This document shows positions 1-64,000 of a stretch of 64,000 nucleotides of DNA, in pieces. Both the position numbers and the translations under genes were made by a program. The notes beneath the pieces were generated by a model, which saw nothing but the letters and a program-made list of their open reading frames with translations, was not told the DNA's origin and did no database searches. The DNA is from Streptomyces parvus (GTDB lineage Bacteria; Actinomycetota; Actinomycetes; Streptomycetales; Streptomycetaceae): positions 1,364,001 through 1,428,000 of the forward strand of contig NZ_CP135079.1 of NCBI RefSeq assembly GCF_032121415.1. The letters run 5' to 3'. Each line of letters starts with the position of its first letter. Position 1 is the first letter of the stretch.

Positions 1-10
1 GCGGCCCGGG

Positions 11-1027
11 TCAGCTGAGGGTCTTGCTCTCCTCGTCGGCCGGACCGGTGGTCTCGGCCTTCTCGGCCTCCTCCGCCTCGGCCGCCGCCTGCTTCTTGTT
101 GGCGATGAGGCTGGTGATCGTGGTGATCACCAGGACGCCGCAGATGACGGAGAGCGAGAACGGGATGGAGATCTCGGGCGTGTGCACCCCGGACTCGTGC
201 AGGGCGTGCAGCACCAGCTTGACGCCGATGAAGCCGAGGATCACCGACAGGCCGTAGCTGAGGTGGACCAGCTTCTTCAGCAGACCGCCGATGAGGAAGT
301 ACAGCTGGCGCAGGCCCATCAGCGCGAACGCGTTGGCCGTGAAGACGATGTACGGGTCCTGGGTCAGGCCGAAGATCGCCGGGATCGAGTCCAGTGCGAA
401 CAGCACGTCGGTCATACCGATGGCGAGCATGACCACCATCAGCGGGGTCAGGATGCGCTTGCCGTTCTTCTGGATGAAGAGCTTCGTGCCGTGGTACTGG
501 TCGGCGACACCGAAGCGGTGCTCGATCTTCTTGAGGAGACGGTTCTCCTCGAACTCCTCGTCCTCCTCGTCGGCCCGGGCCTCCTGGATGAGCTTCCAGG
601 CGGTGTAGATCAGGAACGCGCCGAAGATGTAGAACACCCACGAGAAGTTCGCGATCACGGCGGCGCCGGCGGCGATGAAGATCGCACGGAGCACGAGAGC
701 GATGAGCACACCGATGAGCAGCACGCGCTGCTGGAGGTGCGAGGGCACCGAGAACTTCGCCATGATCAGGACGAAGACGAAGAGGTTGTCGACGCTCAGT
801 GACTTCTCGGTGATGAATCCGGCGAAGAACTCGCCGGAGGCCTGGCTCTCGCCGGCGACCATGAGGCCGACTCCGAAGAGGACGGCCAGCGCGATCCAGA
901 CGACCGTCCAGATCCCGGCTTCCTTGGTCGACACGTCATGGGGCTTGCGCCCGATGAAGAAGTCGACGGCGATCAGGGCTGAGAGACCAATGATGGTCAG
1001 GCCCCATACGGTCCATGAAACGTCCAC
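11..1027 (-). CDS. TerC/Alx-family integral membrane protein (338 aa)
   Basis: This is a polytopic membrane protein of the TerC family, whose members are linked to metal (often Mn2+) efflux or to metallation of exported proteins. The sequence shows about eight or nine hydrophobic segments. The family signatures are EKSLSVDNLFVF near residue 75 and TDVLFALDSIPAIFGL near residue 206, whose acidic residues within membrane helices are the likely metal ligands. An acidic stretch (ADEEDEEFEENR, about residue 152) forms a cytoplasmic loop, and the C-terminus is acidic and soluble. The GTG start is preceded by GGAGG at good spacing. That Shine-Dalgarno sits in a strong inverted repeat (see the riboswitch entry), so translation is probably metal-controlled. 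Two TerD-type genes lie upstream on the same strand. The family call is secure; the substrate is inferred. Confidence 0.93.
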   Translation of the reverse strand: MDVSWTVWGLTIIGLSALIAVDFFIGRKPHDVSTKEAGIWTVVWIALAVLFGVGLMVAGESQASGEFFAGFITEKSLSVDNLFVFVLIMAKFSVPSHLQQRVLLIGVLIALVLRAIFIAAGAAVIANFSWVFYIFGAFLIYTAWKLIQEARADEEDEEFEENRLLKKIEHRFGVADQYHGTKLFIQKNGKRILTPLMVVMLAIGMTDVLFALDSIPAIFGLTQDPYIVFTANAFALMGLRQLYFLIGGLLKKLVHLSYGLSVILGFIGVKLVLHALHESGVHTPEISIPFSLSVICGVLVITTITSLIANKKQAAAEAEEAEKAETTGPADEESKTLS

Positions 1028-1031
1028 TGCG

Positions 1032-1180
1032 CCTCCGGCAGTTCGCTACGGCTACTGGATCAGCGTCGTCGCTGCCGGAGGTCTCTTCCATCCCTGCACG
1101 TGGTGCGCGCCTGGACCGACGCCCCGGGACCGATTGCGGTCCGTATTGACGGGACGTCGCGTAAGGAGTACTCCCCTCCG
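1032..1180 (-). promoter_or_regulatory. Candidate yybP-ykoY-type (Mn2+) riboswitch upstream of the TerC gene
   Basis: Reading the minus strand, the leader carries GGGGAGTA (about 1176-1169) and CCCGTCAATACGG (1153-1141), which resemble the two conserved loops of the yybP-ykoY Mn2+ riboswitch. Between and around them, GACGTCCC (1158-1151) pairs with GGGGCGTC (1125-1118). That helix encloses a 6-bp hairpin GGACCG-CAAT-CGGTCC. Further down, CCTCCGGCAG (1081-1072) pairs perfectly with CTGCCGGAGG (1041-1032), which contains the GGAGG ribosome-binding site. An alternative hairpin, CAGCG-ACGA-CGCTG (1074-1061), competes for the upstream arm. This is a plausible translational switch. TerC genes are common targets of this riboswitch class. 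Resemblance was judged by eye, not by a covariance search. Confidence 0.62.
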
Positions 1181-1268
1181 TTCCCCGAACAGTACAGGTA
1201 TCACCAAGGAAAGGTAAAGGAAAGGGTAAAGGGATCGTCAAAAACGCAGGTCAGAGACCGATGCTCCT

Positions 1269-3245
1269 TCAGCGGCCGGCAGCTCTGCGGGCTGCTGCCA
1301 CCGCCCCGAGCACCTGCTCCAGGACGCGGCTGCCCGGCGGAATGGTCAACGGCTCGTACGTCCAGGCGTGCCCGACCCAGGGGTCGGCGAGGTGACTGTC
1401 GGCGACCGGGGTGATCCGCAGCAGCGAACGCCACAGCGGGTCGAGGACCGGCCCGTACGCGCTGGCCTCCTCCCGGTCCGCGACCATCAGGAGGTGCACC
1501 CCGACCGCCGGGCCCTCGTCGGCGAGGTAGCGGAGCTGGGTGACGGCCCGGTCGTCGAATCCGTGCGGGAAGTCGTTGACCACCAGGAGCTGTTCGCCGG
1601 TGTCCAGGTCGGGCGGGAGCGAGTCGGCCGCCCGGGCCCGGACCGCCATCTGCACCAGGTCCACCCGCCGGGTGAGGTGGGCGAGGACCGAGGCCACTCC
1701 CCCGGGCCCGGCGGCAGGCGGTCCGGCGAGGACGCCCGCCTCGACGAGCGGCGCGAGCGGACCGGCCGCCGAACCCGCCGGGTCGATGACGTGCACCGCG
1801 AACTCCCCGGGCGGATACACCGCGAGCAGCCGGGCCGCGTGCGCGACCGCGGCCTCCATGGCCAGTCGGCGCAGCCGGTCCGTGTCCATCAGGGCGGCGG
1901 CCTCGGACGCCGTCCGCCCGCTGTCCACCCACATCCCGCGCTCCAGCGGCAGCCGGACGAGCAGCGGGATGCGCAGGTCGGTGCGCTCGGGCAGATGAAG
2001 ATCGCCGATGCGCAGGGCCATCGGTATCTCCATGGGAACCCGGTGGGCGTGCCAGACGGGGTTGTCCCAGCCGGCGTACGCCGCCGGGAGCGCGGGCTCG
2101 ACGACGGCCGCCTCGGCGGCCAGCTGGGCCAGATCGCGGTCGAGGGCCTCCCGGGCCCGGGAGGCCAGCTCGTCGCGCTTGGCACGGGCCGCCTCGCGTG
2201 CGCGGTCGCCCGCACCGCCGATCCGGTTGCGCGGGTCGGACAGGGCCCGGTCGAGCTCCTGGTCCATCCGGGACTCGGCGAAGTCGACGGCGCTGCGGTA
2301 GGCGGCGACGGCGCGGGCCAGATCCTCGAACATCCCCCAGATCTGGTTGTAGAGGCGCTCGTCCATCGACCAGCCGGTGGCGTCGCCCGCGACCGGCTGA
2401 GCGGGCTGTCCCGGCGGGGCGGGGGGCGCGGCAGGCGGCGGCGAGGGGGGTGCGGCATGCTGCCGCCGCGGGTGCGCGTAGTTGATGGGCCCGCCGGCGG
2501 AGGGCCCTGCGGCGGCCGGGCCGGGGGCGGCGGTGTGCGGCTGGGTGGTGTGCGCCGGGCCGGTGGTGGCCGGGCCGGTCAGCGGCTCGGGGGCCGGGGG
2601 CGGCGCGGTCGGCCGGTGGTCGGCGGAGCCCGTCGCGTGGCGTACTCGGTCGCCTTCCGGGGTGCGGGGCGGCGGCGGGGCCACCGCGCGGGCCAGGCCC
2701 CGGGTGACGGCTTCCTGGATCGTTCCGGCCAGGGCGGCGGGGTCGGTCACGCCCTGGTCGGCGAGCATCGCGGCGAGCCCGCCCGCGTACCCCTGGCCGA
2801 CGGCCCGGACCTTCCAGGCGTCCTGGCGGCGGTAGAGCTCCAGGGCGCTGACCGCGGACTCGGCGTCCAGGCCCGTGAGTGTGAAGGTGGCGATCTCGGT
2901 GCCGTCGAGCCCGGTGACGGCGACGAAGGGGGCGGGGACGGCGCCGAACCGCACCGGGCCGCCGACTCCGACGGGCAGGGCAAGCAGCACGGTGACCCGG
3001 TGGACGCCCGTGGGCAGGGCCTCCAGGTCGACGGCGAGCCGGTGGTCGGCCGCCGCCTGCTGGGAGACTTCGAGCCCGGGGAGCTGGGGTGAGCCGGGGT
3101 GGGCGATCCACTCGACGCCGCGCACCGTGCCCCGTTCGTCGCCGAGGGTGGCCCCGGCCACGACGGCCGTGCCCGCCGAGACCCGGATCTCCAGACGGGT
3201 CTGGGGCAAGGTGTGGTTCTGCCCCCGGACCAGTTCGGCCGTCAT
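1269..3245 (-). CDS. TerD-domain fusion protein with a degenerate ATPase-like C-terminus (658 aa)
   Basis: The first ~180 residues form a TerD-type beta-sandwich: an N-terminal MTAELVRGQNHTL, then a TGLDAESAVSALELYRR motif like the SFTGQTFQEVQNA helix of TerD. An Ala/Pro-rich low-complexity linker (about 185-280) follows. Next is a helical region with a charged coiled-coil look (about 290-370), then a C-terminal alpha/beta domain. In that last domain, LLVVNDFPHGFDDRAVTQLRYL followed by GVHLLMVADREE resembles the strand pattern of FtsK/HerA-type ATPases but lacks an obvious Walker A. TerD proteins bind Ca2+ and belong to envelope and stress networks. The gene lies downstream of a stand-alone terD and upstream of the TerC gene; a strong hairpin at 3338-3377 separates it from terD. 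The C-terminal assignment is inference. Confidence 0.8.
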   Translation of the reverse strand: MTAELVRGQNHTLPQTRLEIRVSAGTAVVAGATLGDERGTVRGVEWIAHPGSPQLPGLEVSQQAAADHRLAVDLEALPTGVHRVTVLLALPVGVGGPVRFGAVPAPFVAVTGLDGTEIATFTLTGLDAESAVSALELYRRQDAWKVRAVGQGYAGGLAAMLADQGVTDPAALAGTIQEAVTRGLARAVAPPPPRTPEGDRVRHATGSADHRPTAPPPAPEPLTGPATTGPAHTTQPHTAAPGPAAAGPSAGGPINYAHPRRQHAAPPSPPPAAPPAPPGQPAQPVAGDATGWSMDERLYNQIWGMFEDLARAVAAYRSAVDFAESRMDQELDRALSDPRNRIGGAGDRAREAARAKRDELASRAREALDRDLAQLAAEAAVVEPALPAAYAGWDNPVWHAHRVPMEIPMALRIGDLHLPERTDLRIPLLVRLPLERGMWVDSGRTASEAAALMDTDRLRRLAMEAAVAHAARLLAVYPPGEFAVHVIDPAGSAAGPLAPLVEAGVLAGPPAAGPGGVASVLAHLTRRVDLVQMAVRARAADSLPPDLDTGEQLLVVNDFPHGFDDRAVTQLRYLADEGPAVGVHLLMVADREEASAYGPVLDPLWRSLLRITPVADSHLADPWVGHAWTYEPLTIPPGSRVLEQVLGAVAAARRAAGR

Positions 3246-3337
3246 TGCCCTGTCCCCCTCGACGATGGCCCGCGCGCCGCTGAGGGCGCCGGGCCGTGCG
3301 ATGCCGTGTTCCTGCTGCGTACTGCCGTGCTGTGCGT

Positions 3338-3377
3338 GGGGCGGCTCCCGGCGGCCTGTGCCGCCGGGAGCCGCCCC
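3338..3377 (-). terminator. Strong hairpin terminator downstream of terD
   Basis: A perfect 18-bp inverted repeat has arms 3338-3355 and 3360-3377 and loop CTGT. It lies 43 bp past the terD stop and 93 bp before the next gene on the same strand. There is no T-tract, as is usual for Streptomyces terminators. Confidence 0.75.
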
Positions 3378-3420
3378 CGCCTGTTTCCACGCCGGGCCGG
3401 GACCCGGAGCTGTCCGGGTC

Positions 3421-3999
3421 CTACAGGTGCGGGAGGATCGACGGCATCAGGTCCTGGAAGGTGCGGCCGTTGGCCGGGTTCCCGAGGGCCGTCATCTTCC
3501 AGCCGCTGCCCGCGCGGTGCACCTTCGCCATGATCTGGGCGGTGTACTGGCCGCCGCCGTCGAGCGTGTACCGGGCGAGCTCCTGGCCGTTGGTCTCGTC
3601 GACGATGCGGCAGAAGGCGTTCTGGACTTCCTGGAACGTCTGCCCGGTGAAGGAGTTCACCGTGAAGACGATCTGGTCGATGTGGACCGGGACGCGCTGG
3701 AGGTCGACGAGGATCGCCTCGTCGTCGCCGCCGGAGCCCGCGCCGCCGACCAGGTTGTCGCCGGTGTGCTTGACCGAGCCGTCGTCGCTGACGAGGTGGC
3801 GGAAGAACACGACGTCGACGGGCTGCTTGTCGGCGAAGAGCACCGCCGAGGCGTCCAGGTCGACCTCGCGGGTGCGCGAACCGAACAGGCCACGGCGCGG
3901 AGCCGCCTGCCAGCCGAGCCCCATGCGTACCGCGGTCAGGGTCCCCCCGTCACTCTTCTGCAGGTTGATGGCCTGACCCTTGGTCATATTGACCGTCAC
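3421..3999 (-). CDS. terD: TerD family protein (192 aa)
   Basis: This is a stand-alone TerD-type protein of the tellurium-resistance and stress-response family, a Ca2+-binding beta-sandwich. It begins MTKGQAINLQKSDG after a GTG start and has the usual family length (~190 aa). It contains LGWQAAPRRG, the SGGDDEAILVDL stretch whose acidic residues match the family's calcium site, and FTVNSFTGQTFQEVQNAF. I chose the GTG at 3999 because AGGGGA lies 6-7 nt upstream and translation then begins at the conserved N-terminus. An upstream ATG at 4116 would add 39 non-conserved residues. The neighbours (a TerD fusion and TerC) make up a typical actinobacterial Ter cluster. Confidence 0.93.
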   Translation of the reverse strand: MTVNMTKGQAINLQKSDGGTLTAVRMGLGWQAAPRRGLFGSRTREVDLDASAVLFADKQPVDVVFFRHLVSDDGSVKHTGDNLVGGAGSGGDDEAILVDLQRVPVHIDQIVFTVNSFTGQTFQEVQNAFCRIVDETNGQELARYTLDGGGQYTAQIMAKVHRAGSGWKMTALGNPANGRTFQDLMPSILPHL

Positions 4000-4157
4000 G
4001 CGCTGTCCCCTCTCGGCATTGCCCCGCAGCCATCCGTGTGCGGTTTCCCCGCACCCTACGCATTCCACCCCGGGCGGCAGCAGGTTCGGTCCGTTTTTGT
4101 GTCGGTCTTGCAACACACCCGGCGCGCCCGGCCCGGTGCGGTGGAAACGGTGTCGGC

Positions 4158-4188
4158 CGCCGGTGCCGGGAGCGGCCCGGCACCGGCG
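4158..4188 (-). terminator. Hairpin terminator downstream of uvrB
   Basis: A perfect 13-bp inverted repeat (4158-4170 with 4176-4188, loop AGCGG) begins 14 bp past the uvrB stop codon. Confidence 0.7.
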
Positions 4189-4201
4189 CTCGACGGCGGA
4201 A

Positions 4202-6343
4202 TCAGGCCATGCCCGCTTCCTTCATCTGCCGCAGTTCCTTCTTCAGTTCGCCCACCTCGTCGCGCAGCCGGGCGGCCACCTCGAACTGCAGGTCCGCGGC
4301 GGCGGCCCGCATCCGGTCGGTCATCTCCTCGATGATCCCGGCCAGTTCGGTCGCGGGCCGGTCGCTGAGCACCGCGCCGGCCTTGGCGGCCTTACCCTTC
4401 GCCGCCCCCTTCGCCCCGCCCTTGGCCGCCTTGCCGCCGAGCGCGGGGACCGGGGCCTTGGTCTCCTCGCCCTGCCGGTAGCCGGTGCCGAGGAGCTGTT
4501 CGGTGTCGATCTCCTCGCGGGCGATGGTCGCGACGATGTCGTTGATCTTCTTGCGCAGCGGCTGCGGGTCGATGCCCCGCTCGGTGTTGTAGGCGATCTG
4601 CTTCTCGCGGCGCCGGTTCGTCTCGTCGATCGCCTGCGCCATGGCCGGGGTGACCTTGTCGGCGTACATGTGGACCTGGCCGGAGACGTTGCGGGCGGCG
4701 CGGCCGATGGTCTGGATGAGCGAGGTGCCGGAGCGCAGGAAGCCCTGCTTGTCGGCGTCGAGAATGGCCACGAGCGACACCTCGGGAAGGTCGAGGCCCT
4801 CGCGCAGCAGGTTGATGCCGACGAGCACGTCGTACTCACCGGAGCGCAGCTCGCGCAGCAGCTCGATACGGCGCAGGGTGTCGACGTCGCTGTGCAGATA
4901 GCGGACCTGGATACCGAGCTCCAGGAAGTAGTCGGTGAGGTCCTCGGCCATCTTCTTGGTGAGTGTGGTGACCAGGACCCGCTCGTCGCGCTCGGTGCGC
5001 TCGCGGATCTCGTGGACCAGATCGTCGATCTGGCCCTCTGTGGGCTTGACCACGACCTCGGGGTCGACGAGACCGGTGGGGCGGATGATCTGCTCGACGA
5101 ACCCGTCGCCGCGCGAGAGCTCGTACTTCCCCGGGGTGGCGGAGAGGTACACCGTCTGGTCGATCCGCTTCAGGAACTCCTCCCACTTCAGCGGCCGGTT
5201 GTCCATGGCGGACGGCAGCCGGAAGCCGTGGTCGACGAGGGTCCGCTTGCGGGAGGCGTCCCCCTCGTACATCGCGCCGATCTGCGGGACGGTGACGTGG
5301 GACTCGTCCAGGACCAGCAGGAAGTCGTCCGGGAAGTAGTCGAGGAGGGTGTTGGGGGCGGTGCCGGGCGCGCGGTCGTCGAAGTGCATCGAGTAGTTCT
5401 CGACGCCGGAGCAGGTGCCGATCTGGCGGAGCATCTCGATGTCGTACGTCGTGCGCATGCGCAGTCGCTGGGCCTCCAGCATCTTGCCTTGCTTCTCCAG
5501 CTCGGCCAGGCGCTGCTCCAGCTCCCGCTCGATGCCGCTGACGGCCCGCTCCATGCGCTCGGGCCCGGCGACGTAGTGGCTGGCGGGGAAGACGTGGACC
5601 GTGGGGTCCTCGCTGATGATCTCGCCGGTGAGCGGGTGGAGCGTGGACAGGTTCTCGATCTCGTCGCCGAACATCTCGATGCGGACGGCGAGCTCCTCGT
5701 AGACCGGGAAGATCTCGATGGTGTCGCCCCGAACCCGGAAGGTGCCGCGGGTGAACGCGAGGTCGTTGCGGGTGTACTGCATCTCGACGAAGCGGCGCAG
5801 CAGCTGGTCGCGGTCGATCTCCTCGCCGACCTTGAGCTGGACCATGCGGTCCACGTACTCCTGGGGCGTACCGAGGCCGTAGATGCAGGAGACGGAGGCG
5901 ACCACGACGACGTCGCGCCGGGTGAGCAGCGAATTCGTCGCGGAGTGGCGCAGCCTCTCGACCTCCTCGTTGATGGAGGAGTCCTTCTCGATGTAGGTGT
6001 CCGACTGCGGGACGTACGCCTCGGGCTGGTAGTAGTCGTAGTACGAGACGAAATACTCCACCGCGTTGTTCGGGAGGAGCTCGCGGAACTCGTTGGCCAG
6101 CTGGGCGGCGAGCGTCTTGTTCGGCGCCATCACCAGGGTGGGGCGCTGCAGCTTCTCGATCATCCAGGCGGTGGTCGCCGACTTGCCGGTGCCGGTCGCG
6201 CCGAGCAGGACGACGTCCTTCTCATCGGCGCGGATACGCCGCTCCAGCTCGGCGATGGCCGCCGGCTGGTCGCCGCTGGGCTGGTAGGGACTGACGACCT
6301 CGAAAGGCCGCACCGAACGTTCGATCTTGGAAACGGGCCGCAT
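4202..6343 (-). CDS. uvrB: Excinuclease ABC subunit UvrB (713 aa)
   Basis: UvrB is the damage-verification helicase of nucleotide excision repair. It is loaded by UvrA and then recruits UvrC for dual incision. The Walker A motif GATGTGKS is at residues 48-55. The beta-hairpin that clamps the strand is visible ([14 protein letters not shown], about 100-113). Helicase motifs include LDESHV and QTIGRAARN, and the C-terminal UVR domain that contacts UvrC has the pattern [17 protein letters not shown]. The full-length protein (family ~670-720 aa) has a basic, Ala/Gly/Lys-rich insert at about 625-650 ([19 protein letters not shown]), common in streptomycetes. The gene ends in a hairpin at 4158-4188. 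Confidence 0.98.
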
Positions 6344-6382
6344 GCAACCACCGTACGGCTCCCCACTGACAACGGCCTCGGC

Positions 6383-7282
6383 TCAGCGGTACCGGGCCCT
6401 TCCCGCGTCCTTTCGGGCGGTGCTCCGCGGGCGTCGTCCGCGCGCGTGCGGATCGTCCGGCGGGCGCCGGCGCGCCTGCGGGACCAGGTGGTCCCCCGCG
6501 CGGTGGCCGGGGCGGGGGTCCGGGCCCGGCTCGCCCGTCACTGCCCCGGGATCGAACAGGAGCACGACGGCGGCGAGGAGCAGGAAGCAGCCGGGGCCCA
6601 CCAGCATCGGGCCGATCATCTCGACGGGCCGGTCGCCGGGCAGGACGGCGGACAGGTCGGACGGCAGGGTGGGCGGCAGGTGCAGGTGCACGTCGAGCGC
6701 CGCCATGCCGGTGTAGTGCATCCCGGTCACCGCGACGGCCATCAGGACGCTCGCGCCGAGGCCGGAGAGGGCTCCCCGCAGGGTGACGGCCGCCCACAGC
6801 GCGCCCGTGGCGGCGCACCCGGCGATCAGTACCGAGAGGACGACGAGAGGCGTGTCGTACGCGAACTGGGCGGCCATGCGCATGCCCGCCATCCCGAGAT
6901 AGTGCATCGAGGCGATGCCGAGACCGGTGATGGTGCCACCCGTGATCAACGCCATGCGGGTCGCGCCCCGGTACCCGACAATGAAGATGCCGATGCCGAT
7001 CATCACCACGGCCACGGCCAGGCCGGCGAAGGTGAGGGGCTTGTCGTAGGAGATCGGCGTCTCCTGGACGGTGAAGCCCGTCATCGCGACGAAGTGCATG
7101 GTCCACACCCCGGAGCCGATGGACAGCGAGCCCAGGGCCAGCCAGCCGACCCGACAGGAGCGTGTGGCGTGAAGGGACCTGGTGGTGCAGCGGAGCCCGA
7201 GGGCGGCTCCCAGGGCGGCCATGAGGAACGCCGCGACCGGCGTCACCAGGCCGTAGGCGAAACCGTCGACTGTTCCTTGCAT
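6383..7282 (-). CDS. MHYT-domain integral membrane sensor (299 aa)
   Basis: Seven hydrophobic segments carry three copies of the MHYT signature: WTMHFVAM (about 61), ASMHYLGM (about 123) and TGMHYTGM (about 186). The conserved Met and His residues are proposed to bind copper and sense O2, CO or NO. In many bacteria MHYT units are fused to GGDEF/EAL or kinase domains. Here the membrane region is followed only by a ~60-residue basic tail rich in Arg and Pro, so no output domain is present. It sits between uvrB and the divergent secreted phosphodiesterase gene. The family assignment is clear; the ligand and signalling partner are not visible. Confidence 0.9.
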   Translation of the reverse strand: MQGTVDGFAYGLVTPVAAFLMAALGAALGLRCTTRSLHATRSCRVGWLALGSLSIGSGVWTMHFVAMTGFTVQETPISYDKPLTFAGLAVAVVMIGIGIFIVGYRGATRMALITGGTITGLGIASMHYLGMAGMRMAAQFAYDTPLVVLSVLIAGCAATGALWAAVTLRGALSGLGASVLMAVAVTGMHYTGMAALDVHLHLPPTLPSDLSAVLPGDRPVEMIGPMLVGPGCFLLLAAVVLLFDPGAVTGEPGPDPRPGHRAGDHLVPQARRRPPDDPHARGRRPRSTARKDAGRARYR

Positions 7283-7422
7283 GCGCGTACGCCCTTCGAG
7301 AATGCCCGGGGTCGAGGAGGGTCCCCAAGGGGCGAGTCCCGGCAGACGGACAAAAGAAGGCGCATTTTATCGGCCCGGACGCGCGCCGTGCTCCCGCGGT
7401 GGTCCCCGGGACCGAAGGTTCC

Positions 7423-7433
7423 GTTCATTTCGC
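7423..7433 (+). promoter_or_regulatory. Possible PhoP (PHO box) repeat unit upstream of the phosphodiesterase gene
   Basis: GTTCATTTCGC resembles one 11-bp direct-repeat unit of the Streptomyces PHO box (GTTCACCCGCC-like). It lies 80 bp before the GTG of a secreted glycerophosphodiester phosphodiesterase, a type of gene known to be PhoP-controlled in S. coelicolor (glpQ1, glpQ2). Flanking 11-bp units match poorly, so this is tentative. Confidence 0.35.
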
Positions 7434-7513
7434 GGCCATCGCCACCCCGCCGGGTGTTGGCGGGCCGCTGTCACTCTCTGCGTGTCCGCACACTCCCGAC
7501 GTGAGGAGTCCCC

Positions 7514-8401
7514 GTGTTCGTCCGTACCGCAACCGCCTCCACCACGGCCGCCGCCCTGCTCGGCGCCGGCGCCCTGCTGCTGCCCGCCGACCGGCCCGCG
7601 GCACCGGACCAGGTCTCCGCGCAGCGGGCGAACCCGGTCGTCGTGGCCCACCGGGGGGCGTCGGGCTACGCGCCGGAGAACACTCTCGCCGCCGTCGACG
7701 CCGCGGACGCGCTCGGCATCGACTGGGTCGAGAACGACGTCCACCGCAGCCGTGACGGCGTGCTCGTCGTGCTGCACGACACCGATCTGAAGCGCACGAC
7801 GGACGCCGAGGAGGTCTTCCCCGACCGGGCGCCGTGGGCGGTCAAGGACTTCACCGCGGCGGAGCTGGCGAAACTCGACGCGGGCAGCTGGTTCGGGGAA
7901 CAGTTCACCGGGGCCCGGATCCCGACGCTCACCCAGTTCCTGCACCGCCTGGAGCGCAACCGGCAGAAGCTGCTCCTGGAGATCAAGAGCCCGGCGACCT
8001 ACCCGGGCATCGAGCGGGACATCATCCGGACGCTGGGCCGGTCGGGGTGGCTGGACCGCTCCCACGTACGCGACCGGCTGGTCATCCAGAGCTTCGGCGC
8101 CGACAGCGTGAAGACGGTGCACGCCCTGCGCCCCGACGTCACGACCGGCTTCCTGGGCACCCCGGCGGTGGCCGACCTGCCCTCGTACGCGGCGTTCACC
8201 GATCAGATCAACCCGTCGTACGCGACGATCGGCGCCGACTACGTGGCGGCAGTCCAGCGGCTCAAGGGCGCACACGGCAAGCGTCTGCGGGTGAACACGT
8301 GGACGGTCAACAAAGCGGCGGACGCGGTGAAGGCCCGTGACTACGGGGTCGACGGCATCATCACCAACTTCCCCGACGTGGTGCGCGACGCGACGAGCTG
8401 A
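7514..8401 (+). CDS. glpQ: Secreted glycerophosphodiester phosphodiesterase (295 aa)
   Basis: The enzyme hydrolyses glycerophosphodiesters to glycerol-3-phosphate and an alcohol, scavenging phosphate and glycerol outside the cell. The N-terminus is a signal-peptide-like segment (Ala/Leu-rich core to about residue 30). The GDPD TIM-barrel signatures follow: VVAHRGASGYAPENT (catalytic His and Glu), ENDVHRSRDGVLVVLHD (metal-binding acids and the second His), LLLEIKSP and VNTWTVN near the end. GAGG lies 6 nt before the GTG start. The position next to uvrB matches what I recall for S. coelicolor glpQ2, a PhoP-regulated gene; a possible PHO box is listed separately. A perfect palindrome follows the stop. 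Confidence 0.94.
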   Translation: MFVRTATASTTAAALLGAGALLLPADRPAAPDQVSAQRANPVVVAHRGASGYAPENTLAAVDAADALGIDWVENDVHRSRDGVLVVLHDTDLKRTTDAEEVFPDRAPWAVKDFTAAELAKLDAGSWFGEQFTGARIPTLTQFLHRLERNRQKLLLEIKSPATYPGIERDIIRTLGRSGWLDRSHVRDRLVIQSFGADSVKTVHALRPDVTTGFLGTPAVADLPSYAAFTDQINPSYATIGADYVAAVQRLKGAHGKRLRVNTWTVNKAADAVKARDYGVDGIITNFPDVVRDATS

Positions 8402-8423
8402 CGCGGCGGTGTCGGGCCGCCCC

Positions 8424-8451
8424 GGCGGAGGGGCGGGCCCGCCCCTCCGCC
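8424..8451. terminator. Palindromic terminator after glpQ
   Basis: A perfect 28-bp palindrome (arms 8424-8437 and 8438-8451) lies 23 bp past the stop codon. Confidence 0.6.
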
Positions 8452-8526
8452 TTCCGCCCTCCGCCGACGGGCCTGTTCCCGTCGGCCGTCCCGTCGCTGT
8501 CAGTGGCGGGTCGTACGGTGGTCGGC

Positions 8527-9084
8527 ATGGACAGCTACGGGGTCGGTGGAGAGCCGACCGTCGAGTGGGACGTCGTGGACAGCGGCATCGGCCCGCTGCT
8601 GCTCGCGGCGACCGCGACCGGCCTGGTGAACGTGGCCTTCCACGCCCGCCCCGCCGTCCGGGACGCGGTTCTCGACCGGTTGCGGACCCGGTTCGGCACA
8701 GAGCCGGTGGCGGCGCCCGGCTCGGCCCGCCTCGCCGAGCCGATACGCCGGCTCGCGGCGTACTTCGCGGGCGAGCCGCGGGACTTCGATCTCGCTCTGG
8801 ACTGGTCGCTGACCTCCGGCTTCCACCGCGAGGTGCTCCGCGAGCTGGCGTCCGGCGTGCCCTACGGGACGGTCGTCGGGTACGGCGAACTGGCCGCGCG
8901 GGTGGGTCGGCCGGAGGGGGCGCAGGCGGTGGGCGCGGCCATGGGGGCCAACCCGCTGCCGGTGGTCGTGCCGTGCCACCGGGTGGTGGAGAGCGACGGG
9001 GGCCTGGGCGGGTTCGGCGGCGGTCTGGAGACCAAACGACAGCTGCTGGCGCTGGAGGGGGTGCTGCCGCAACCACTGTTCTAG
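8527..9084 (+). CDS. Methylated-DNA-[protein]-cysteine S-methyltransferase, Ogt type (185 aa)
   Basis: This is a suicide repair enzyme that removes O6-alkyl groups from guanine (and O4 from thymine). The active-site motif is VVPCHRVV, with the acceptor Cys at about residue 150. It is preceded by the helix-turn-helix and Arg-finger region (PYGTVVGYGELAARVGRPEGAQAVGAAM) and followed by GGLGGFGGGLETKRQLLALE. The length suits the stand-alone Ogt form without an Ada domain. I start at ATG 8527; an in-frame GTG at 8503 would add eight residues, and neither has a strong Shine-Dalgarno. It lies close to uvrB, another DNA-repair gene. Confidence 0.93.
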   Translation: MDSYGVGGEPTVEWDVVDSGIGPLLLAATATGLVNVAFHARPAVRDAVLDRLRTRFGTEPVAAPGSARLAEPIRRLAAYFAGEPRDFDLALDWSLTSGFHREVLRELASGVPYGTVVGYGELAARVGRPEGAQAVGAAMGANPLPVVVPCHRVVESDGGLGGFGGGLETKRQLLALEGVLPQPLF

Positions 9085-9145
9085 GGCCTCTCGTCACACT
9101 GCCGTCGTCGCCGGGAGGGCGGCAGTCCGACGACAGTCCCTAGGA

Positions 9146-9165
9146 GCCGGGCCCGAAGGCCCGGC
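9146..9165 (+). terminator. Hairpin after the methyltransferase gene
   Basis: GCCGGGCC-CGAA-GGCCCGGC is an 8-bp stem with a CGAA tetraloop, 62 bp past the stop codon. Confidence 0.45.
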
Positions 9166-9319
9166 GGGCTCCGGGTGGTCCCAGGCCTGGCAGCGTCGCG
9201 GTCCGGGTCCGGCGGCGTCCGCGGTCGGGCACCGGCGGCCACGTCGGGGCGGTCCTCGCCGAGAGGCCGTTCACCCGCCCGGGTGCACGGTGGCGGCCGG
9301 GCGGTGGCACACTGCGCCG

Positions 9320-10594
9320 GTGACCCGACCCCTCTCCCTTCCTCCGGCCCCGGCCGTCGGCCTGCCCGCTCTGCGGCGGCGGACGTCGGCCGTGCTCGTC
9401 GTCAGCCAGATACTCGGCGGCCTCGGCGTGGCCATCGGCATCGCCCTGGCCCCGATGCTCGCCGCCGAGGTGAGCGGATCGGAGGCGCTGTCGGGACTCG
9501 CGCCGACCGCGTCCGTCCTCGGCACGGCGCTGCTGTCACTGCCGCTGGCCGCCCTGATGACCTCCCGGGGCCGCAGGTCCGGGCTGATGCTCGCCTATCT
9601 GATCGGTGCGCTGGGGGGCGGCCTGGTGGTCCTGGCCACGATGCTGCCGAGCTTCCCCTTGCTGCTGCTCGGCATGGCCGGGTTCGGCGCGGGGTCGCTG
9701 GCCGGTCTCCAAGCGCGGTTCGCCGCGGCCGACCTGGTGGGGCCGGAACGGCGGGGGCGGGCCATCTCCACCGTCGTCTGGGCGACCACGATCGGCTCGG
9801 TCCTGGGCCCCAACATCTCGGCCCCGGCGAGCCGGCTGTTCCGCGGTACGCCGGTGCCCGAGGCGGCCGGGCCGTTCCTCTGCTCGGCCGCCGTCTTTCT
9901 GCTCGCCGGTCTCGTCGTGGCGCTCGCGCTGCGCCCGGATCCGCTCCTCACCGCCCGCGCCCTGGCCCCGGAGGGCCCGGCGGGGCCGCCGAAGCGCTCC
10001 CTGCGCGCCGGGATCGAGGCCGTGCGCGCGTCCCCGATGGCGCGGCTCGCCCTGGTGACGGTCACCGTGTCGCACACCGCGATGGTGTCGATCATGGTCA
10101 TGACCCCGGTCGATCTGAGCCGGCACGGCGCCGGCCTCCAGTTGATCGGGCTCGTCATCAGCGGGCACATCGCGGGCATGTACGCGTTCTCGCCGGTGAT
10201 GGGGTGGCTGGCCGACCGATTCGGCCGGCTGACCGTGATCGGCCTGGCGGTCGGACTGCTGAGCTGCGCCGCGCTGCTCGCGGGCACGGCCGGGCCCCGG
10301 CACGGGCAGACCGCGGCGGGCCTCTTCGTACTGGGTCTCGGCTGGTCGGCGGGGATGATCGCCGGTTCGGCGCTGCTCACCGACGCGGTGCCCCGGTCCG
10401 CCCAGGCGGCGGTGCAGGGGCTGTCGGACCTGACCATGAGCGCCGCGGCGGGCGTCGGCGGGGCCACGGCGGGAGTGATCGTCGCCCAGTGGGGGTACGG
10501 CTCCCTCAACGCGGTCGGCGCCGCGCTGCTGCTGCCGGTCGCCGCGCTCGCCCTGCGCCGGAGCCTGCGACGGCCGGGAACGGCCGACGGCTGA
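9320..10594 (+). CDS. Major facilitator superfamily transporter (~424 aa)
   Basis: About twelve hydrophobic helices in two halves are separated by a cytoplasmic loop near residue 215 (ARALAPEGPAGPPKRSLRAG). The loop after TM2 carries SRGRRSG, the MFS motif-A position, and GWLADRFGRLTVIG repeats motif A in the second half. The profile suits a drug/H+ antiporter-like exporter, but no substrate can be assigned. Start choice is open: GTG 9320 begins VTRPLSLPPAP, and GTG 9290 would add ten residues. Neither has a Shine-Dalgarno, but CACACT lies about 6 nt upstream of 9320, so a leaderless transcript is possible. Confidence 0.85.
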   Translation: MTRPLSLPPAPAVGLPALRRRTSAVLVVSQILGGLGVAIGIALAPMLAAEVSGSEALSGLAPTASVLGTALLSLPLAALMTSRGRRSGLMLAYLIGALGGGLVVLATMLPSFPLLLLGMAGFGAGSLAGLQARFAAADLVGPERRGRAISTVVWATTIGSVLGPNISAPASRLFRGTPVPEAAGPFLCSAAVFLLAGLVVALALRPDPLLTARALAPEGPAGPPKRSLRAGIEAVRASPMARLALVTVTVSHTAMVSIMVMTPVDLSRHGAGLQLIGLVISGHIAGMYAFSPVMGWLADRFGRLTVIGLAVGLLSCAALLAGTAGPRHGQTAAGLFVLGLGWSAGMIAGSALLTDAVPRSAQAAVQGLSDLTMSAAAGVGGATAGVIVAQWGYGSLNAVGAALLLPVAALALRRSLRRPGTADG

Positions 10595-10672
10595 CCCCGC
10601 ACCGCCGGACCGGCCGAACGACCCGAACGCCCGAGCTGCCGACCCGGCGGGCCCAGCAGACCCGGCGGGTCC

Positions 10673-11035
10673 TCAGAGGCTGATGTGGTACGCCTTGCGG
10701 AGCGTCTCGTGAACGGTCCAGGTCGTCCGGTCGCCCTCGCGCAGGACGCAGGCGTCCCCCGGGCCGATCTCCAGCGTCGCCCCGCCCTCGACCGCGACCG
10801 TCGCCCGGCCGCTGACGACCACGAACAGTTCGTTCGCCTCGGTGTCGGTGACCACGCCGGGCGTGATCTGCCAGATGCCCCGGATCTGCTTGCCGTCGGG
10901 CGACTCCCACAGCACCTTGCCCGTCACCACGGGGTCGCCCGAGACGATCTGCGCCGGATCGAGGGGTTCCGGGACAAGGTCGGCGTCCGGGATGTGCACG
11001 GCGAAGGAGGCGGGGACCTGGTCGTTTGTCGTCAT
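10673..11035 (-). CDS. Cupin-domain protein (120 aa)
   Basis: This is a small single-domain cupin of the DUF861/ethanolamine-utilisation-like type. The beta-barrel motifs are GIWQITPGVVTDTEANELFVVVSGRATV (first motif, with Glu but no HxH) and LEIGPGDACVLREGDRTTWTVHETLRKAY (second motif). A classical HxHX4E metal triad is not present, so an enzymatic role is uncertain. It may be a metal-independent or small-ligand binding cupin. It is convergent with the MFS gene and divergent from psuG. The ATG start at 11035 leaves only ~100 bp to psuG, which must hold both promoters. Confidence 0.82.
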   Translation of the reverse strand: MTTNDQVPASFAVHIPDADLVPEPLDPAQIVSGDPVVTGKVLWESPDGKQIRGIWQITPGVVTDTEANELFVVVSGRATVAVEGGATLEIGPGDACVLREGDRTTWTVHETLRKAYHISL

Positions 11036-11138
11036 GGCCGGTCACCTTAGCGACCGCTTTTGGCCACCGGGTGACCAGGACCCACCGGATACGTCCGGCC
11101 GTGGTTTGCGCCCCTTCCACCCGCGACAGGGATGGGGC

Positions 11139-12074
11139 ATGCCTCAGAACTCACCAGAACCCTACGGGCCGGTGCTCTCGGCAGAGGTGCGCGCGGCTCT
11201 GAGCACCGGTCTGCCCGTCGTGGCGCTGGAGTCGACGATCATCGCGCACGGTCTGCCGCGCCCCCGCAACCTCTCCGTGGCCCGGGAGCTGGAGGGGCTC
11301 GTCCGGTCCGCAGGCGCCGTCCCGGCCACCGTCGCCGTTCTCGACGGCCGGGCCCATGTGGGCTTGGGCGACGACCAGCTGGAGCGGGTCGCCGGGGACC
11401 CTGCGGTACGCAAGCTGGGGCACCGCGATCTCGCCCCGGCGCTCGCCGCCGGAGCGAGCGGGGCGACGACGGTGTCCGCGACGGCGTTCCTGGCGGCCCG
11501 GGCGGGCGTCGGCGTCTTCGCCACGGGCGGGCTCGGCGGCGTACACCGGGAGTGGGGAGCCGACCAGGACGAGTCGGCCGATCTGCGGCTGCTCGCCCGC
11601 ACCGGGATCACCGTGGTCTGCGCGGGGGTGAAGTCGATCCTCGACGTCCCGGCGACCCTCCAGCGGCTGGAGACCCTCGGCGTCTGTGTCGTCGGCTACG
11701 GCACCGGGCACTTCCCCGGCTTCTATCTGAGCAGCTCCGGCGAGCCCGTCGACTGGACGGTGCGCGGCCCCGGGGAGGTGGTGGAGGTGATCCGGGCGAG
11801 GGAGGCGCTGGGCGGGCCGGCGTCCGCGCTGATCGTCGCCAACCCCGTAGCGGAGGCGGATCAGTTGGATCCGGCACTGCACGACCGGGTGCTGGCGGAG
11901 GCGCTGGACGCGTGCCGGGCGCGGGGCGTCTCGGGGCAGGGCGTCACCCCGTTCCTGCTGGACCAGCTGATGCGGCGGACCGGGGGCGCGTCACTGGAGG
12001 CGAACCTCGCGGCCGTACGCGGGAACGTGACGCTCGCGGCGCGGATCGCCGTCGCGGCGGCGGAAGCCCCGTGA
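11139..12074 (+). CDS. psuG: Pseudouridine-5'-phosphate glycosidase PsuG (311 aa)
   Basis: PsuG reversibly cleaves the C-C glycosidic bond of pseudouridine 5'-phosphate to uracil and ribose 5-phosphate, in RNA degradation salvage. The sequence has the family N-terminus VVALESTIIAHGLPRPRN, the catalytic Glu in LESTI, the GGVHREWG loop, VCAGVKSILDVPATLQRLETLGV with the Lys that forms the ring-opened sugar adduct, and the GQGVTPFLLDQL C-terminal motif. Its length equals E. coli YeiN (~312 aa). I start at ATG 11139, where the family alignment begins; the reading frame stays open further upstream. It overlaps the downstream kinase by 4 nt (GTGA), so the two are translationally coupled. Confidence 0.96.
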   Translation: MPQNSPEPYGPVLSAEVRAALSTGLPVVALESTIIAHGLPRPRNLSVARELEGLVRSAGAVPATVAVLDGRAHVGLGDDQLERVAGDPAVRKLGHRDLAPALAAGASGATTVSATAFLAARAGVGVFATGGLGGVHREWGADQDESADLRLLARTGITVVCAGVKSILDVPATLQRLETLGVCVVGYGTGHFPGFYLSSSGEPVDWTVRGPGEVVEVIRAREALGGPASALIVANPVAEADQLDPALHDRVLAEALDACRARGVSGQGVTPFLLDQLMRRTGGASLEANLAAVRGNVTLAARIAVAAAEAP

Positions 12075-13063
12075 GCGGGCCCAGCGGCGAAGGCGAGGTG
12101 AGCGGTCAGGGCGGTGGGTCCCCGCTGGACGGTCACGGCCTCGGGCGCCGCGTAAGCCGTCCGGAGGCCGGGCGTGGGCTTCTGGTGGTGGGGGACGTGG
12201 TCACCGATGTGGTGGCGCGGCACGGGTCGGCGCTCGCGCACGGTACGGACACGAAGGCCCGGATCCGCACCCTGCCGGGGGGCGCGGGAGCCAACGTGGC
12301 CTGCTGGGCGGTGCGTTCGGGCTGTCCGGACGTCCGGCTGCTGGCCCGGGCGGGGGCGGAGTCCGCCGACTGGCACCGGGAAGCGCTGGAGACGGCGGGG
12401 GTGCGGGCGTTCCTCGCCGTGGACGACGAGGTGCCGACGGCGACCGTCGTCGCCCTGGTCGACGCGGCGGCGGAGCGGACGTTCCTGACCGACGGCGGAG
12501 CGGTCCTGCGGCTGGCCGTCGAGGACTTCGCGCCCACGATGCTCGACGGCGTCGGGCGGCTCCACCTCTCCGGCTACCTCCTGTTCGCCGCGGTGAGCCG
12601 GGCCGCCGCTCTCCTCGCCCTGCGCACCGCCGTGGAGCGGGGGGTTCCGGTGAGCGTGGATCCGGCGTCGGCCGGGTTCCTCGGGGAGCTGGGGCCGAAG
12701 CGGTTCCTGGAGTTCGCGGAGGGGGCGCAGCTGCTCCTGCCGAACGCGGACGAGGCCCGGCTGCTCACCGGCCTGCCCGAACCCGGTGCCGCTGCGGCCG
12801 AGTTGAGCCGACGGTTCCCGCGGGTCGTCGTCACCCTGGGCGCGCGGGGCGCCGTGGTGGCCGCCGGGGGCGAGGTGGTCGGCCGCGTTCCCGCCCCGCC
12901 GGTGCCCGAACCGGTCGACTCGACGGGCGCGGGCGACGCGTTCACCGGCGGGTTCCTGGCGGCCCTGCTCGCCGGTGCGGACGAGGTGACCGCCGCGGCC
13001 GAGGGCTGCCGGGCGGGGGCGTCGGCCGTGGCCGCGGTGGGCGGCCGGCCACCGGTTCGCTGA
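12071..13063 (+). CDS. psuK: PfkB-family carbohydrate kinase, probable pseudouridine kinase PsuK (330 aa)
   Basis: This ribokinase-family kinase probably phosphorylates pseudouridine to the substrate of PsuG. Motifs seen are LLVVGDVVTDVVARHG at the N-terminus, LPGGAGANVACWAVRSG (PfkB signature 1) and EPVDSTGAGDAFTGGFLAALL (signature 2, with the catalytic Asp in GAGD and the anion hole). The GTG start overlaps the psuG stop (GTGA), giving a ~38-residue Gly-rich N-terminal lead-in before the kinase core. A start slightly downstream (for example GTG 12101) cannot be excluded. The substrate is inferred from the coupling to psuG. Confidence 0.88.
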   Translation: MSGPSGEGEVSGQGGGSPLDGHGLGRRVSRPEAGRGLLVVGDVVTDVVARHGSALAHGTDTKARIRTLPGGAGANVACWAVRSGCPDVRLLARAGAESADWHREALETAGVRAFLAVDDEVPTATVVALVDAAAERTFLTDGGAVLRLAVEDFAPTMLDGVGRLHLSGYLLFAAVSRAAALLALRTAVERGVPVSVDPASAGFLGELGPKRFLEFAEGAQLLLPNADEARLLTGLPEPGAAAAELSRRFPRVVVTLGARGAVVAAGGEVVGRVPAPPVPEPVDSTGAGDAFTGGFLAALLAGADEVTAAAEGCRAGASAVAAVGGRPPVR

Positions 13064-13094
13064 GCACCAGTGCCGGGCGGCCGGCCACCGGTTC
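13041..13094 (+). repeat. Two 18-bp direct repeats at the 3' end of psuK
   Basis: GCGGCCGGCCACCGGTTC occurs at 13041-13058 and again at 13077-13094, a 36-bp spacing. The first copy encodes the last residues of PsuK and the second lies past the stop. This looks like a small tandem duplication of the gene end. Confidence 0.7.
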
Positions 13095-13145
13095 ACCGAG
13101 TATGGGGGGCCGCCCGCGCGCACGGTGAGCCGCACCGCGCACGGT

Positions 13146-13793
13146 TCACCCGCTCCCCGGCAGCCCCGACCAGGCCGGGTGCGCGGGATCGTCCGCACGG
13201 ACCACCACGTCCGCCCTCTCTGTGGGCGCGACCTCGTCCTCGTACCGGGCGAAGGCGGGCAGCGTCCAGCGTTCCGTCTCCGCCGTGCGCCGCCGCAACG
13301 CCCCCGGCGACAGCCGCAGATGGACGGTGAGCGCGAACGGGAACCAGTGCCCCAGCAGGAACGGGCCGTGCACGACGACCACCCCGCCCTCGGGCAGCGG
13401 GTGGTACGGGGTGCGGGTGGCCCGGTCCGTCACGGGGTCCCAGAGGTCGGGCAGCACCCGGCCGGAGCCGCCCGCCTCCAGCGGCCCGAACACCTCGCGC
13501 CACAGCGCCCCGGTGTCGAACCAGCCGTCGAGATACGCGTCCGCGTCCTGCTTCCCGTACTCGAAGCGCAGACTCGCCGGACGCAGGAACCCCTCGGTGG
13601 AGACCACCAGGACCGAGCGGCCGCGCAGCCGCAGCTCCTCGGCGAGGCGTTCGGCCCACTCGCCGGTGCGGGCGGCGGGCGCGCCGTCGATCCCGAGGGC
13701 TAGCCAGGGCCCGCCGTCGGCGGCGGACAGCCCGTCGCCGTACCGGGCCATTTCGCCGGCCAGCCGTTCCCAGGTGATCGCTTCGAATGGCAC
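13146..13793 (-). CDS. Uridine kinase-like P-loop protein with degenerate Walker A (215 aa)
   Basis: The fold resembles the uridine kinase/phosphoribulokinase family: strand WLALGIDG, helix, then VLVVSTEGFLRPASLRFEYG, GGVVVVHGPFLLGHWF (Walker B position) and LRLSPGALRRRTAE (lid-type Arg-rich helix). The P-loop reads GIDGAPAARTGEWAERLA instead of GxxxxGK[ST], so the Gly-Lys-Ser/Thr triad that binds ATP phosphates is missing. Homologues commonly annotated as uridine kinase in Streptomyces may share this feature (recollection). It sits convergent with psuGK, so a link to nucleoside salvage is plausible but unproven. It may be a non-canonical or inactive kinase. Confidence 0.7.
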   Translation of the reverse strand: MPFEAITWERLAGEMARYGDGLSAADGGPWLALGIDGAPAARTGEWAERLAEELRLRGRSVLVVSTEGFLRPASLRFEYGKQDADAYLDGWFDTGALWREVFGPLEAGGSGRVLPDLWDPVTDRATRTPYHPLPEGGVVVVHGPFLLGHWFPFALTVHLRLSPGALRRRTAETERWTLPAFARYEDEVAPTERADVVVRADDPAHPAWSGLPGSG

Positions 13794-13865
13794 GGTCCCA
13801 TCATCGCCGCACCGGAGGGAGGCCGCTCGGGGCGGGCGCTCCGAAGAGGTCGCCCGGCGGGCGGT

Positions 13866-14558
13866 TCACTCCCCGCGCAGCTCCGCCGCGAGCGGGCCGT
13901 CACCCTGCACCTCGACGCGGCTGTCCTTCACCGCCTCCGCGAGGGTCGCCGCGCCCTGCGCCAGCTCCAGGCAGACCTCCGCGCCGAGGACGATCAGGGC
14001 GTCGGGGCGGTCGGCGGGGCCGTAGCCGTACACCGCCCCGTACCCGTCGGCGCCCGGGAGCACGAACCCCGCTCCCCCACCGACACGGAGGTGGAACGCG
14101 CCCTCGTCGAGGCGGACTTCGAGGACGCCCTCCCGGGTGAGTCCGGCGAGGGCGCCGAGCAGCGGCAGGACGAACCAGTGGGCCCGCACCGCGTCGGTCG
14201 GGCGGCGCTCGGCGAGGGCCGGCGCGCCCCACTCGGCGAGGGCGGCGAGCACCGGCAGCAGGCCGCGGCCGCGCTCGGTCAGCTCGTAGACCGACGCGGC
14301 CGACGGGGGCGGCAGCTTGCGGCGCAGGGCCAGCCCGGCCTGCTCCATGTCCTTCAGACGGGAGGCCAGCACGTCCGTGCTGACGCCGGGCAGGTCGGCG
14401 TGCAGGTCCGTGTACCGGCGGGGCCCGCCCAGCAGTTCACGGACGATCAGCAGGGTCCACCGGTCGCCCACGGAGTCCAGGGCGCGGGCGGTGGCGTCGA
14501 ACTGGTCGTAGCTCCGGCGACGGACGGGGCGTGCTGCTGGCTGCTGCTGACGTGGCAT
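13866..14558 (-). CDS. HxlR-family winged-helix transcriptional regulator (230 aa)
   Basis: The N-terminal half is an HxlR winged helix: RRSYDQFDATARALDSVGDRWTLLIVRELL, PRRYTDLHADLPGVSTDVLASRLKDMEQAGL, then the wing PSAASVYELTERGRGL. The C-terminal ~110 residues (HWFVLPLLGALAGL onwards) form an extra domain resembling an SCP2-type lipid-binding or ligand-sensing module, which is longer than the ~110-aa HxlR norm. The ATG at 14558 lies 7 nt after a consensus -10 TAGACT, indicating a leaderless mRNA. An in-frame ATG at 14576 lies upstream of that -10 and is disfavoured. It is divergent from the aminotransferase, and the shared intergenic region carries a dyad operator. Confidence 0.88.
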   Translation of the reverse strand: MPRQQQPAARPVRRRSYDQFDATARALDSVGDRWTLLIVRELLGGPRRYTDLHADLPGVSTDVLASRLKDMEQAGLALRRKLPPPSAASVYELTERGRGLLPVLAALAEWGAPALAERRPTDAVRAHWFVLPLLGALAGLTREGVLEVRLDEGAFHLRVGGGAGFVLPGADGYGAVYGYGPADRPDALIVLGAEVCLELAQGAATLAEAVKDSRVEVQGDGPLAAELRGE

Positions 14559-14565
14559 GCGACGC

Positions 14566-14593
14566 AGTCTAGACATGTTGTTGGACTTTCCAA
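14566..14593 (-). promoter_or_regulatory. Leaderless promoter of the HxlR gene
   Basis: On the minus strand, -35 TTGGAA (14593-14588), a 16-bp spacer and -10 TAGACT (14571-14566) end 7 nt before ATG 14558. The -35 overlaps the left arm of the CCAAGCT dyad, so binding there should repress the promoter. Confidence 0.65.
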
Positions 14594-14615
14594 GCTCAAG
14601 CTTGGTAAAACCAAG
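14590..14615. promoter_or_regulatory. Dyad operator between the HxlR gene and the aminotransferase gene
   Basis: CCAAGCT-CA-AGCTTGG (14590-14605) is a perfect 7-bp dyad. The right arm is reused in a second dyad, CTTGG-TAAAA-CCAAG (14601-14615). The site overlaps the -35 of the regulator and lies ~30 bp before the aminotransferase ATG. This is the expected place for autoregulation and control of the divergent gene by the HxlR protein. Confidence 0.65.
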
Positions 14616-14643
14616 TATCGCAATTCGGCTCGGGAGGCAGCGC

Positions 14644-15855
14644 ATGGAGTTCCGGCAGTCCAGCAAGCTCAACGAGGTCTGCTACGAGATCCGGGGCCCG
14701 GTCATCGAGCACGCCAACGCCCTGGAGGAGGCGGGCCACAGCGTGCTCCGGCTCAACACGGGCAACCCCGCGCTCTTCGGCTTCGAGGCTCCCGAGGAGA
14801 TCGTCCAGGACATGATCCGGATGCTGCCGCAGGCCCACGGCTACACCGATTCGCGCGGCATCCTCTCGGCCCGGCGGGCGGTGGCCCAGCGCTACCAGTC
14901 GATGGGGCTGACCGAGGTCGGCGTGGACGACGTGTTCCTCGGCAACGGGGTCTCCGAGCTGATCTCGATGGCCGTGCAGGCGCTGCTGGAGGACGGCGAC
15001 GAGGTGCTGATCCCGGCCCCGGACTTTCCCCTGTGGACGGCGGTGACCACGCTCGCGGGCGGCAAGGCCGTGCACTACGTCTGCGACGAGGAGTCCGACT
15101 GGAACCCGGATCTCGCCGACGTGGCCGCCAAGATCACCGACCGGACCAAGGCCGTCGTGATCATCAACCCGAACAACCCCACCGGCGCGGTCTATCCGCG
15201 CGAGATCCTGGAAGGCATTCTCGATCTGGCCCGACGGCACGGGCTGATGGTGTTCGCCGACGAGATCTACGACCAGATCCTGTACGACGGGGCCGAGCAC
15301 CACAGCGCGGCCGTCCTCGCCCCGGACCTGGTCTGCCTGACCTTCAGCGGCCTGTCGAAGACGTACCGGGTGGCCGGGTTCCGCTCCGGCTGGATGGTGG
15401 TGTCCGGTCCGCAGCAGCACGCCCGCAGCTACCTGGAGGGCCTGACGATGCTGGCCTCCATGCGGCTGTGCCCCAACGCGCCCGCGCAGTACGCCATTCA
15501 GGCCGCGCTCGGGGGCCGGCAGTCCATCAAGGAGCTGGTCGCCCCGGGCGGGAGGCTGCACGAGCAGCGCGACCGGGCCTGGGAGCGGCTGAACGAGATC
15601 CCCGGCGTCTCGTGCGTGAAGCCCAAGGGCGCGCTGTACGCCTTCCCGCGCATCGATCCGAAGGTGCACCCGATCGTCGACGACGAGAGGTTCGTGCTGG
15701 ACCTGCTGCTGCGGGAGAAGATCCAGGTGGTGCAGGGCACCGGCTTCAGCTGGCCGCGCCCGGACCACTTCCGCATCCTGACCCTTCCGTACGCTGACGA
15801 TCTTGACGCGGCGATCAGCCGCATCGGCCGCTTCCTCAGCGGATACCGGCAGTGA
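14644..15855 (+). CDS. PLP-dependent class I aminotransferase, AlaA-like (403 aa)
   Basis: This fold-type I aminotransferase most resembles the alanine/valine (AlaA/AlaT) group, which makes alanine from pyruvate and glutamate. Motifs are LNTGNPALFGF, GYTDSRGILSARRAVAQRY, VIINPNNPTGAVYP, ADEIYDQILYDG (Asp and Tyr contacting PLP), TFSGLSKTYRVAGFRSGW (Schiff-base Lys in SLSK-like SGLSK) and the C-terminal FRILTLP with the carboxylate-binding Arg. The ATG at 14644 has GGGAGG 7 nt upstream; an earlier in-frame start at 14557 would run through the operator. It is controlled from the divergent region shared with the HxlR gene and ends in a hairpin at 15896. Confidence 0.93.
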   Translation: MEFRQSSKLNEVCYEIRGPVIEHANALEEAGHSVLRLNTGNPALFGFEAPEEIVQDMIRMLPQAHGYTDSRGILSARRAVAQRYQSMGLTEVGVDDVFLGNGVSELISMAVQALLEDGDEVLIPAPDFPLWTAVTTLAGGKAVHYVCDEESDWNPDLADVAAKITDRTKAVVIINPNNPTGAVYPREILEGILDLARRHGLMVFADEIYDQILYDGAEHHSAAVLAPDLVCLTFSGLSKTYRVAGFRSGWMVVSGPQQHARSYLEGLTMLASMRLCPNAPAQYAIQAALGGRQSIKELVAPGGRLHEQRDRAWERLNEIPGVSCVKPKGALYAFPRIDPKVHPIVDDERFVLDLLLREKIQVVQGTGFSWPRPDHFRILTLPYADDLDAAISRIGRFLSGYRQ

Positions 15856-15895
15856 GCCTCCCGCACGTCCTCGCCCCGGGTTCGGGAACGGGAGC

Positions 15896-15926
15896 GGGCC
15901 CGGAGGCGTAGCCGGCCTCCGGGCCC
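15896..15926 (+). terminator. Hairpin terminator after the aminotransferase gene
   Basis: GGGCCCGGAGGC (15896-15907) pairs perfectly with GCCTCCGGGCCC (15915-15926) across a 7-nt loop, 40 bp past the stop. It separates this gene from the convergent tRNA-mimic locus. Confidence 0.65.
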
Positions 15927-15963
15927 TGTGAGCGCCGCCCATCTGGCACGCCGGCACGTTTAA

Positions 15964-16072
15964 GGGTCCGGGTCAGTCATGATGTCGTCGCGTCCTGCCT
16001 TTGGACCACCGCAGATCGGAGCTCTGCGGGCCGGACTTGAACCGGCATCTCGACGCGCGCGGGCCCGGGCCC
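15964..16072 (-). ncRNA. tRNA-mimicking RNA, unit 2 (permuted tRNA / YrlA-like module)
   Basis: Read 5'-3' on the minus strand, the order is: CGTCG (16055-16051), 4-nt variable loop, T-arm GCCGG-TTCAAGT-CCGGC (16046-16030), acceptor 3' strand CCGCAGA (16029-16023), 7-nt linker, acceptor 5' strand TCTGCGG (16015-16009), TG, D-arm GTCC-AAAGGCA-GGAC (16006-15992), G, CGACG (15990-15986). Acceptor strands pair over 7 bp, the D-stem over 4, the T-stem over 5, and CGACG with CGTCG as an anticodon-type stem. The halves are in inverted order relative to a tRNA. Outside, 16072-16062 can pair with 15974-15964 (9 of 11 positions), closing the RNA on itself. There is no U33-type anticodon loop. This is the architecture of bacterial Y RNAs or of a permuted tRNA gene. 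Confidence 0.78.
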
Positions 16073-16107
16073 GTTCGATCCGGCGATCGGCGGCGAATGC
16101 TGAGTCT

Positions 16108-16239
16108 GGAGCAAGAGTCTGAGATTGACGGCGGTCTGCCTCTGCCTGCTTGGGCTACTCCGGCCCGTGCCGGAGGGAGGAGTCGAACCTCCACTGGAAC
16201 CGCGCCTTCACGACAAGCTTCAGTTTCAGCTTGCGCTCC
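16108..16239 (-). ncRNA. tRNA-mimicking RNA, unit 1 (permuted tRNA / YrlA-like module)
   Basis: On the minus strand the order is CGGTT (16202-16198), 5-nt variable loop CCAGT, T-arm GGAGG-TTCGACT-CCTCC (16192-16176), acceptor 3' strand CTCCGGC (16175-16169), loop ACGG, acceptor 5' strand GCCGGAG (16164-16158), TA, D-arm GCC-CAAGCAGGCAGA-GGC (16155-16138), A, GACCG (16136-16132). The acceptor helix is 7 perfect bp, the T-stem 5 and the D-stem 3. CGGTT pairs with GACCG (one G-U). The 3' portion from CGGTT to the discriminator is 35 nt, exactly tRNA positions 39-73. Flanks also pair: 16239-16230 with 16115-16108 (8 bp, 2-nt bulge). The unit starts ~50 nt after the stop of the upstream gene on the same strand. 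Confidence 0.8.
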
Positions 16240-16287
16240 TCGCGCACCCCCATCGCCTTGATCGGCGACCGGGGAATCCATGGTCGG

Positions 16288-17019
16288 TCACCCGAAGAGG
16301 TAACCGAATACCGCATCACCCACCTGCTGGTCGGTGACCTCCGCACCGTTGGCCTCCTCGCGGGCGAACTTCACGGCCTGCTGGAGCTTCTCGATCCGGT
16401 CCAGCAGTTCGTTGACGCGCCGCGCGGGCAGCGCCCCGGAGAACTTGACGGTCGTCCAGTATCCGACCGGGATGTCCTCGTAGTACACCTCGACCTGCGC
16501 AGGGTGCTTCTCGGTGGCCTCCGCCTTCACATGGTTGCGGGGGACCTTCTTGGTACGGAGCGTACGGACCGGCTCGGTCTTCCAGGAGTCGGTCGACGGG
16601 TCCTGCACCCAGGCCTCGGCCGCGTCCAGGACGGGCAGCTTGCGGACGAAGGTGTTGAGGTCGGTCAGCTGCTTCTCCAGGAAGAGCAGATACGCCACCG
16701 GCACCTCGCTCACCAGCACCCGGCCTTCGACCTTCACATCGGCCCGGGCCGTGCAGTTCGCCCAGTCCTTCGTGGCCGTCACATCGAAGAGGCGAGTGAG
16801 CGTGGCCGCGGTCTCCCGCAGCACGTCCTCGGCCTTGACCTGGACCAGCGTCGACTCGGGCGGAAGCTGTTCGCCCTCCTCGTCCTTGGGCTGGTAGGTA
16901 CGGGAGATCCCGGCCAGCAACGCGGCCTTCTGGAGGCCGTGATGGGCCGCCGTCAGGTCCTGGTGCGCCTTGGACTTGACGCCCTTCTCCACTGCGATGA
17001 TCTGATTGAGTTTCGCCAC
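16288..17019 (-). CDS. Uncharacterised protein upstream of the tRNA-mimic RNAs (243 aa; possibly DUF7873)
   Basis: I do not recognise a function; I recall similar Streptomyces proteins being labelled DUF7873, but this is from memory. The protein is soluble, mixed alpha/beta, with no signal peptide. A helical N-terminus (MAKLNQIIAVEKGVKSKAHQDL) precedes a charged centre. Next come a conserved-looking VAYLLFLEKQLTDLNTFVRKLP helix and a Lys/Arg-rich patch (RTLRTKKVPRNHVKAEATEKHP) that could bind RNA. The C-terminal coiled-coil-like helix is RVNELLDRIEKLQQAVKFAREEANGAE. The GTG start lacks a Shine-Dalgarno, but TGTTAG lies ~11 nt upstream with TTTGGC 17 bp before it, suggesting near-leaderless transcription. 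The two tRNA-mimic RNAs follow directly on the same strand and may be its 3' UTR or partners. Confidence 0.85.
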   Translation of the reverse strand: MAKLNQIIAVEKGVKSKAHQDLTAAHHGLQKAALLAGISRTYQPKDEEGEQLPPESTLVQVKAEDVLRETAATLTRLFDVTATKDWANCTARADVKVEGRVLVSEVPVAYLLFLEKQLTDLNTFVRKLPVLDAAEAWVQDPSTDSWKTEPVRTLRTKKVPRNHVKAEATEKHPAQVEVYYEDIPVGYWTTVKFSGALPARRVNELLDRIEKLQQAVKFAREEANGAEVTDQQVGDAVFGYLFG

Positions 17020-17062
17020 GTCGAGGACGCTAACAGGGACAACTCACCGGCGGCCAAAGGTT

Positions 17063-18418
17063 TTACCGTACGTAGTGGGGGTCGTCGTCCCCGGCGGTCT
17101 CCGGGACGGCGTCGCCGGCGAGCAGGGCCTCGAGGGCGGAGACCGGATCGGGGTCCGGGGCGGCACGCGGCCACCAGTCGTCGGCGCCGGGGTCGGACTC
17201 GTAGCCGTACCAGCGCATGTCCTGGCCGAAGCGGAGCTGGAGCGAACCGGCCGGGTGGGTGAGGTGGTTGCGCCAGGGCGTGAAGCGCGGGAAGCCGGCG
17301 GCGGCGAGCGCGGGCCTGGCCCGGTCGAAGGGGCCGGCCGGCGGGTCCCAGGGCGTTTCCAGGGCGGCCAGGCCCTCGGCCTCGCCCTGGCGCCAGGCGG
17401 CGACGGCGCGGGCCAGGTCGGTGGTGGTACGGCCGGTCGCGTACGCCAGCTCGCGGTAGAGCGCGCGGGTGGTGGCGGTGAGCCCGGCGGTCGGACGCGC
17501 GGCGGCGAGGCGGACGGCGTCCTGCCATGCGGTGAGCCCGGCCAGCGGGTCGCGGCCGGTGGTCAGCAGGGCGTGGGCGCGGGCGACGGCGTCGGTGGCG
17601 AGGTGGTCCAGGCCCAGCGGGTCGCGGGCGCCGGGCAGGTCCGGGTACGACGGTGGCTGGCCGGGGTGCGGCGGGACGGGACGGGGCGCCGGGAGCGGCG
17701 GGAGGAAGCGGGTGGCGAAGGCCTCGCCCGCCGCGACCGAGGGCATGGCCGGGGCGGCGGGGCGCTCGCGGGCGGAGTGCTCGGCGTTGCGCCGGGCGAG
17801 CGCGTCCAGCAGCTCGCGTTCGCCCCGGCCGCGCATCAGCAGCAGGACGAACGGGTCGCTGTCGAGCAGCAGCGCCGTCTGGAAGCAGAGGGCGGCGACA
17901 TGCTTGCAGGGCCGCCCGCGGTCGGGGCAGGTGCAGCTGGGGTCGAGGTCGTCGGCGGCGGGCAGGAGCCGGACCCCGGCCTCCTCGGCCGTACGGGCGA
18001 GGGAGTGCGGCATCTCCTTGGCCAGCAGCGCGGACAGATGGCCGGGCCGGGCGGCGACCGCGTCGAGCAGGGCCTCCCAGCCCGGGTCGGCGAAGGTGCG
18101 CAGGCGCAGTTCGGCACGGTACGGGCGGGCCCGGCTGCCGTGCACATAGGCGACGACGCGGCCCGGGGTGACGGTGATCGCGGCGACCTGGCCGTCGTCG
18201 GCGTACGCCCGGCCCCGGGCGAGGCGGGCCTCGTCCATCGACAGGGACTCCAGCGCGTCCACCCAGGCCCGGCCCCACCAGCTGCCCGCGAAGGGCTCGC
18301 CCTCGGCGGAGGTACGGGCGGGCACCGCCTCGAAGGTGCGCCGCAGATCGTCCGGGCCGATCCGGGCGCGCGGGGCGGATCTGCGGGCGGCCGGTCCGAT
18401 GGCCGGCCGGGGGCTCAT
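17063..18418 (-). CDS. SWIM zinc-finger protein (451 aa)
   Basis: The SWIM finger reads SCTCPDRGRPCKHVAALC (about residues 165-185), the CxC...CxH zinc motif used in DNA or protein binding. The N-terminus carries SWWGRAWVDALESLSMDEARLARGRAYADDGQV, typical of actinobacterial SWIM proteins paired with SNF2 helicases. The rest is helical and Ala/Pro-rich with no enzyme motif. The ATG (18418) overlaps the stop of the upstream SNF2 gene as ATGA, so the two are translationally coupled. Partnership with the helicase, perhaps in DNA repair or chromatin remodelling, is inferred from this coupling. Confidence 0.9.
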   Translation of the reverse strand: MSPRPAIGPAARRSAPRARIGPDDLRRTFEAVPARTSAEGEPFAGSWWGRAWVDALESLSMDEARLARGRAYADDGQVAAITVTPGRVVAYVHGSRARPYRAELRLRTFADPGWEALLDAVAARPGHLSALLAKEMPHSLARTAEEAGVRLLPAADDLDPSCTCPDRGRPCKHVAALCFQTALLLDSDPFVLLLMRGRGERELLDALARRNAEHSARERPAAPAMPSVAAGEAFATRFLPPLPAPRPVPPHPGQPPSYPDLPGARDPLGLDHLATDAVARAHALLTTGRDPLAGLTAWQDAVRLAAARPTAGLTATTRALYRELAYATGRTTTDLARAVAAWRQGEAEGLAALETPWDPPAGPFDRARPALAAAGFPRFTPWRNHLTHPAGSLQLRFGQDMRWYGYESDPGADDWWPRAAPDPDPVSALEALLAGDAVPETAGDDDPHYVR

Positions 18419-21400
18419 GCGGGCCTCCGCAGGGACACGAGGTCGGCGAGGTCCCGGTCGCTCAGCTCGGTCAGGGCGCTCTCCCCGCTGCCGAGGACCG
18501 CGTCCGCCAGGGCCCGCTTGGACTCCAGCAGCTCGGCGATCCGGTCCTCCACCGTGCCCTCGGCGATGATCCGGTGGACCTGGACGGGCTGGGTCTGGCC
18601 GATCCGGTACGCCCGGTCGGTGGCCTGCTCCTCCACGGCCGGGTTCCACCAGCGGTCGAAGTGGACGACGTGGGCGGCGCGGGTGAGGTTCAGCCCGGTG
18701 CCGGCCGCCTTGAGGGAGAGCAGGAAGACGGGGACCTCGGCGGACTGGAAGCGGTCCACCATCCGCTCCCGCTCGGGCACCGGCGTACCGCCGTGCAGGA
18801 GTTGGGAGGGGATCGCGCGGGAGGCGAGATGCGCGGAGAGGAGCCGCGCCATCGACACGTACTGGGTGAAGATCAGGACCGAGCCGTCCTCGGCGAGGAT
18901 CGTGTCGAGCAGTTCGTCGAGGAGGGCGAGCTTGCCGGAGCGGCCCGTGAGCCGGGTGGGCTCCTCCTTCAGATACTGCGCGGGGTGGTTGCAGATCTGC
19001 TTGAGCGAGGTGAGCAGCTTCATGATCAGGCCCCGGCGGGCGATGCCCTCGGCCGCTTCGATCTGCGCCATCGTCTCGCGGACGGCCGCCTCGTAGAGCA
19101 TGGCCTGTTCATGGGTGAGGGAGACGGGGTGGTCGGTCTCGGTCTTGGGCGGCAGCTCGGGGGCGATGCCGGGGTCGGACTTCTTGCGCCGCAGGAGGAA
19201 GGGGCGCACCAGCCGGGACAGCCGCTCAACCGCCTCGTCGTTGCCGAGACCGGCGGCCGTGTCCGTGCTCTCCACGATCCGGGCGTGCCGGGCCCGGAAC
19301 GCCTTGAGCGGGCCGAGCAGTCCGGGCGTCGTCCAGTCGAGGAGCGCCCAGAGCTCGGAGAGGTTGTTCTCGACGGGGGTGCCGGTGAGGGCGACCCGGG
19401 CCGGGGCCGGGATGGTGCGCAGCGCCTTGGCGGTGGAGGAGTGCGGATTCTTGACGTGCTGCGCCTCGTCGGCGACGACCAGGCCCCAGCTCTGCCCGGC
19501 GAGCTGCGCGGCGCTGGAGCGCATGGTGCCGTAGGTGGTGAGGACGAACCCCCCGTCCGGATCGCTCAGGCTCCGGTCCGTGCCGTGGAAGCGGCGCACG
19601 GGCACGCCGGGGGCGAAACGGTTGATCTCGCGGTGCCAGTTGCCGAGGAGGGAGGCGGGACAGACCACGAGGGTGGGCGAGGGGTGCGCCCGGTGCAGGT
19701 GGAGGGCGATGAGGGTGATCGTCTTGCCGAGGCCCATGTCGTCGGCGAGGCAGCCGCCGAGACCGAGCGAGGTCATCCGGTCCAGCCAGGCCAGGCCGCG
19801 CAGTTGGTAGTCGCGCAGGGTCGCGTCCAGGCCGGGCGGCGGTGCGATCGCCGTGTCGTCGGCGAGGAGGCGGGTCCGGAGCGCGGCGAGGGCCCCGGCC
19901 GGGACGGCGTCCACCCGCTCGCCGTCCACCTCGGCACTGCCGGTGAGCGCGACGGCCAGCGCGTCCACCGGATCCAGGAGCCCCAGCTCCCGCTTGCGCG
20001 CCTTGCGTACGAGCGCGGGATCGACGACCACCCATTGGTCGCGCAACCGCACCACCGGGCGGTGCGCCTCGGCCAGGAGGTCCATCTCGGCCTCGGTCAG
20101 CCGCTCGTCGCCCAGGGACAGCTGCCAGTCGAAGGCGAAGAGGTGATCGGCGTCGAAGAAGGACGTGCCGTCGGTGGCCGATCCGGGCGCGGGCCGCACG
20201 ACAGCGGCCGCGGTGAGCGAACGGGCCAGCTCGCGCGGCCAGCGCACCTCGACCCCGGCTGCGGCCAGCCGGGATCCGGCGTCGCTCAGCAGCTCGTACA
20301 GCTCGTCCTCGGTGATGGCGAGCACATCGGGGACGGGCTGCCCCAGAAGTCGTTCCAGCGGGGCCCAGACACGGGCGGCGCGGCGCAGGGCCAGCACGGC
20401 GTCGACCTGGGAGCGCGGCCCGAAGGGCTCGCCCGCCCCGCCGTTCCACAGGGCCGCCGCGTCCACCACGTACGTCGGGTCGGCGAGGCTGTGCACCTGC
20501 ACGATCGCCGCGGCGGCGGGGCGGACCGCCGGGTCGTCCGCATGCTCCGGCCGTGCGGGGCCGTCGTCGGTCTCCGCCTCCTCCCGGGCGGCGGTGAGCG
20601 CGTAGGTGTCGGCGGTGTCGAACAGCTCGTACGCGGAGAGGTCCAGACGCAGCGAGACCCGCACGCCCGCGTCCAGGCCCGAGGCCACCTCGACGGCCCA
20701 GGCGGCGGCGCGGGGCAGATGCTGGGGCTCGCGGGCGGCGAACGGCGCGCCCATCGCGAACGCGGCGGCGGGCGTGCGCGGCAGCGTGTCGGCGACGGCG
20801 TCCAGGAAAGACCCGGTCAGCGCCTCGGCGTCGGGCAGCCGGGGCGGCTCGGAGCCGGGGACCGGCACCGCGTGCCCCTCGGGCGGCAGGGCGGCGGCGA
20901 CCGCCCGCAGATGCGCCACGTCCTCGGCGTCCGACGGTCCGGCCCGCCAGGCGTCGTGGCCGTCCGCCGTGAGGCCGGGGAGGATCCGGCCGCGGGCGAC
21001 GAGGTGGAGGGCGTGCAGAGCGGCCGCGCCCCAGCAGCGCGCGGCGGGGTGGGCGGACGCCTGCTGCCGGGCCCGGACGAGCAGGGGCAGCGCGTCGGCC
21101 ACGGACAGGAGGGCCGCGGGCACCTCGGCGGTGCGGACGCCTGCGGGGCCCGCGGCAACGTCCGGCCGGACGACCGTGAGCCGGGCGGAGGTGTACGGGA
21201 CGGTGTCGGGGCGTGCGGCGGCGTCCGCGTACGCGAAGGGCGTCCCGGTCCGCTCCGGCGCGGGGTCGGCCCGCCACGGAGGGCCGCCGGCGTGGGAGCC
21301 GCCGTCGGCGCGGGGGTCCCAGAAGGCGATGCGGCCTTCCCTGGGCACCGGTCCGGGCAGGAAGACCGCGGGGTGGCGCAGCAGACGGGTGACGTCGGCG

Positions 21401-21456
21401 GTCCGGGGGGCACCGGCGGTGTCCGGCGCCGCACCCTCACGGGTCTGATCCGTCAT
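18415..21456 (-). CDS. SNF2/HepA-family DEAD/DEAH helicase (1013 aa)
   Basis: The SWI2/SNF2 ATPase core occupies about residues 540-1000: LRDYQLRGLAWLDRM (Q-like), LADDMGLGKTITLIAL (Walker A), VVADEAQHVKNP (DEAQH Walker B), ALTGTPVENNLSELWALLDW (motif III), SVLIFTQYVSMARLL (IV), LLSLKAAGTGLNLTRA (V) and DRAYRIGQTQPVQVHRI (VI). The N-terminal ~500 residues are the conserved bacterial SNF2-associated region. Such enzymes translocate on duplex DNA. I start at ATG 21456 because GGGAGGGGGAG lies just upstream; the frame is open to 21576 but those 40 residues look non-coding. It is coupled by ATGA to the SWIM gene. Confidence 0.95.
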   Translation of the reverse strand: MTDQTREGAAPDTAGAPRTADVTRLLRHPAVFLPGPVPREGRIAFWDPRADGGSHAGGPPWRADPAPERTGTPFAYADAAARPDTVPYTSARLTVVRPDVAAGPAGVRTAEVPAALLSVADALPLLVRARQQASAHPAARCWGAAALHALHLVARGRILPGLTADGHDAWRAGPSDAEDVAHLRAVAAALPPEGHAVPVPGSEPPRLPDAEALTGSFLDAVADTLPRTPAAAFAMGAPFAAREPQHLPRAAAWAVEVASGLDAGVRVSLRLDLSAYELFDTADTYALTAAREEAETDDGPARPEHADDPAVRPAAAAIVQVHSLADPTYVVDAAALWNGGAGEPFGPRSQVDAVLALRRAARVWAPLERLLGQPVPDVLAITEDELYELLSDAGSRLAAAGVEVRWPRELARSLTAAAVVRPAPGSATDGTSFFDADHLFAFDWQLSLGDERLTEAEMDLLAEAHRPVVRLRDQWVVVDPALVRKARKRELGLLDPVDALAVALTGSAEVDGERVDAVPAGALAALRTRLLADDTAIAPPPGLDATLRDYQLRGLAWLDRMTSLGLGGCLADDMGLGKTITLIALHLHRAHPSPTLVVCPASLLGNWHREINRFAPGVPVRRFHGTDRSLSDPDGGFVLTTYGTMRSSAAQLAGQSWGLVVADEAQHVKNPHSSTAKALRTIPAPARVALTGTPVENNLSELWALLDWTTPGLLGPLKAFRARHARIVESTDTAAGLGNDEAVERLSRLVRPFLLRRKKSDPGIAPELPPKTETDHPVSLTHEQAMLYEAAVRETMAQIEAAEGIARRGLIMKLLTSLKQICNHPAQYLKEEPTRLTGRSGKLALLDELLDTILAEDGSVLIFTQYVSMARLLSAHLASRAIPSQLLHGGTPVPERERMVDRFQSAEVPVFLLSLKAAGTGLNLTRAAHVVHFDRWWNPAVEEQATDRAYRIGQTQPVQVHRIIAEGTVEDRIAELLESKRALADAVLGSGESALTELSDRDLADLVSLRRPA

Positions 21457-21829
21457 GTCCACTCCCCCTCCCACTCGATCCCCGGTCTCGGGGTCTCCGG
21501 TCTCCTTCGGCACGGAATGTGCCGACTCCGCGAGTCTAGGCGGGAGGTCTGACACCGCGGACGCCCGCCACATCACCCCAGGTCAGCGGGGCATCGACCG
21601 CTCAGGGGTACGTCCCGTGCGCCTCCGGCTCCGCGAGCGGGTCGCCACGCTCGGTGATGGGCGGACGGGCTGCGGCCGGTGAACCCCCGTCGCTCCGCGG
21701 CTCGCCCGGTCGGCCGCGCCCGGGATGCCGGGGGTGACCGGGCCGGGCAGGGTGGCCAGCGCCAGCACGTCTTTTCCGACGTACCGACTTTGCCGGGCGA
21801 GCACCGGACGAGCAGACGAGGACCCGCCC

Positions 21830-22186
21830 ATGTCCGTGACCGCTACCGTTCCCCGCCGCCGACGCCGCCTCGCCGTCGCCGCCGGAGTCTCGCTCCTCGC
21901 CCTCGCCGCCACGGGCTGTTCCGGCCTCGGCCGCACCGCCGTGGGCCCGGTGACCTACACGACGGAGCGCGAAGCGGTGATCCAGGTGAACAGCCCGTCG
22001 GTACGCGGCTGCCACCGGATCGCCCCGGCGGGGGCGCACGAGGTGGAGAACGGGACGCTGGTCGACGTGATCCTCTACCGCACCCGTGACTGCACGGGCC
22101 GGGGGACGACCTACGTGCCGACCCGGTTCAGCGATGTGACGGCGCCGGGCAGCGGCCCGTGGCGCAGCTACAGCTTCGTGCACTGA
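21830..22186 (+). CDS. Small lipoprotein (118 aa)
   Basis: Signal peptide MSVTATVPRRRRRLAVAAGVSLLALAATGC begins with a basic Arg cluster and ends in a lipobox-like LAATGC, so the mature protein should be acylated at Cys ~30 and anchored outside. The mature part has four further structural hints: two Cys residues (RGCHR and RDCTGRG, probably a disulfide), YTTEREAVIQVNSP, HEVENGTLVDVILYR and SYSFVH at the end, all beta-rich. No family was recognised. ATG 21830 has GAGGA 9 nt upstream. The 373 bp between this gene and the SNF2 start (21457-21829) is GC-rich; I see no convincing operator or RNA in it. Confidence 0.75.
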   Translation: MSVTATVPRRRRRLAVAAGVSLLALAATGCSGLGRTAVGPVTYTTEREAVIQVNSPSVRGCHRIAPAGAHEVENGTLVDVILYRTRDCTGRGTTYVPTRFSDVTAPGSGPWRSYSFVH

Positions 22187-22234
22187 CCCGCGGACGCGGA
22201 CACCGGTGCGTGGACCGGGGCCCGGTCCGTGCGG

Positions 22235-22933
22235 TCAGAGCGCCGGGCGGGCCAGCAGCCAGGTGCCGTCGTCGGTGAGGGTGCGCTCCACCGTGAGCCC
22301 GGCCGCCGCGAGATGTCCGGCAAGGTCCTCCTCGGACAGCTCCCGGGAGAGGAAGGTCTGCGTCCACCGCGCGTCGTCGAAGTGGTACTCCGCGCGCACC
22401 GAGCGCACACCGTCGCCCACCGGATCCGCCGAGACGATCCGGACCAGGCATCCGGACGGGTCGGTCCGCTCCCACGGAAGCTCCGAGCGGTGCGCCACGC
22501 CCTCGCGCTGGACGAGGACGATCCCGTCGTCCCGCACATGGGCGCGGCAGACACGCAGCATTCCGTCGCGCACCCGGTGCTCGCCCGCGTGGACCAGGAA
22601 CGAGCCGAGCAGCACCACGTCGAACCGCTCGTCGCCCAGGTCCAGCGACTCGATGGCGCTGCGCACCGTGCGCGCTCCGACGATCTCCTCCAGCATCTCC
22701 GCGGACTCGTCCACCGCCGTCACCCGGAACCCGCGCCGCACCAGCGGATGGGTCACCCGGCCCGCCCCGCAGCCCAGTTCGAGAATGCTCGCCCCCTCGG
22801 GGGCCACGCCCGCGATCACGTCCGGCTCATCGCCGACGGCCAGCCGGCGGTACAGCTCCACCGCGCAGCCGTCCGGTGTGATGGCTCCGGGACCCGTACC
22901 CGCGTACCCCTCGCGTACCAGTGATTCGCCCAT
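22235..22933 (-). CDS. Class I SAM-dependent methyltransferase (232 aa)
   Basis: A Rossmann methyltransferase with motif I ASILELGCGAGRVTHPLVRRG (SAM glycine loop), motif II VTAVDESAEML (acidic residue for the ribose), a post-I segment IESLDLGDERFDVVLLGSFLVHAG, and a C-terminal beta-rich half. It is similar to the small-molecule/ubiquinone-type group; the substrate is unknown. I start at ATG 22933, beginning MGESLVREGY. The frame is open for another ~140 residues upstream, but these lie antisense to the DUF6343-like gene on the plus strand. No Shine-Dalgarno is visible, so a leaderless start is possible. Confidence 0.82.
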   Translation of the reverse strand: MGESLVREGYAGTGPGAITPDGCAVELYRRLAVGDEPDVIAGVAPEGASILELGCGAGRVTHPLVRRGFRVTAVDESAEMLEEIVGARTVRSAIESLDLGDERFDVVLLGSFLVHAGEHRVRDGMLRVCRAHVRDDGIVLVQREGVAHRSELPWERTDPSGCLVRIVSADPVGDGVRSVRAEYHFDDARWTQTFLSRELSEEDLAGHLAAAGLTVERTLTDDGTWLLARPAL

Positions 22934-23029
22934 GCGGGAGGAACGAACCGTCCACGGGCGCGGTTCCCCGCCCCGACGCTGTTCCGTCCGCCGCCGAGTG
23001 GGTCCATTCTGGAAGGTGAGGTGATCGCC

Positions 23030-23368
23030 ATGCGCACGGGCAGTGAACCCACGACCGCCCGCAGTCCCCTCCGGATGCGGCTCTGGCTGAGCCTGTGGGG
23101 AATGGCCTGGGCCCTCTTCGGCCTGGTGGCCTTCGCGATGAACGGGCGGCCGGGCTGGGCGGCGGCCTGCGCGGTGGTGCTGCTGCTCGCCGTGGTGGAC
23201 CTCTGCGTGATCACGTACCGCATGCGCCAGGGCCCGCACTACCAGCCGGGCCGTGACGTCCCGCCGTACGAGCCGGACCACGGCGACGGCCGTCCGCCCG
23301 GGCGGGGGCCCGGCGGTGACGGCGGGCGGCCGGGCGGCGGACGAACCGGTCCCTCCGGGCACCCCTGA
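23030..23368 (+). CDS. Small membrane protein, DUF6343-like (112 aa)
   Basis: Two closely spaced transmembrane segments (LRMRLWLSLWGMAWALFGLVAFAM and GWAAACAVVLLLAVVDLCVI) are joined by a short NGRPG turn. They precede a cytoplasmic tail rich in Pro, Gly and Asp. I recall the N-terminus RTGSEPTTARSPLRMRLW as typical of DUF6343 proteins of actinomycetes. ATG 23030 is preceded by GGAAGGTGAG; GTG 23021 is a close alternative. No function is known to me. Confidence 0.75.
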   Translation: MRTGSEPTTARSPLRMRLWLSLWGMAWALFGLVAFAMNGRPGWAAACAVVLLLAVVDLCVITYRMRQGPHYQPGRDVPPYEPDHGDGRPPGRGPGGDGGRPGGGRTGPSGHP

Positions 23369-23377
23369 CGCGCCCCG

Positions 23378-23746
23378 TCAGTCCCGCTCCTCGAACTTCG
23401 CCGCCCGCAGGTACTCCGGCTTCGGGTCCAGCGCCGCGGCCAGACGGAAGTGCCGGGTCGCCCGCTCCGGGTTGCCGGACCGTTCGAAGGTGCGGGCCAG
23501 CGCGAAGTGGGCGAACGCGTTGTCCGGCTCACGCTCCAGCACCAGCTCGAATTCCAGCTCGGCGGGGCGCAGTTGGGCGGCGGCGAAGAAGGCGCGGGCC
23601 CGGAGCAGCCGGGCGGCGGTGTTCTCCGGATGGGCGGCGATCACCGAGTCGAGGAGCTTCACGGCGCCCCGGGGGTCCCGGGCGTCGAGCAGTTGCTCGG
23701 CCGCACGGAAGTCGATGACGTCGGTCTCGGGGTTCCTCTCGGGCAC
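23378..23746 (-). CDS. Tetratricopeptide-repeat protein (122 aa)
   Basis: A small all-helical protein with about two to three TPR units: DFRAAEQLLDARDPRGAVKLLDSVIAAHPENTAARLLRARAFFAAAQLRPAELEFELVLEREPDNAFAHFALARTFERSGNPERATRHFRLAAALDP is read as helix pairs ending in HPEN, EPDN and DPKPEY. The GTG at 23746 (VPERNPETDV) has GGAAGGGA upstream. An ATG at 23836 would add 30 disordered residues. TPR proteins scaffold protein contacts; the partner is unknown. It lies just downstream of coaE on the same strand. Confidence 0.82.
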   Translation of the reverse strand: MPERNPETDVIDFRAAEQLLDARDPRGAVKLLDSVIAAHPENTAARLLRARAFFAAAQLRPAELEFELVLEREPDNAFAHFALARTFERSGNPERATRHFRLAAALDPKPEYLRAAKFEERD

Positions 23747-23865
23747 GGTCGCGTCCCTTCCTCTCCTCGCGGTCTTCTCGCGCGGGTCCACCGTCGCTTC
23801 CCCGCGTGGGTCCAACATCCGCCCCGGCTCCGCCATTCCGGCCGGAGCGTTCCCGCCGGGCGCGC

Positions 23866-24471
23866 TCAGCGGGCGGCGGCAGCCCTGCGGACCAGCTCGT
23901 CCCAGACCTCGCGGACCCGGGTGTCCAGCGCCTCCCGCGGCCCGTCGTTGTCCACGATCAGGTCGGCGACGGCCCGGCGCTCCTCGCGGGTCGCCTGGGC
24001 CGCCATCCTGGCACGGGCGTCGGACTCCGTCATTTTGCGCAGCCGTACGAGCCGGTCGAGCTGGGTCTCGGCGGAGGCGTCGACGACCACGACCAGGTCG
24101 TAGAAGGGGGCGAGCCCGTTCTCGGTGAGGAGGGGGACGTCGTGGACGACGACGGCGTCCTCGGGGGCCGCCCGTTCCAGTTCGGCCGCGCGAGCGCCCA
24201 CCAGGGGGTGGACGATCGCGTTGAGGGCGGCCCGCCGCCCGGCGTCGGCGAAGACGAGCGCACCGAGTGCCGGGCGGTCCAGGGTGCCTTCGGCGGTCAG
24301 GACACCCGGCCCGAACTCCTCGACGACGGCCGCGAGTCCGGGCGTTCCGGGCTCGACGACCTCGCGCGAGATCAGGTCGGAGTCGATGAGGACGGCGCCG
24401 TACGAGACGAGCAGCCGCGACACTTCGCTCTTGCCGGCGCCGATGCCGCCGGTCAGGCCCACTTTCAGCAT
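23866..24471 (-). CDS. coaE: Dephospho-CoA kinase CoaE (201 aa)
   Basis: CoaE catalyses the last step of coenzyme A synthesis, ATP-dependent phosphorylation of the 3'-OH of dephospho-CoA. It starts [21 protein letters not shown], with Walker A GGIGAGKS at residues 9-16. [15 protein letters not shown] (the DxD-like substrate motif), [13 protein letters not shown] and the lid [16 protein letters not shown] follow. The length is the family norm. The PAC2 gene lies 31 bp upstream on the same strand. Confidence 0.97.
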
Positions 24472-24502
24472 GGGCCGCAGCCTACGGCCCGGTCCGGGGC
24501 GG

Positions 24503-25441
24503 TCAGCCCTCGCCCTCCCGCTCGGCGAGGAACCGCTCGAACTCGCGCCCGATCTCGTCGGCGGACGGCAGTTCGACCGGCTCGGCGACGAGGTTGCCGC
24601 GGGTCTCGGAGCCGGCGACGGCGTCGTACTGGTGCTCAAGGCCCTCGACGAGGGAGACGAGTTCCTCGTCGCCCTGGCCGATCTGCCGGTCGATCTCGGT
24701 CTGGGTGCGGTGCGCCTCGGTGCGCAGGGAGTGCGCGAGGGCGGGCAGCACCAGACCGGTCGCGGCGGTGATCGCCTCCAGCGCGGTGAGCGCCGCGTCC
24801 GGGTAGGCGGAGCGGGCGACGTAGTGCGGTACGTGGGTGGCGACCCCGAGGACGTCGTGGCCGGCCTCCATCAGCCGGTACTCCACGAGGGCCTCGGCGG
24901 ATCCGGGCACCTGGGCCTCGTCGAAGGGGCTGCGGTGGCCGGGCATCAGGTCGGTGCGGTTGCCGTGCGGGGTGATGCCGACGGGGCGGGTGTGCGGGAC
25001 GCCCATGGGGATGCCGTGGAAGTTCACCGCGAGGCGGACGCCGAGGCGCTCGACGATCTGCTCGACGGCGGCGGCGAACCGCTCCCACTCCACGTCCGGC
25101 TCCGGGCCCGACAGCAGCAGGAAGGGCGCTCCGGTGGCGTCCTGGACCACCCGGACCTCCAGGGCGGGCGCCTCGAAGGCCGCCCAGCGGTCGCGCCGGA
25201 AGGTGAGCAGGGGGCGCCGTGCGCGGTAGTCGACGAGCCGGTCGTGGTCGAAGCGCGCGACGACCTGGTGCGGCAGCGTCTCCAGCAGGCCCTCGACGAT
25301 CTGCTCGCCGGTCTCACCCGCGTCGATGTAGCCGTCGAAGTGGTAGAGCATGACCAGGCCGGCCGACTCCTGCGCCAACGCCATGTCGACGACGGCCAGG
25401 CCCTTCGGCTCCCATTCGTACAAACTCTGCGGATCAGGCAC
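24503..25441 (-). CDS. PAC2-family protein (312 aa)
   Basis: This belongs to the PAC2 (proteasome assembly chaperone-like) family widespread in actinobacteria: [25 protein letters not shown] at the N-terminus, [40 protein letters not shown], and the C-terminal [18 protein letters not shown]. Actinobacteria have a 20S proteasome, but a chaperone role for this bacterial group is not established. The ATG at 25441 is followed by [11 protein letters not shown], and GAGGAGCGG lies just upstream. It is divergent from the secreted beta-helix gene. Confidence 0.9.
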
Positions 25442-25717
25442 GGTTACCGCTCCTCCTCGTGTTCCTAGACAAGAACACGACCGGCCGCACGAGCATTCCC
25501 CGCCCCCCGATCTTTCCCCGCCGGGGGCAGGTCACGGCACGTCAGTTGCGGTCGCGGCGGCTGCGCTTCATCGCATCCGGAGCCGCCCCGCAGATCCTGG
25601 TCCAGACCTTGACGCACCCTGTCGCCGTCCCTACCGTCACTGGACAGCAGGTTCAGGCACACGTCCTGTGTTCACGTACAGGAACGCCTGGACTCCTCCG
25701 ACGGGAAGGCACCCCCC

Positions 25718-26677
25718 ATGCGCACCCGCTCCCCCCTCACCGTCCTGCTCGCCGCCGCCCTGGCCGCCGGCGGCCTCACCCTGGCCGGTGCCGGGCCCGC
25801 CGACGCCGCGGTCATCGAGGTGAGCACCGCGGCCCAGCTCAAGTCGGCGCTCACCGCCGTCTCCCCCGGCGACACGATCCGGCTCGCCGACGGCACGTAC
25901 ACCGGCAACTTCAAGGCCACCCGGCCCGGCACCTCCGGCGCGCGGATCACCCTCACCGGCTCCAGCAGGGCCGTGCTGACGGCGGGCGGCGGCTACGGGC
26001 TGCACCTCGACGGCGCCTCGTACTGGACGGTCCTCGGGGTCACGATCAAGGGCGGGCAGAAGGGCATCATGGCCGACACGGCGAACGGTGTCGTGATCGA
26101 CTCGGTGACCGTGCACGACCTCGACATGGAGGGCGTCCACCTCCGTAAGTCCAGCAAGGACGGCGTCCTGAAGAACTCCCGGATCTACGACACCGGGCAG
26201 AACGGGCGCGGCATGGGCGAGGGCGTGTACGTCGGTTCGGCCGGCGATCTCTCCGACCGCAGCGACAACGCGCAGATCCTGAACAACACCATCGGGCCCG
26301 ACGTCGGCGGCGAGTCCGTCGACATCAAGGAAGGCACGACCGGTGCGCGGATCATCGGCAACACCTTCGACGGCCACGGCCTGACCGGCGCCAACTACGA
26401 CGACTCCTGGGTCGACGTGAAGGGCAACAACGTCCTGGTCGAGGGCAACAGGGGGTCGCGTACCACCAACAACGGCTACGAGACCCACACCCAGCAGAGC
26501 GGCTGGGGCTGCGGCACCGTCTTCCGGAACAACTCCTCGAACCTGACCGGGGCCGCCGGCGACAAACAGCTCGCCATCAACGTGACCAACCACAGCTCCA
26601 GTTGCCGCACCACGGTCTACGCGAGCAACACCGTCACCGGCGGCAAGGGGCTGACCAACATCGTCGTCACGCCGTAG
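25718..26677 (+). CDS. Secreted right-handed parallel beta-helix protein, pectate-lyase-like (319 aa)
   Basis: A Sec signal peptide (RTRSPLTVLLAAALAAGGLTLAGAG, cleavage after ADA at about residue 30) is followed by IEVSTAAQLKSALTAVSPGDTIRLADGTY, the classic opening of PL1/PL6/PL9-type and PbH1 proteins. Repeated beta-helix rungs follow (VLGVTIKGGQKGIMADTANGVVIDSVTVHD, NAQILNNTIGPDVGGESVDIKEG, NNVLVEGNRGSRT). Two Cys near the end (GWGCGTVF, SSCRTT) may form a disulfide. A polysaccharide lyase or hydrolase role is inferred; I cannot identify the catalytic Lys/Arg set. The stop is followed by a bidirectional terminator. Confidence 0.85.
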   Translation: MRTRSPLTVLLAAALAAGGLTLAGAGPADAAVIEVSTAAQLKSALTAVSPGDTIRLADGTYTGNFKATRPGTSGARITLTGSSRAVLTAGGGYGLHLDGASYWTVLGVTIKGGQKGIMADTANGVVIDSVTVHDLDMEGVHLRKSSKDGVLKNSRIYDTGQNGRGMGEGVYVGSAGDLSDRSDNAQILNNTIGPDVGGESVDIKEGTTGARIIGNTFDGHGLTGANYDDSWVDVKGNNVLVEGNRGSRTTNNGYETHTQQSGWGCGTVFRNNSSNLTGAAGDKQLAINVTNHSSSCRTTVYASNTVTGGKGLTNIVVTP

Positions 26678-26699
26678 CCGCAGGCGCGCGGATACGCGA

Positions 26700-26733
26700 G
26701 TGAGGCCCGCCCCCCGAAGGGGACGGGCCTCAC
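26700..26733. terminator. Bidirectional terminator between the beta-helix gene and rpsA
   Basis: GTGAGGCCCG (26700-26709) pairs perfectly with CGGGCCTCAC (26724-26733), with C/G-rich inner bases able to extend the stem. It lies between the ends of convergent genes. Confidence 0.75.
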
Positions 26734-26783
26734 CTACCGCTCTACAGATCTACCGCAGCCGATGAGCCGCCGGGGTCGGAGCC

Positions 26784-28301
26784 TCAGCTCTGGCCGCCCG
26801 CGAGCTTCTCGCGCAGCGCGGCAAGGGCCTCGTCCGACGCCAGGGCGCCGGAGTTGTCCGCCGACTCCGAGGAGTACGAACCGCCGCCGCCACCGCTGCC
26901 GCCGGAGGCGGCCGGAGCAGCGCCGGCCGGGGCAGCAGCGCCCTCGGCCGCAGCGGCCTCGTCGGCCTCGCGGGACTTGATGACCTGGGCCTGGTGCTGC
27001 TCGAAGCGCTGCTGCGCCTCGGCGTACTGGGTCTCCCAGACCTCGCGCTGCGCCTCGAAGCCCTCGAGCCAGTCGTTGGTCTCGGGGTCGAAGCCCTCGG
27101 GGTAGATGTAGTTGCCCTGGTCGTCGTACGACGCGGCCATGCCGTACAGCGTCGGGTCGAACTCGACCGAGGCCGGGTCGCCACCGAAGGACTCGTTGGC
27201 CTGCTTCAGCGAGAGGCTGATGCGACGACGCTCGAGGTCGATGTCGATGACCTTGACGAAGATCTCGTCGTTGACCTGGACGACCTGCTCCGGGATCTCC
27301 ACGTGGCGCTCGGCCAGCTCGGAGATGTGGACCAGGCCCTCGATGCCCTCGTCGACGCGGACGAACGCACCGAACGGAACGAGCTTGGTGACCTTACCCG
27401 GGACGACCTGACCGATCTGGTGCGTACGGGCGAACTGCTGCCACGGGTCTTCCTGCGTCGCCTTGAGCGACAGGGAGACGCGCTCGCGGTCCATGTCGAC
27501 GTCGAGGACCTCGACGGTGACTTCCTGGCCGACCTCGACAACCTCGGAGGGGTGGTCGATGTGCTTCCAGGACAGCTCGGAGACGTGCACGAGACCGTCG
27601 ACGCCGCCCAGGTCCACGAAGGCACCGAAGTTGACGATCGAGGAGACGACGCCGGAGCGGACCTGACCCTTCTGCAGGGTGGTGAGGAACGTCTGGCGAA
27701 CCTCGGACTGGGTCTGCTCGAGCCAGGCACGGCGGGACAGGACCACGTTGTTGCGGTTCTTGTCCAGCTCGATGATCTTCGCCTCGAGCTCCTTGCCCAC
27801 GTAGGGCTGGAGGTCGCGGACACGACGCATCTCGACGAGCGACGCCGGGAGGAAGCCGCGGAGGCCGATGTCGAGGATGAGACCACCCTTGACGACCTCG
27901 ATGACGGTACCGGTGACGATGCCGTCCTCTTCCTTGATCTTCTCGATGGTGCCCCAGGCACGCTCGTACTGAGCGCGCTTCTTCGAGAGGATCAGGCGGC
28001 CTTCCTTGTCCTCCTTCTGGAGAACCAGGGCCTCGATCTCGTCGCCGACCTTGACGACCTCGTTCGGGTCGACGTCGTGCTTGATCGAGAGCTCGCGGCT
28101 CGGGATGACACCTTCGGTCTTGTAACCGATGTCGAGGAGAACCTCGTCCCGGTCAACCTTGACGATGACACCGTCAACGATGTCGCCGTCGTTGAAGTAC
28201 TTGATCGTCTCGTCGATCGCCGCGAGGAACGCGTCCGCGTCGCCGATGTCGTTGACCGCAACCTGCGGAGTGGTGGCGGTGGTCTCGGTGCTGCTCGTCA
28301 T
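26784..28301 (-). CDS. rpsA: 30S ribosomal protein S1 (505 aa)
   Basis: S1 binds mRNA at the ribosome and helps initiation. Four S1 (OB-fold) domains are visible: GDIVDGVIVKVDRDEVLLDIGYKTEG (about 38), EEDGIVTGTVIEVVKGGLILDIGLRGF (about 120), GQVRSGVVSSIVNFGAFVDLGGVDGLVH (about 205) and GQVVPGKVTKLVPFGAFVRVDEGIEGLVH (about 290). This is the four-domain Gram-positive form rather than the six-domain E. coli one. The C-terminus is low-complexity (Ala/Gly/Ser-rich, about 440-485) before a short helix. It is expressed from a consensus promoter ~200 bp upstream. Confidence 0.98.
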   Translation of the reverse strand: MTSSTETTATTPQVAVNDIGDADAFLAAIDETIKYFNDGDIVDGVIVKVDRDEVLLDIGYKTEGVIPSRELSIKHDVDPNEVVKVGDEIEALVLQKEDKEGRLILSKKRAQYERAWGTIEKIKEEDGIVTGTVIEVVKGGLILDIGLRGFLPASLVEMRRVRDLQPYVGKELEAKIIELDKNRNNVVLSRRAWLEQTQSEVRQTFLTTLQKGQVRSGVVSSIVNFGAFVDLGGVDGLVHVSELSWKHIDHPSEVVEVGQEVTVEVLDVDMDRERVSLSLKATQEDPWQQFARTHQIGQVVPGKVTKLVPFGAFVRVDEGIEGLVHISELAERHVEIPEQVVQVNDEIFVKVIDIDLERRRISLSLKQANESFGGDPASVEFDPTLYGMAASYDDQGNYIYPEGFDPETNDWLEGFEAQREVWETQYAEAQQRFEQHQAQVIKSREADEAAAAEGAAAPAGAAPAASGGSGGGGGSYSSESADNSGALASDEALAALREKLAGGQS

Positions 28302-28499
28302 GTGGGAAAGGGCTCCGGTACGGACAGAGAGTCGTAGGTACTGCTACGCCGAAAGCCCGTATCGCCTCTGCAGAAGCCGGACAGCCTGGAAAGCGCGCAA
28401 TCCGTTTCCGGAGAGACGCCTCGACAACCGAGGGGACATGCAACAGACGCGAGCGCGGCCTGCTAGGTCTGAGGCGCGCAGGCTCGCAGCGCAACTTGT

Positions 28500-28528
28500 A
28501 GCATACGGGGGCAGCCGGACAGGGTCAA
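28500..28528 (-). promoter_or_regulatory. Consensus housekeeping promoter of rpsA
   Basis: On the minus strand, TTGACC (28528-28523), a 17-bp spacer and TATGCT (28505-28500) match the HrdB-type consensus. Transcription should start near 28493, leaving a ~190-nt 5' leader before the rpsA ATG at 28301. The leader contains the only stretch above 300 bp here without a gene (28302-28709); its upstream part also serves the divergent methyltransferase gene. Confidence 0.75.
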
Positions 28529-28709
28529 TGCGCGAAGGCGCACAGCCGGGGCACATCGCCCCAAACCGGGCACAACTCGTGTTCTCCGAGGCCACATCGG
28601 CCCGAGAACACTACGGCACAGCGCCGCGGGCACGCCTCCGTACGCCCGGGGTACGCCCCTGGTACGGACCGCACGCGGCAGGTGAAGGCAAACTACAACG
28701 ACGGGCACG

Positions 28710-29549
28710 ATGAGCCAAGAGATCCACGGGACCCACCCCTCGGAACCCGCAGAGCCCTCGGAGCCGGAGGCCACGCGCCGGGCGGCGGACGAGGCCGAGA
28801 GCAGCCGGGCCAGCCGCGGCTGGTGGGACCGCAACGCCGACGAGTACCAGAGCGACCACGGCGGCTTCCTGGGCGACGACCGCTTCGTCTGGGGCCCCGA
28901 AGGGCTGGACGAGGCGGACGCCGCCCTGCTGGGGCCCGCCGCGGCCCTCAAGGGCCTCGACGTCCTGGAGATCGGCGCCGGGGCCGCCCAGTGCTCGCGC
29001 TGGCTGGCCGCCCAGGGCGCCCGCCCGGTGGCGCTGGACCTCTCCCACCGCCAGCTCCAGCACGCCCTGCGCATCGGCGAAGGGCTCCCCCTGGTGGAGG
29101 CGGACGCGGGCCGGCTCCCCTTCCGGGACGCCTCCTTCGACCTGGCCTGCTCCGCATACGGGGCGGTGCCGTTCGTCGCCGATCCCGTGCGGGTCTTCCG
29201 CGAGGTCCACCGGGTGCTGCGGCCCGGCGGGCGCTGGGTGTTCTCCGTGACGCACCCGATCCGCTGGGCGTTCCCGGACGAGCCCGGGCCCGAGGGGCTC
29301 TCCGTCTCCGCCTCGTACTTCGACCGCGTCCCCTACGTCGAGCAGGACGAGGCCGGCAACGCCGTCTATGTGGAACACCACCGCACGCTCGGTGACCGGG
29401 TCCGGGACGTGGTGGCGGGCGGTTTCCGGCTGGTCGACCTGGTCGAACCGGAATGGCCCGCCTGGAACGATCAGGAGTGGGGCGGCTGGTCCCCGCTGCG
29501 CGGCAACCTGATCCCCGGCACGGCGATCTTCGTGTGCGAGCGGGACTGA
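28710..29549 (+). CDS. Class I SAM-dependent methyltransferase (279 aa)
   Basis: After a disordered acidic N-terminus (to about residue 35), the UbiE/Methyltransf_11 pattern appears: WWDRNADEYQSDHGGFLGDDRFVWGPEG, then motif I LDVLEIGAGAAQCSRWLAAQG, motif II PVALDLSHRQLQHA, motif IV ASFDLACSAYGAVPFVADP and motif VI VLRPGGRWVFSVTHPIRWAF. The C-terminal part has a long substrate-lid region with many Trp residues (EPEWPAWNDQEWGGWSPLR). The substrate is unknown. It is divergent from rpsA and followed 37 bp later by hrpB on the same strand. Confidence 0.9.
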   Translation: MSQEIHGTHPSEPAEPSEPEATRRAADEAESSRASRGWWDRNADEYQSDHGGFLGDDRFVWGPEGLDEADAALLGPAAALKGLDVLEIGAGAAQCSRWLAAQGARPVALDLSHRQLQHALRIGEGLPLVEADAGRLPFRDASFDLACSAYGAVPFVADPVRVFREVHRVLRPGGRWVFSVTHPIRWAFPDEPGPEGLSVSASYFDRVPYVEQDEAGNAVYVEHHRTLGDRVRDVVAGGFRLVDLVEPEWPAWNDQEWGGWSPLRGNLIPGTAIFVCERD

Positions 29550-29586
29550 TCGCTCCCCGCCGCGGAGCAGGGACGACACTGGGGGC

Positions 29587-32136
29587 GTGATCCGTACCGA
29601 TGCCCTGGACCGCCTGCCCGTCCGCACCGCCGTGCCCGCCCTCTGGCGCGCGCTCGACGACCGGGGCGTCGCCGTCCTGTGCGCCCCGCCCGGCACCGGC
29701 AAGACGACGCTCGTTCCGCTGGTGCTGGCCGGGCTGACCGGGGACGGGCCGGTGCGCCGGGTCCTGGTCGCCGAGCCGCGCCGGATCGCCGCGCGGGCGG
29801 CGGCGCGCAGGATGGCCTGGCTGCTGGGCGAGCGGCCGGGTGAACGGGTCGGCTTCACGGTGCGCGGCGAGCGCGTGGTGGGGCGGGAGACGGTGGTGGA
29901 GGTCGTGACCACCGGGGTGCTGCTCCAGCGGCTCCAGCGCGACCAGGAGCTGCCCGGGGTCGACGTGGTGATCATCGACGAGTGCCACGAGCGGCACCTG
30001 GACGCGGACACGGTGGCCGCCTTCCTCCTGGACGTACGGGAGGCGATCCGGCCCGATCTGCGGCTGGTGGCGGCCTCCGCGACGACGGACGCGGAGGGCT
30101 GGGCGCGGCTGCTGGGCGATGCCCCGGTCGTCGAGGCCGAGGGCGTCTCGTACCCGGTGGAGGTCCTCTGGACGCCGCCCGTGCGGCCGGTGAAGCCTCC
30201 GCACGGGATGCGGGTCGATCCGGCGCTGCTGACGCATGTGGCGGCGACCGTGCGGCGGGCGCTGGCGGAGCGGGAGGGGGACGTGCTCTGCTTCCTGCCC
30301 GGCGTCGGGGAGATCGGCCGGGTGGCCGGGCAGCTCGCGGGGGTGGAGGCGGAGGTGCTCCAGGTGCACGGGCGGGCTCCGGCCGCCGTGCAGGACGCGG
30401 TGCTGGCCGGGTCGTCCGACCTACGGCGGGTGGTGCTGGCGACCTCGGTGGCGGAGTCGTCGCTGACGGTGCCGGGCGTCCGGGTCGTCGTGGACTCGGG
30501 GCTCGCGCGGGAGCCGCGTACCGACCATGCCCGGGGGCTGAGCGCCCTGACGACCGTACGGGCCTCGCAGGCGGCCGGGCGGCAGCGCGCCGGGCGGGCG
30601 GGGCGGGAGGCTCCGGGGGCGGTGTACCGGTGCTGGGACCAGGCCGAGGACGGGCGGCTCGCGCGCTTCCCGGCCCCGGAGATCAAGGTGGCCGACCTCG
30701 CGGCGTTCGCGCTCCAGGCGGCGTGCTGGGGCGATCCGGACGCCTCCTCGCTCGCCCTGCTGGACCCGCCGTCGGCCGGGGCGATGGGCGCGGCCCGGGA
30801 GGTGCTGGGGGCGATCGGCGCGGTGGACGGCGGTGGCCGGGTCACCGAGCGCGGCGTACGGATGTCCCGGCTCGGGCTGCACCCCCGGCTGGCGCGGGCG
30901 CTGCTGGACGGGGCCGCGGAGGTCGGGGCGCGGCGGGCCGCGGAGGTGGTGGCGCTGCTGAGCGAGGAGCCGCCCGGAGAGTACGGGGACGATCTCGCGG
31001 CGGCGCTGCGGACCGCCCGCCGGGGGCAGGACGGGTACGCGGCGCGCTGGAAGCAGGAGGTGCGGCGGCTGTCGGCCCAGGTGGACGGCGCGGGCTCCCG
31101 GAAGTCGCCGGGCTCCGGGGCCGCGCCGGGCAGGGGCTCCGGCACCGGCGGGGGTCGCTCCGATGACGCCGTCGTCGGTCTCGTCGCCGCCCTGGCGTTC
31201 CCGGAGCGGGTGGCGCGCGCCCGGGGCGACGGGGCGTTCCTGATGGCGTCGGGCACGGGTGCGGAGCTGCGGGCGGGGTCGCGGCTGCGGAGCGCGCCCT
31301 GGCTGGCCGTGGCGGTCGCGGACCGGCCCTCCCACGCGGCTTCGGCGCGGGTGCGGCTGGCGGCGGTGATCGACGAGGACACCGCGCTGGCGGCCGCCGG
31401 GCATCTGCGGGTGCGGGGCGAGGAGGTCCGCTGGGTGGACGGCGAGGCGGTCGCCCGGTCCGTGGACCGGCTGGGGGCTGTGGAGCTGGCGGTACGGCCG
31501 CTGAAGCAGCCCGATCCGGAGCTGGTGCGCGGGGCCCTGGTGGAGGGGTTGCGGCGCGAGGGGCTCGGGCTGCTGCGCTGGAACCGGGAGACCGAGCAGC
31601 TGCGGTCGCGCCTGGCGTTCCTGCGCCGGGTGCTGGGGGCGCCGTGGCCGGACGTGTCGGACGGGGCGCTGCTGGCGGATCCGGGCGCGTGGCTGGAGCC
31701 CGAGCTGTCGCGGGCCCGGCGGCGCTCCGATCTGGGCCGGATCGACGCGGGCCAGGCGCTGCGGCGGCTGCTGCCCTGGGCGACCGGCGAGGCGGCCCGC
31801 CTGGACGAGCTGGCGCCGGAGCGGATCGAGGTGCCGAGCGGGTCCCGGGTCCGGGTGGAGTACGGCGGGGACCAGCCCGTACTGGCGGTGAAGCTCCAGG
31901 AGTTGTTCGGGCTGGCCGAGACGCCCCGGGTGGCCGGGGTGCCGGTCCTGGTGCATCTGCTCTCCCCCGCCGGACGCCCCGCGGCCGTCACCGCGGACCT
32001 GGCGTCGTTCTGGCGGGAGGGCTACAGGGCGGTGCGCGCGGAGCTGCGCGGCCGCTACCCGAAGCACCCGTGGCCGGAGGACCCCGCGACCGTACCGGCG
32101 ACGCGGTACACGTCGGCGAGGCTCAAGCGTTCGTAG
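29587..32136 (+). CDS. hrpB: ATP-dependent RNA helicase HrpB (849 aa)
   Basis: This is a DEAH-type RNA helicase of the HrpB family. The helicase core has Walker A APPGTGKTTLVPL (about 38-45), motif Ia AEPRRIAARAAARRMA, TTGVLLQRLQ, the DEAH-like box VIIDECHERHLDAD, SAT as motif III (VAASATTDAEGW), LATSVAESSLTVPGVRVVVDSG (motif V) and QRAGRAGREAPGAVYR (motif VI). The helicase-associated HA2 and HrpB C-terminal domains follow, ending FWREGYRAVRAELRGRYPKHPWPEDP, which is diagnostic of HrpB. The length fits. GTG 29587 is the start (IRTDALDRLPV). Its role in streptomycetes is unclear. Confidence 0.95.
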   Translation: MIRTDALDRLPVRTAVPALWRALDDRGVAVLCAPPGTGKTTLVPLVLAGLTGDGPVRRVLVAEPRRIAARAAARRMAWLLGERPGERVGFTVRGERVVGRETVVEVVTTGVLLQRLQRDQELPGVDVVIIDECHERHLDADTVAAFLLDVREAIRPDLRLVAASATTDAEGWARLLGDAPVVEAEGVSYPVEVLWTPPVRPVKPPHGMRVDPALLTHVAATVRRALAEREGDVLCFLPGVGEIGRVAGQLAGVEAEVLQVHGRAPAAVQDAVLAGSSDLRRVVLATSVAESSLTVPGVRVVVDSGLAREPRTDHARGLSALTTVRASQAAGRQRAGRAGREAPGAVYRCWDQAEDGRLARFPAPEIKVADLAAFALQAACWGDPDASSLALLDPPSAGAMGAAREVLGAIGAVDGGGRVTERGVRMSRLGLHPRLARALLDGAAEVGARRAAEVVALLSEEPPGEYGDDLAAALRTARRGQDGYAARWKQEVRRLSAQVDGAGSRKSPGSGAAPGRGSGTGGGRSDDAVVGLVAALAFPERVARARGDGAFLMASGTGAELRAGSRLRSAPWLAVAVADRPSHAASARVRLAAVIDEDTALAAAGHLRVRGEEVRWVDGEAVARSVDRLGAVELAVRPLKQPDPELVRGALVEGLRREGLGLLRWNRETEQLRSRLAFLRRVLGAPWPDVSDGALLADPGAWLEPELSRARRRSDLGRIDAGQALRRLLPWATGEAARLDELAPERIEVPSGSRVRVEYGGDQPVLAVKLQELFGLAETPRVAGVPVLVHLLSPAGRPAAVTADLASFWREGYRAVRAELRGRYPKHPWPEDPATVPATRYTSARLKRS

Positions 32137-32218
32137 GGCTCCCCGGCCGCCGCGAGCGCGCCTCCAGCCACAGGGCCGGCGCGGCCAGTCCGGTGGCGGC
32201 GGTGGCGAGGGCACGCAT
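32123..32218 (-). CDS. Possible small hydrophobic protein (31 aa)
   Basis: A short open frame (MRALATAATGLAAPALWLEA..., ending SPTNA) has a well-placed ribosome-binding site GGGAGG 6 nt before the ATG. It overlaps the last 14 nt of hrpB on the opposite strand. The N-terminal 18 residues could form a membrane segment. The only evidence is the start context and hydrophobicity, so it may be spurious. Confidence 0.3.
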   Translation of the reverse strand: MRALATAATGLAAPALWLEARSRRPGSPTNA

Positions 32219-32316
32219 GCTCGGCCTCCCGGGGCGGTGGTCCGGCGACGGCGAACTGATGGGCCGTCAGGGCGGGGGCACCGTAGCGACCGGGGCGCGA
32301 GATGAGAACAGAGCGG

Positions 32317-32348
32317 ACAGCCCCTCGGCCGGGTGGCCGAGGGGCTGT
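32317..32348. terminator. Bidirectional terminator between hrpB and the transglycosylase-like gene
   Basis: A 14-bp perfect stem has arms 32317-32330 and 32335-32348 and loop GGGT, and lies between convergent genes. Confidence 0.7.
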
Positions 32349-32373
32349 GCGGTGATCGCGCGGTGGGGCGGGG

Positions 32374-34137
32374 TCAGGGCTTGGGCGCGTCCGGTGCGGC
32401 CGTCTCGTCCGGTGCCGGCTCCTCCGGGACCGTCTCCTGCGGCGCCTCGACGGTGAGTTCGATGACGACCGAGGCACCGCCCTCGGTGGTGAGGCGCAGC
32501 AGATAGGTGCCCTCGTTGCCGTCGGCGAAGATCTCCGGGAGCCGCAGCTGTCCGTCGGCGTCCGTCGTCAGCGTGGTGAGGGTGCGGACCGGCTTGCCGT
32601 CCGCGTCCTTGAAGTACGGGCCCTTGTCGTTGTCGATGACGCCCGGGCGGTCCTTGACCATGGTGGCGGTGACGGCCACTCCGGCCGCGACGGCGTCCTT
32701 GTAGGTGGCCTTGACGGTGACGGCGTCCGCGAACTTCTCGCCGGGGGCGGCGACGAGCGCCTTCTCGTCGGTCCGGGCGATCGCGTCGGCCTGGCGGGCG
32801 GTGACCGTCGCCGCGTACGTCAGGGTGCGCGGCCGACCGCTGCCCGCGACGGCGGTCACGGTGAACTGCCCGGCCTTCTCGCCGGCCTGGAGCTTCGGTG
32901 CGGTGGCGGTGCCGTCGGTACCGGTCCGTACCGTCACGGTCTTCCTGCCGCCGGCGAAGAGGGTTCCGGTGTCTCCGGTGACGGTGAAGGCGACGGGCAC
33001 CTTGGCGAGCGGGGCGCCGACCGCGTTGCGCGCCAGGACGGAGACCCGCTCGTCGAACTCCTGGCCCGCGGTGGCACGCAGGGGGCCGGTGCCCGCGTTC
33101 TCCAGGGAGCCGAAGGTCTCGGAGGGCGGCGTCGGCTTGGGGGTGGGCGGCTTCGGCGTCGGGTTGGTGGAGCCTCCGCCGCCGGGCTTGGAGGGGCCCG
33201 GGCTCGGCTTGCCGCCGGGCTTGGACGAGGAGGGCTTCGGGCTGGGGGTGACGCCCGGGCCGGAGCCGGTGCCCGGACGCGGGCTCGGGGTGGGGGTGGG
33301 GGTGCTCGGGGTGCTGGGGAGCGTGCCTGTGCCGTCAGGGATCTCGTGCGTACCGCGCTGGTAGTAGGAGAACCAGGAGCGGACCGTGCGCAGGTACTCG
33401 CTCGACCGGTTGTAGCTCAGCACGGCCTTGTCGAGGTCGGCGGCGAGGGCCAGATCGCGGTCGTTGGCGCAGAGGTAGCGGCCGGCGGCGAGGGCCGCGT
33501 CGTAGATGTTGTTGGGGTCCTTGCGGCCGTCGCCGTTGGCGTCCTGGCCCCAGGAGGCCCAGGTCGAGGGGATGAACTGCATCGGGCCGACCGCGCGGTC
33601 GTGGACCGCGTCGCCGTCGTACGCCCCGCCGTCGGTGTCCCTGATCAGCGCGAAGCCCTGGCCGTTGAGGGCCGGGCCGAGGATGCGGGGGCTGGCGGTG
33701 CCGTTGGCGTCGACGCGGCCGCCGCGGGCCTGGCCGGACTCGACCTTCCCGATGGCCGCGAGGAGTTGCCAGGGCAGCCGGCAGGAAGGGTCGGTGGTCG
33801 CGACGGTCCGCTCGGCCTGCTTGTACGCGGCCAGGACGGACGCCGGAATGCCCGCTTCGGCACTGCCGGCCGCCGGAAGGTCGCTGGACGAACCGGGCCT
33901 GTCGGGCGTGACCAGGGGCGGAAGGTCCGTGTAGTAGGGCGAGTTGCCGGTGGCGGCGCCGTCGGTCTCGCCGCTCGCGGTGTCCTCACCCGCCGCCTTC
34001 GGGTCGCCGCTGCCCGCGGATCCGTCGGCCAGGGTCGCCGCGGGCGCCTGCGAGGCCGCGAGCGCCGCCACCGCGGCCGCCGCCACGGCGGTGGTCGTGG
34101 CTCCCTTGCGCAGACGTCGGCGAATGTGCGCTGCCAT
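32374..34137 (-). CDS. Secreted lytic-transglycosylase-like protein with Ig-like repeats (587 aa)
   Basis: The signal peptide spans about residues 1-38 (MAAHIRRRLRKGATTTAVAAAAVAALAAS). An SLT-type lysozyme fold follows at about 100-250: LPWQLLAAIGKVESGQARGG (candidate catalytic Glu in KVESG), AVGPMQFIPSTWASWG and NNIYDAALAAGRYLCAND. Next comes a ~90-residue Pro/Ser/Thr/Lys-rich linker. At least two Ig-like/invasin-type domains then follow (ATAGQEFDERVSVLARNAVGAPLAKVPVAF and APGEKFADAVTVKATYKDAVAAGVAVTA). It probably cleaves peptidoglycan outside the cell, with the repeats as spacers or wall binders. ATG 34137 has GGGAGGGA upstream. Confidence 0.88.
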   Translation of the reverse strand: MAAHIRRRLRKGATTTAVAAAAVAALAASQAPAATLADGSAGSGDPKAAGEDTASGETDGAATGNSPYYTDLPPLVTPDRPGSSSDLPAAGSAEAGIPASVLAAYKQAERTVATTDPSCRLPWQLLAAIGKVESGQARGGRVDANGTASPRILGPALNGQGFALIRDTDGGAYDGDAVHDRAVGPMQFIPSTWASWGQDANGDGRKDPNNIYDAALAAGRYLCANDRDLALAADLDKAVLSYNRSSEYLRTVRSWFSYYQRGTHEIPDGTGTLPSTPSTPTPTPSPRPGTGSGPGVTPSPKPSSSKPGGKPSPGPSKPGGGGSTNPTPKPPTPKPTPPSETFGSLENAGTGPLRATAGQEFDERVSVLARNAVGAPLAKVPVAFTVTGDTGTLFAGGRKTVTVRTGTDGTATAPKLQAGEKAGQFTVTAVAGSGRPRTLTYAATVTARQADAIARTDEKALVAAPGEKFADAVTVKATYKDAVAAGVAVTATMVKDRPGVIDNDKGPYFKDADGKPVRTLTTLTTDADGQLRLPEIFADGNEGTYLLRLTTEGGASVVIELTVEAPQETVPEEPAPDETAAPDAPKP

Positions 34138-34326
34138 ACGTTCCGGTCCCTCCCCCTCGAAGGCTGCTCGCGCTCCCCAGCGCAACGACTCCAGCGACCC
34201 TACGGCACCTCGTGTCGCCCAGACACCGAGAGCTGACCGCTTCTTACTGTTTTTTCACGTTCGCGGGCGCACGTTGTCCGCCTGGCCACGAAAGGGTGCC
34301 CCGGCGGGCCCGTCATACTTGCCGCC

Positions 34327-35196
34327 ATGCCGTTCACGCTCAGTCATGCCGCCGCCGTGCTCCCGGCGATCCGCCGCAACGGGACCGGCCGGGGGCCGCT
34401 GTTCCCCTCGGCCCTCGTCGCCGGTTCGTTCGCGCCCGACATCACCTACTTCGCGGACACGGTGGTCCCCGGGGCGATGGAGTTCGGGTCGTTCACGCAC
34501 ACCCTCGCCGGGATCGTCACGGTGAACGTGGCCATCGCCGCTGTGCTGGTCGCGGTCTGGGCGCTGCTGCGGGAGCCGCTGGTCGCGCTGTTGCCGGTAC
34601 GGGTACGGGGGCGCGTCCACGCGTTCGTCCGGGGGCAGCGGTGGACGCGGGCCGCCTTCGGTCCGTCCGCCTGGCTGTGGTTCGCCGCCTCCGGCGCGCT
34701 GGGCGCGGCCACGCATGTGGTGTGGGACGCGTTCACCCACCACAGCCGGTGGGGCACGGAGCTGCTGCCGTTCCTGAACCGGAGCGTCGGCGGCTACCCG
34801 GTGTTCCAGTTCGTGCAGTACGGGAGTTCGGCGCTGGCCCTCGTGGTCATCGGCTGGTTCGCCGTCACCGGGCTGCGGCGGGCCCCGGCCGGGCCCGCGC
34901 CCGCGGAGGTGCCGGTGCTCGGCCGCCGGGAGCGGTGGGGTGCGCTCGGTCTGCTGGCGCTGTGTGTGCTGGCCGGTGTCGTTCACCGGTGCGCCCGCTG
35001 GTACGCCCACTTCGGCCGGGTGGAGAGCCCGCTCGACATCATCCCGACGGCGTGCTTCGGCGCGGGCGCGGGGCTGGCGGCCGGGCTGCTGCTGTACGGA
35101 TTGGGGATGCTGCTGTGGCGGGGGACGCGGGGCCCCGGCCGCCCCGTGTCCGTACCGGATGAGCCCCGGACGGAAGCGCGGGCCGGCCGGAGGTAG
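34327..35196 (+). CDS. DUF4184-family membrane protein (289 aa)
   Basis: It starts MPFTLSHAAAVLPAIR, the DUF4184 hallmark, followed by LVAGSFAPDITYF and FGSFTHTLAG. About six hydrophobic segments follow. HVVWDAFTHHSRWG carries a His/Asp-rich motif reminiscent of YdjM-type metal-dependent membrane hydrolases (LexA-regulated YdjM/DUF457 relatives). Catalysis has not been shown as far as I know. It lies between a secreted cell-wall enzyme gene (divergent) and polA (convergent) and is followed by a very strong terminator. Confidence 0.88.
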   Translation: MPFTLSHAAAVLPAIRRNGTGRGPLFPSALVAGSFAPDITYFADTVVPGAMEFGSFTHTLAGIVTVNVAIAAVLVAVWALLREPLVALLPVRVRGRVHAFVRGQRWTRAAFGPSAWLWFAASGALGAATHVVWDAFTHHSRWGTELLPFLNRSVGGYPVFQFVQYGSSALALVVIGWFAVTGLRRAPAGPAPAEVPVLGRRERWGALGLLALCVLAGVVHRCARWYAHFGRVESPLDIIPTACFGAGAGLAAGLLLYGLGMLLWRGTRGPGRPVSVPDEPRTEARAGRR

Positions 35197-35229
35197 CGGC
35201 GGCCGGCCGAGGACTGCGGCAGGGAGAAG

Positions 35230-35268
35230 GGGCGGGCCCGGAACCGTGGTGCGGTTCCGGGCCCGCCC
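35230..35268. terminator. Bidirectional terminator between the DUF4184 gene and polA
   Basis: A perfect 17-bp stem (35230-35246 with 35252-35268, loop TGGTG) sits between the two convergent stop codons. Confidence 0.8.
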
Positions 35269-35299
35269 GCTGCCAGGTGGCTCAGCGCGCGGTGGTGGA

Positions 35300-38011
35300 T
35301 CAGTGCGCGGCGGACTCCCAGTCCTTGCCGACGCCGACCGAGACGTCGAGCGGGGCGCGCAGCTCGACCGCGTTCGCCATCTCGTGGCGCAGGATCTCCT
35401 CCACCTGCTTCCGCTCGCCCTTCGCGATCTCCAGGACGATTTCGTCGTGGACCTGGAGCAGCATCCGCGAGGTCAGCCCGGCCTCGGTCAGCGCCCTGTC
35501 CACCCGCAACATCGCGACCTTCACGATGTCCGCCGCGGTGCCCTGGATCGGGGCGTTGAGCGCCATGCGCTCGGCGGCCTCGCGGCGCTGGCGGTTGTCG
35601 CTGTTCAGGTCGGGGAGGTAGCGGCGGCGGCCGAGGATCGTCTCCGTGTAGCCGGTGGCCCTGGCCTCCTCGACGACCCGGTGGAGATAGTCCCGCACCC
35701 CGCCGAACCGCTCGAAGTAGGTGTCCATCAGCACCCGGGCCTCGGCGGGGTCGATGCCCAGCTGCTGAGAGAGGCCGAACGCGGAGAGACCGTAGGCGAG
35801 GCCGTAGGACATGGCCTTGATCTTGCGGCGCATCTCCGCGTCGACCGCGTCCTTCTCGACGGCGAAGACCTGCGAGGCGACCGTGGTGTGCAGGTCCTCG
35901 CCGGAGGTGAACGCCTCGATGAGACCGGCGTCCTCGGAGAGGTGCGCCATGACCCGCAGCTCGATCTGGCTGTAGTCCGCCGTCATCAGCGTCTCGAAGC
36001 CCTCGCCGACGACGAAGCCCCGGCGGATCGCCCGGCCCTCGTCGGTGCGGACGGGGATGTTCTGCAGGTTGGGTTCGGTGGAGGAGAGCCGGCCGGTCGC
36101 CGCGACCGTCTGATTGAACGTCGTGTGGATGCGGCCGTCGGCGGCGATCGTCTTGATCAGGCCCTCGACGGTGACCCGCAGCCTGGCCTGGTCGCGGTGG
36201 CGGAGCATCAGGACCGGCAGCTCGTGCTCGGTCTGCGCGGCCAGCCAGGCCAGCGCGTCCGCGTCAGTCGTGTATCCCGTCTTGGTCTTCTTCGTCTTCG
36301 GCAGGCCCAACTCGTTGAAGAGGATCTCCTGGAGCTGCTTGGGCGATCCGAGGTTGAACTCGCGGCCGACCGCCGCGTGCGCCTCCTTCACCGCCTGCTG
36401 CACGGTCCCGGCGAACTGCTGCTCCATGCCTTCGAGGTGGGCCCGGTCCACCGCGATCCCATGCCGCTCCAGGCGGGCCAGGAGGATGGAGGTCGGCAGC
36501 TCCATGTCGTGCAGCAGCTCCGCCGCGCCCACCTCCTTGAGACGGGTGGTGAACGCGTCGCCCAGGTCGAGGACGGCGCGGGCCTGGGCCATCAGGGCGT
36601 CCTGCTCGGCCCGGTCGTCCGCGCCGAAGGCCAGCTGTCCGTCGGAGGCGGCGGCCGGGGCCAGCTCGCGGCCCAGGTACTCCACGGCCAGCGCGTCCAG
36701 GGCGAAGGACCGGCGGCCCGGCTTCACCAGATACGCGGCGAGCGCGGTGTCCATGGCGACGCCTTCGAGCTGCCAGCCCATCTCCGGGAAGACCCGCATG
36801 ACGTTCTTCGCGTTGTGCAGGACCTTGGGGCGCGCCGGGTCCGCGACCCAGGCGGCGAACGCCCGCCCGTCGGCCTCGTCCAGCTGCGTCGGGTCCAGCC
36901 AGGCGGCGGCCCCGTCGGCGGCGGCGAGCGCGATCTCGGTGACCGTGCCGGCCCCGAGCGACCAGGTGTCCACCGTCATGACGCCGAGCGGCTGCGCGCC
37001 GTGCGTCTCCAGCCAGGGGGCGACCTCGCCGGAGCCGAGCACGGCCCCGTCCAGCTCGATCCCGGCGGCGGGCGCGGGCGGCTCGGCCTCCGCCGCCCCG
37101 GGGTCGACGGCGAGGAGACGCTCGCGCAGGCTCGGGTTGCGGATCTCCAGTATGTCGAGGATGCCGGTGACCGCCGTACGGTCGTAGGGGGCTCGCTCCA
37201 GCTCGGCCGGGGTCTTCGGCAGCTCCACGTCCCGGACCATCTCGGTCAGCACGCGGTTCATCTTCACCGCGTCCAGGTGGTCCCGGAGATTCTGCCCGGC
37301 CACGCCCTTGACCTCGTCGGCCCGCGCGATCAACTCATCGAAGGTGCCGAACTGGTTGATCCACTTCGCGGCCGTCTTCTCACCGACCTTCGGGATGCTC
37401 GGCAGATTGTCCGACGGGTCGCCGCGCAGGGCGGCGAAGTCCGGATACTGCTGCGGGGTGAGCCCGTACTTCTCGACGACCTTCTCCGGGGTGAACCGGG
37501 TCAGCTCGGACACCCCCTTGGTGGGGTACAGCACGGTCACGTTGTCCGTGATCAGCTGGAAGGAGTCCCGGTCACCGGTGACGATCAGCACCTCGAACCC
37601 GGCCGCCTCGGCCTGGGTCGCCAGCGTGGCGATGACGTCGTCCGCCTCGAACCCGTCCACCGCGAACCGGTCGGCGTGCATCGCGTCCAGCAGCTCGCCG
37701 ATCAGCTCGACCTGCCCCTTGAACTCGTCGGGGGTCTTGGAGCGGTTCGCCTTGTACTCCGGGAACTCCTGCGCCCGCCAGGTCTTGCGGGACACGTCGA
37801 ACGCGACCGCGAAGTGCGTAGGGGCCTCATCACGCAGGGTGTTCGCCAGCATCGACATGAAGCCGTACACGGCGTTCGTCGGCTGCCCCACCGCCGTCGT
37901 GAAATTCTCCGCGGGCAGGGCGAAGAACGCCCGGTACGCCAGGGAGTGCCCGTCCATGAGGAGCAGGCGCGGTCGGTTGTCTGCCGTCTTCTTCGATGCC
38001 GTCTCAGCCAC
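35300..38011 (-). CDS. polA: DNA polymerase I (903 aa)
   Basis: PolA fills gaps and removes RNA primers. The N-terminal 5'-nuclease domain (about 1-300) has LLLMDGHSLAYRAFFAL, DGFEADDVIATLA, VTGDRDSFQLI and the H3TH motif KVGEKTAAKW. The central 3'-5' exonuclease-like domain (about 320-510) appears degenerate, as in other actinobacteria: I do not see the DxE, ND and YxxxD set. The polymerase domain has TADYSQIELRVMAHLS (motif A), RRKIKAMSYGLAYGLSAFG (O-helix, motif B) and LLQVHDEIVLE (motif C). I start at GTG 38011 (VAETASKK), near family length; the frame is open to 38428 but that covers the divergent oxidoreductase gene. Confidence 0.96.
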   Translation of the reverse strand: MAETASKKTADNRPRLLLMDGHSLAYRAFFALPAENFTTAVGQPTNAVYGFMSMLANTLRDEAPTHFAVAFDVSRKTWRAQEFPEYKANRSKTPDEFKGQVELIGELLDAMHADRFAVDGFEADDVIATLATQAEAAGFEVLIVTGDRDSFQLITDNVTVLYPTKGVSELTRFTPEKVVEKYGLTPQQYPDFAALRGDPSDNLPSIPKVGEKTAAKWINQFGTFDELIARADEVKGVAGQNLRDHLDAVKMNRVLTEMVRDVELPKTPAELERAPYDRTAVTGILDILEIRNPSLRERLLAVDPGAAEAEPPAPAAGIELDGAVLGSGEVAPWLETHGAQPLGVMTVDTWSLGAGTVTEIALAAADGAAAWLDPTQLDEADGRAFAAWVADPARPKVLHNAKNVMRVFPEMGWQLEGVAMDTALAAYLVKPGRRSFALDALAVEYLGRELAPAAASDGQLAFGADDRAEQDALMAQARAVLDLGDAFTTRLKEVGAAELLHDMELPTSILLARLERHGIAVDRAHLEGMEQQFAGTVQQAVKEAHAAVGREFNLGSPKQLQEILFNELGLPKTKKTKTGYTTDADALAWLAAQTEHELPVLMLRHRDQARLRVTVEGLIKTIAADGRIHTTFNQTVAATGRLSSTEPNLQNIPVRTDEGRAIRRGFVVGEGFETLMTADYSQIELRVMAHLSEDAGLIEAFTSGEDLHTTVASQVFAVEKDAVDAEMRRKIKAMSYGLAYGLSAFGLSQQLGIDPAEARVLMDTYFERFGGVRDYLHRVVEEARATGYTETILGRRRYLPDLNSDNRQRREAAERMALNAPIQGTAADIVKVAMLRVDRALTEAGLTSRMLLQVHDEIVLEIAKGERKQVEEILRHEMANAVELRAPLDVSVGVGKDWESAAH

Positions 38012-38144
38012 GCCCCCGATCCTGCCACGGACCACTGACAATCCGGACCGGCGCGACTTCCGCGGGGCCGTGACAGGATCGATGGTGAGGACATGAACAT
38101 GAGCACGTCGCCATTTGGAAGAGCGCTCGAAGGGGAGCAGCATC

Positions 38145-40436
38145 ATGGCCACCAAGCCGCCGACCGGTGACCCGGTCCAGGACGCCCCGCAGGTCGAAGC
38201 GGCCCCGCACGCCGCCGCCGGGCTGCCCGCCGTCGCCCACTCCCTGCGCATCGCCCAGCAGCAGATGGGCGTGCGCCGCACCGCGCAGACCCTCCTCAAG
38301 GTCAACCAGAAGAACGGGTTCGACTGCCCCGGCTGCGCCTGGCCCGAGGGCGACAAGCGGCACACCGCCGAATTCTGCGAGAACGGCGCCAAGGCCGTCG
38401 CCGAAGAGGCGACCCTGCGCCGCGTCACCCCCGAGTTCTTCGCCGCGCACCCCGTCGCCGACCTCGCGGAGCGCAGCGGCTACTGGCTGGGCCAGCAGGG
38501 CAGGATCACCCACCCGGTGTACCTCCCCGAGGGCGCCGACCGGTACGAGCCGATCACCTGGGACCGGGCGTTCGCGATCATCGCCGAGGAGCTGACCGCT
38601 CTCGGCTCCCCCGACGAGGCCCTCTTCTACACCTCCGGCCGCACCAGCAACGAGGCCGCGTTCCTCCTCCAGCTCTTCGCCCGCGAGTTCGGCACCAACA
38701 ACCTCCCGGACTGCTCCAACATGTGCCACGAGTCGTCCGGCTCGGCGCTCACCGAGACCATCGGCATCGGCAAGGGCAGTGTCTTCCTGGAGGACCTCCA
38801 CCAGGCCGACCTGATCATCGTCGCCGGCCAGAACCCCGGCACGAACCACCCCCGGATGCTGTCCGCCCTGGAGAAGGCCAAGCAGTCCGGAGCGAAGATC
38901 ATCTCGGTGAATCCGCTGCCCGAGGCCGGTATGGAGCGGTTCAAGAACCCCCAGACCCCGCACGGCATGCTCAAGGGGACCCCGCTCAACGACCTCTTCC
39001 TCCAGATCCGCATCGGCGGCGACCAGGCCCTCTTCCGCCTCCTCAACAAACTGATCCTGGCCACCGAGGGCGCCGTCGACACCGCGTTCGTCGCCGAACA
39101 CACCCACGGCTACGAAGAGTTCGCCAAGGCCGCCGAAGCGGCCGACTGGGACGGGACGCTGGAGGCCACCGGCCTCACCCGCGCCGAGATCGAGCAGGCG
39201 CTCGCCCTGGTCCTCGCGTCACAGCGCACCATCGTCTGCTGGGCCATGGGCCTCACCCAGCACAAGCACTCCGTGCCCACCATCCGCGAAGTGGTCAACT
39301 TCCTTCTGCTGCGCGGCAACATCGGCCGCCCCGGCGCCGGGGTCTGCCCGGTGCGCGGCCACTCCAACGTCCAGGGCGACCGCACCATGGGCATCTTCGA
39401 ACGGCCCGCACCGGCCTTCCTCGACGCCCTCGACAAGGAGTTCGGCATCACCTCGCCCCGCCACCACGGCATGGACGTGGTGCGCTCCATCCAGGCGCTC
39501 CGCGACGGCGAGGCGAAGGTCTTCTTCGCCATGGGCGGCAACTTCGTCGCGGCCACCCCCGACACCGCCGTCACCGAGGCCGCGATGCGCCGCGCCCGCC
39601 TCACCGTGCACGTCTCGACCAAGCTCAACCGCTCGCACGCGGTCACCGGGACCCGCGCCCTGATCCTCCCGACGCTGGGCCGCACCGACAAGGACGTCCA
39701 GGCGGGCGGCAAGCAGTTCGTCACCGTCGAGGACTCCATGGGCATGGTCCACGCCTCCCGCGGCAACCTCACCCCCGCCGGCCCCCACCTGCTCTCGGAG
39801 CCGGCCATCGTCGCCCGCCTCGCCCGCGCGGTCCTCGGCGCCGGCTCCCGTACGCCGTGGGAGGAGTTCGAGCGGGACTACGGCACCATCCGCGACCGCA
39901 TCTCCCGCGTCGTCGCCGGCTTCGAGGACTTCAACACCCGCATCGCCCACCCCGGCGGCTTCGCCCTCCCGCACGCCCCCCGCGACGAGCGCCGCTTCCC
40001 CACCGCCACGGGCCGCGCCAACTTCACCGCCGCCCCCGTCGAGTACCCCGAACTGCCCGACGGCAGGCTCCTGTTGCAGACCCTGCGCTCCCACGACCAG
40101 TACAACACCACCATCTACGGCCTCAACGACCGCTACCGGGGCATCAAGGGCGGCCGCCGCATCGTCATGGTGAACCCCGAGGACGCCGCCGCCCTCGGCC
40201 TCGCCGACGGCGCGTACACCGACCTCGTCAGCGAGTGGAAAGACGGCGTGGAACGCCGCGCGGAGGGGTTCCGTATCGTCCACTACCCCACCGCCCGGGG
40301 CTGCGCCGCCGCCTACTACCCGGAGACCAACGTCCTGGTCCCCCTCGGCTCCACGGCCGACACCAGCAACACCCCGGCCAGCAAGTCGGTCGTCGTCCGC
40401 TTCGAGGCACCCCGGAGCACCCCCGGCAGCGAATGA
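38145..40436 (+). CDS. FdhF/YdeP-family molybdopterin oxidoreductase (763 aa)
   Basis: This is a bis-MGD-type molybdoenzyme of the formate-dehydrogenase-like YdeP subgroup. FDCPGCAWPEGDKRHTAEFCENGAKAV (about 58-84) replaces the usual N-terminal 4Fe-4S binding region. Active-site region DCSNMCHESSG lies at about 195, with Cys-His-Glu where formate dehydrogenases have Cys/Sec-His. LRGNIGRPGAGVCPVRGHSNVQGDRTMG and the C-terminal TLRSHDQYNTTIYGLNDRYRGIKGGRRIVMVNPEDA (MopterinDH_binding) are characteristic. No dedicated electron-transfer subunit is adjacent. ATG 38145 follows AGGGGAG. The physiological substrate is unknown; E. coli YdeP has been tied to acid resistance. Confidence 0.92.
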   Translation: MATKPPTGDPVQDAPQVEAAPHAAAGLPAVAHSLRIAQQQMGVRRTAQTLLKVNQKNGFDCPGCAWPEGDKRHTAEFCENGAKAVAEEATLRRVTPEFFAAHPVADLAERSGYWLGQQGRITHPVYLPEGADRYEPITWDRAFAIIAEELTALGSPDEALFYTSGRTSNEAAFLLQLFAREFGTNNLPDCSNMCHESSGSALTETIGIGKGSVFLEDLHQADLIIVAGQNPGTNHPRMLSALEKAKQSGAKIISVNPLPEAGMERFKNPQTPHGMLKGTPLNDLFLQIRIGGDQALFRLLNKLILATEGAVDTAFVAEHTHGYEEFAKAAEAADWDGTLEATGLTRAEIEQALALVLASQRTIVCWAMGLTQHKHSVPTIREVVNFLLLRGNIGRPGAGVCPVRGHSNVQGDRTMGIFERPAPAFLDALDKEFGITSPRHHGMDVVRSIQALRDGEAKVFFAMGGNFVAATPDTAVTEAAMRRARLTVHVSTKLNRSHAVTGTRALILPTLGRTDKDVQAGGKQFVTVEDSMGMVHASRGNLTPAGPHLLSEPAIVARLARAVLGAGSRTPWEEFERDYGTIRDRISRVVAGFEDFNTRIAHPGGFALPHAPRDERRFPTATGRANFTAAPVEYPELPDGRLLLQTLRSHDQYNTTIYGLNDRYRGIKGGRRIVMVNPEDAAALGLADGAYTDLVSEWKDGVERRAEGFRIVHYPTARGCAAAYYPETNVLVPLGSTADTSNTPASKSVVVRFEAPRSTPGSE

Positions 40437-40528
40437 GAACCGCCATCCCCTAAGCGCGCGCTCAGCCGTCTGATAAGAACAGTGCAGACAGCAACGAACC
40501 AGCGCAGCAGACGAACGGAGCAGGATCC

Positions 40529-40999
40529 ATGGGCGAGCACACCGCACCCCTCTTCCCGCAGGAAGTCATCGACGAGTACGCGGCACTCGGCATCGACCTG
40601 CCCGCCCTCTTCTCCGCCGGCCACCTCGGCGAGCGCATGGGCGTGACCATCGTCGAGGCCGCCGCCGACCGCGTCGTCGGCACCATGCCCGTCGAGGGCA
40701 ACACCCAGCCCTACGGCCTCCTGCACGGCGGCGCCTCGGCCGTCCTCGCCGAGACCCTCGGCTCCATCGGCTCCATGCTCCACGGCGGCGCGAACAAGAT
40801 CGCCGTCGGCGTCGACCTCAACTGCACCCACCACCGGGGCGTCCGCAACGGGCTCGTCACCGGCGTCGCCACCCCCGTACACCGGGGACGCTCCACCGCC
40901 ACGTACGAGATCGTCATCACCGACGAACAGGACAAGCGGGTCTGCACCGCACGCCTCACCTGCCTGCTCCGCGACCTCCCCAAGCCCGAAGCGGACTGA
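40529..40999 (+). CDS. PaaI-family hotdog thioesterase (156 aa)
   Basis: This single hotdog domain belongs to the PaaI/YdiI-type acyl-CoA thioesterases: HLGERMGVTIVEAAADRVVGTMPVEGNTQPYGLLHGGASAVLAETLGS contains the catalytic HGG turn and the Glu on the following helix. AVGVDLNCTHHRGVRNGLVTGVATPVHRGRSTATYEI is the core strand set. It hydrolyses acyl-CoA, perhaps of aromatic or menaquinone-pathway intermediates. It follows the molybdoenzyme by 92 bp. A perfect palindrome follows the stop. Confidence 0.92.
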   Translation: MGEHTAPLFPQEVIDEYAALGIDLPALFSAGHLGERMGVTIVEAAADRVVGTMPVEGNTQPYGLLHGGASAVLAETLGSIGSMLHGGANKIAVGVDLNCTHHRGVRNGLVTGVATPVHRGRSTATYEIVITDEQDKRVCTARLTCLLRDLPKPEAD

Positions 41000-41012
41000 C
41001 CCCGCACCGCAC

Positions 41013-41050
41013 GCGAACGGCCCGCCGACCTAGGTCGGCGGGCCGTTCGC
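41013..41050. terminator. Perfect 38-bp palindrome, probable terminator
   Basis: The sequence from 41013 to 41050 is identical to its reverse complement, centred on CCTAGG at 41031/41032, 14 bp past the thioesterase stop. It folds as a long hairpin with almost no loop. Confidence 0.7.
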
Positions 41051-41621
41051 CGTCCACGGCCGCACCGCATACCGGACCGCGCACCCCCATATCCGGGGCC
41101 GCTGAAGGAAGTTGATGGAAACACACGGTCAACACCCTTGACGGCCGCACCTGTTCCATGACCTGCTTCAACAGCCACACAGACCCCGCAGCGCAGCACA
41201 CATACCCCACACATGTAACACTGCGTAACGTTTGCGCAATACACGAAAAACCCGGCACCCCCACCCCCGCACCCCGGCCCGCCTCCCCCCGCCACCCTCG
41301 CGCCCCGGCCCCCGCGACAGCACCAAGATCACCTCAAGCCCCTTAGCAGAGCTGCGCGTTCTCACCATGTGGGCAATGCGCAGTCCAGGCGAAACCCGCA
41401 CATCCCCTCACAGGAACCTCAAGCCTTGCTCAAGGGCATAACAAGAGAGTCACATCCGCAGCCGACCCGTCCCGATGGCCCCCGGCTGCGCTTAGAGTCA
41501 CGGCCAGTCACCGCGCCGCCGGGCGCGTCTGCTGCACGGCCCTGTACCACCCCAGTACGGCCCGGCGATGATCACGGCACCTCATGCCCGAGGAGCGCCG
41601 CGCCAGGGAAAGGACCCTCTC
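41051..41621 (+). other. Long intergenic region upstream of the liv operon
   Basis: This ~570-bp region has no coding signal. It is less GC-rich at 41100-41240 and contains a very C-rich stretch (41255-41310). A direct repeat GTAAC-ACTGC-GTAAC (41215-41229) loosely resembles half-sites bound by nitrogen regulator GlnR, but spacing is off by one. The promoter of livK must lie here; I could not fix it. Confidence 0.5.
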
Positions 41622-42857
41622 GTGCGACACCGTTCTTTGCTCATACTCACCGCAGTGCTCACCACCGGAGCACTGACGCTCACCGCCTGCGGGTCGCGCG
41701 ACGAAGGCAGCAAGGACAGCGGCGACAGCGGTGGCAAGACCACCGTCGTCATCGGCGTCGACGCGCCCCTGACCGGCTCCCTCTCCGCACTCGGCCAGGG
41801 CATCAAGAACTCCGTGGACCTCGCGGCCAAGACCGCGAACAAGAACAACGAGGTCCCCGGCATCGAGTTCAAGATCGAAGCCCTCGACGACCAGGCCGTC
41901 CCCGCCTCCGGACAGGCCAACGCGACCAAGCTCGTCGGCAACACCGACGTCCTCGGCGCCGTCGGCCCCCTGAACTCCGGCGTCGCCCAGTCCATGCAGG
42001 GCGTCTTCGAGAAGGCCGACCTCGCCCAGGTCTCCCCGGCCAACACCAACCCGGCGCTCAGCCAGGGCGACAACTGGGCCAAGGGCGACGTCGAGCGTCC
42101 CTTCAAGACCTACTTCCGCACCTGCGCCACCGACGTCGTCCAGGGCAAGTTCGCCGCCCAGTACCTCTTCAACGACGCCAAGAAGAAGAAGGTCTACGTC
42201 GTCGACGACAAGCAGACCTACGGCGCCGGCCTCGCCGCGATCTTCTCCGCCGAGTTCAAGCGCCTCGGCGGCAAGGTCGTCGGCACCGACCACGTCACGG
42301 TCAAGGAGACCGACTTCTCCAGCACCGCCGACAAGGTCAAGAGCTCGGGCGCCGACTCCGTCTACTACGGCGGCCAGTACCCCGAGGGCGGCCTGCTCTC
42401 CGACCAGATCAAGAAGACCGGCGCCAAGATCCCCACCATGGGTGGCGACGGCATCTACGACCCGGCCTTCATCAGCGCCTCCGGCGAGGCCAACGACGGT
42501 GACTACGCCACCTCCATCGGCTACCCCGTCGAGGCCCTCCCGACCGCCAAGAAGTTCATCGAGGACTACGAGGCCGCCGGCTACAAGGACCCGTACGCGG
42601 CCTACGGCGGCTACTCCTACGACGCCGGATGGGCCATCATCCAGGCCGTCAAGGCCGTCGTCGCCGACAACGACGGCAAGCTCCCCGAGGACGCCCGCGC
42701 CAAGGTCACCGAGGCCATGGCCAAGGTCTCCTTCGACGGTGTGACCGGCAAGGTCTCCTTCGACGAGAACGGCGACACCACCAACAAGCAGCTCACCGTC
42801 TACGAGGTCCAGAAGGGCGCCTGGAAGGACGTCAAGAGCGCCACGTTCGAGGACTGA
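41622..42857 (+). CDS. livK: Branched-chain amino acid ABC transporter substrate-binding lipoprotein (411 aa)
   Basis: The signal peptide RHRSLLILTAVLTTGALTLTAC ends in the lipobox LTAC, and the mature protein is anchored at that Cys. The Leu/Ile/Val-binding (Peripla_BP_6) fold follows: TTVVIGVDAPLTGSLSALGQGIKNSVDLA, VLGAVGPLNSGVAQSM, KKVYVVDDKQTYGAGLA, SVYYGGQYPEGGLLSDQ and YAAYGGYSYDAGWAII. It captures the substrate outside the cell for the LivHMGF complex encoded downstream. GTG 41622 is chosen because AAAGGA lies 9 nt upstream and the signal peptide begins there. Codon bias is very strong, which suggests high expression. Confidence 0.95.
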   Translation: MRHRSLLILTAVLTTGALTLTACGSRDEGSKDSGDSGGKTTVVIGVDAPLTGSLSALGQGIKNSVDLAAKTANKNNEVPGIEFKIEALDDQAVPASGQANATKLVGNTDVLGAVGPLNSGVAQSMQGVFEKADLAQVSPANTNPALSQGDNWAKGDVERPFKTYFRTCATDVVQGKFAAQYLFNDAKKKKVYVVDDKQTYGAGLAAIFSAEFKRLGGKVVGTDHVTVKETDFSSTADKVKSSGADSVYYGGQYPEGGLLSDQIKKTGAKIPTMGGDGIYDPAFISASGEANDGDYATSIGYPVEALPTAKKFIEDYEAAGYKDPYAAYGGYSYDAGWAIIQAVKAVVADNDGKLPEDARAKVTEAMAKVSFDGVTGKVSFDENGDTTNKQLTVYEVQKGAWKDVKSATFED

Positions 42858-42892
42858 TCCCCCCAGCACAGCCCCGCCCCACCTGACCCAGA

Positions 42893-42925
42893 CCGCGCGA
42901 GGGCGCAAACAGCGCCCTCGCGCGG
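42893..42925 (+). terminator. Intercistronic hairpin between livK and livH
   Basis: A 14-bp perfect stem (42893-42906 with 42912-42925, loop AAACA) lies 35 bp after livK and 34 bp before livH. It probably attenuates read-through or protects the livK mRNA, giving more binding protein than permease. Confidence 0.7.
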
Positions 42926-42959
42926 AGTCATATCCGACAAGCTCATCGGAGGCCCTGCG

Positions 42960-43892
42960 GTGCACGAACTGCCGCAACAGCTGGCCAACGGCCTTGCCCT
43001 CGGCGCCCTTTATGGCCTCATAGCCATCGGGTACACCATGGTCTACGGCATCGTCCAGCTCATCAACTTCGCCCACGGCGAGATCTTCATGATCGGGGGC
43101 TTCGGCGCCCTCACCACCTACATCATGCTCCCCAGCGGGACCACCCTCCTGGTCGCCATCCCGCTCATGATCATCGGTGGTGCCATCGCCTCCGTCGCCG
43201 TGGCCACCGCCGCGGAACGGTTCGCCTACCGGCCCCTGCGCGGCGCCCCCCGCCTCGCCCCGCTCATCACCGCGATCGGCCTCTCGATCGTGCTCCAGCA
43301 GCTCGTCTGGGGCTTCTACCCCGACGCGAAGAAGCCCCGCAGCTTCCCCGAGTTCCAGGGCGAATCCTTCAAACTGCTCGACAACCTCTACCTCCAGCGC
43401 GCCGACGCCTTCGTCCTCGTCCTGGCCCCGCTCTGCATGCTCGCCCTCGGCCTCTTCGTCGCCAAGAGCCGCAGCGGCCGCGCCATGCAGGCCACCGCCC
43501 AGGACCCCGACACGGCCAAGCTCATGGGCATCAACACCGACCGCATCATCGTGATGGCCTTCGCCATCGGCGCCGCCTTCGCCGCCGTCGCCTCGGTCGC
43601 CTACGGCCTCGACAAGGGCCAGATCAACTTCGAGATGGGCTTCATCCTCGGACTGAAGGCCTTCACCGCCGCCGTCCTCGGCGGCATCGGCAACATCTAC
43701 GGAGCCATGGTCGGCGGCGTCGTCCTCGGCCTCGCCGAAGCCCTCTCGATCGCATACATCGAAGAGATCCCCGGCATGCAGCAGCTCGGCGGCGGCGCCT
43801 GGGCCAACGTCTGGGCCTTCGTCCTTCTCATCGTCGTCCTCCTCGTCAGGCCACAAGGCCTGCTCGGCGAGCGCGTCACGGATCGGGCGTGA
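42960..43892 (+). CDS. livH: Branched-chain amino acid ABC transporter permease LivH (310 aa)
   Basis: Eight or so transmembrane segments form this permease half. Family motifs: NGLALGALYGLIAIGYTMVYGIVQLINFAHGEIFMIGGF at the N-terminus (functionally diagnostic of LivH), RPLRGAPRLAPLITAIGLSIVLQ, and AFTAAVLGGIGNIYGAMVGGVVLGLAE, which contains the loop that docks to the ATPases. GTG 42960 has GGAGG 8 nt upstream. Its stop overlaps the livM start as GTGA. Confidence 0.96.
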   Translation: MHELPQQLANGLALGALYGLIAIGYTMVYGIVQLINFAHGEIFMIGGFGALTTYIMLPSGTTLLVAIPLMIIGGAIASVAVATAAERFAYRPLRGAPRLAPLITAIGLSIVLQQLVWGFYPDAKKPRSFPEFQGESFKLLDNLYLQRADAFVLVLAPLCMLALGLFVAKSRSGRAMQATAQDPDTAKLMGINTDRIIVMAFAIGAAFAAVASVAYGLDKGQINFEMGFILGLKAFTAAVLGGIGNIYGAMVGGVVLGLAEALSIAYIEEIPGMQQLGGGAWANVWAFVLLIVVLLVRPQGLLGERVTDRA

Positions 43893-45678
43893 TACCCATG
43901 ACCACCAAGAACCACGAGACGACGCCCGTCCTCGCCATCCCCGCACCGGCGGCCCGCGCGGCCACCACCGCCGGAGCCGCACTCACCCTCGGCTCCACCT
44001 TCCTCGCCTGGACCTGGACCGCGAAGTTCCCCGGCGACCTCACCGTCACCGGCTACCCCGGCGGCCTCCAGGTCCTCACCCTCGTCGGCGCCGCCCTCAC
44101 CCTGCTGTTCACCCTCTCCGGGTACGGCATCAAGGGCCTGCGCTGGCTCACCCCCGGCGGCTCCAACAGCCCCGTCCGACTCGCCGCACTCGGCCTGCTC
44201 GGCACCATGGGCTTCACCGTCGGCGCCATCTCCGTCGAACTCGGCGGCGTCGTCAACCTGGAACCCGGAGCCTGGATCGGCCTGGTCGGCGCCATCATCA
44301 CCGTCGTCGCCTCCCTCGGCCTCCCCCACGACCAGGACATCACCGACACCACCCGGCCCACCGCCCTCGAACGGTTCCTCAACAGCCTCCGCGCCCCCGC
44401 GCCCGGACGCCCCAAGGAGCTCCCCTCCTGGGCCGAGATCCTGATCATCGTCGCCGCGTTCGGCATCGGTCTCTTCGTCGTCACCTACGGCATCGACACC
44501 GCCTACCCCGAACTCTTCGTCGGCTACCTGATCATCACCGGCTTCGCCGTGACCGCCCTCTTCAAAGCCGGCCTCATGGCCCGCCTCTCCGCGCTCACCA
44601 CGAAGTACCGCTCCATCGCCGTCGCCGCGGCCTTCGTCGCCGCAGCCGTCTTCCCGTTCACCCAGAACACCGACCAGTACACCCTCATCGCGGTCAACAT
44701 CCTCATCTTCGCGACCGTCGCCCTGGGCCTGAACATCGTCGTCGGCCTCGCCGGACTCCTCGACCTCGGATACGTCGCCTTCCTCGGCGTCGGCGCCTAC
44801 ACGGCCGCCCTCGTCTCCGGAACCAGCGCATCCGCGTTCGGCGTCCAGTTCCCCTTCTGGGCCTCCGTCCTCCTCGGCGCCGCCGTCTCCCTCGTCTTCG
44901 GCGTCGTCATCGGAGCACCCACCCTCCGCCTCCGCGGCGACTACCTCGCCATCGTCACCCTCGGCTTCGGAGAGATCTTCCGCATCGCCGTCGGCAACCT
45001 CGACGGCGTCTCCGGACCCCGCGTCACCAACGGCCCCAACGGCGTACCGAACATTCCCGACCTCAACTTCTTCGGGTACGACTTCGGCGAGTCCCACACC
45101 ATCCTGGGCTTCGAACTCGGCGCCTACGCCAACTACTACATGCTCATGCTGCTCGCGATGATCCTCGTGGTCCTCGTCTTCAGCCGAGCCGGCAGCTCCC
45201 GTATCGGCCGCGCCTGGGTCGCCATCCGCGAGGACGAGACCGCCGCCACCGCCATGGGCATCAACGGCTTCCGCGTCAAGCTCATCGCCTTCGCCCTCGG
45301 CGCCACCCTCGCCGGCATCGCCGGCACCGTACAGGCCCACGTCCAGAGCACCGTCGTCCCCGAGATGTACGTCTTCGCCGGACCCGTCCCGCCCAACTCC
45401 GCCTTCCTCCTCGCCGCCGTCATCCTCGGCGGCATGGGAACCATCAGCGGACCCCTCATCGGCGCGGCCCTCCTCTACATGATCCCGGCCAAGCTCCAGT
45501 TCCTCTCGGACTACCAGCTCCTCGGCTTCGGACTCGCCCTCATCCTGCTCATGCGCTTCCGCCCGGAGGGCCTCATCGCCAACCGGCGGGCCAAGCTGGA
45601 GTACCACGAGACCGGCCAGCTCGACGTACCCGACGAAACCCTGGCAGGCACCACCTCCGGCACCACGAAGGCGGGGGC

Positions 45679-45682
<4 letters not shown>
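43889..45682 (+). CDS. livM: Branched-chain amino acid ABC transporter permease LivM, N-terminally extended (597 aa)
   Basis: The C-terminal ~330 residues are a typical LivM: LGLNIVVGLAGLLDLGYVAFLGVGAYTAAL, LRLRGDYLAIVTLGFGEIFRI, GRAWVAIREDETAATAMGIN (ATPase-docking loop) and FLLAAVILGGMGTISGPLIGAALL. The first ~260 residues are extra, with about six further hydrophobic segments (WTWTAKFPGDLTVTGYPGG onwards). This makes it nearly twice the usual ~330-420 aa. The start may be GTG 43889, overlapping livH by 4 nt, or ATG 43898. It overlaps livG by 4 nt. Confidence 0.95.
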
Positions 45683-46562
<880 letters not shown>

Positions 46563-46566
<4 letters not shown>

Positions 46567-47279
46567 CCGCCCTGCTAGAGGTCGAAGACCTCCGCGTCGC
46601 CTACGGCAAGATCGAAGCCGTCAAGGGCATCTCCTTCTCCGTCGAGGCCGGCCAGGTCGTCACCCTCATCGGCACCAACGGCGCGGGCAAGACCACCACC
46701 CTGCGCACCCTCTCCGGGCTCCTCAAGCCCTCCGGCGGCCGCATCACCTTCGACGGGAAGCCCCTCGGCAGCGTCCCCGCGCACAAGATCGTCGCGCTCG
46801 GACTCGCCCACTCCCCCGAAGGCCGGCACATCTTCCCCCGCCTCACCATCACGGAGAACCTCCAGCTCGGAGCGTTCCTCCGCACAGACAAGGCAGGCAT
46901 CGAGAAGGACGTCCAGCGCGCCTACGACCTCTTCCCCATCCTCGGGGAACGCCGCAAGCAGGCCGCCGGCACCCTCTCGGGCGGCGAGCAGCAGATGCTC
47001 GCCATGGGACGCGCCCTGATGTCCCAGCCCAAGCTGCTCATGCTCGACGAGCCCTCCATGGGGCTCTCCCCGATCATGATGCAGAAGATCATGGAGACCA
47101 TCGTCGAGCTCAAGGCGGCGGGCACCACGATCCTGCTCGTCGAGCAGAACGCCCAGGCCGCCCTGTCCCTCGCGGACCAGGGTCACGTCATGGAGGTCGG
47201 CAAGATCGTCCTCTCCGGCCCCGGCTCGGACCTGCTCCACGACGAGTCGGTCCGCAAGGCGTACCTCGGCGAGGACTGA
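46563..47279 (+). CDS. livF: Branched-chain amino acid ABC transporter ATP-binding protein LivF (238 aa)
   Basis: ABC ATPase with Walker A LIGTNGAGKTTTLRT (about 35-48), SPEGRHIFPRLTITENL (the LivF hallmark), signature LSGGEQQMLAMGRAL, Walker B LLMLDEPSMGLSP and H-loop ILLVEQNAQAAL. It pairs with LivG to energise import. It is the last gene of the operon and is followed by a strong bidirectional terminator. Confidence 0.97.
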
Positions 47280-47296
47280 CGCCCCAGCCGTACGGA

Positions 47297-47334
47297 AGAG
47301 GCCCGCACCCGGTTCGTTCCGGGTGCGGGCCTCT
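47297..47334. terminator. Bidirectional terminator between livF and the ANTAR regulator
   Basis: A perfect 16-bp stem (47297-47312 with 47319-47334, loop TTCGTT) lies between convergent genes. Confidence 0.8.
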
Positions 47335-47371
47335 CTCGTCACGTACGAGAACGCGTACGTCGTGTACGTGG

Positions 47372-48028
47372 CTACTCGGCCGACTTCTTCTTCTCCTCGG
47401 CGTCCGCGATCAGCGCCTCCGCGAGCTGCTGCATCGACATCCGGCGGTCCATCGACGTCTTCTGGATCCACCGGAACGCGGCCGGCTCGGAGAGCCCGTA
47501 ATCCGTCTGCAGGATGCTCTTGGCCCGGTCCACCAGCTTGCGGGTCTCCAGCCGCTGGGACAGGTCCGCGATCTCGCTCTCCAGCGCCTTCAGCTCCGCG
47601 AACCGGGAGACGGCCATCTCGATGGCCGGCACGACGTCGCTCTTGCTGAACGGCTTCACGAGGTACGCCATGGCCCCGGCGTCCCGGGCCCGCTCGACGA
47701 GGTCGCGCTGCGAGAACGCGGTGAGCATCAGGACCGGGGCGATGGACTCCTCGGCGATCTTCTCGGCGGCGGAGATGCCGTCGAGGACCGGCATCTTCAC
47801 GTCCAGGATGACCAGGTCCGGCTTGTTCTCCCGGGCCAGCTCGACGGCCTGCTGCCCGTCGCCCGCCTCCCCGACGACGGAGTAGCCCTCCTCCTCCAGC
47901 ATCTCCTTGAGGTCGAGGCGGATGAGGGCCTCGTCCTCGGCGATGACGACGCGGGTCGTCAGCGGCGGGACGTGCGACTTGTCGTCGTCGACGGCGTCTA
48001 CGGGCTGGGGCGACTCGGGGGTGGTCAC
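47372..48028 (-). CDS. ANTAR-domain response regulator, PdtaR-like (218 aa)
   Basis: The receiver domain (about 27-140) has VVIAEDEALIRLDLKEML, the phosphoacceptor in LVILDVKMPVLDGI, MLTAFSQ and YLVKPFSKSDV. A coiled-coil linker (FAELKALESEIADLSQRLETR) leads to the ANTAR RNA-binding domain KLVDRAKSILQTDYGLSEPAAFRWIQKTSMDRRMSMQQLAEAL. Such proteins antiterminate transcription by binding paired hexaloop RNA hairpins when phosphorylated by PdtaS-type kinases. GTG 48028 has AAGGAG just upstream; an ATG at 48055 is less likely. No cognate kinase lies in the window. Confidence 0.95.
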   Translation of the reverse strand: MTTPESPQPVDAVDDDKSHVPPLTTRVVIAEDEALIRLDLKEMLEEEGYSVVGEAGDGQQAVELARENKPDLVILDVKMPVLDGISAAEKIAEESIAPVLMLTAFSQRDLVERARDAGAMAYLVKPFSKSDVVPAIEMAVSRFAELKALESEIADLSQRLETRKLVDRAKSILQTDYGLSEPAAFRWIQKTSMDRRMSMQQLAEALIADAEEKKKSAE

Positions 48029-48123
48029 GGGGCTCCTTGATTCAGGGCAGGGCACTGCTGCGAAGCAGCCTACCTACCTGCTGCCGCCTCCTGTCACCAG
48101 GTACACTGCTGATCGGTCACCAT

Positions 48124-48207
48124 GCCGGGTTGGCGCAATTGGTTGACGCGGAGGTCTCAAACACCTCTGTCCGAAAGGACATGTGGGTTCGAATCCCATA
48201 CCCGGTA
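48124..48207 (+). tRNA. tRNA-Leu (anticodon CAA)
   Basis: A class II tRNA: acceptor GCCGGGT with ACCCGGT (one G-U), D-arm GCG...CGC, anticodon stem GAGGT-CTCAAAC-ACCTC with anticodon CAA at loop positions 34-36, long variable arm TGTCC-GAAA-GGACA, and T-arm GTGGG-TTCGAAT-CCCAT. The discriminator is A at 48207, and no CCA is encoded (CAT follows). TACACT at 48102-48107 is a plausible -10. It reads TTG codons. A T-tailed terminator follows. Confidence 0.96.
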
Positions 48208-48218
48208 CATCCTGCGGA

Positions 48219-48253
48219 GCGGATGTTCACTTTCGCGTGAACATCCGCTTTTT
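48219..48253 (+). terminator. Intrinsic terminator of tRNA-Leu
   Basis: A 12-bp perfect stem (48219-48230 with 48237-48248, loop TTTCGC) followed by TTTTT. It is one of the few classic T-tailed terminators in the window and lies 12 bp after the tRNA. Confidence 0.85.
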
Positions 48254-48291
48254 GCTGCTCAGAGTCGCTTCTCGCCACCAAGAGTGGACGA

Positions 48292-49080
48292 GTGAACGCG
48301 CACAGCACAGAAGTGCGCCAACAAGCTCTCGCCCTCCTCCGGAGCGGCACCGGAAACGCCGAAGTGGCCCGCCGACTGAGCGTGCCCCGCGGCACCGTCC
48401 CGTACTGGCTCCCCAGGGACCGTTCCAAGCCTGGCGAGCGCCCCGGGAAGCACAGCCCGTCGTGCCACCGGTGCGACGGCACCGTCCTGGACGAGCCGGC
48501 CTACGCCTACCTGCTCGGGCTCTACCTGGGCGAGCGCCACATCAGCCAATGCTCGGCGCATCGAGCACCCAGCCTGATGATCACGCTGGACGATGACTGG
48601 CCAGGCATCCAGGACGAGGCGGAGGCCGCGTTACGCAAGGTCTTCCCGCAGAACGCCACGTGCCGGGTCCGCCGGACCGGCTGCCACCACATCAAGGTGT
48701 ACTCGAAGCACCTCGTCTGCTACTTCCCGCAGCACGGTCCGGGCGGGAAGCACGAGCGCGCGATAGTCCTGGAGCCCTGGCAGCAGAAGATCGTCGGCGC
48801 CCATCCCGGGCAGCTCGTCCGAGGTCTCATCCACTCCGACGGCTGTCGGCTCACCGACTGGACGACTCGCGTGGTCGGCGGTGAACGCAAGCGCTACGAG
48901 TATCCCCGCTACTGGTTCACCAACGTCTCCGACGACATCCGCCGCCTCTACACCGACGCCCTCGACGCGCTCGGCATCGTATGGACGCACTGCACGCGCG
49001 CGGGCAAGCCCTACAACATCTCCGTAGCCCGACGGGCATCCGTCGCCCTCATGGATGCGCACGTCGGGCCGACATACTGA
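48292..49080 (+). CDS. Freestanding LAGLIDADG-type endonuclease-like protein with N-terminal HTH (262 aa)
   Basis: The N-terminal ~45 residues form a resolvase-like helix-turn-helix (RQQALALLRSGTGNAEVARRLSVPRGTVPYWL). A zinc-ribbon-like CHRCDG follows. Then come two motifs resembling LAGLIDADG helices, YAYLLGLYLGERHI (about 71-84) and QLVRGLIHSDGCRL (about 178-191). They are spaced as in a monomeric two-repeat homing endonuclease. Acidic residues at the helix ends (Glu in LGE, Asp in SDG) would be the metal ligands. It is not inside an intron or intein; it stands alone 85 bp after tRNA-Leu. Codon 114 is TTA (48631), so translation should depend on bldA tRNA. It could instead be a LAGLIDADG-derived regulator. 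Confidence 0.8.
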   Translation: MNAHSTEVRQQALALLRSGTGNAEVARRLSVPRGTVPYWLPRDRSKPGERPGKHSPSCHRCDGTVLDEPAYAYLLGLYLGERHISQCSAHRAPSLMITLDDDWPGIQDEAEAALRKVFPQNATCRVRRTGCHHIKVYSKHLVCYFPQHGPGGKHERAIVLEPWQQKIVGAHPGQLVRGLIHSDGCRLTDWTTRVVGGERKRYEYPRYWFTNVSDDIRRLYTDALDALGIVWTHCTRAGKPYNISVARRASVALMDAHVGPTY

Positions 49081-49086
49081 GCCGCC

Positions 49087-50526
49087 CTACTTCGGGCTGT
49101 CGTCCTCGCCGATGTGGTGGACGCGGACCAGGTTCGTCGACCCCGCGACGCCGGGCGGGGAGCCGGCGGTGATGACCACCACGTCGCCCTTCGCGCAGCG
49201 GCCGATGCGCAGGAGTTCCTCGTCGACCTGGGCGACCATCGCGTCCGTGGAGTCGACCTTCGGGCCGAGGAAGGTCTCGACGCCCCAGGTGAGGTTGAGC
49301 TGGGCGCGGGTGGCTTCGTCGGGGGTGAAGGCGAGGAGCGGGATGGGTGAGCGGTAGCGGGAGAGGCGCTTGACCGTGTCGCCGCTCTGGGTGAAGGCGA
49401 CGAGGAACTTCGCGCCGAGGAAGTCGCCCATCTCGGCGGCGGCCCTCGCCACGGCCCCGCCCTGGGTGCGGGGCTTGTTGCGTTCGGTGAGGGGCGGGAG
49501 CCCCTTGGCGAGGAGGTCTTCCTCGGCGGCCTCGACGATGCGGGACATGGTGCGCACGGTCTCGACGGGGTACTTGCCGACGCTGGTCTCGCCGGAGAGC
49601 ATCACGGCGTCCGTGCCGTCGATGATCGCGTTGGCGACGTCGGAGGCTTCGGCGCGGGTGGGGCGGGAGTTGTCGATCATCGAGTCGAGCATCTGGGTGG
49701 CGACGATGACGGGTTTGGCGTTGCGCTTGGCGAGCTTGATGGCGCGCTTCTGGACGATCGGGACCTGTTCGAGGGGCATTTCGACGCCGAGGTCGCCGCG
49801 GGCGACCATGATCCCGTCGAAGGCGGCGACGATGTCGTCGATGTTGTCGACGGCCTGGGGTTTTTCGACCTTGGCGATGACGGGGAGGCGGCGGCCCTCT
49901 TCGTCCATGACGCGGTGGACGTCGTCGATGTCGCGTCCGGTGCGGACGAAGGAGAGGGCGATGAGGTCGGCGCCGGTGCGCAGGGCCCAGCGGAGGTCGT
50001 CGATGTCCTTCTCGGAGAGGGCGGGGACGGAGACGGCGACGCCGGGGAGGTTGAGTCCCTTGTTGTCGGAGACCATGCCGCCTTCGATGACGGTGGTGTG
50101 GACGCGGGGGCCTTCGACGCCGGTGACTTCCAGGGTGACGCGGCCGTCGTCGACGAGGATGCGTTCGCCGGTGGTGACGTCGGCGGCGAGTCCGTCGTAG
50201 GTGGTGCCGCAGATGTCGCCGGTGCCCTCGCCTTCGAGGGGTTCGACGGTGATGGTGAAGGTGTCGCCGCGTTCAAGGAGTACGGGGCCTTCGCGGAAGC
50301 GTCCGAGGCGGATCTTCGGGCCTTGAAGGTCGGCGAGGATGCCGACGCTGCGGCCGACTTCCTCGGACGCCTTGCGCACGTGGTGGTAGCGCTCTTCGTG
50401 TTCGGCGTAGCTGCCGTGGCTGAGGTTGAAGCGGGCGATGTCCATTCCCGCTCCGACCAGGGCCTTGATCTGGTCGTATGAGTCGGTTGCGGGTCCCAGG
50501 GTACAAACGATTTTCGCTCGGCGCAT
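49087..50526 (-). CDS. pyk: Pyruvate kinase (479 aa)
   Basis: This enzyme converts phosphoenolpyruvate and ADP to pyruvate and ATP. It starts MRRAKIVCTLGPATDSYDQI. Then come FNLSHGSYAEH, the lid domain (ILADLQGPKIRLGRF through VTLEVTGVEG), the active-site signature PVIAKVEKPQAVDNIDDI with catalytic Lys, GIMVARGDLGVE, VATQMLDSM and SGETSVGKYPVE. The C-terminal allosteric domain has FTQSGDTVKRLSRYRSPIPLLAFTPD. Size and architecture are standard for a homotetrameric PK. A perfect dyad (50542-50557) lies just upstream of the start. Confidence 0.98.
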   Translation of the reverse strand: MRRAKIVCTLGPATDSYDQIKALVGAGMDIARFNLSHGSYAEHEERYHHVRKASEEVGRSVGILADLQGPKIRLGRFREGPVLLERGDTFTITVEPLEGEGTGDICGTTYDGLAADVTTGERILVDDGRVTLEVTGVEGPRVHTTVIEGGMVSDNKGLNLPGVAVSVPALSEKDIDDLRWALRTGADLIALSFVRTGRDIDDVHRVMDEEGRRLPVIAKVEKPQAVDNIDDIVAAFDGIMVARGDLGVEMPLEQVPIVQKRAIKLAKRNAKPVIVATQMLDSMIDNSRPTRAEASDVANAIIDGTDAVMLSGETSVGKYPVETVRTMSRIVEAAEEDLLAKGLPPLTERNKPRTQGGAVARAAAEMGDFLGAKFLVAFTQSGDTVKRLSRYRSPIPLLAFTPDEATRAQLNLTWGVETFLGPKVDSTDAMVAQVDEELLRIGRCAKGDVVVITAGSPPGVAGSTNLVRVHHIGEDDSPK

Positions 50527-50541
50527 ACAGCGAGCCTAAAC

Positions 50542-50557
50542 CTTACCTACGGGTAGG
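50542..50557. promoter_or_regulatory. Dyad TACCTAC-GG-GTAGGTA upstream of pyk
   Basis: A perfect 7-bp inverted repeat with a 2-bp spacer lies 16 bp before the pyk start codon. It could be an operator or a 5' UTR hairpin. AAATAC at its upstream edge could serve as a -10. Confidence 0.5.
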
Positions 50558-50646
50558 TATTTGGCTCCGCATGACACCTCAACAACCTTTGCGTGAAGGG
50601 TTATTGACAAGTGTTGAATTGTGCGGCGGGGCGCTCTGATGAGCGT

Positions 50647-51363
50647 TTATCCGAGGTTCGGCGGGATGAGGGTGAAGGACGCCTCGACCTGGGCGTCGAC
50701 ACTCTGGCGTACGGGTTCGAGGTCGACGGGGGCCGCGTCGGCGGCGGATTCCGCGCGGGCGGAGCGGAGGACCCCGGCGCCTCCGTAGGCCGCGGTGGCG
50801 AAGGCGGCTCCGCCGACGGCGCCGGTGTCGCCGAGTTCGAGGAGGGCGCCGATGCGGGTGTCCAGGGCTTCGGCGTATTCGCGGGCGCGCTGGAGGGCTT
50901 CCTGGACGGCCTGGCGGCGGGCGGCGGCGTGGTGGGGGGAGGTGGGGCGCAGGGCCCACCAGGGGCCGTCGACGCGGATGAGTTCCTGGTCGGCGAGGCG
51001 GGCGACGAGTTCGCCGAGGACGGTGAAGTCGCTGAGGGTGGCGGTGAGTTGGATGCTGCCGTGGTAGGCGCGGATGCGTTCGCCGCGGCCGTGGCGGGTG
51101 AGTTCGGGGCGGATGGCGAGGGTGCCGGTTTCGAGCTTCTCGACGGCGTCGCCGTAGCCCTTGATGAGGTCGAGGGTGGCGGCGTTGCGGCGGGTGAGGT
51201 CGTCGAGGGTGGTGCGGCGGTCGGTGTTGCGGGCGGTGAGGGTGACGTCGATGCGGGCGATCTCGGGGTCGACTTCGAGGTGGGCTTCGCCGCGGACGGT
51301 GACGCGGGGGGCGGTGGGGGTGCCGTGGGCGGGGTGGGGTGCGGGGGTGGCGGTTTCGGTCAT
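50647..51363 (-). CDS. SIMPL-domain protein (238 aa)
   Basis: A SIMPL (DUF541) protein: VTVRGEAHLEVDPEIARIDVTLTARNTDR at the N-terminus is the family opening (VxGxGxxxxxPD-like). LTRRNAATLDLIKGYGDAVEKLETGTLAIRPEL and RIRAYHGSIQLTATLSDFTVLGELVARLAD complete the core, and ARRQAVQEALQRAREYAEAL is the conserved helix. SIMPL proteins are usually periplasmic or surface oligomers. No signal peptide is seen here, so a cytosolic location is likely. ATG 51363 is the start; GTG-type extensions upstream look non-coding. Confidence 0.88.
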   Translation of the reverse strand: MTETATPAPHPAHGTPTAPRVTVRGEAHLEVDPEIARIDVTLTARNTDRRTTLDDLTRRNAATLDLIKGYGDAVEKLETGTLAIRPELTRHGRGERIRAYHGSIQLTATLSDFTVLGELVARLADQELIRVDGPWWALRPTSPHHAAARRQAVQEALQRAREYAEALDTRIGALLELGDTGAVGGAAFATAAYGGAGVLRSARAESAADAAPVDLEPVRQSVDAQVEASFTLIPPNLG

Positions 51364-51501
51364 GCGTTCACTGTGGCACGGCGGGGCGCGCGAGGGGGTG
51401 TGTCGGGTGGTCATCAGATCGAAACCTGCGCGGGGTGTTGCTGGTGAGGGGTGCTGGGCCAGAATCTACGCGCGTTGCCCTACTGAACGAGGAGTGAAGA
51501 G

Positions 51502-53328
51502 ATGCCGTTGAACCGCAGGACGTTTCTGGGCCGTTCGGCCGCCGCGGGTGCGGGTGTGGCGATGGCGGGCGGTGCGGTCGTCGGCTCGGCGGGTGCGGCG
51601 CAGGCCGCGGGGCAGGGCCACGGGCATGGTCATGGGCGGCCTGCGAAGCGGTACTCGTTCACGGTGATGGGCACGACCGACCTGCACGGGAACGTCTTCA
51701 ACTGGGACTACTTCACGGACAAGGAGTACGACGACTCCGCCCACAACGACGTCGGTCTGGCGAAGATCTCGACGCTGGTGGATCAGGTGCGCCGGGAGAA
51801 GGGGCGCCGGAACACGCTGTTGATCGACGCGGGTGACACGATCCAGGGCACCCAGTTGTCGTACTACTACGCGAAGGTCGATCCGATCACGGCGCGGCGT
51901 GGTCCGGTGCATCCGATGGCGCGGGCGATGAACGCGATCGGTTACGACGCGGCGGCGCTCGGGAACCACGAGTTCAATTACGGCATTCCGGTGCTGCGGA
52001 AATTCGAGGAGCAGTGCGATTTTCCGCTGCTGGGGGCGAATGCGCTGGATGCGAAGACCTTGCGGCCGGCGTTCGCCCCGTATGTCATCAAGCGGATGCA
52101 CACGCCGTGCGGGCGCGATGTGCGGGTGGCGGTGCTGGGGCTGACGAATCCCGGCATCGCGATCTGGGACAAGGCGAACGTGGGCGGGAAGATGGTGTTC
52201 CCGGGTCTTGAGGAGCAGGCGGCGAAGTGGGTGCCGAAGCTGCGGTCGATGGGTGCGGACGTGGTGATCGTCTCGGCGCATTCGGGTTCTTCGGGGACGT
52301 CGTCGTGGGGTGACCAGTTGCCGTACGTGGAGAACGCGGCGGCTCTGGTGGCGGAGCAGGTGCCGGGGATCGACGCGATTCTGGTGGGCCACGCGCATGT
52401 GGAGATCGCCGAGCACTTCGTGACGAACAAGGAGACCGGCAAGCGGGTCGTGCTGTCGGAGCCGGCGAAGTGGGGGCAGCGGCTGACGCTGTTCGACTTC
52501 GACCTGGTGTGGGAGAGGGGCCGCTGGACGGTGGAGAAGGCCGGCTCCCGCGTGCTGAACTCCAACACGGTGCCGGAGGATCCGGAGGTGACGTCGCTGC
52601 TGCGCCGCGAGCACCGGAAGGTGGTGGAGTACGTCAACCAGGTGATCGGTACGTCGGTGGTGGCGATGTCGACGGCGGACGCGCCGTGGCAGGACGAGCC
52701 GATCATCGACCTGATCAACCAGGTGCAGACGGAGACGGTGAAGGCGGCGCTGGCGGGCGGGGAGTACGCGGCGCTGCCGGTGCTGTCGCAGGCGTCGTGC
52801 TTCTCGCGGACGGCGGGGATTCCGGCCGGTGATGTGACGATCAAGGACGCGGCGGGGCTGTATCCGTTCGAGAACACGCTGGAGGCGCGGGCGATCACGG
52901 GCGCCCAGCTGAAGGACTACCTGGAGTATTCGGCCCGGTATTACGTACAAACGTCTGCGGGCGGTCCGGTGGACACGGCGAAGCTGACGAACGCGGGCGG
53001 GATTCCGGACTACAACTACGACGCGGTGTCGGGCGTGACGTACGACATCGACATCGCGAAGCCGGCGGGTTCGCGGATCGTGGGTCTGTCGTTCGAGGGT
53101 AAGGCGATCGACCCGGCGGCGCGGTTCGTGTTCGCGGTGAACAACTACCGGGCGAGCGGTGGGGGGAACTTCCCGCATGTGCCGGGTGCGCAGCAGCTGT
53201 GGGCGAATTCGGACGAGATCCGGAACACGATCATCGGGTGGGTGCGCGCGAAGGGGTCGGTGGACCCGGCGGCGTTCGCTTCGGTGGGGTGGCGGCTGAC
53301 GCGTGAGGGGACGCCGGTCTTCCCGTAA
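51502..53328 (+). CDS. Tat-exported 5'-nucleotidase/2',3'-cyclic phosphodiesterase (608 aa)
   Basis: The N-terminus NRRTFLGRSAAAGAGVAMAGGAVVGSAGAAQA is a twin-arginine signal (RRTFLGR). The metallophosphatase domain (about 50-350) has GTTDLHGNVFNWDYF, IDAGDTIQGTQLSYY, GNHEFNYG, VIVSAHSG and LVGHAHVEIAEHF, the dinuclear metal ligands. The C-terminal 5'-nucleotidase domain (about 380-600) has ASCFSRTAGIPAGDVTIKDAAGLYPFENTL and VNNYRASGGGNFP, where stacking residues bind the base. It releases nucleosides and phosphate outside the cell. GAGGAGTGAAGAG precedes the ATG. Confidence 0.95.
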   Translation: MPLNRRTFLGRSAAAGAGVAMAGGAVVGSAGAAQAAGQGHGHGHGRPAKRYSFTVMGTTDLHGNVFNWDYFTDKEYDDSAHNDVGLAKISTLVDQVRREKGRRNTLLIDAGDTIQGTQLSYYYAKVDPITARRGPVHPMARAMNAIGYDAAALGNHEFNYGIPVLRKFEEQCDFPLLGANALDAKTLRPAFAPYVIKRMHTPCGRDVRVAVLGLTNPGIAIWDKANVGGKMVFPGLEEQAAKWVPKLRSMGADVVIVSAHSGSSGTSSWGDQLPYVENAAALVAEQVPGIDAILVGHAHVEIAEHFVTNKETGKRVVLSEPAKWGQRLTLFDFDLVWERGRWTVEKAGSRVLNSNTVPEDPEVTSLLRREHRKVVEYVNQVIGTSVVAMSTADAPWQDEPIIDLINQVQTETVKAALAGGEYAALPVLSQASCFSRTAGIPAGDVTIKDAAGLYPFENTLEARAITGAQLKDYLEYSARYYVQTSAGGPVDTAKLTNAGGIPDYNYDAVSGVTYDIDIAKPAGSRIVGLSFEGKAIDPAARFVFAVNNYRASGGGNFPHVPGAQQLWANSDEIRNTIIGWVRAKGSVDPAAFASVGWRLTREGTPVFP

Positions 53329-53360
53329 CTCCGTACTGCGTCGGGTGTGAGCTGTTCGTT

Positions 53361-53396
53361 CGGCCCGGGTCTCCCCGTCTGTGGGGGCCCGGGCCG
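53361..53396. terminator. Bidirectional terminator between the nucleotidase gene and the desB-like gene
   Basis: CGGCCCGGG (53361-53369) pairs with CCCGGGCCG (53388-53396), and inner CCCC/GGGG extend the stem. It sits between convergent stop codons. Confidence 0.65.
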
Positions 53397-53413
53397 TTCG
53401 CTGTCCCCGGGGG

Positions 53414-54841
53414 TCAGAGGGACTGGCTCAGGGGGACGAGCTCGGGGCTCTGGGCGGGGATCGCCGGGGGGTGGGGGGTGAGGCCGAAGGTGGTGAAGGC
53501 GGTGCGTTCGGGGAGGGGGTAGGGGTTGGCGCCGGTGAGGTTGTTGAGGATGGTGGCGGCGCGCCAGGCGGCGAGGCCGAGGTCGGGGGCGCCGACTCCG
53601 TGGGTGTGGCGTTCGGCGTTCTGTACGTAGACGTGTCCGGTGACGGTGGGGGCGAGGACGAGGCGGTACTGGTCGTCGATGCGCGGGCGGTGGGAGGAGT
53701 CGCGGCGGAGGTAGGGGTCGAGGCCGCCGAGGATGGCGTCGAGGGGGCGTTCGCGGTAGCCGGTGGCGAGGATGACGGCGTCGGTGGTGAGGCGGCTGCG
53801 GGTGCCTTGCTGGGTGTGTTCGAGGTGGAGTTCGACGCGGGTGTTGGCGAGGCGTCCGGCGGTGCGGACGTGGACGCCGGGGGTGAGGGTGGCGTCGGGC
53901 CAGCCGCCGTGGAGGGTGCGGCGGTAGAGCTCGTCGTGGATGGCGGCGATGGTGTCGGCGTCGATGCCTTTGTGGAGCTGCCACTGCCGGGGGACGAGTT
54001 CGTCGCGGGCGGATTCGGGCAGCGCGTGGAAGTAGCGGCTGTAGTCGGGGGTGAAGTGCTCCAGGCCGAGCTTCGAGTACTCCATGGGGGCGAAGGCCTG
54101 GGTGCGGGCGAGCCAGTGGATCTTCTCGGCGCCTTCGGGGCGGGCGCGCAGGAGGTCGAGGAAGATCTCGGCGCCGGACTGGCCGGATCCGATGACGGTG
54201 ATGTGGTCGGCGGCGAGGAGCCGTTCGCGGTGGCGGAGGTAGTCGGCGGAGTGGAGTACGGGGACGGCTTCGGCTTCGGCGAGGGGTTTGAGGGGTTCGG
54301 GGACGAAGGGTTCGGTGCCGATGCCGAGGGCGATGTGGCGGGTGTAGGCGCGGCCGAGTGCTTCGGCCTCGCCGTCGCGGTCGAGTTGGGTGAAGTCGAC
54401 TTCGAAGAGGGCGCGGTCGGTGTTCCAGCGGACGGCGTCGACCTGGTGGCCGAAGTGGAGGCCGGGGAGTTGTTCGGTGACCCAGCGGCAGTAGGCGTCG
54501 TATTCGGCTCGTTGGATGTGGAAGCGCTCGGCGAAGTAGAAGGGGAAGAGGCGGTCGCGGGTGCGGAGGTAGTTGAGGAAGCTCCAGGGGCTGGTGGGGT
54601 CGGCGAGGGTGACGAGGTCGGCGAGGAAGGGGACTTGGAGGCTGGCACCGTCGAGGAGGAGGCCGGGGTGCCAGTGGAAGGCGGGGCGCTGTTCGTAGAA
54701 GGTCGCGGCGAGGGGGCGGGGGTCGCCGGGGGCGGCGGGGATGGTGTGGGCGAGGGCGGCCAGGGAGAGGTTGAAGGGGCCGATGCCGATGCCGACGAGG
54801 TCGTGTGGCTGGTCGGGTTCGTGGGCGGGCCGGTCGGTCAT
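53414..54841 (-). CDS. Lysine/ornithine (cadaverine) N-monooxygenase, DesB-like (475 aa)
   Basis: This flavin-dependent N-hydroxylase uses FAD, NADPH and O2 to hydroxylate a primary amine for hydroxamate siderophores. FAD motif DLVGIGIGPFNLSLAAL lies at about 14-30, followed by FHWHPGLLLDGASLQVPFLADLVTLADPTSPWSFLNYL (substrate region). NADPH motif ITVIGSGQSGAEIFLDLL is at about 210, and the C-terminal ATGYRERP is the family TGY box. The ATG overlaps the stop of the upstream decarboxylase gene (ATGA). In desferrioxamine clusters desB is followed by desC and desD; here the next gene is a convergent nucleotidase, so the pair is incomplete. Confidence 0.92.
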   Translation of the reverse strand: MTDRPAHEPDQPHDLVGIGIGPFNLSLAALAHTIPAAPGDPRPLAATFYEQRPAFHWHPGLLLDGASLQVPFLADLVTLADPTSPWSFLNYLRTRDRLFPFYFAERFHIQRAEYDAYCRWVTEQLPGLHFGHQVDAVRWNTDRALFEVDFTQLDRDGEAEALGRAYTRHIALGIGTEPFVPEPLKPLAEAEAVPVLHSADYLRHRERLLAADHITVIGSGQSGAEIFLDLLRARPEGAEKIHWLARTQAFAPMEYSKLGLEHFTPDYSRYFHALPESARDELVPRQWQLHKGIDADTIAAIHDELYRRTLHGGWPDATLTPGVHVRTAGRLANTRVELHLEHTQQGTRSRLTTDAVILATGYRERPLDAILGGLDPYLRRDSSHRPRIDDQYRLVLAPTVTGHVYVQNAERHTHGVGAPDLGLAAWRAATILNNLTGANPYPLPERTAFTTFGLTPHPPAIPAQSPELVPLSQSL

Positions 54842-56304
54842 CGCGGGGTCTCGCCTTCCGTGGGGTGAGGGGTGGGGTGGGTTGCGGCGGGGGCGGGCGC
54901 TGGTGACGCCGGTGCGGGTGGGCCGGTGAGGAGGCCGGCGGTGGTGCCGGCGACCAGGGCCAGGAGGGTCTGGAGGTCCTGGGGCGTGGTGTGGGGGTTG
55001 AGGAGCGTCGCCTTGAGCCAGAGGCGGCCTTCGGCGTGGGCGCGGCCGAGGACGGCGTGGCCGCGTTGGAGGAGGGTGCGGCGGACGGTGGCGACGGTGT
55101 GGTCGTCGGCGCCGGTGGGGCGGAAGAGGACGGTGCTGATGGTGGGGCGGTCGTAGAGGTCGAGGGCGGGGGTCTGGGTGATGAGATCGGCGAGGTGGTG
55201 GGCGGTGGCGATGGTGCGGTCGACGAGGTCGGCGAGTCCCCTGCGGCCGAGTGCCTGGAGGGTGACGGCGATCTTGAGGGCGTCGGGGCGGCGGGTGGTG
55301 CGCAGGGAGCGGCCGAGGAGGTCGGGGAGGCCGGCTTCGGTGTCGTCGTCGGCGTTGAGGTAGGGGGCGTGGTGGTGGAGCGGGGTGAGGTGGTGGTGTT
55401 CGGGTACGGCGAGGAGGCCGGCGGATGCGGGCTGCCAGCCGAGTTTGTGGAGGTCGAGGGTGACGCTGTGGGCGCGGTCGAGGCCCTGGAGGAGGGGGCG
55501 GGCGGTGGGGCTGAAGAGGAGCGGTCCTCCGTAGGCGGCGTCGATGTGGAGTTCGGCGTCGTGGGTGGTGCAGAGGTCGGCGATGGCGTCGAGGGGGTCG
55601 ATCTCGCCGGTGTCGGTGGTGCCGGCGGTGGCGACGACCAGGAGGGGGCGGTGGAGTTCGGTGAGGGCGTCGTCGAGGGCGGCGAGGTCGAGGGTGCCGG
55701 TGGGGGCGGGTACGACGACCGGTTCGGGGAGGCCGAGGAGCCAGGCGGCGCGGGCGATGCTGTGGTGGGCGTTGGCGCCGCAGACGGTCTGGACGGGGCC
55801 GTGGCGTTCACGGGCGAGGAGCAGGGCGAGTTGGTTGGCCTCGGTGCCGCCGGTGGTGACGACGGCGTCGGGTGAGGGGGCGCCGGGGTAGATCTCGGTG
55901 GCGAGTGCGCTGGTGAGGTCGGCTTCGAGGGCGGAGGCGGCGGGGGCCTGGTCCCAGGAGTCCATGGAGGGGTTGAGGGCGCTGGCGGCGAGGTCGGCCG
56001 CTGCTGCCAGGGCGAGGGGCGGGGTGTGCAGGTGGGCGGCGCAGTGGGGGTGGGCGGGGTCGGCGGCGCCTGCGGCGAGGGCGGTGACGAGGGCGCGCAG
56101 GGCGTGGTGGGGGCCGGTGCCGTGGTCGGGGATGAGGGGGTGGGTGGCGGTGCGGGTGCGCGGGGTGACGGTGTCGGGTCCGCCTGCGGGGAGGGGCCCG
56201 CCGCGGAGGGCCGCGCCGTCGTGGAGTGCGGCGAGGACGGTGTCCAGGAGGGGGCGCAGTGCGGCGGGGCCTGCGGTGCCTCCGGCGAGGGGCGGGGTGG
56301 GCAT
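54838..56304 (-). CDS. PLP-dependent lysine/diaminobutyrate-type decarboxylase, DesA-like (488 aa)
   Basis: This group II (glutamate/tyrosine/DABA-type) decarboxylase would supply cadaverine or a related diamine to the DesB-like hydroxylase. Motifs: NPSMDSWDQAPAASALE, VVTTGGTEANQLALLLARE, VCGANAHHSIARAAWLLGLPEP, VATAGTTDTGEIDPLDAI, HIDAAYGGPLLFS and SVTLDLHKLGWQPASAGLL, with the Schiff-base Lys in DLHK. The C-terminus is an Ala/Pro-rich tail. ATG 56304 is the start; the frame upstream to 56385 crosses the promoter region. No iron box was found upstream, but three 21-bp repeats and two dyads are present. Confidence 0.9.
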   Translation of the reverse strand: MPTPPLAGGTAGPAALRPLLDTVLAALHDGAALRGGPLPAGGPDTVTPRTRTATHPLIPDHGTGPHHALRALVTALAAGAADPAHPHCAAHLHTPPLALAAAADLAASALNPSMDSWDQAPAASALEADLTSALATEIYPGAPSPDAVVTTGGTEANQLALLLARERHGPVQTVCGANAHHSIARAAWLLGLPEPVVVPAPTGTLDLAALDDALTELHRPLLVVATAGTTDTGEIDPLDAIADLCTTHDAELHIDAAYGGPLLFSPTARPLLQGLDRAHSVTLDLHKLGWQPASAGLLAVPEHHHLTPLHHHAPYLNADDDTEAGLPDLLGRSLRTTRRPDALKIAVTLQALGRRGLADLVDRTIATAHHLADLITQTPALDLYDRPTISTVLFRPTGADDHTVATVRRTLLQRGHAVLGRAHAEGRLWLKATLLNPHTTPQDLQTLLALVAGTTAGLLTGPPAPASPAPAPAATHPTPHPTEGETPR

Positions 56305-56388
56305 GGGTGGGGTGGTCCTTCGGGTGCGCGGGGGTGGACATGCCAGCTTGCCCCTGGTTTCGGGTGGCGCGGCCGAAGAGCCCAACGA

Positions 56389-56400
56389 TTCGAACTCGAA
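56389..56400. promoter_or_regulatory. Dyad TTCGA-AC-TCGAA upstream of the desA-like gene
   Basis: A perfect 5-bp inverted repeat with a 2-bp spacer lies ~85 bp upstream of the desA-like ATG, in a less GC-rich patch. It could be an operator; no known regulator consensus was matched. Confidence 0.35.
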
Positions 56401-56461
56401 AGGGGTACTGGCGGCCGGAGCGGTCGGGTCCGGCCGGGCGGGGGCGGTATGGGTGTGCGAC

Positions 56462-56524
56462 TGCTGGACCGGTGTGCGGGGGTGCTGGACCGGTGTGCGG
56501 GGGTGCTGGACCGGTGTGCGGGGG
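56462..56524 (+). repeat. Three perfect 21-bp tandem repeats
   Basis: The 21-bp unit starting TGCTGGACCGGTGTGC and ending in five Gs occurs three times without mismatch at 56462-56482, 56483-56503 and 56504-56524. It lies in the 310-bp intergenic region (56305-56614) between the divergent desA-like and HATPase genes. Confidence 0.95.
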
Positions 56525-56543
56525 CCACCTCACCTTCTCAATG

Positions 56544-56571
56544 AGTGAATTGCAGATTTATGCAATTCACT
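56544..56571. promoter_or_regulatory. Strong AT-rich dyad AGTGAATTGCA-N6-TGCAATTCACT
   Basis: Perfect 11-bp arms (56544-56554 and 56561-56571) flank the spacer GATTTA. It is strikingly AT-rich for this genome and lies 43 bp before the HATPase ATG. It is a likely operator for a dimeric regulator. Confidence 0.65.
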
Positions 56572-56614
56572 ACATGCTGTACAGGTCGTTTCCCCCTGAC
56601 AGGGAGCCCGCGCG

Positions 56615-57055
56615 ATGCTCACGCCGCCCGATCCGCTGCCGTACAGGCATGTGCTGACGCTGCCCGCGACGGGGCAGGCCGTGCGCGTCGCCCGGGAGAC
56701 CACCGAACAGGTGCTGGAGCAGTGGGGGGTGGCGGCGCGGGAGCCGTGCCGTGATCCGGCGCTGCTGATCCTCAGTGAGCTGGTGGCCAACAGCGTGCGG
56801 CATGCGGCGGCGCTCTCGCCGCAGGTGACGGTGGTGTTCGCGGGCGGCCCGGACACGTTCGCGTTCGGCGTGCACGACCGTCATCCGTACCGCCCGGCGC
56901 TGTTCGCTTCCGCCGGGATGGCGCCGGGGCGGGGGCTGGCGACCGTGATGGAGCTGACCCATGGCCTGGGCGGCAGCGCGGTGGTGCGGGGCGACGCCGA
57001 CGAGGGCGGCAAGAGCATCTGGGTCACCCTGCCGCTGCGGCGCGGCCTCCGGTGA
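56615..57055 (+). CDS. RsbW-like ATP-binding regulatory protein (146 aa)
   Basis: A stand-alone HATPase_c domain of the anti-sigma-factor kinase type that is abundant in streptomycetes. LLILSELVANSVRHAA is the N-box (Glu and Asn for Mg-ATP), VHDRHPYRPAL is the G1-box position (Asp present, Gly degenerate), GRGLATVMELTHGLG is the G2-like box, and WVTLPLRRG ends the fold. No antagonist or sigma gene is adjacent. The CDS begins MLTPPDPLPYRHVLTLPATGQAVRVARE, and AGGGAG lies 9 nt upstream of the ATG. Confidence 0.88.
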   Translation: MLTPPDPLPYRHVLTLPATGQAVRVARETTEQVLEQWGVAAREPCRDPALLILSELVANSVRHAAALSPQVTVVFAGGPDTFAFGVHDRHPYRPALFASAGMAPGRGLATVMELTHGLGGSAVVRGDADEGGKSIWVTLPLRRGLR

Positions 57056-57164
57056 CCCTCGGGTACCCGCCCGGGGTGCGAAGGCGCGAGGATGAACCCA
57101 TGGAGAAGAGTTCAGGTCAGCAGTGGTGCGGCGGGCTTCCGTCGCACGGAACGGGGTGCCGCAG

Positions 57165-57530
57165 GTGAGCACGCCGCTGTACCGGTTGAAGGCGGAGTTC
57201 TTCAAGACGCTGGGGCACCCGGTCCGGATCCGGGTGCTCGAACTGCTCAGTGAACGCGATCACGCGGTCTCGGAGATGCTGAACGAGGTGGGGGTCGAGG
57301 CCGCCCATCTCTCGCAGCAGTTGGCCGTGTTGCGCCGGTCCGGTCTGGTGACGGCCCGGCGGGAGGGATCGGCCGTCCACTACACGCTGGCCGATCCGGG
57401 GGTGGCGGAGCTGCTGCGGGTGGCTCGGACGATTCTGACCGGGGTGCTGGCGGGCCAGGCGGAGCTGCTGGCCGACCTCAGGTCGGGGAACGACGGCCCG
57501 GACGATGCTCGTCCGGGCGGTTCCGCATGA
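57165..57530 (+). CDS. ArsR/SmtB-type winged-helix repressor (121 aa)
   Basis: LYRLKAEFFKTLGHPVRIRVLELLSERDHAVSEMLNEVGVEAAHLSQQLAVLRRSGLVTARREGSAVHYTLADPGVAELL, summarised here as helix-wing segments, is the classic ArsR fold: recognition helix HLSQQLAVLRRSGLV and wing ARREGSAVHYTL. There is no CxC metal site, so it is not an obvious metal sensor. GTG 57165 starts VSTPLYRLK; GTG 57123 would add 14 residues, and neither has a good Shine-Dalgarno. It sits between the HATPase gene and a PucR regulator. No transport or redox target is adjacent. Confidence 0.85.
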   Translation: MSTPLYRLKAEFFKTLGHPVRIRVLELLSERDHAVSEMLNEVGVEAAHLSQQLAVLRRSGLVTARREGSAVHYTLADPGVAELLRVARTILTGVLAGQAELLADLRSGNDGPDDARPGGSA

Positions 57531-57682
57531 GGTGGGGGAGCTGCTCCAGCCCATGAGGGCGACAGCTACCGCCCTCTGCGGCGATGGCTGTCCCGGCGAG
57601 GCATCCGGCATCGTGTCCCCGCGGGATGGCCGATGCCCTATGCCGATCTGTGGAACGTTCATGCCCCCTATACAGTGCCGGG

Positions 57683-58936
57683 ATGGTTTCGGAGCTGCAG
57701 CGCCTCGTCGACTCGTTCGGTGCCCGCCTCGGCCGGTCGATCGCCGTCGACGACGCGCGACTCAAACTGCTCGCGTACAACGCGCACACCGGCGATGTCG
57801 ACGATGCCCGGATCGAGTCGGTCATGCACCGTGGTGTGTCGACAGCGCTGGTCGCGCACGTCTGCGAGCAGGGCGCCGCCCGGGCTTTCGACGTCTTCAC
57901 TCTCGCGCCGTGCCCCCGGATCGGCATCACGATGGAACGGGTCGGTATGCCGATCCGCTACGACGACGCCCTGCTCGGCTACGTATGGCTGATCGGTTCC
58001 GACGGTCCGGTCGGCGACGGGGCCGTCGAGTTGCTGCGGGAGGCGGCTGCGCAAGCCGCCCTGGTCCTGCACCGCGCCCGCCTGGGCGCCGAAGTGACTC
58101 ACAGCCGTGCCAGGGAGCTGGTCCGCGACCTGCTCGCCCCGGACCAGGCGCTCCGGGCGGAGGCGGGTGTCGCACTCGTCGAGGAGGGACACGCCGTGGC
58201 CGGCCCGGTCGCCGTCCTGGTAGCCGTGGTGGGCGAGACGGACGAGTCCCCGGCCGAAGAACGCCGTCTGGCCCTGGAGCTCGCGGTCGACCGCTGTCGA
58301 CGGCGGCTTCCTCCCTCGCGCGGATTGATCCTGACGCGTCCGGATCACGCGCTTCTGCTGACCCTCTGGCCCGGGGCGCGCTCCCGGGTCATCGAGCGCG
58401 ATGCCGCCGAGCTTGCCGAGGTGCTGCGCCAGAAGCTGGTCGCGGAAGTCGGCCCGGGACGGGCCGCCCAGTGCTGGGTGGGCGTGGGCGGGCCACGCCC
58501 ACGCCTCACGGAGGCCCTCTCTTCCTACGAGGAGGCCCGCCGGGCCGCCGAGGTCGCCCGTATCACGGGCACCCTGGGCCACGTGGTGGCTCATGCACGG
58601 CTGGGGGCGTACGCGCTCTTGGGAAAGCTCACCCCGGACGAGCTTGCCGAGAGCATCCCCCCGGGGCTGCGACCCCTGCTTTCGAACCCCGCGCACAGAG
58701 GGCTGGTGGAATCTCTGAGGGTGTATCTCGATCACGCCGGCGATGCCCGGCATGCCGCCACCGCCCTGCATGTCCACCGCTCCACGCTGTACAAACGGCT
58801 GCACCGCGTTGAGCAGCTGACTGGACTGCGACTGGACGTCGGCGATGACCGACTGGCGGCGCATCTCGGCCTGAAAGCGGCAGAGTTGCACCCCCGTTTG
58901 CCGGCATCGACGGATGCGCCGGACGTGGTGTTCTGA
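57683..58936 (+). CDS. PucR/CdaR-family transcriptional regulator (417 aa)
   Basis: The N-terminal half (VSELQRLVDSFGARLGRSIAVDDARLKLLAYNAHTG...) resembles a GAF-like sensor domain. The central region has the GGDEF-like CdaR fold (CWVGVGGPRPRLTEALSSYEEARRAAEVAR), and the C-terminus carries the PucR helix-turn-helix VYLDHAGDARHAATALHVHRSTLYKRLHRVEQLTGL. PucR-type proteins activate purine, amino-acid or sugar-acid catabolic genes. TATACA lies 7 nt before the ATG at 57683, so the mRNA is probably leaderless or nearly so. It is convergent with the FAD oxidoreductase gene, a plausible target. Confidence 0.9.
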   Translation: MVSELQRLVDSFGARLGRSIAVDDARLKLLAYNAHTGDVDDARIESVMHRGVSTALVAHVCEQGAARAFDVFTLAPCPRIGITMERVGMPIRYDDALLGYVWLIGSDGPVGDGAVELLREAAAQAALVLHRARLGAEVTHSRARELVRDLLAPDQALRAEAGVALVEEGHAVAGPVAVLVAVVGETDESPAEERRLALELAVDRCRRRLPPSRGLILTRPDHALLLTLWPGARSRVIERDAAELAEVLRQKLVAEVGPGRAAQCWVGVGGPRPRLTEALSSYEEARRAAEVARITGTLGHVVAHARLGAYALLGKLTPDELAESIPPGLRPLLSNPAHRGLVESLRVYLDHAGDARHAATALHVHRSTLYKRLHRVEQLTGLRLDVGDDRLAAHLGLKAAELHPRLPASTDAPDVVF

Positions 58937-59025
58937 GCACGCGCAGCAGCTGCGGCGACGCCGCTGCGGGCCTGCCCCGTGCCGCAACGCGACGGTCAAG
59001 GCCCTGCTGATGTGCGCTGCGCACG

Positions 59026-60336
59026 TCAGCCGAGGACCGTGCCCGTGGACGCGGCCGGTCGGCGTCGGCGTGAGAACGCACCGAGGTCGATGGTCCGGCC
59101 GGTGTGTTCGCAGGTGTGCGTGAGCGCGCTGCTGTCGTGGTCGTGCCCGCCTTCGACACCGTGGATCAGGGTGGTCATGAGGCGCCCCACGAGAGGGGCG
59201 TTCTTGAACTGATTGCCACTGGTGCCGATGGCCACGTAGAAGCCCGCGAGGTCGGTTCGGTCGTACACGGGGGTCCAGTCGTCGGTCACGTCGTATACCC
59301 CTGCCACCCCTTTGGGCTTGTTGGGAACGCGCAGGCCGGGCAGTCGGCGGGCCGCCCGCGTCACCTGCGTCCTGAACCGCGACGCGGTGGGAGTGGGACT
59401 GCCGTCGTCCGGATCGTCGAGCCATTCCAGCGGATCGCACTCGGGCTCCGTGCCGCCGACCAGCAGGAACTCCCTGCCATCGGGCCGTATGTACGTGCCG
59501 AGGTCCATGTCGGCCAGCACCGGGGCGCGCCCGTCGCCGGTGGCCTCGTGGTAGCCGGAGGGCGCCGCTACGTGGTGTACCTCCTGGCGCAGCGGCCGCA
59601 GACCGACGGTGAAGTCGCGGCCCACTTCGGCGAGCCGGTTCAGCTGTCCCGACCACGGGCCGGCCGCGTTGACGACCACCCCGGCGGACAGTTCGCTTCC
59701 GTCCCGGAGGCGCACCCCGCGCACGTGTCCCCCGCGCCGCAGTACCGCGGCGACGGGGGCCTTCCACCGGAAGACGGCTCCGTGCCGCCGGGCTGCCGCA
59801 GCGAGGTTGTGCGCGGCGAGTTGCGGGTCGTCGATGAAGCCCCCGTCGGGTGTGTGAAGAGCACCGAGCCGAGCGGACGCGTCGGCGAAGAACTCCTCGT
59901 CATCCACGGGGCGGGGCGGGAAGTACCGGCCGGTGTCCACGGCGGGCAGCCGTTCGGACAGCTCTCGTGCATCCCATTCCTCGTACGGGACACCGACCTT
60001 GTCGAAGTGCCGGGTGAACATGCCGGAGGGCGCGATGTCCACGTCCAGCAGGGTGACGCCGCATCGGTCGAACGCCGCCAGGGGTTCACCGGCGGGTGCC
60101 TGGAGATGGTCGCGCCACGCTTCCCAGCAGTGACGGGACTCCCAGGCGGCGGTGACGCCCGCGATCGTCGGGTAGGTGAAGCGGACCACGGCGCTCGAGG
60201 CGCTGGTGGAGCCGTTGCCCGCGCCGCCGAACTTGTCGACCACGACGACCCGCAGCCCGCTCCGCGCCAGTTCGAGGGCGACAGAGGATCCGATCACTCC
60301 GGCCCCGACGACGACTACGTCTGTGCTCTCAGCCAT
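59026..60336 (-). CDS. FAD-dependent amine/amino-acid oxidoreductase, DAO/SoxB-like (436 aa)
   Basis: The Rossmann FAD motif VVVVGAGVIGSSVALELARSG (about 8-28) is followed by GNGSTSASSAVVRFTYP, a sarcosine/D-amino-acid oxidase-like flavin-binding turn. VVNAAGPWSGQLNRLAEVGRDF (about 245) is the DAO family centre, and GVYDVTDDWTPVYDRTDLAGFYVAIGTSGNQFKNAPLVGRLM carries the C-terminal FAD-binding G[TM]SG. It should oxidise a secondary or primary amino acid to an imine; the exact substrate is unknown. ATG 60336 is preceded by GAGAAGG. It lies among catabolic genes and regulators. Confidence 0.9.
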   Translation of the reverse strand: MAESTDVVVVGAGVIGSSVALELARSGLRVVVVDKFGGAGNGSTSASSAVVRFTYPTIAGVTAAWESRHCWEAWRDHLQAPAGEPLAAFDRCGVTLLDVDIAPSGMFTRHFDKVGVPYEEWDARELSERLPAVDTGRYFPPRPVDDEEFFADASARLGALHTPDGGFIDDPQLAAHNLAAAARRHGAVFRWKAPVAAVLRRGGHVRGVRLRDGSELSAGVVVNAAGPWSGQLNRLAEVGRDFTVGLRPLRQEVHHVAAPSGYHEATGDGRAPVLADMDLGTYIRPDGREFLLVGGTEPECDPLEWLDDPDDGSPTPTASRFRTQVTRAARRLPGLRVPNKPKGVAGVYDVTDDWTPVYDRTDLAGFYVAIGTSGNQFKNAPLVGRLMTTLIHGVEGGHDHDSSALTHTCEHTGRTIDLGAFSRRRRPAASTGTVLG

Positions 60337-60603
60337 GTTCCAACCCGCCTTCTCGTTGCCGGACCAGACAGTTCCTCCAGCGGCGCGGAGGGTCGCCGCT
60401 CCGCCCGTCGTCCGCACATTACGCAGGTCGGAGACCATGTTCCGGCGACTGTTGTCGCTGCTTTCCGTCCTCGTACCCGACAGGTGTCGCCCGCCCGCGG
60501 GAACGACGCGCACGGGCTGAGGCAACCGGGTGTCGAGGCCGATCGTCAGCGCGTCCGCAGACAGGGCCGATCAGGTGGGGCGGCGGCAAGGGCAAGGGCC
60601 CGC

Positions 60604-61200
60604 TCAACGCTCCGGACGGGATCGTGGAACGGACCGGCCCTCTCTCATGCGCAGGATCAGGGTGACCGCGTCCTCCGGGCGGGTTCCGGGGCTCAGGACT
60701 TCCTGCAGGAGGAGGCCGCGAATCGCGGCGACGGTGACGGCGGCCACCTCCCGTGCTTCCTTCGGGCCGAGCCCTTCGCGTTCCGCGAGCGACGACAGCA
60801 TCACGGTCAGGTCGCCGATCGACTCCACGAACTCGCGGAAGTCCTCGGGACCGTACGCGGCCAGTCCGACGACGAAGAAGAAGCCGCGGATACGCGACAG
60901 CTGCTCCGGGCGGGTGTAGGTGCGCCAGATCGCGGCGACGAAATCGTCGAAGGTGCCCTGCTGGGCCGTCTCCAGGAGTGCCTCGTTGTCACGGGATCGC
61001 TGGGCCTTGAGCATGGCGGCCAGAACGCCCGAGAGCGACCCGAAGTGGTAGCGGAGCAGGGCATGGCTGGATTCGATCCGGGCGGCGATCTCACGGAGCG
61101 ACATCTCCGGCGGGGGAAGGGCCTCGCCGAAGGCGTCGAGAAGCCGCGCCAGGAGTCGCTCGCGCGCGCTGCCCTTGCGTTCCGAGGTTGACAGGATCAC
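60604..61200 (-). CDS. TetR-family transcriptional regulator (198 aa)
   Basis: The N-terminal TetR helix-turn-helix is SARERLLARLLDAFGEALPPPEMSLREIAARIESSHALLRYHFGSLSGVLAAML, here seen as RLLDAF, SLREIAARIESSHALLRYHFGS. The C-terminal ligand domain is helical (FDDFVAAIWRTYTRPEQLSRIRGFFFVVGLAAYG). It is divergent from the amidohydrolase operon with ~90 bp between starts, so it probably represses that operon. The 267 bp between its stop and the FAD oxidoreductase start (60337-60603) shows nothing distinctive. Confidence 0.9.
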   Translation of the reverse strand: MILSTSERKGSARERLLARLLDAFGEALPPPEMSLREIAARIESSHALLRYHFGSLSGVLAAMLKAQRSRDNEALLETAQQGTFDDFVAAIWRTYTRPEQLSRIRGFFFVVGLAAYGPEDFREFVESIGDLTVMLSSLAEREGLGPKEAREVAAVTVAAIRGLLLQEVLSPGTRPEDAVTLILRMREGRSVPRSRPER

Positions 61201-61292
61201 TCCTACAGTTTATCCATTGGAAAAGACAGTTCGGCGGTTCCGTGGTGCTCGGCACATGGTCTCAGCCGGCTCGCAACGACAAAGGATCGACC

Positions 61293-62522
61293 ATGGGACC
61301 TGCTCATGTAGTCGGCGCCGCGGTCATCGACGGATCGGGGCGTGACCCCGGCTACCTCGACATCACTGTCGAGAACGGCCGCATCACCCGGCTCGGCGAC
61401 GCCTCCGGCGCGCACGGCGAGCGTCTCGACGCCGAGGGGCTGACGATGACGCCCGGCCTGATCGACGCTCACGTCCACCTGGGCCTGTCGAGCCCGATCC
61501 AGCCGCACTTCTCGTTCCAGCTCAGCGCAGCCGAGATCGCGGCGGACATCTTCGCCACGGCCGGCGCGACGCTCGACGCCGGCTTCACCACCGTTCGCGA
61601 CACCGGCGGGATCGACGGCGGTGTCGTCACCGCGATCGCGAAGGGCAAGGTCAGAGGGCCGCGCGTCCTGTCGTGCGGACCGGTTCAATGCCAGGTCGGC
61701 GGGCACGGCTACTACGGAGCCGAATGGGAACCCACCGAGCTGTGGAGCAGCCACCACATCCCGGGCCTGTGCGCCCTCTCCATGATGGCGGGCAACGCGG
61801 ACGAACTGCGACACAACGTCCGCGAAGCCTTCCGTCGCGGAGCCTCCTTCCTGAAGCTCTGCGTCACCGGCGGAGTGGTGGGCGCACATGATCGGCTCTC
61901 CGACACCCAGTTCACCGTGGAAGAGATCGCTGTCGCAGTTCAAGAAGCCGCGGCACGGAACACGTACGTGACCGTTCACGCCCACAACAACGAGGGCATA
62001 CGCAATGCCGTCGAGGCCGGGGTGCGCTGTGTCGAGCACGGCACCAGCCTCGATGAATCCACAGCGGCCCTGATGGCCGCTCGCGAGGTTGCCCTCGTCC
62101 CCACGTTCGCCGTGGTCGAGCAACTGCTGCACGACACCGCCGGAGCCGGTCTCGCCGAGTCGACCCGCGACCGGGTCGAGGGCGTACGCGAGCAGATGAC
62201 GAAGGCGCTCGCTGTCGCCAAGCAGGCGCGGGTACGGCTCGGGCTGGGTTCCGACCTCATCGGACCTGCCCAGGGCCGTCGGGGCAAGGAACTCAGCCTG
62301 CGTGCCGCCCTTGAGACGCCGATGGAAGCGATCGTGGCGGCGACCCGGACCAACGCGGAGATCCTCGGCCTGTCCGGCCAGGTGGGGATCATCGCTCCCG
62401 GTGCGCAGGCAGACCTCGTTCTGTGGAACGGCAACCCGCTCGAAGACCCGGAACTGTTCTCCGACCCCAACAACGCCGTTCTCGTCATGCAGGCCGGCCA
62501 AATCGTGAAGGACCTCAGATGA
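61293..62522 (+). CDS. Amidohydrolase-superfamily metal-dependent hydrolase (409 aa)
   Basis: A TIM-barrel amidohydrolase (imidazolonepropionase/prolidase-like subgroup): LTMTPGLIDAHVHLGLSSP carries the HxH metal pair. GFTTVRDTGG, ASFLKLCVTGGVV (position of the bridging Lys), VTVHAHNNEGI and CVEHGTSLDE (metal His residues) and GLGSDLIG (catalytic Asp) complete the site. ILGLSGQVGIIAPGAQADLVLWNGNPLED ends the barrel. It resembles Xaa-Pro/Xaa-Arg dipeptidase-type enzymes; the substrate is unknown. ATG 61293 has AAAGGA 6 nt upstream. Its stop overlaps the next gene as ATGA. Confidence 0.92.
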   Translation: MGPAHVVGAAVIDGSGRDPGYLDITVENGRITRLGDASGAHGERLDAEGLTMTPGLIDAHVHLGLSSPIQPHFSFQLSAAEIAADIFATAGATLDAGFTTVRDTGGIDGGVVTAIAKGKVRGPRVLSCGPVQCQVGGHGYYGAEWEPTELWSSHHIPGLCALSMMAGNADELRHNVREAFRRGASFLKLCVTGGVVGAHDRLSDTQFTVEEIAVAVQEAAARNTYVTVHAHNNEGIRNAVEAGVRCVEHGTSLDESTAALMAAREVALVPTFAVVEQLLHDTAGAGLAESTRDRVEGVREQMTKALAVAKQARVRLGLGSDLIGPAQGRRGKELSLRAALETPMEAIVAATRTNAEILGLSGQVGIIAPGAQADLVLWNGNPLEDPELFSDPNNAVLVMQAGQIVKDLR

Positions 62523-63373
62523 GCACCATGTGGCAAGGCTGTCTCCCCCACACCGAGTACTTCGAGATGCGCTCCAGCGGTGGGCACGACTACGGCATCT
62601 GGGTCACGACGCCACCGAACTACGACCCTGCCGCGACCCAGGTGCCTGTCGTGTACGTCCTCGACGGCAACTGGGCCGTGGGCATGACCGCCCCCCTCAT
62701 CGTCACGCAACTCGACCCCATGCAGTCGATCCAGCCCTACGTCCAAGTCAGCGTGGGCTACGCGGGCGAGGAAGCAGGGCAGTGGGAGCGGCTGCGCAAC
62801 CGCGACCTCGTGCCCCCCGGCGAACCCATCGGGAAGGAGTACGTCGACGCGGTGGAGATGGGGGTCGCGACAGGCACGATGACCCGCGAGCAAGCCGACG
62901 CCTACCTCGCTGAACTGAGCGACAGCCGCGGGGACATGTTCCTGGACTTCCTCACCGACGACCTGCACCCCCGGATCGAGCGCGACTACGGCACAGCCCC
63001 GAGCGGTCACGGCCTCTTCGGCTACTCCTACGGCGGGCTCTTCAGCCTCTACGCCTGGCTCACCAAGAGCGCCTTCTTCGAGAGCGTCGGCGCCGGCAGC
63101 CCCGGCATCGTCGGTGCAGACAGTCAGGTGTTCGCTCGTCTTCAAGCGATGGGCGACACCCTGCCCGGCACCAAGCTCCACGTGACCTTCAACGACCGGG
63201 AGATCCTCGGAGACCTGGCGGTCTACCAGAACCTCGCCAAGAACGCGGCCACGTTCCTTCACCACCTCACCGCCCGCGGCGGATCCGTCACCAGCGCACT
63301 CATGCACGAAACGCACGTGACGGGGCTGCAGGCATCGTTCCTCAGCTACCTCAGGACCTGCCGCGCCCAGTAG
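62519..63373 (+). CDS. Esterase of the IroE/Fes-like alpha/beta-hydrolase family (284 aa)
   Basis: A putative serine esterase (Pfam esterase/IroE type): FEMRSSGGHDYGIWVTTP, PVVYVLDGNWAVGMTAPL (oxyanion-side strand), the nucleophile elbow HGLFGYSYGGLFSLYAWL (GYSYGG with catalytic Ser), FNDREILGDLAVYQNLAK and a C-terminal His in HETHVTGLQASFL. There is no signal peptide. It overlaps the amidohydrolase by 4 nt, so the two probably act in one degradative pathway, for example ester then amide hydrolysis of the same compound. Confidence 0.88.
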   Translation: MSTMWQGCLPHTEYFEMRSSGGHDYGIWVTTPPNYDPAATQVPVVYVLDGNWAVGMTAPLIVTQLDPMQSIQPYVQVSVGYAGEEAGQWERLRNRDLVPPGEPIGKEYVDAVEMGVATGTMTREQADAYLAELSDSRGDMFLDFLTDDLHPRIERDYGTAPSGHGLFGYSYGGLFSLYAWLTKSAFFESVGAGSPGIVGADSQVFARLQAMGDTLPGTKLHVTFNDREILGDLAVYQNLAKNAATFLHHLTARGGSVTSALMHETHVTGLQASFLSYLRTCRAQ

Positions 63374-63440
63374 GCCTAAACGCCGCGGGCGCCATCCACG
63401 TCGCATTCAAAGGTGAGACAACTTCTCTGGAGGTGTGCGG

Positions 63441-64000
63441 GTGACCGAGCAGGACTCCGCCGGCACGACGCCCCCTGCCGCGGGTATCGCCGAAGTACTC
63501 GGGCGACGGCTTCCCGCCGGCCGGGTGGTGACTGATCCTGACATCGTCGCCGGTCTCTCCCACGACCAGGCGGTGTGGGCGCCGGCCGGCCGAGCGGTGG
63601 CCGTCGTACGCGCCAGGAGCACCGACGAGGTCCGCACCGTGGTCCGTGCGTGCCTGGAGCAGGGCGTCCCGTTGGTCGCACGCGGCGCCGGTACCGGATT
63701 GTCGGGGGGCGCCAATGCCGTCGAAGGCGGCGTGATCCTCGCGCTGGACGGCATGGACCGGGTGCTGGAGGTCGACGAGCTGGAGCGCATCGCCGTCGTG
63801 CAGCCCGGTGTGGTCAACGACGACCTGCGCGCCCACGTAGCGACGCTCGGCCTGTGGTACCCGCCCGACCCCGCCAGTTCGCCCTGGTCGACCATCGGAG
63901 GGAATGTCGCGACGAACGCCGGCGGAGTGTGCTGCCTCAAGTACGGCGTCACGCGCGACTACGTCCTCGGTCTCGAGGTCGTGACCGGCACGGGCGAGGT
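63441..64000 (+). CDS. FAD-linked oxidase, GlcD-type (partial, cut by the window end)
   Basis: The open frame starts at GTG 63441 with GGAGG 8 nt upstream and runs past 64000, so only the first ~186 residues are visible. They hold the FAD_binding_4 (PCMH) domain: RSTDEVRTVVRACLEQGVPLVARGAGTGLSGG, then VLEVDELERIAVVQPGVVNDDL and WSTIGGNVATNAGGVCCLKYGVTRDYVLGL. These are characteristic of glycolate or D-lactate dehydrogenase subunits. It lies 67 bp after the esterase gene, probably the third gene of that operon. Confidence 0.9.
   Translation, partial: MTEQDSAGTTPPAAGIAEVLGRRLPAGRVVTDPDIVAGLSHDQAVWAPAGRAVAVVRARSTDEVRTVVRACLEQGVPLVARGAGTGLSGGANAVEGGVILALDGMDRVLEVDELERIAVVQPGVVNDDLRAHVATLGLWYPPDPASSPWSTIGGNVATNAGGVCCLKYGVTRDYVLGLEVVTGTGE

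What the first reader, a model, noticed from the sequence alone, without database searches (positions are those of the whole stretch)
15986..16202. Two tandem tRNA-like RNAs with circularly permuted topology
On the minus strand, two units each read T-arm, acceptor 3' strand, short loop, acceptor 5' strand, D-arm. In both, the acceptor strands pair over 7 perfect bp (CTCCGGC/GCCGGAG; CCGCAGA/TCTGCGG). T-arms have canonical TTCGACT and TTCAAGT loops, and D-loops contain GG. In both, the nucleotides just after the D-stem (GACCG; CGACG) pair with those just before the variable loop (CGGTT; CGTCG), exactly where an anticodon stem would be. The 3' part of unit 1 is 35 nt, equal to tRNA positions 39-73. 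Two independent units with this geometry are very unlikely by chance. They are either permuted tRNA genes or RNAs that mimic tRNA, as bacterial Y RNAs (YrlA) do.
Basis: partly seen in the sequence, partly recalled or inferred. Interest (0 to 1): 0.94.

Follow-up and report, generated by a model that had tools for sequence, protein, structure and literature searches.

The report
Twin tRNA-mimic RNA beside DUF7873
Next to a gene for a protein of unknown function, this Streptomyces-type chromosome carries a conserved stretch predicted to make an RNA with two inside-out tRNA-like heads; the same gene-and-RNA pair occurs in phages of very different bacteria, and it would likely work as a handle or bait for tRNA-acting enzymes, like bacterial Y RNAs but without their usual protein partner Ro60.

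Summary
Both units on the minus strand at 15986-16202 read T-arm, 7-bp acceptor stem, D-arm; shuffled windows average 0.1 such hits. They are not permuted tRNA genes: each is the outer head of a long conserved stem, together one ~350-nt structured RNA starting about 40 nt after a DUF7873 gene (16288-17019). Among 214 distinct DUF7873 loci the heads follow the gene in 125/125 Streptomyces and same-class genome loci, 64/74 viral contigs and 14/15 named phage records (hosts: Gordonia, Arthrobacter, Rhodococcus, Rhizobium, Vibrio, Klebsiella, Pseudanabaena). In 101 Streptomyces genomes a covariance model of head 2 scores above 56 bits in 50/50 genomes with DUF7873, beside the gene, and in 0/51 without. 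Stems covary strongly. In 24 of 125 genome loci head 1 was not found; the eight of these that I folded carry a plain hairpin on the same stem. The own genome has no Ro60 (TROVE), and DUF7873 is not associated with Ro60. The closest known kind is bacterial Y RNA (YrlA), but Rfam's cut-off is not reached and Ro60 is absent. Most likely it is a Ro60-independent, Y-like RNP of DUF7873. Transcription, protein binding and function are untested.

The parts
16288..17019 (-). DUF7873 (PF25283) gene, 243 aa, directly upstream of the RNA; predicted RNA partner
   Evidence: Pfam 400.9 bits; RNA model hit above 56 bits beside it in 50 of 50 DUF7873+ Streptomyces genomes, none in 51 without
16233..16245 (-). 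small 5' hairpin GCGC-gagga-GCGC
   Evidence: fold and coordinates; similar hairpins precede the RNA in many loci
16221..16230 (-). stem P1, 5' strand GCTGAAACTG (module 1)
   Evidence: consensus fold of 40 genome representatives, window fold; conserved CTGA-rich block
16099..16109 (-). stem P1, 3' strand CCAGACTCAGC
16198..16202 (-). anticodon-stem-like helix P3, 5' strand CGGTT
   Evidence: only 52-55% of cells paired in alignment A4, poorly aligned
16176..16192 (-). TLD1 T-arm (TTCGACT loop)
   Evidence: covariation
16158..16175 (-). TLD1 acceptor stem hairpin CTCCGGC-ACGG-GCCGGAG, permuted order
   Evidence: 7 of 7 acceptor pairs with two-sided changes across 53 sequences
16138..16155 (-). 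TLD1 D-arm with GG
16132..16136 (-). helix P3, 3' strand GACCG
16106..16122 (-). conserved motif TCAGACTCTTGCTCCAG between the heads
   Evidence: alignment across phages and genomes
16080..16094 (-). stems P4 (GCCGCC 16094-16089) and P5 (CGCCGG 16085-16080), 5' strands (module 2)
16064..16072 (-). closing helix P6, 5' strand GGGCCCGGG
   Evidence: 9 of 9 pairs with two-sided changes, 82.3% of cells paired; not part of the selection scan
16051..16055 (-). anticodon-stem-like helix P7, 5' strand CGTCG
   Evidence: 5 of 5 pairs with two-sided changes, 62.4% of cells paired
16030..16046 (-). TLD2 T-arm (TTCAAGT loop)
16009..16029 (-). TLD2 acceptor stem hairpin CCGCAGA-GCTCCGA-TCTGCGG, permuted order
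   Evidence: 7 of 7 pairs with two-sided changes
15992..16006 (-). TLD2 D-arm with GG
15986..15990 (-). helix P7, 3' strand CGACG
15964..15972 (-). helix P6, 3' strand CCCGGACCC (one C-A mismatch with the 5' strand in the window)
15957..15964 (-). conserved motif CTTAAACG
   Evidence: alignment
15934..15954 (-). stems P5 (CCGGCG 15954-15949) and P4 (GGGCGGC 15940-15934), 3' strands
15896..15926 (-). 3' hairpin, loop with GGCTA here and often GGATA in relatives; likely RNA 3' end
   Evidence: no T-run terminator scored

Best explanation
The two units are the tRNA-like heads of one conserved RNA of about 350 nt that is predicted to be made from the minus strand just downstream of a DUF7873 gene, would likely form an RNP with that protein, and would likely work like a bacterial Y RNA (stem scaffold plus permuted tRNA mimic) but without Ro60. 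Shown here: sequence, conservation, covariation of the stems, linkage to DUF7873, independence from Ro60, and modularity (head 1 can be missing, with a plain hairpin in its place). Inferred: DUF7873 binds the conserved stem core (P1, P4-P6, the TCAGAnTCTCGCTCCAG and CTTAAACG motifs, the 3' hairpin), and the two heads are bound by tRNA-acting proteins (processing enzymes, synthetases or tRNA nucleases), so that the RNP tethers or occupies them. In phages, where the pair in several cases sits inside a tRNA array, the likeliest use is protecting or tuning the tRNA pool during infection; Streptomyces would have kept it as a chromosomal accessory.
For: Two units confirmed and beyond chance. Linkage: heads within 900 nt downstream of DUF7873 in 125/125 genome, 64/74 IMG/VR and 14/15 named-phage loci, 214 distinct of 257 loci then held; upstream control 21 hits in 985,672 b, which contains real tRNA arrays. 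Of the 11 viral loci with no head by that scan, 9 match model R1 at E<=0.01. Model R1 over 101 Streptomyces genomes: beside DUF7873 in 50/50 DUF+ genomes (57.9-110.4 bits); best hit elsewhere 55.8 bits, so none of the 51 DUF- genomes exceeds that (sets compared). In 296 class genomes, 22 of the 25 DUF+ and none of the other 271 reach 1e-12. Covariation: A5 88.1% of cells paired, 29/30 pairs with two-sided change, 403 two-sided cells against 146 shuffled and 63-140 slid; A4 88.2%, 18/20 pairs. Modularity: of 26 genome loci with one head by scan, R1 finds TLD2 in all 26 and TLD1 in 2; 8 of 8 folded show a plain hairpin on the same stem. Architecture matches real Y RNAs: ten Streptomyces Ro60 loci, picked because R1 had a hit there, carry permuted-head RNAs directly upstream of the Ro60 gene, eight of ten with two (one read and identified). 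Ro60 independence: no Ro60 in the own genome; in 101 genomes both 33, DUF only 17, TROVE only 26, neither 25, Fisher p 0.16. YrlA's head has been suggested, as one possibility, to inhibit an anticodon nuclease competitively (PMC7790460, passages).
Against: No transcript or binding data. DUF7873 is slightly acidic (pI 6.0, K+R 32, D+E 35), has no Pfam function, no PADLOC or PHROGs match, no PDB sequence relative and no clear fold match, so an RNA-binding role rests on linkage alone. T-stem, acceptor and D-arm start were selection criteria of the scan, so their pairing is partly by construction (P6 and P7 are not). P7 is paired in only 62% of cells and P3 in 52-55%. RNAalifold recovers the outer stems P1, P4, P5 in the 40 genome representatives, P5 and P6 in 20 actino-type viral ones, but in 23 other viral ones only the heads, part of P6 and scattered pairs. 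Two viral loci (L008, L201) show no R1 match beside DUF7873 even unfiltered; L201's best is 18.7 bits, upstream on the other strand. In L014, L210 and L087 the match lies on the other strand, upstream, or about 2 kb downstream. TLD1 was not found in 24 of 125 genome loci. Neighbouring genes vary: 28 of 75 named genome loci, and 10 of 50 loci with shorter flanks, share a neighbour with the window.
Confidence: 0.62

Rival explanations
1. The acceptor loops are cut by the cell's tRNA-maturation enzymes, as proposed for two-piece tmRNA. The RNA then becomes three base-paired pieces with two CCA ends that can be charged with amino acids (TLD1 probably leucine), and acts as an aminoacylated adaptor rather than a passive mimic.
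For: The loop starts like a tRNA gene's 3' end, a feature not used in the scan: C74 in 83/98 (TLD1) and 98/98 (TLD2) genome units and 87/94 viral units; CCA at 74-76 in 24/98, 7/98 and 47/94. Host tRNA genes show C74 51/51 and CCA 10/51; ARAGORN tRNAs beside viral loci 267/293 and 61/293. N73 is A in 133/145 TLD1. The tRNA most similar to TLD1 is tRNA-Leu in 117/145, from a library with 52 Leu of 368. In the 98 genome TLD2 units N73 and the first pair go together without exception, G73 with U1-A72 in 70 (as in tRNA-Gln/Asn of this genome) and U73 with G1-C72 in 28 (as in tRNA-Gly); in 47 viral units the same two combinations make up 34. Two-piece tmRNA genes are permuted and are thought to be opened by RNase P and tRNase Z (PMC3985003, passages).
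Against: Many loops are 4-8 nt, only ACGG in the window's TLD1, and would hardly expose a CCA end. Permuted heads of Ro60-linked RNAs in part also start N-C, so the signature may be a relic of origin from tandem tRNAs. TLD1 was not found in 24 of 125 genome loci. The isotype score is home-made and the library holds some false ARAGORN calls.
Confidence: 0.2
2. Circularly permuted tRNA genes that yield ordinary tRNAs after splicing and end processing, as in red algae and Thermofilum.
For: 3' half before 5' half with a short intervening sequence, tRNA tertiary signature (GG in D-loop, TTCRA in T-loop; both also scan criteria).
Against: No anticodon loop: the five pairs next to the D-arm continue into P6 and further conserved stems. 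TLD1 not found in 24/125 genome loci although the core is kept. The known pathway acts on a BHB motif with tRNA-splicing enzymes (PMC3978253, passages), which bacteria are not known to have (recalled).
Confidence: 0.03
3. A true Ro60 Y RNA (YrlA family) left behind after loss of Ro60, with DUF7873 a mere neighbour.
For: Same permuted head; full-length sub-threshold YrlA match and further ones at other DUF7873 loci, up to 40.6 bits.
Against: Linkage to DUF7873 is 50/50 against 0/51 and holds in phages of several bacterial groups; no association with TROVE; genomes with both carry separate Ro60-linked RNAs, e.g. G033, G016, G021, G074. YrlA scores of 30-38 bits also arise in L012 at 5106-5563, away from the DUF7873 RNA, at what look like tRNA-gene junctions (one overlaps a tRNA-Pro call).
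Confidence: 0.1
4. Remains of a phage tRNA array: junctions between decayed tandem tRNA genes.
For: Phage copies lie in annotated tRNA arrays in several records; the geometry is that of a tRNA-tRNA junction, and model R1 scores 52.6 bits on neighbouring tRNA genes (G000:C2:1950240-1950362).
Against: Conserved non-tRNA stems and motifs, compensatory changes across phages and chromosomes, strict gene linkage. It may well be how the RNA arose.
Confidence: 0.03

Closest known systems
Bacterial Y RNA with tRNA-like domain (YrlA, Rfam RF02553), partner Ro60/Rsr
   Same: Long stem carrying a permuted tRNA head in the order T-arm, acceptor, D-arm; encoded beside its protein gene, often two RNAs in tandem (eight of ten Streptomyces Ro60 loci examined; rsr-yrlBA named in PMC7790460, passages).
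   Different: Partner gene is DUF7873, not TROVE; 23.7 bits against a gathering score of 69; both heads in one about 350-nt unit with its own conserved motifs and 3' hairpin; RNA follows the protein gene, while in the ten Ro60 loci examined here the RNAs precede it.
Permuted two-piece tmRNA (Rfam RF04321, RF01849)
   Same: Permuted tRNA-like domain whose acceptor loop joins what would be the mature 3' and 5' ends; CCA encoded in many relatives.
   Different: Two heads, no gathering-level tmRNA match on the region in the window or over the RNA in 14 related loci; SmpB link, tag frame and pseudoknots not examined.
Circularly permuted tRNA genes (Cyanidioschyzon, Thermofilum; PMC3978253, passages)
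   Same: 3' half upstream of 5' half, short intervening sequence.
   Different: No anticodon loop, conserved closing stems instead, head 1 replaceable by a hairpin.
DUF7873 family (PF25283)
   Same: The window protein is a full-length member (400.9 bits, residues 1-242).
   Different: No difference seen; the family has no function and no paper in the library searched names it.

Membership tests
Bacterial Y RNA (YrlA, RF02553) | Permuted tRNA-like head (T-arm, acceptor, D-arm) on a stem | tested here: met
Bacterial Y RNA (YrlA, RF02553) | Score at or above the Rfam gathering threshold | tested here: not met
   23.7 bits for unit 1, threshold 69; no gathering hit to YrlA in the window or in 14 related loci. 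Ro60-linked Streptomyces RNAs also stay below it (30.1-55.9 bits)
Bacterial Y RNA (YrlA, RF02553) | Encoded near a Ro60/TROVE gene | tested here: not met
   No TROVE in the own genome by family or by Streptomyces Ro60 protein; no association across 101 genomes
Bacterial Y RNA (YrlA, RF02553) | Bound by Ro60 through the closing stem | not testable with these tools
   needs a binding assay
Circularly permuted tRNA gene | 3' half precedes 5' half with an intervening sequence | tested here: met
Circularly permuted tRNA gene | Halves assemble a complete tRNA with anticodon arm and loop | tested here: not met
   P7 runs on into P6 and further stems; TLD1 not found in 24 of 125 genome loci, plain hairpin in the 8 folded
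Circularly permuted tRNA gene | Bulge-helix-bulge motif at the junction | not tested
   no BHB search was run
Permuted two-piece tmRNA | Match to Rfam tmRNA families over the region | tested here: not met
   none at gathering level in the window or over the RNA in 14 related loci
Permuted two-piece tmRNA | 3' CCA end at the acceptor | tested here: inconclusive
   C74 in 268 of 290 units, full CCA in 78 of 290; the window's units have C74 but no CCA
Permuted two-piece tmRNA | Tag reading frame and pseudoknots | not tested
   -
DUF7873 (PF25283), for the upstream gene | Pfam gathering score over the full length | tested here: met
   400.9 bits, cut-off 27
Ro60/TROVE (PF05731), for the upstream gene | TROVE domain | tested here: not met
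   only DUF7873 reported for this protein

The most novel reading that the evidence does not exclude
A phage-borne RNA machine with two tRNA-like heads that is opened at both acceptor loops by tRNA-maturation enzymes, CCA-tailed and charged (TLD1 with leucine), held together and positioned by DUF7873: a three-piece, tmRNA-like adaptor or tRNA-nuclease decoy that spread among phages of actinobacteria, proteobacteria and cyanobacteria and was adopted by about half of Streptomyces.
Probability: 0.17. Interest if true: 0.95.

Novelty: new variant of a known kind. Interest (0 to 1): 0.8.

Why it matters
It would show that tRNA-mimicking stem RNAs are not a Ro60 speciality but a building plan used with at least one other protein family, and that phages carry it widely, in several cases within tRNA arrays. 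It gives a large orphan protein family (7387 proteins at E<=0.001 among the 7996 candidates scored) a likely partner and a direct test. If the heads catch tRNA nucleases or processing enzymes, it would be a new way for phages to defend or manage tRNAs, a question left open for YrlA itself (PMC7790460, passages).

Tried and rejected
ARAGORN's tRNA-Phe(gaa) at 16167-16254 takes TLD1's T-arm and acceptor 3' strand with an unrelated 5' part; Rfam's tRNA model gives only 17.7 bits there: rejected as a false call.

A de novo covariation scan on 83 representatives ranks the head stems and P6 highest; the outer stems do not score, whether from conservation or poor alignment. Sub-threshold YrlA hits were at first taken as support, then weakened because tRNA-gene sequence elsewhere in L012 scores as well. 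Literature: no paper in the library names DUF7873; nothing describing permuted tRNA-like RNAs of this kind was seen in the listings (open-licence PMC papers only). Chen 2014 (RNA) and the 2018 YrlA structure are recalled; the first is not held and was seen only as a reference in PMC7790460. PMC10085705 was searched for terms only.

Full report
What is there. In the whole window the scanned geometry occurs only twice, here; 60 dinucleotide-shuffled windows average 0.1 hits (maximum 2), and with perfect stems 200 shuffles give one hit in all. Upstream on the same strand lies a 243-aa DUF7873 gene, 16288-17019. The stretch from 16245 to 15895 folds on its own into two modules and a hairpin: module 1 = P1, P2, P3 and head TLD1; module 2 = P4, P5, P6, P7 and head TLD2; then a 3' hairpin.

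The genome. The nearest named relatives of the gene are Streptomyces (98% protein identity to S. parvus and others), so the window is taken to be Streptomyces. The own genome has no Ro60 by TROVE family or by a Streptomyces Ro60 protein.

Distribution. DUF7873 is in 50 of 101 Streptomyces genomes, 25 of 296 class genomes, 73 of 50,697 phage records, and 4 of 72,556 plasmid-collection records, one of them chromosome-sized. Of 7996 database candidates scored, 7387 are relatives. I held 257 loci; 214 were distinct, reached the protein's C-terminus and had 400 nt downstream. Heads follow the gene within 900 nt in 125/125 genome loci (99 with two or more), 64/74 IMG/VR loci (41) and 14/15 named-phage loci (8). 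The upstream control gives 21 hits in 985,672 bases; an earlier count on 82 loci gave 74 with at least one and 59 with two, and 6 control hits in 684,611 bases. Of the 40 viral loci with fewer than two heads by scan, 38 match model R1 at E<=0.01, among them 9 of the 11 that had none; in L014 the match is on the other strand, in L210 upstream, in L087 about 2 kb downstream; L008 and L201 have nothing convincing.

Linkage test. Model R1 was built from 45 TLD2 modules. In the 101 Streptomyces genomes all 50 DUF7873-positive ones have a hit beside the gene (57.9-110.4 bits) and the best hit anywhere else is 55.8 bits (the two sets of 50 are identical). Nearly every genome has such weaker hits (98 of 101 have some match at E<=0.001). 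Those I traced are neighbouring tRNA genes (the own genome's hit at C2:1950240-1950362, 52.6 bits, overlaps two tRNA genes) and RNAs next to Ro60 genes. In 296 class genomes 22 reach 1e-12, all among the 25 with DUF7873; of the other three, G088 has 3.0e-12, G246 has both heads by scan (L076) and G291 has only two fragments of DUF7873. Some DUF7873-positive genomes supplied sequences to the model, so the independent part of this test is the absence of the RNA where the gene is absent.

Covariation. On A5, 88.1% of cells pair, 29 of 30 pairs show two-sided changes and the covariation score is 0.759 against 0.234 shuffled and 0.11-0.19 slid. P6, which played no part in finding the sequences, has two-sided changes in 9 of 9 pairs and 82.3% pairing; P7 62.4%. 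On A4 the acceptor of TLD1 has two-sided changes in 7 of 7 pairs, while P3 is weak, 52-55% paired. RNAalifold finds P1 and P3-P7 in 40 genome representatives, P5 and P6 in 20 actino-type viral ones, and little beyond the heads and part of P6 in 23 other viral ones. Conserved motifs outside the heads link distant members: TCAGAnTCTCGCTCCAG between the heads, GATCGAnCG before P6, CTTAAACG after it, and a 3' hairpin whose loop is often GGATA.

Modularity. Of 125 genome loci, 26 show one head by scan. R1 finds TLD2 in all 26 and TLD1 in two, which leaves 24 without a detected TLD1; R1 is a TLD2 model and may miss odd TLD1 copies. I printed ten of the 24 and folded eight: all eight keep P1 and the central motif but carry a plain hairpin where TLD1 would be. 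This argues that the heads are attachments on a scaffold and not tRNA genes.

The acceptor loop. Its first bases look like a tRNA gene's 3' end: C74 in 83/98 and 98/98 genome units and 87/94 viral units, CCA in 24/98, 7/98 and 47/94; host tRNA genes have C74 51/51 and CCA 10/51. TLD1 is most like tRNA-Leu (117/145 nearest neighbours; library 52 of 368 Leu). In genome TLD2 units, G73 always goes with U1-A72 (70) and U73 with G1-C72 (28); viral units are more mixed (34 of 47 in these two classes). This leaves open that the loops are opened and tailed in the cell; the 4-nt loop of the window's TLD1 speaks against it here.

The Ro60 comparison. I fetched ten Streptomyces Ro60 loci, chosen because R1 had a hit there. 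In each, permuted-head RNAs lie directly upstream of the Ro60 gene, two in eight of the ten by R1. One such gene codes for a 541-aa TROVE protein. Rfam's YrlA scores these RNAs at 30.1-55.9 bits, also below its cut-off. In the 101 genomes 33 have DUF7873 and TROVE, 17 DUF7873 only, 26 TROVE only, 25 neither; Fisher p is 0.16. The protein search with a Streptomyces Ro60 adds one fragment in a genome without DUF7873. So the DUF7873 RNA is built on the Y RNA plan but goes with another protein.

Phage setting. In Arthrobacter phage Mimi, Gordonia phage Phendrix, Rhodococcus phage NiceHouse and Rhizobium phages Y65 and TM21B the pair sits inside annotated tRNA arrays; Vibrio phage K479 has tRNA genes on both sides. 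Others, such as the cyanophage Pam2, have none annotated nearby. In Klebsiella phage FBKp24 a promoter is annotated between the gene and the RNA. By ARAGORN, 50 of 89 viral loci hold at least one tRNA in the fetched stretch, but that count can include false calls on the heads.

Mechanism. Most likely DUF7873 binds the stem core, and the heads recruit or occupy proteins that handle tRNAs. For YrlA, Hughes et al. suggest competitive inhibition of an anticodon nuclease as one possibility, and a review of jumbo phages places TROVE proteins with a tRNA-like partner in RNA repair (PMC7790460 and PMC7824862, passages). Everything after 'conserved, structured, DUF7873-linked sequence' is inference.

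Noticed in passing
L322-L331 (unnamed Streptomyces genomes), directly upstream of Ro60 genes: Streptomyces Ro60 loci carry permuted-head Y RNAs, two in eight of the ten loci fetched, all below Rfam's YrlA cut-off; the family model seems too narrow for actinobacteria.
   Followed up: partly
L015 (IMGVR_UViG_3300033405_000165) 5543-5840: A viral contig with DUF7873 also carries a permuted tmRNA (RF04321, 59.8 bits, cut-off 47).
   Followed up: no
L084 (Gordonia phage Phendrix, NC_070764.1) 2072-2600: tmRNA (RF00023, 89 bits) in the tRNA array, not annotated in the record.
   Followed up: no
L087 (Microcoleus phage My-WqHQDG) 4950-5159: HEARO RNA (129.1 bits) between DUF7873 and the tandem R1 hits at 6562-6919.
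   Followed up: no
L254 (Klebsiella phage FBKp24) 4018-4097: Annotated suppressor tRNA (TTA) overlaps the TLD2 region; probably a false call on the mimic.
   Followed up: partly
L249, L256 (Rhizobium phages) and L248, L257 (Vibrio phages): Only one head is found beside DUF7873 by scan; whether the first head is lost or diverged is open.
   Followed up: partly
control genome Deinobacterium chartae: The only one of 14 control genomes positive for DUF7873, and also the only one positive for TROVE.
   Followed up: no
L012 5106-5563: Three sub-threshold YrlA hits (30-38 bits) 1.3-1.8 kb beyond DUF7873, at what look like tRNA-gene junctions; further permuted heads are not excluded.
   Followed up: partly
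window 17063-18649 and 18415-21576 (-): ORF with a SWIM zinc finger overlapping an SNF2 helicase ORF upstream of DUF7873; neighbours in only some Streptomyces.
   Followed up: partly
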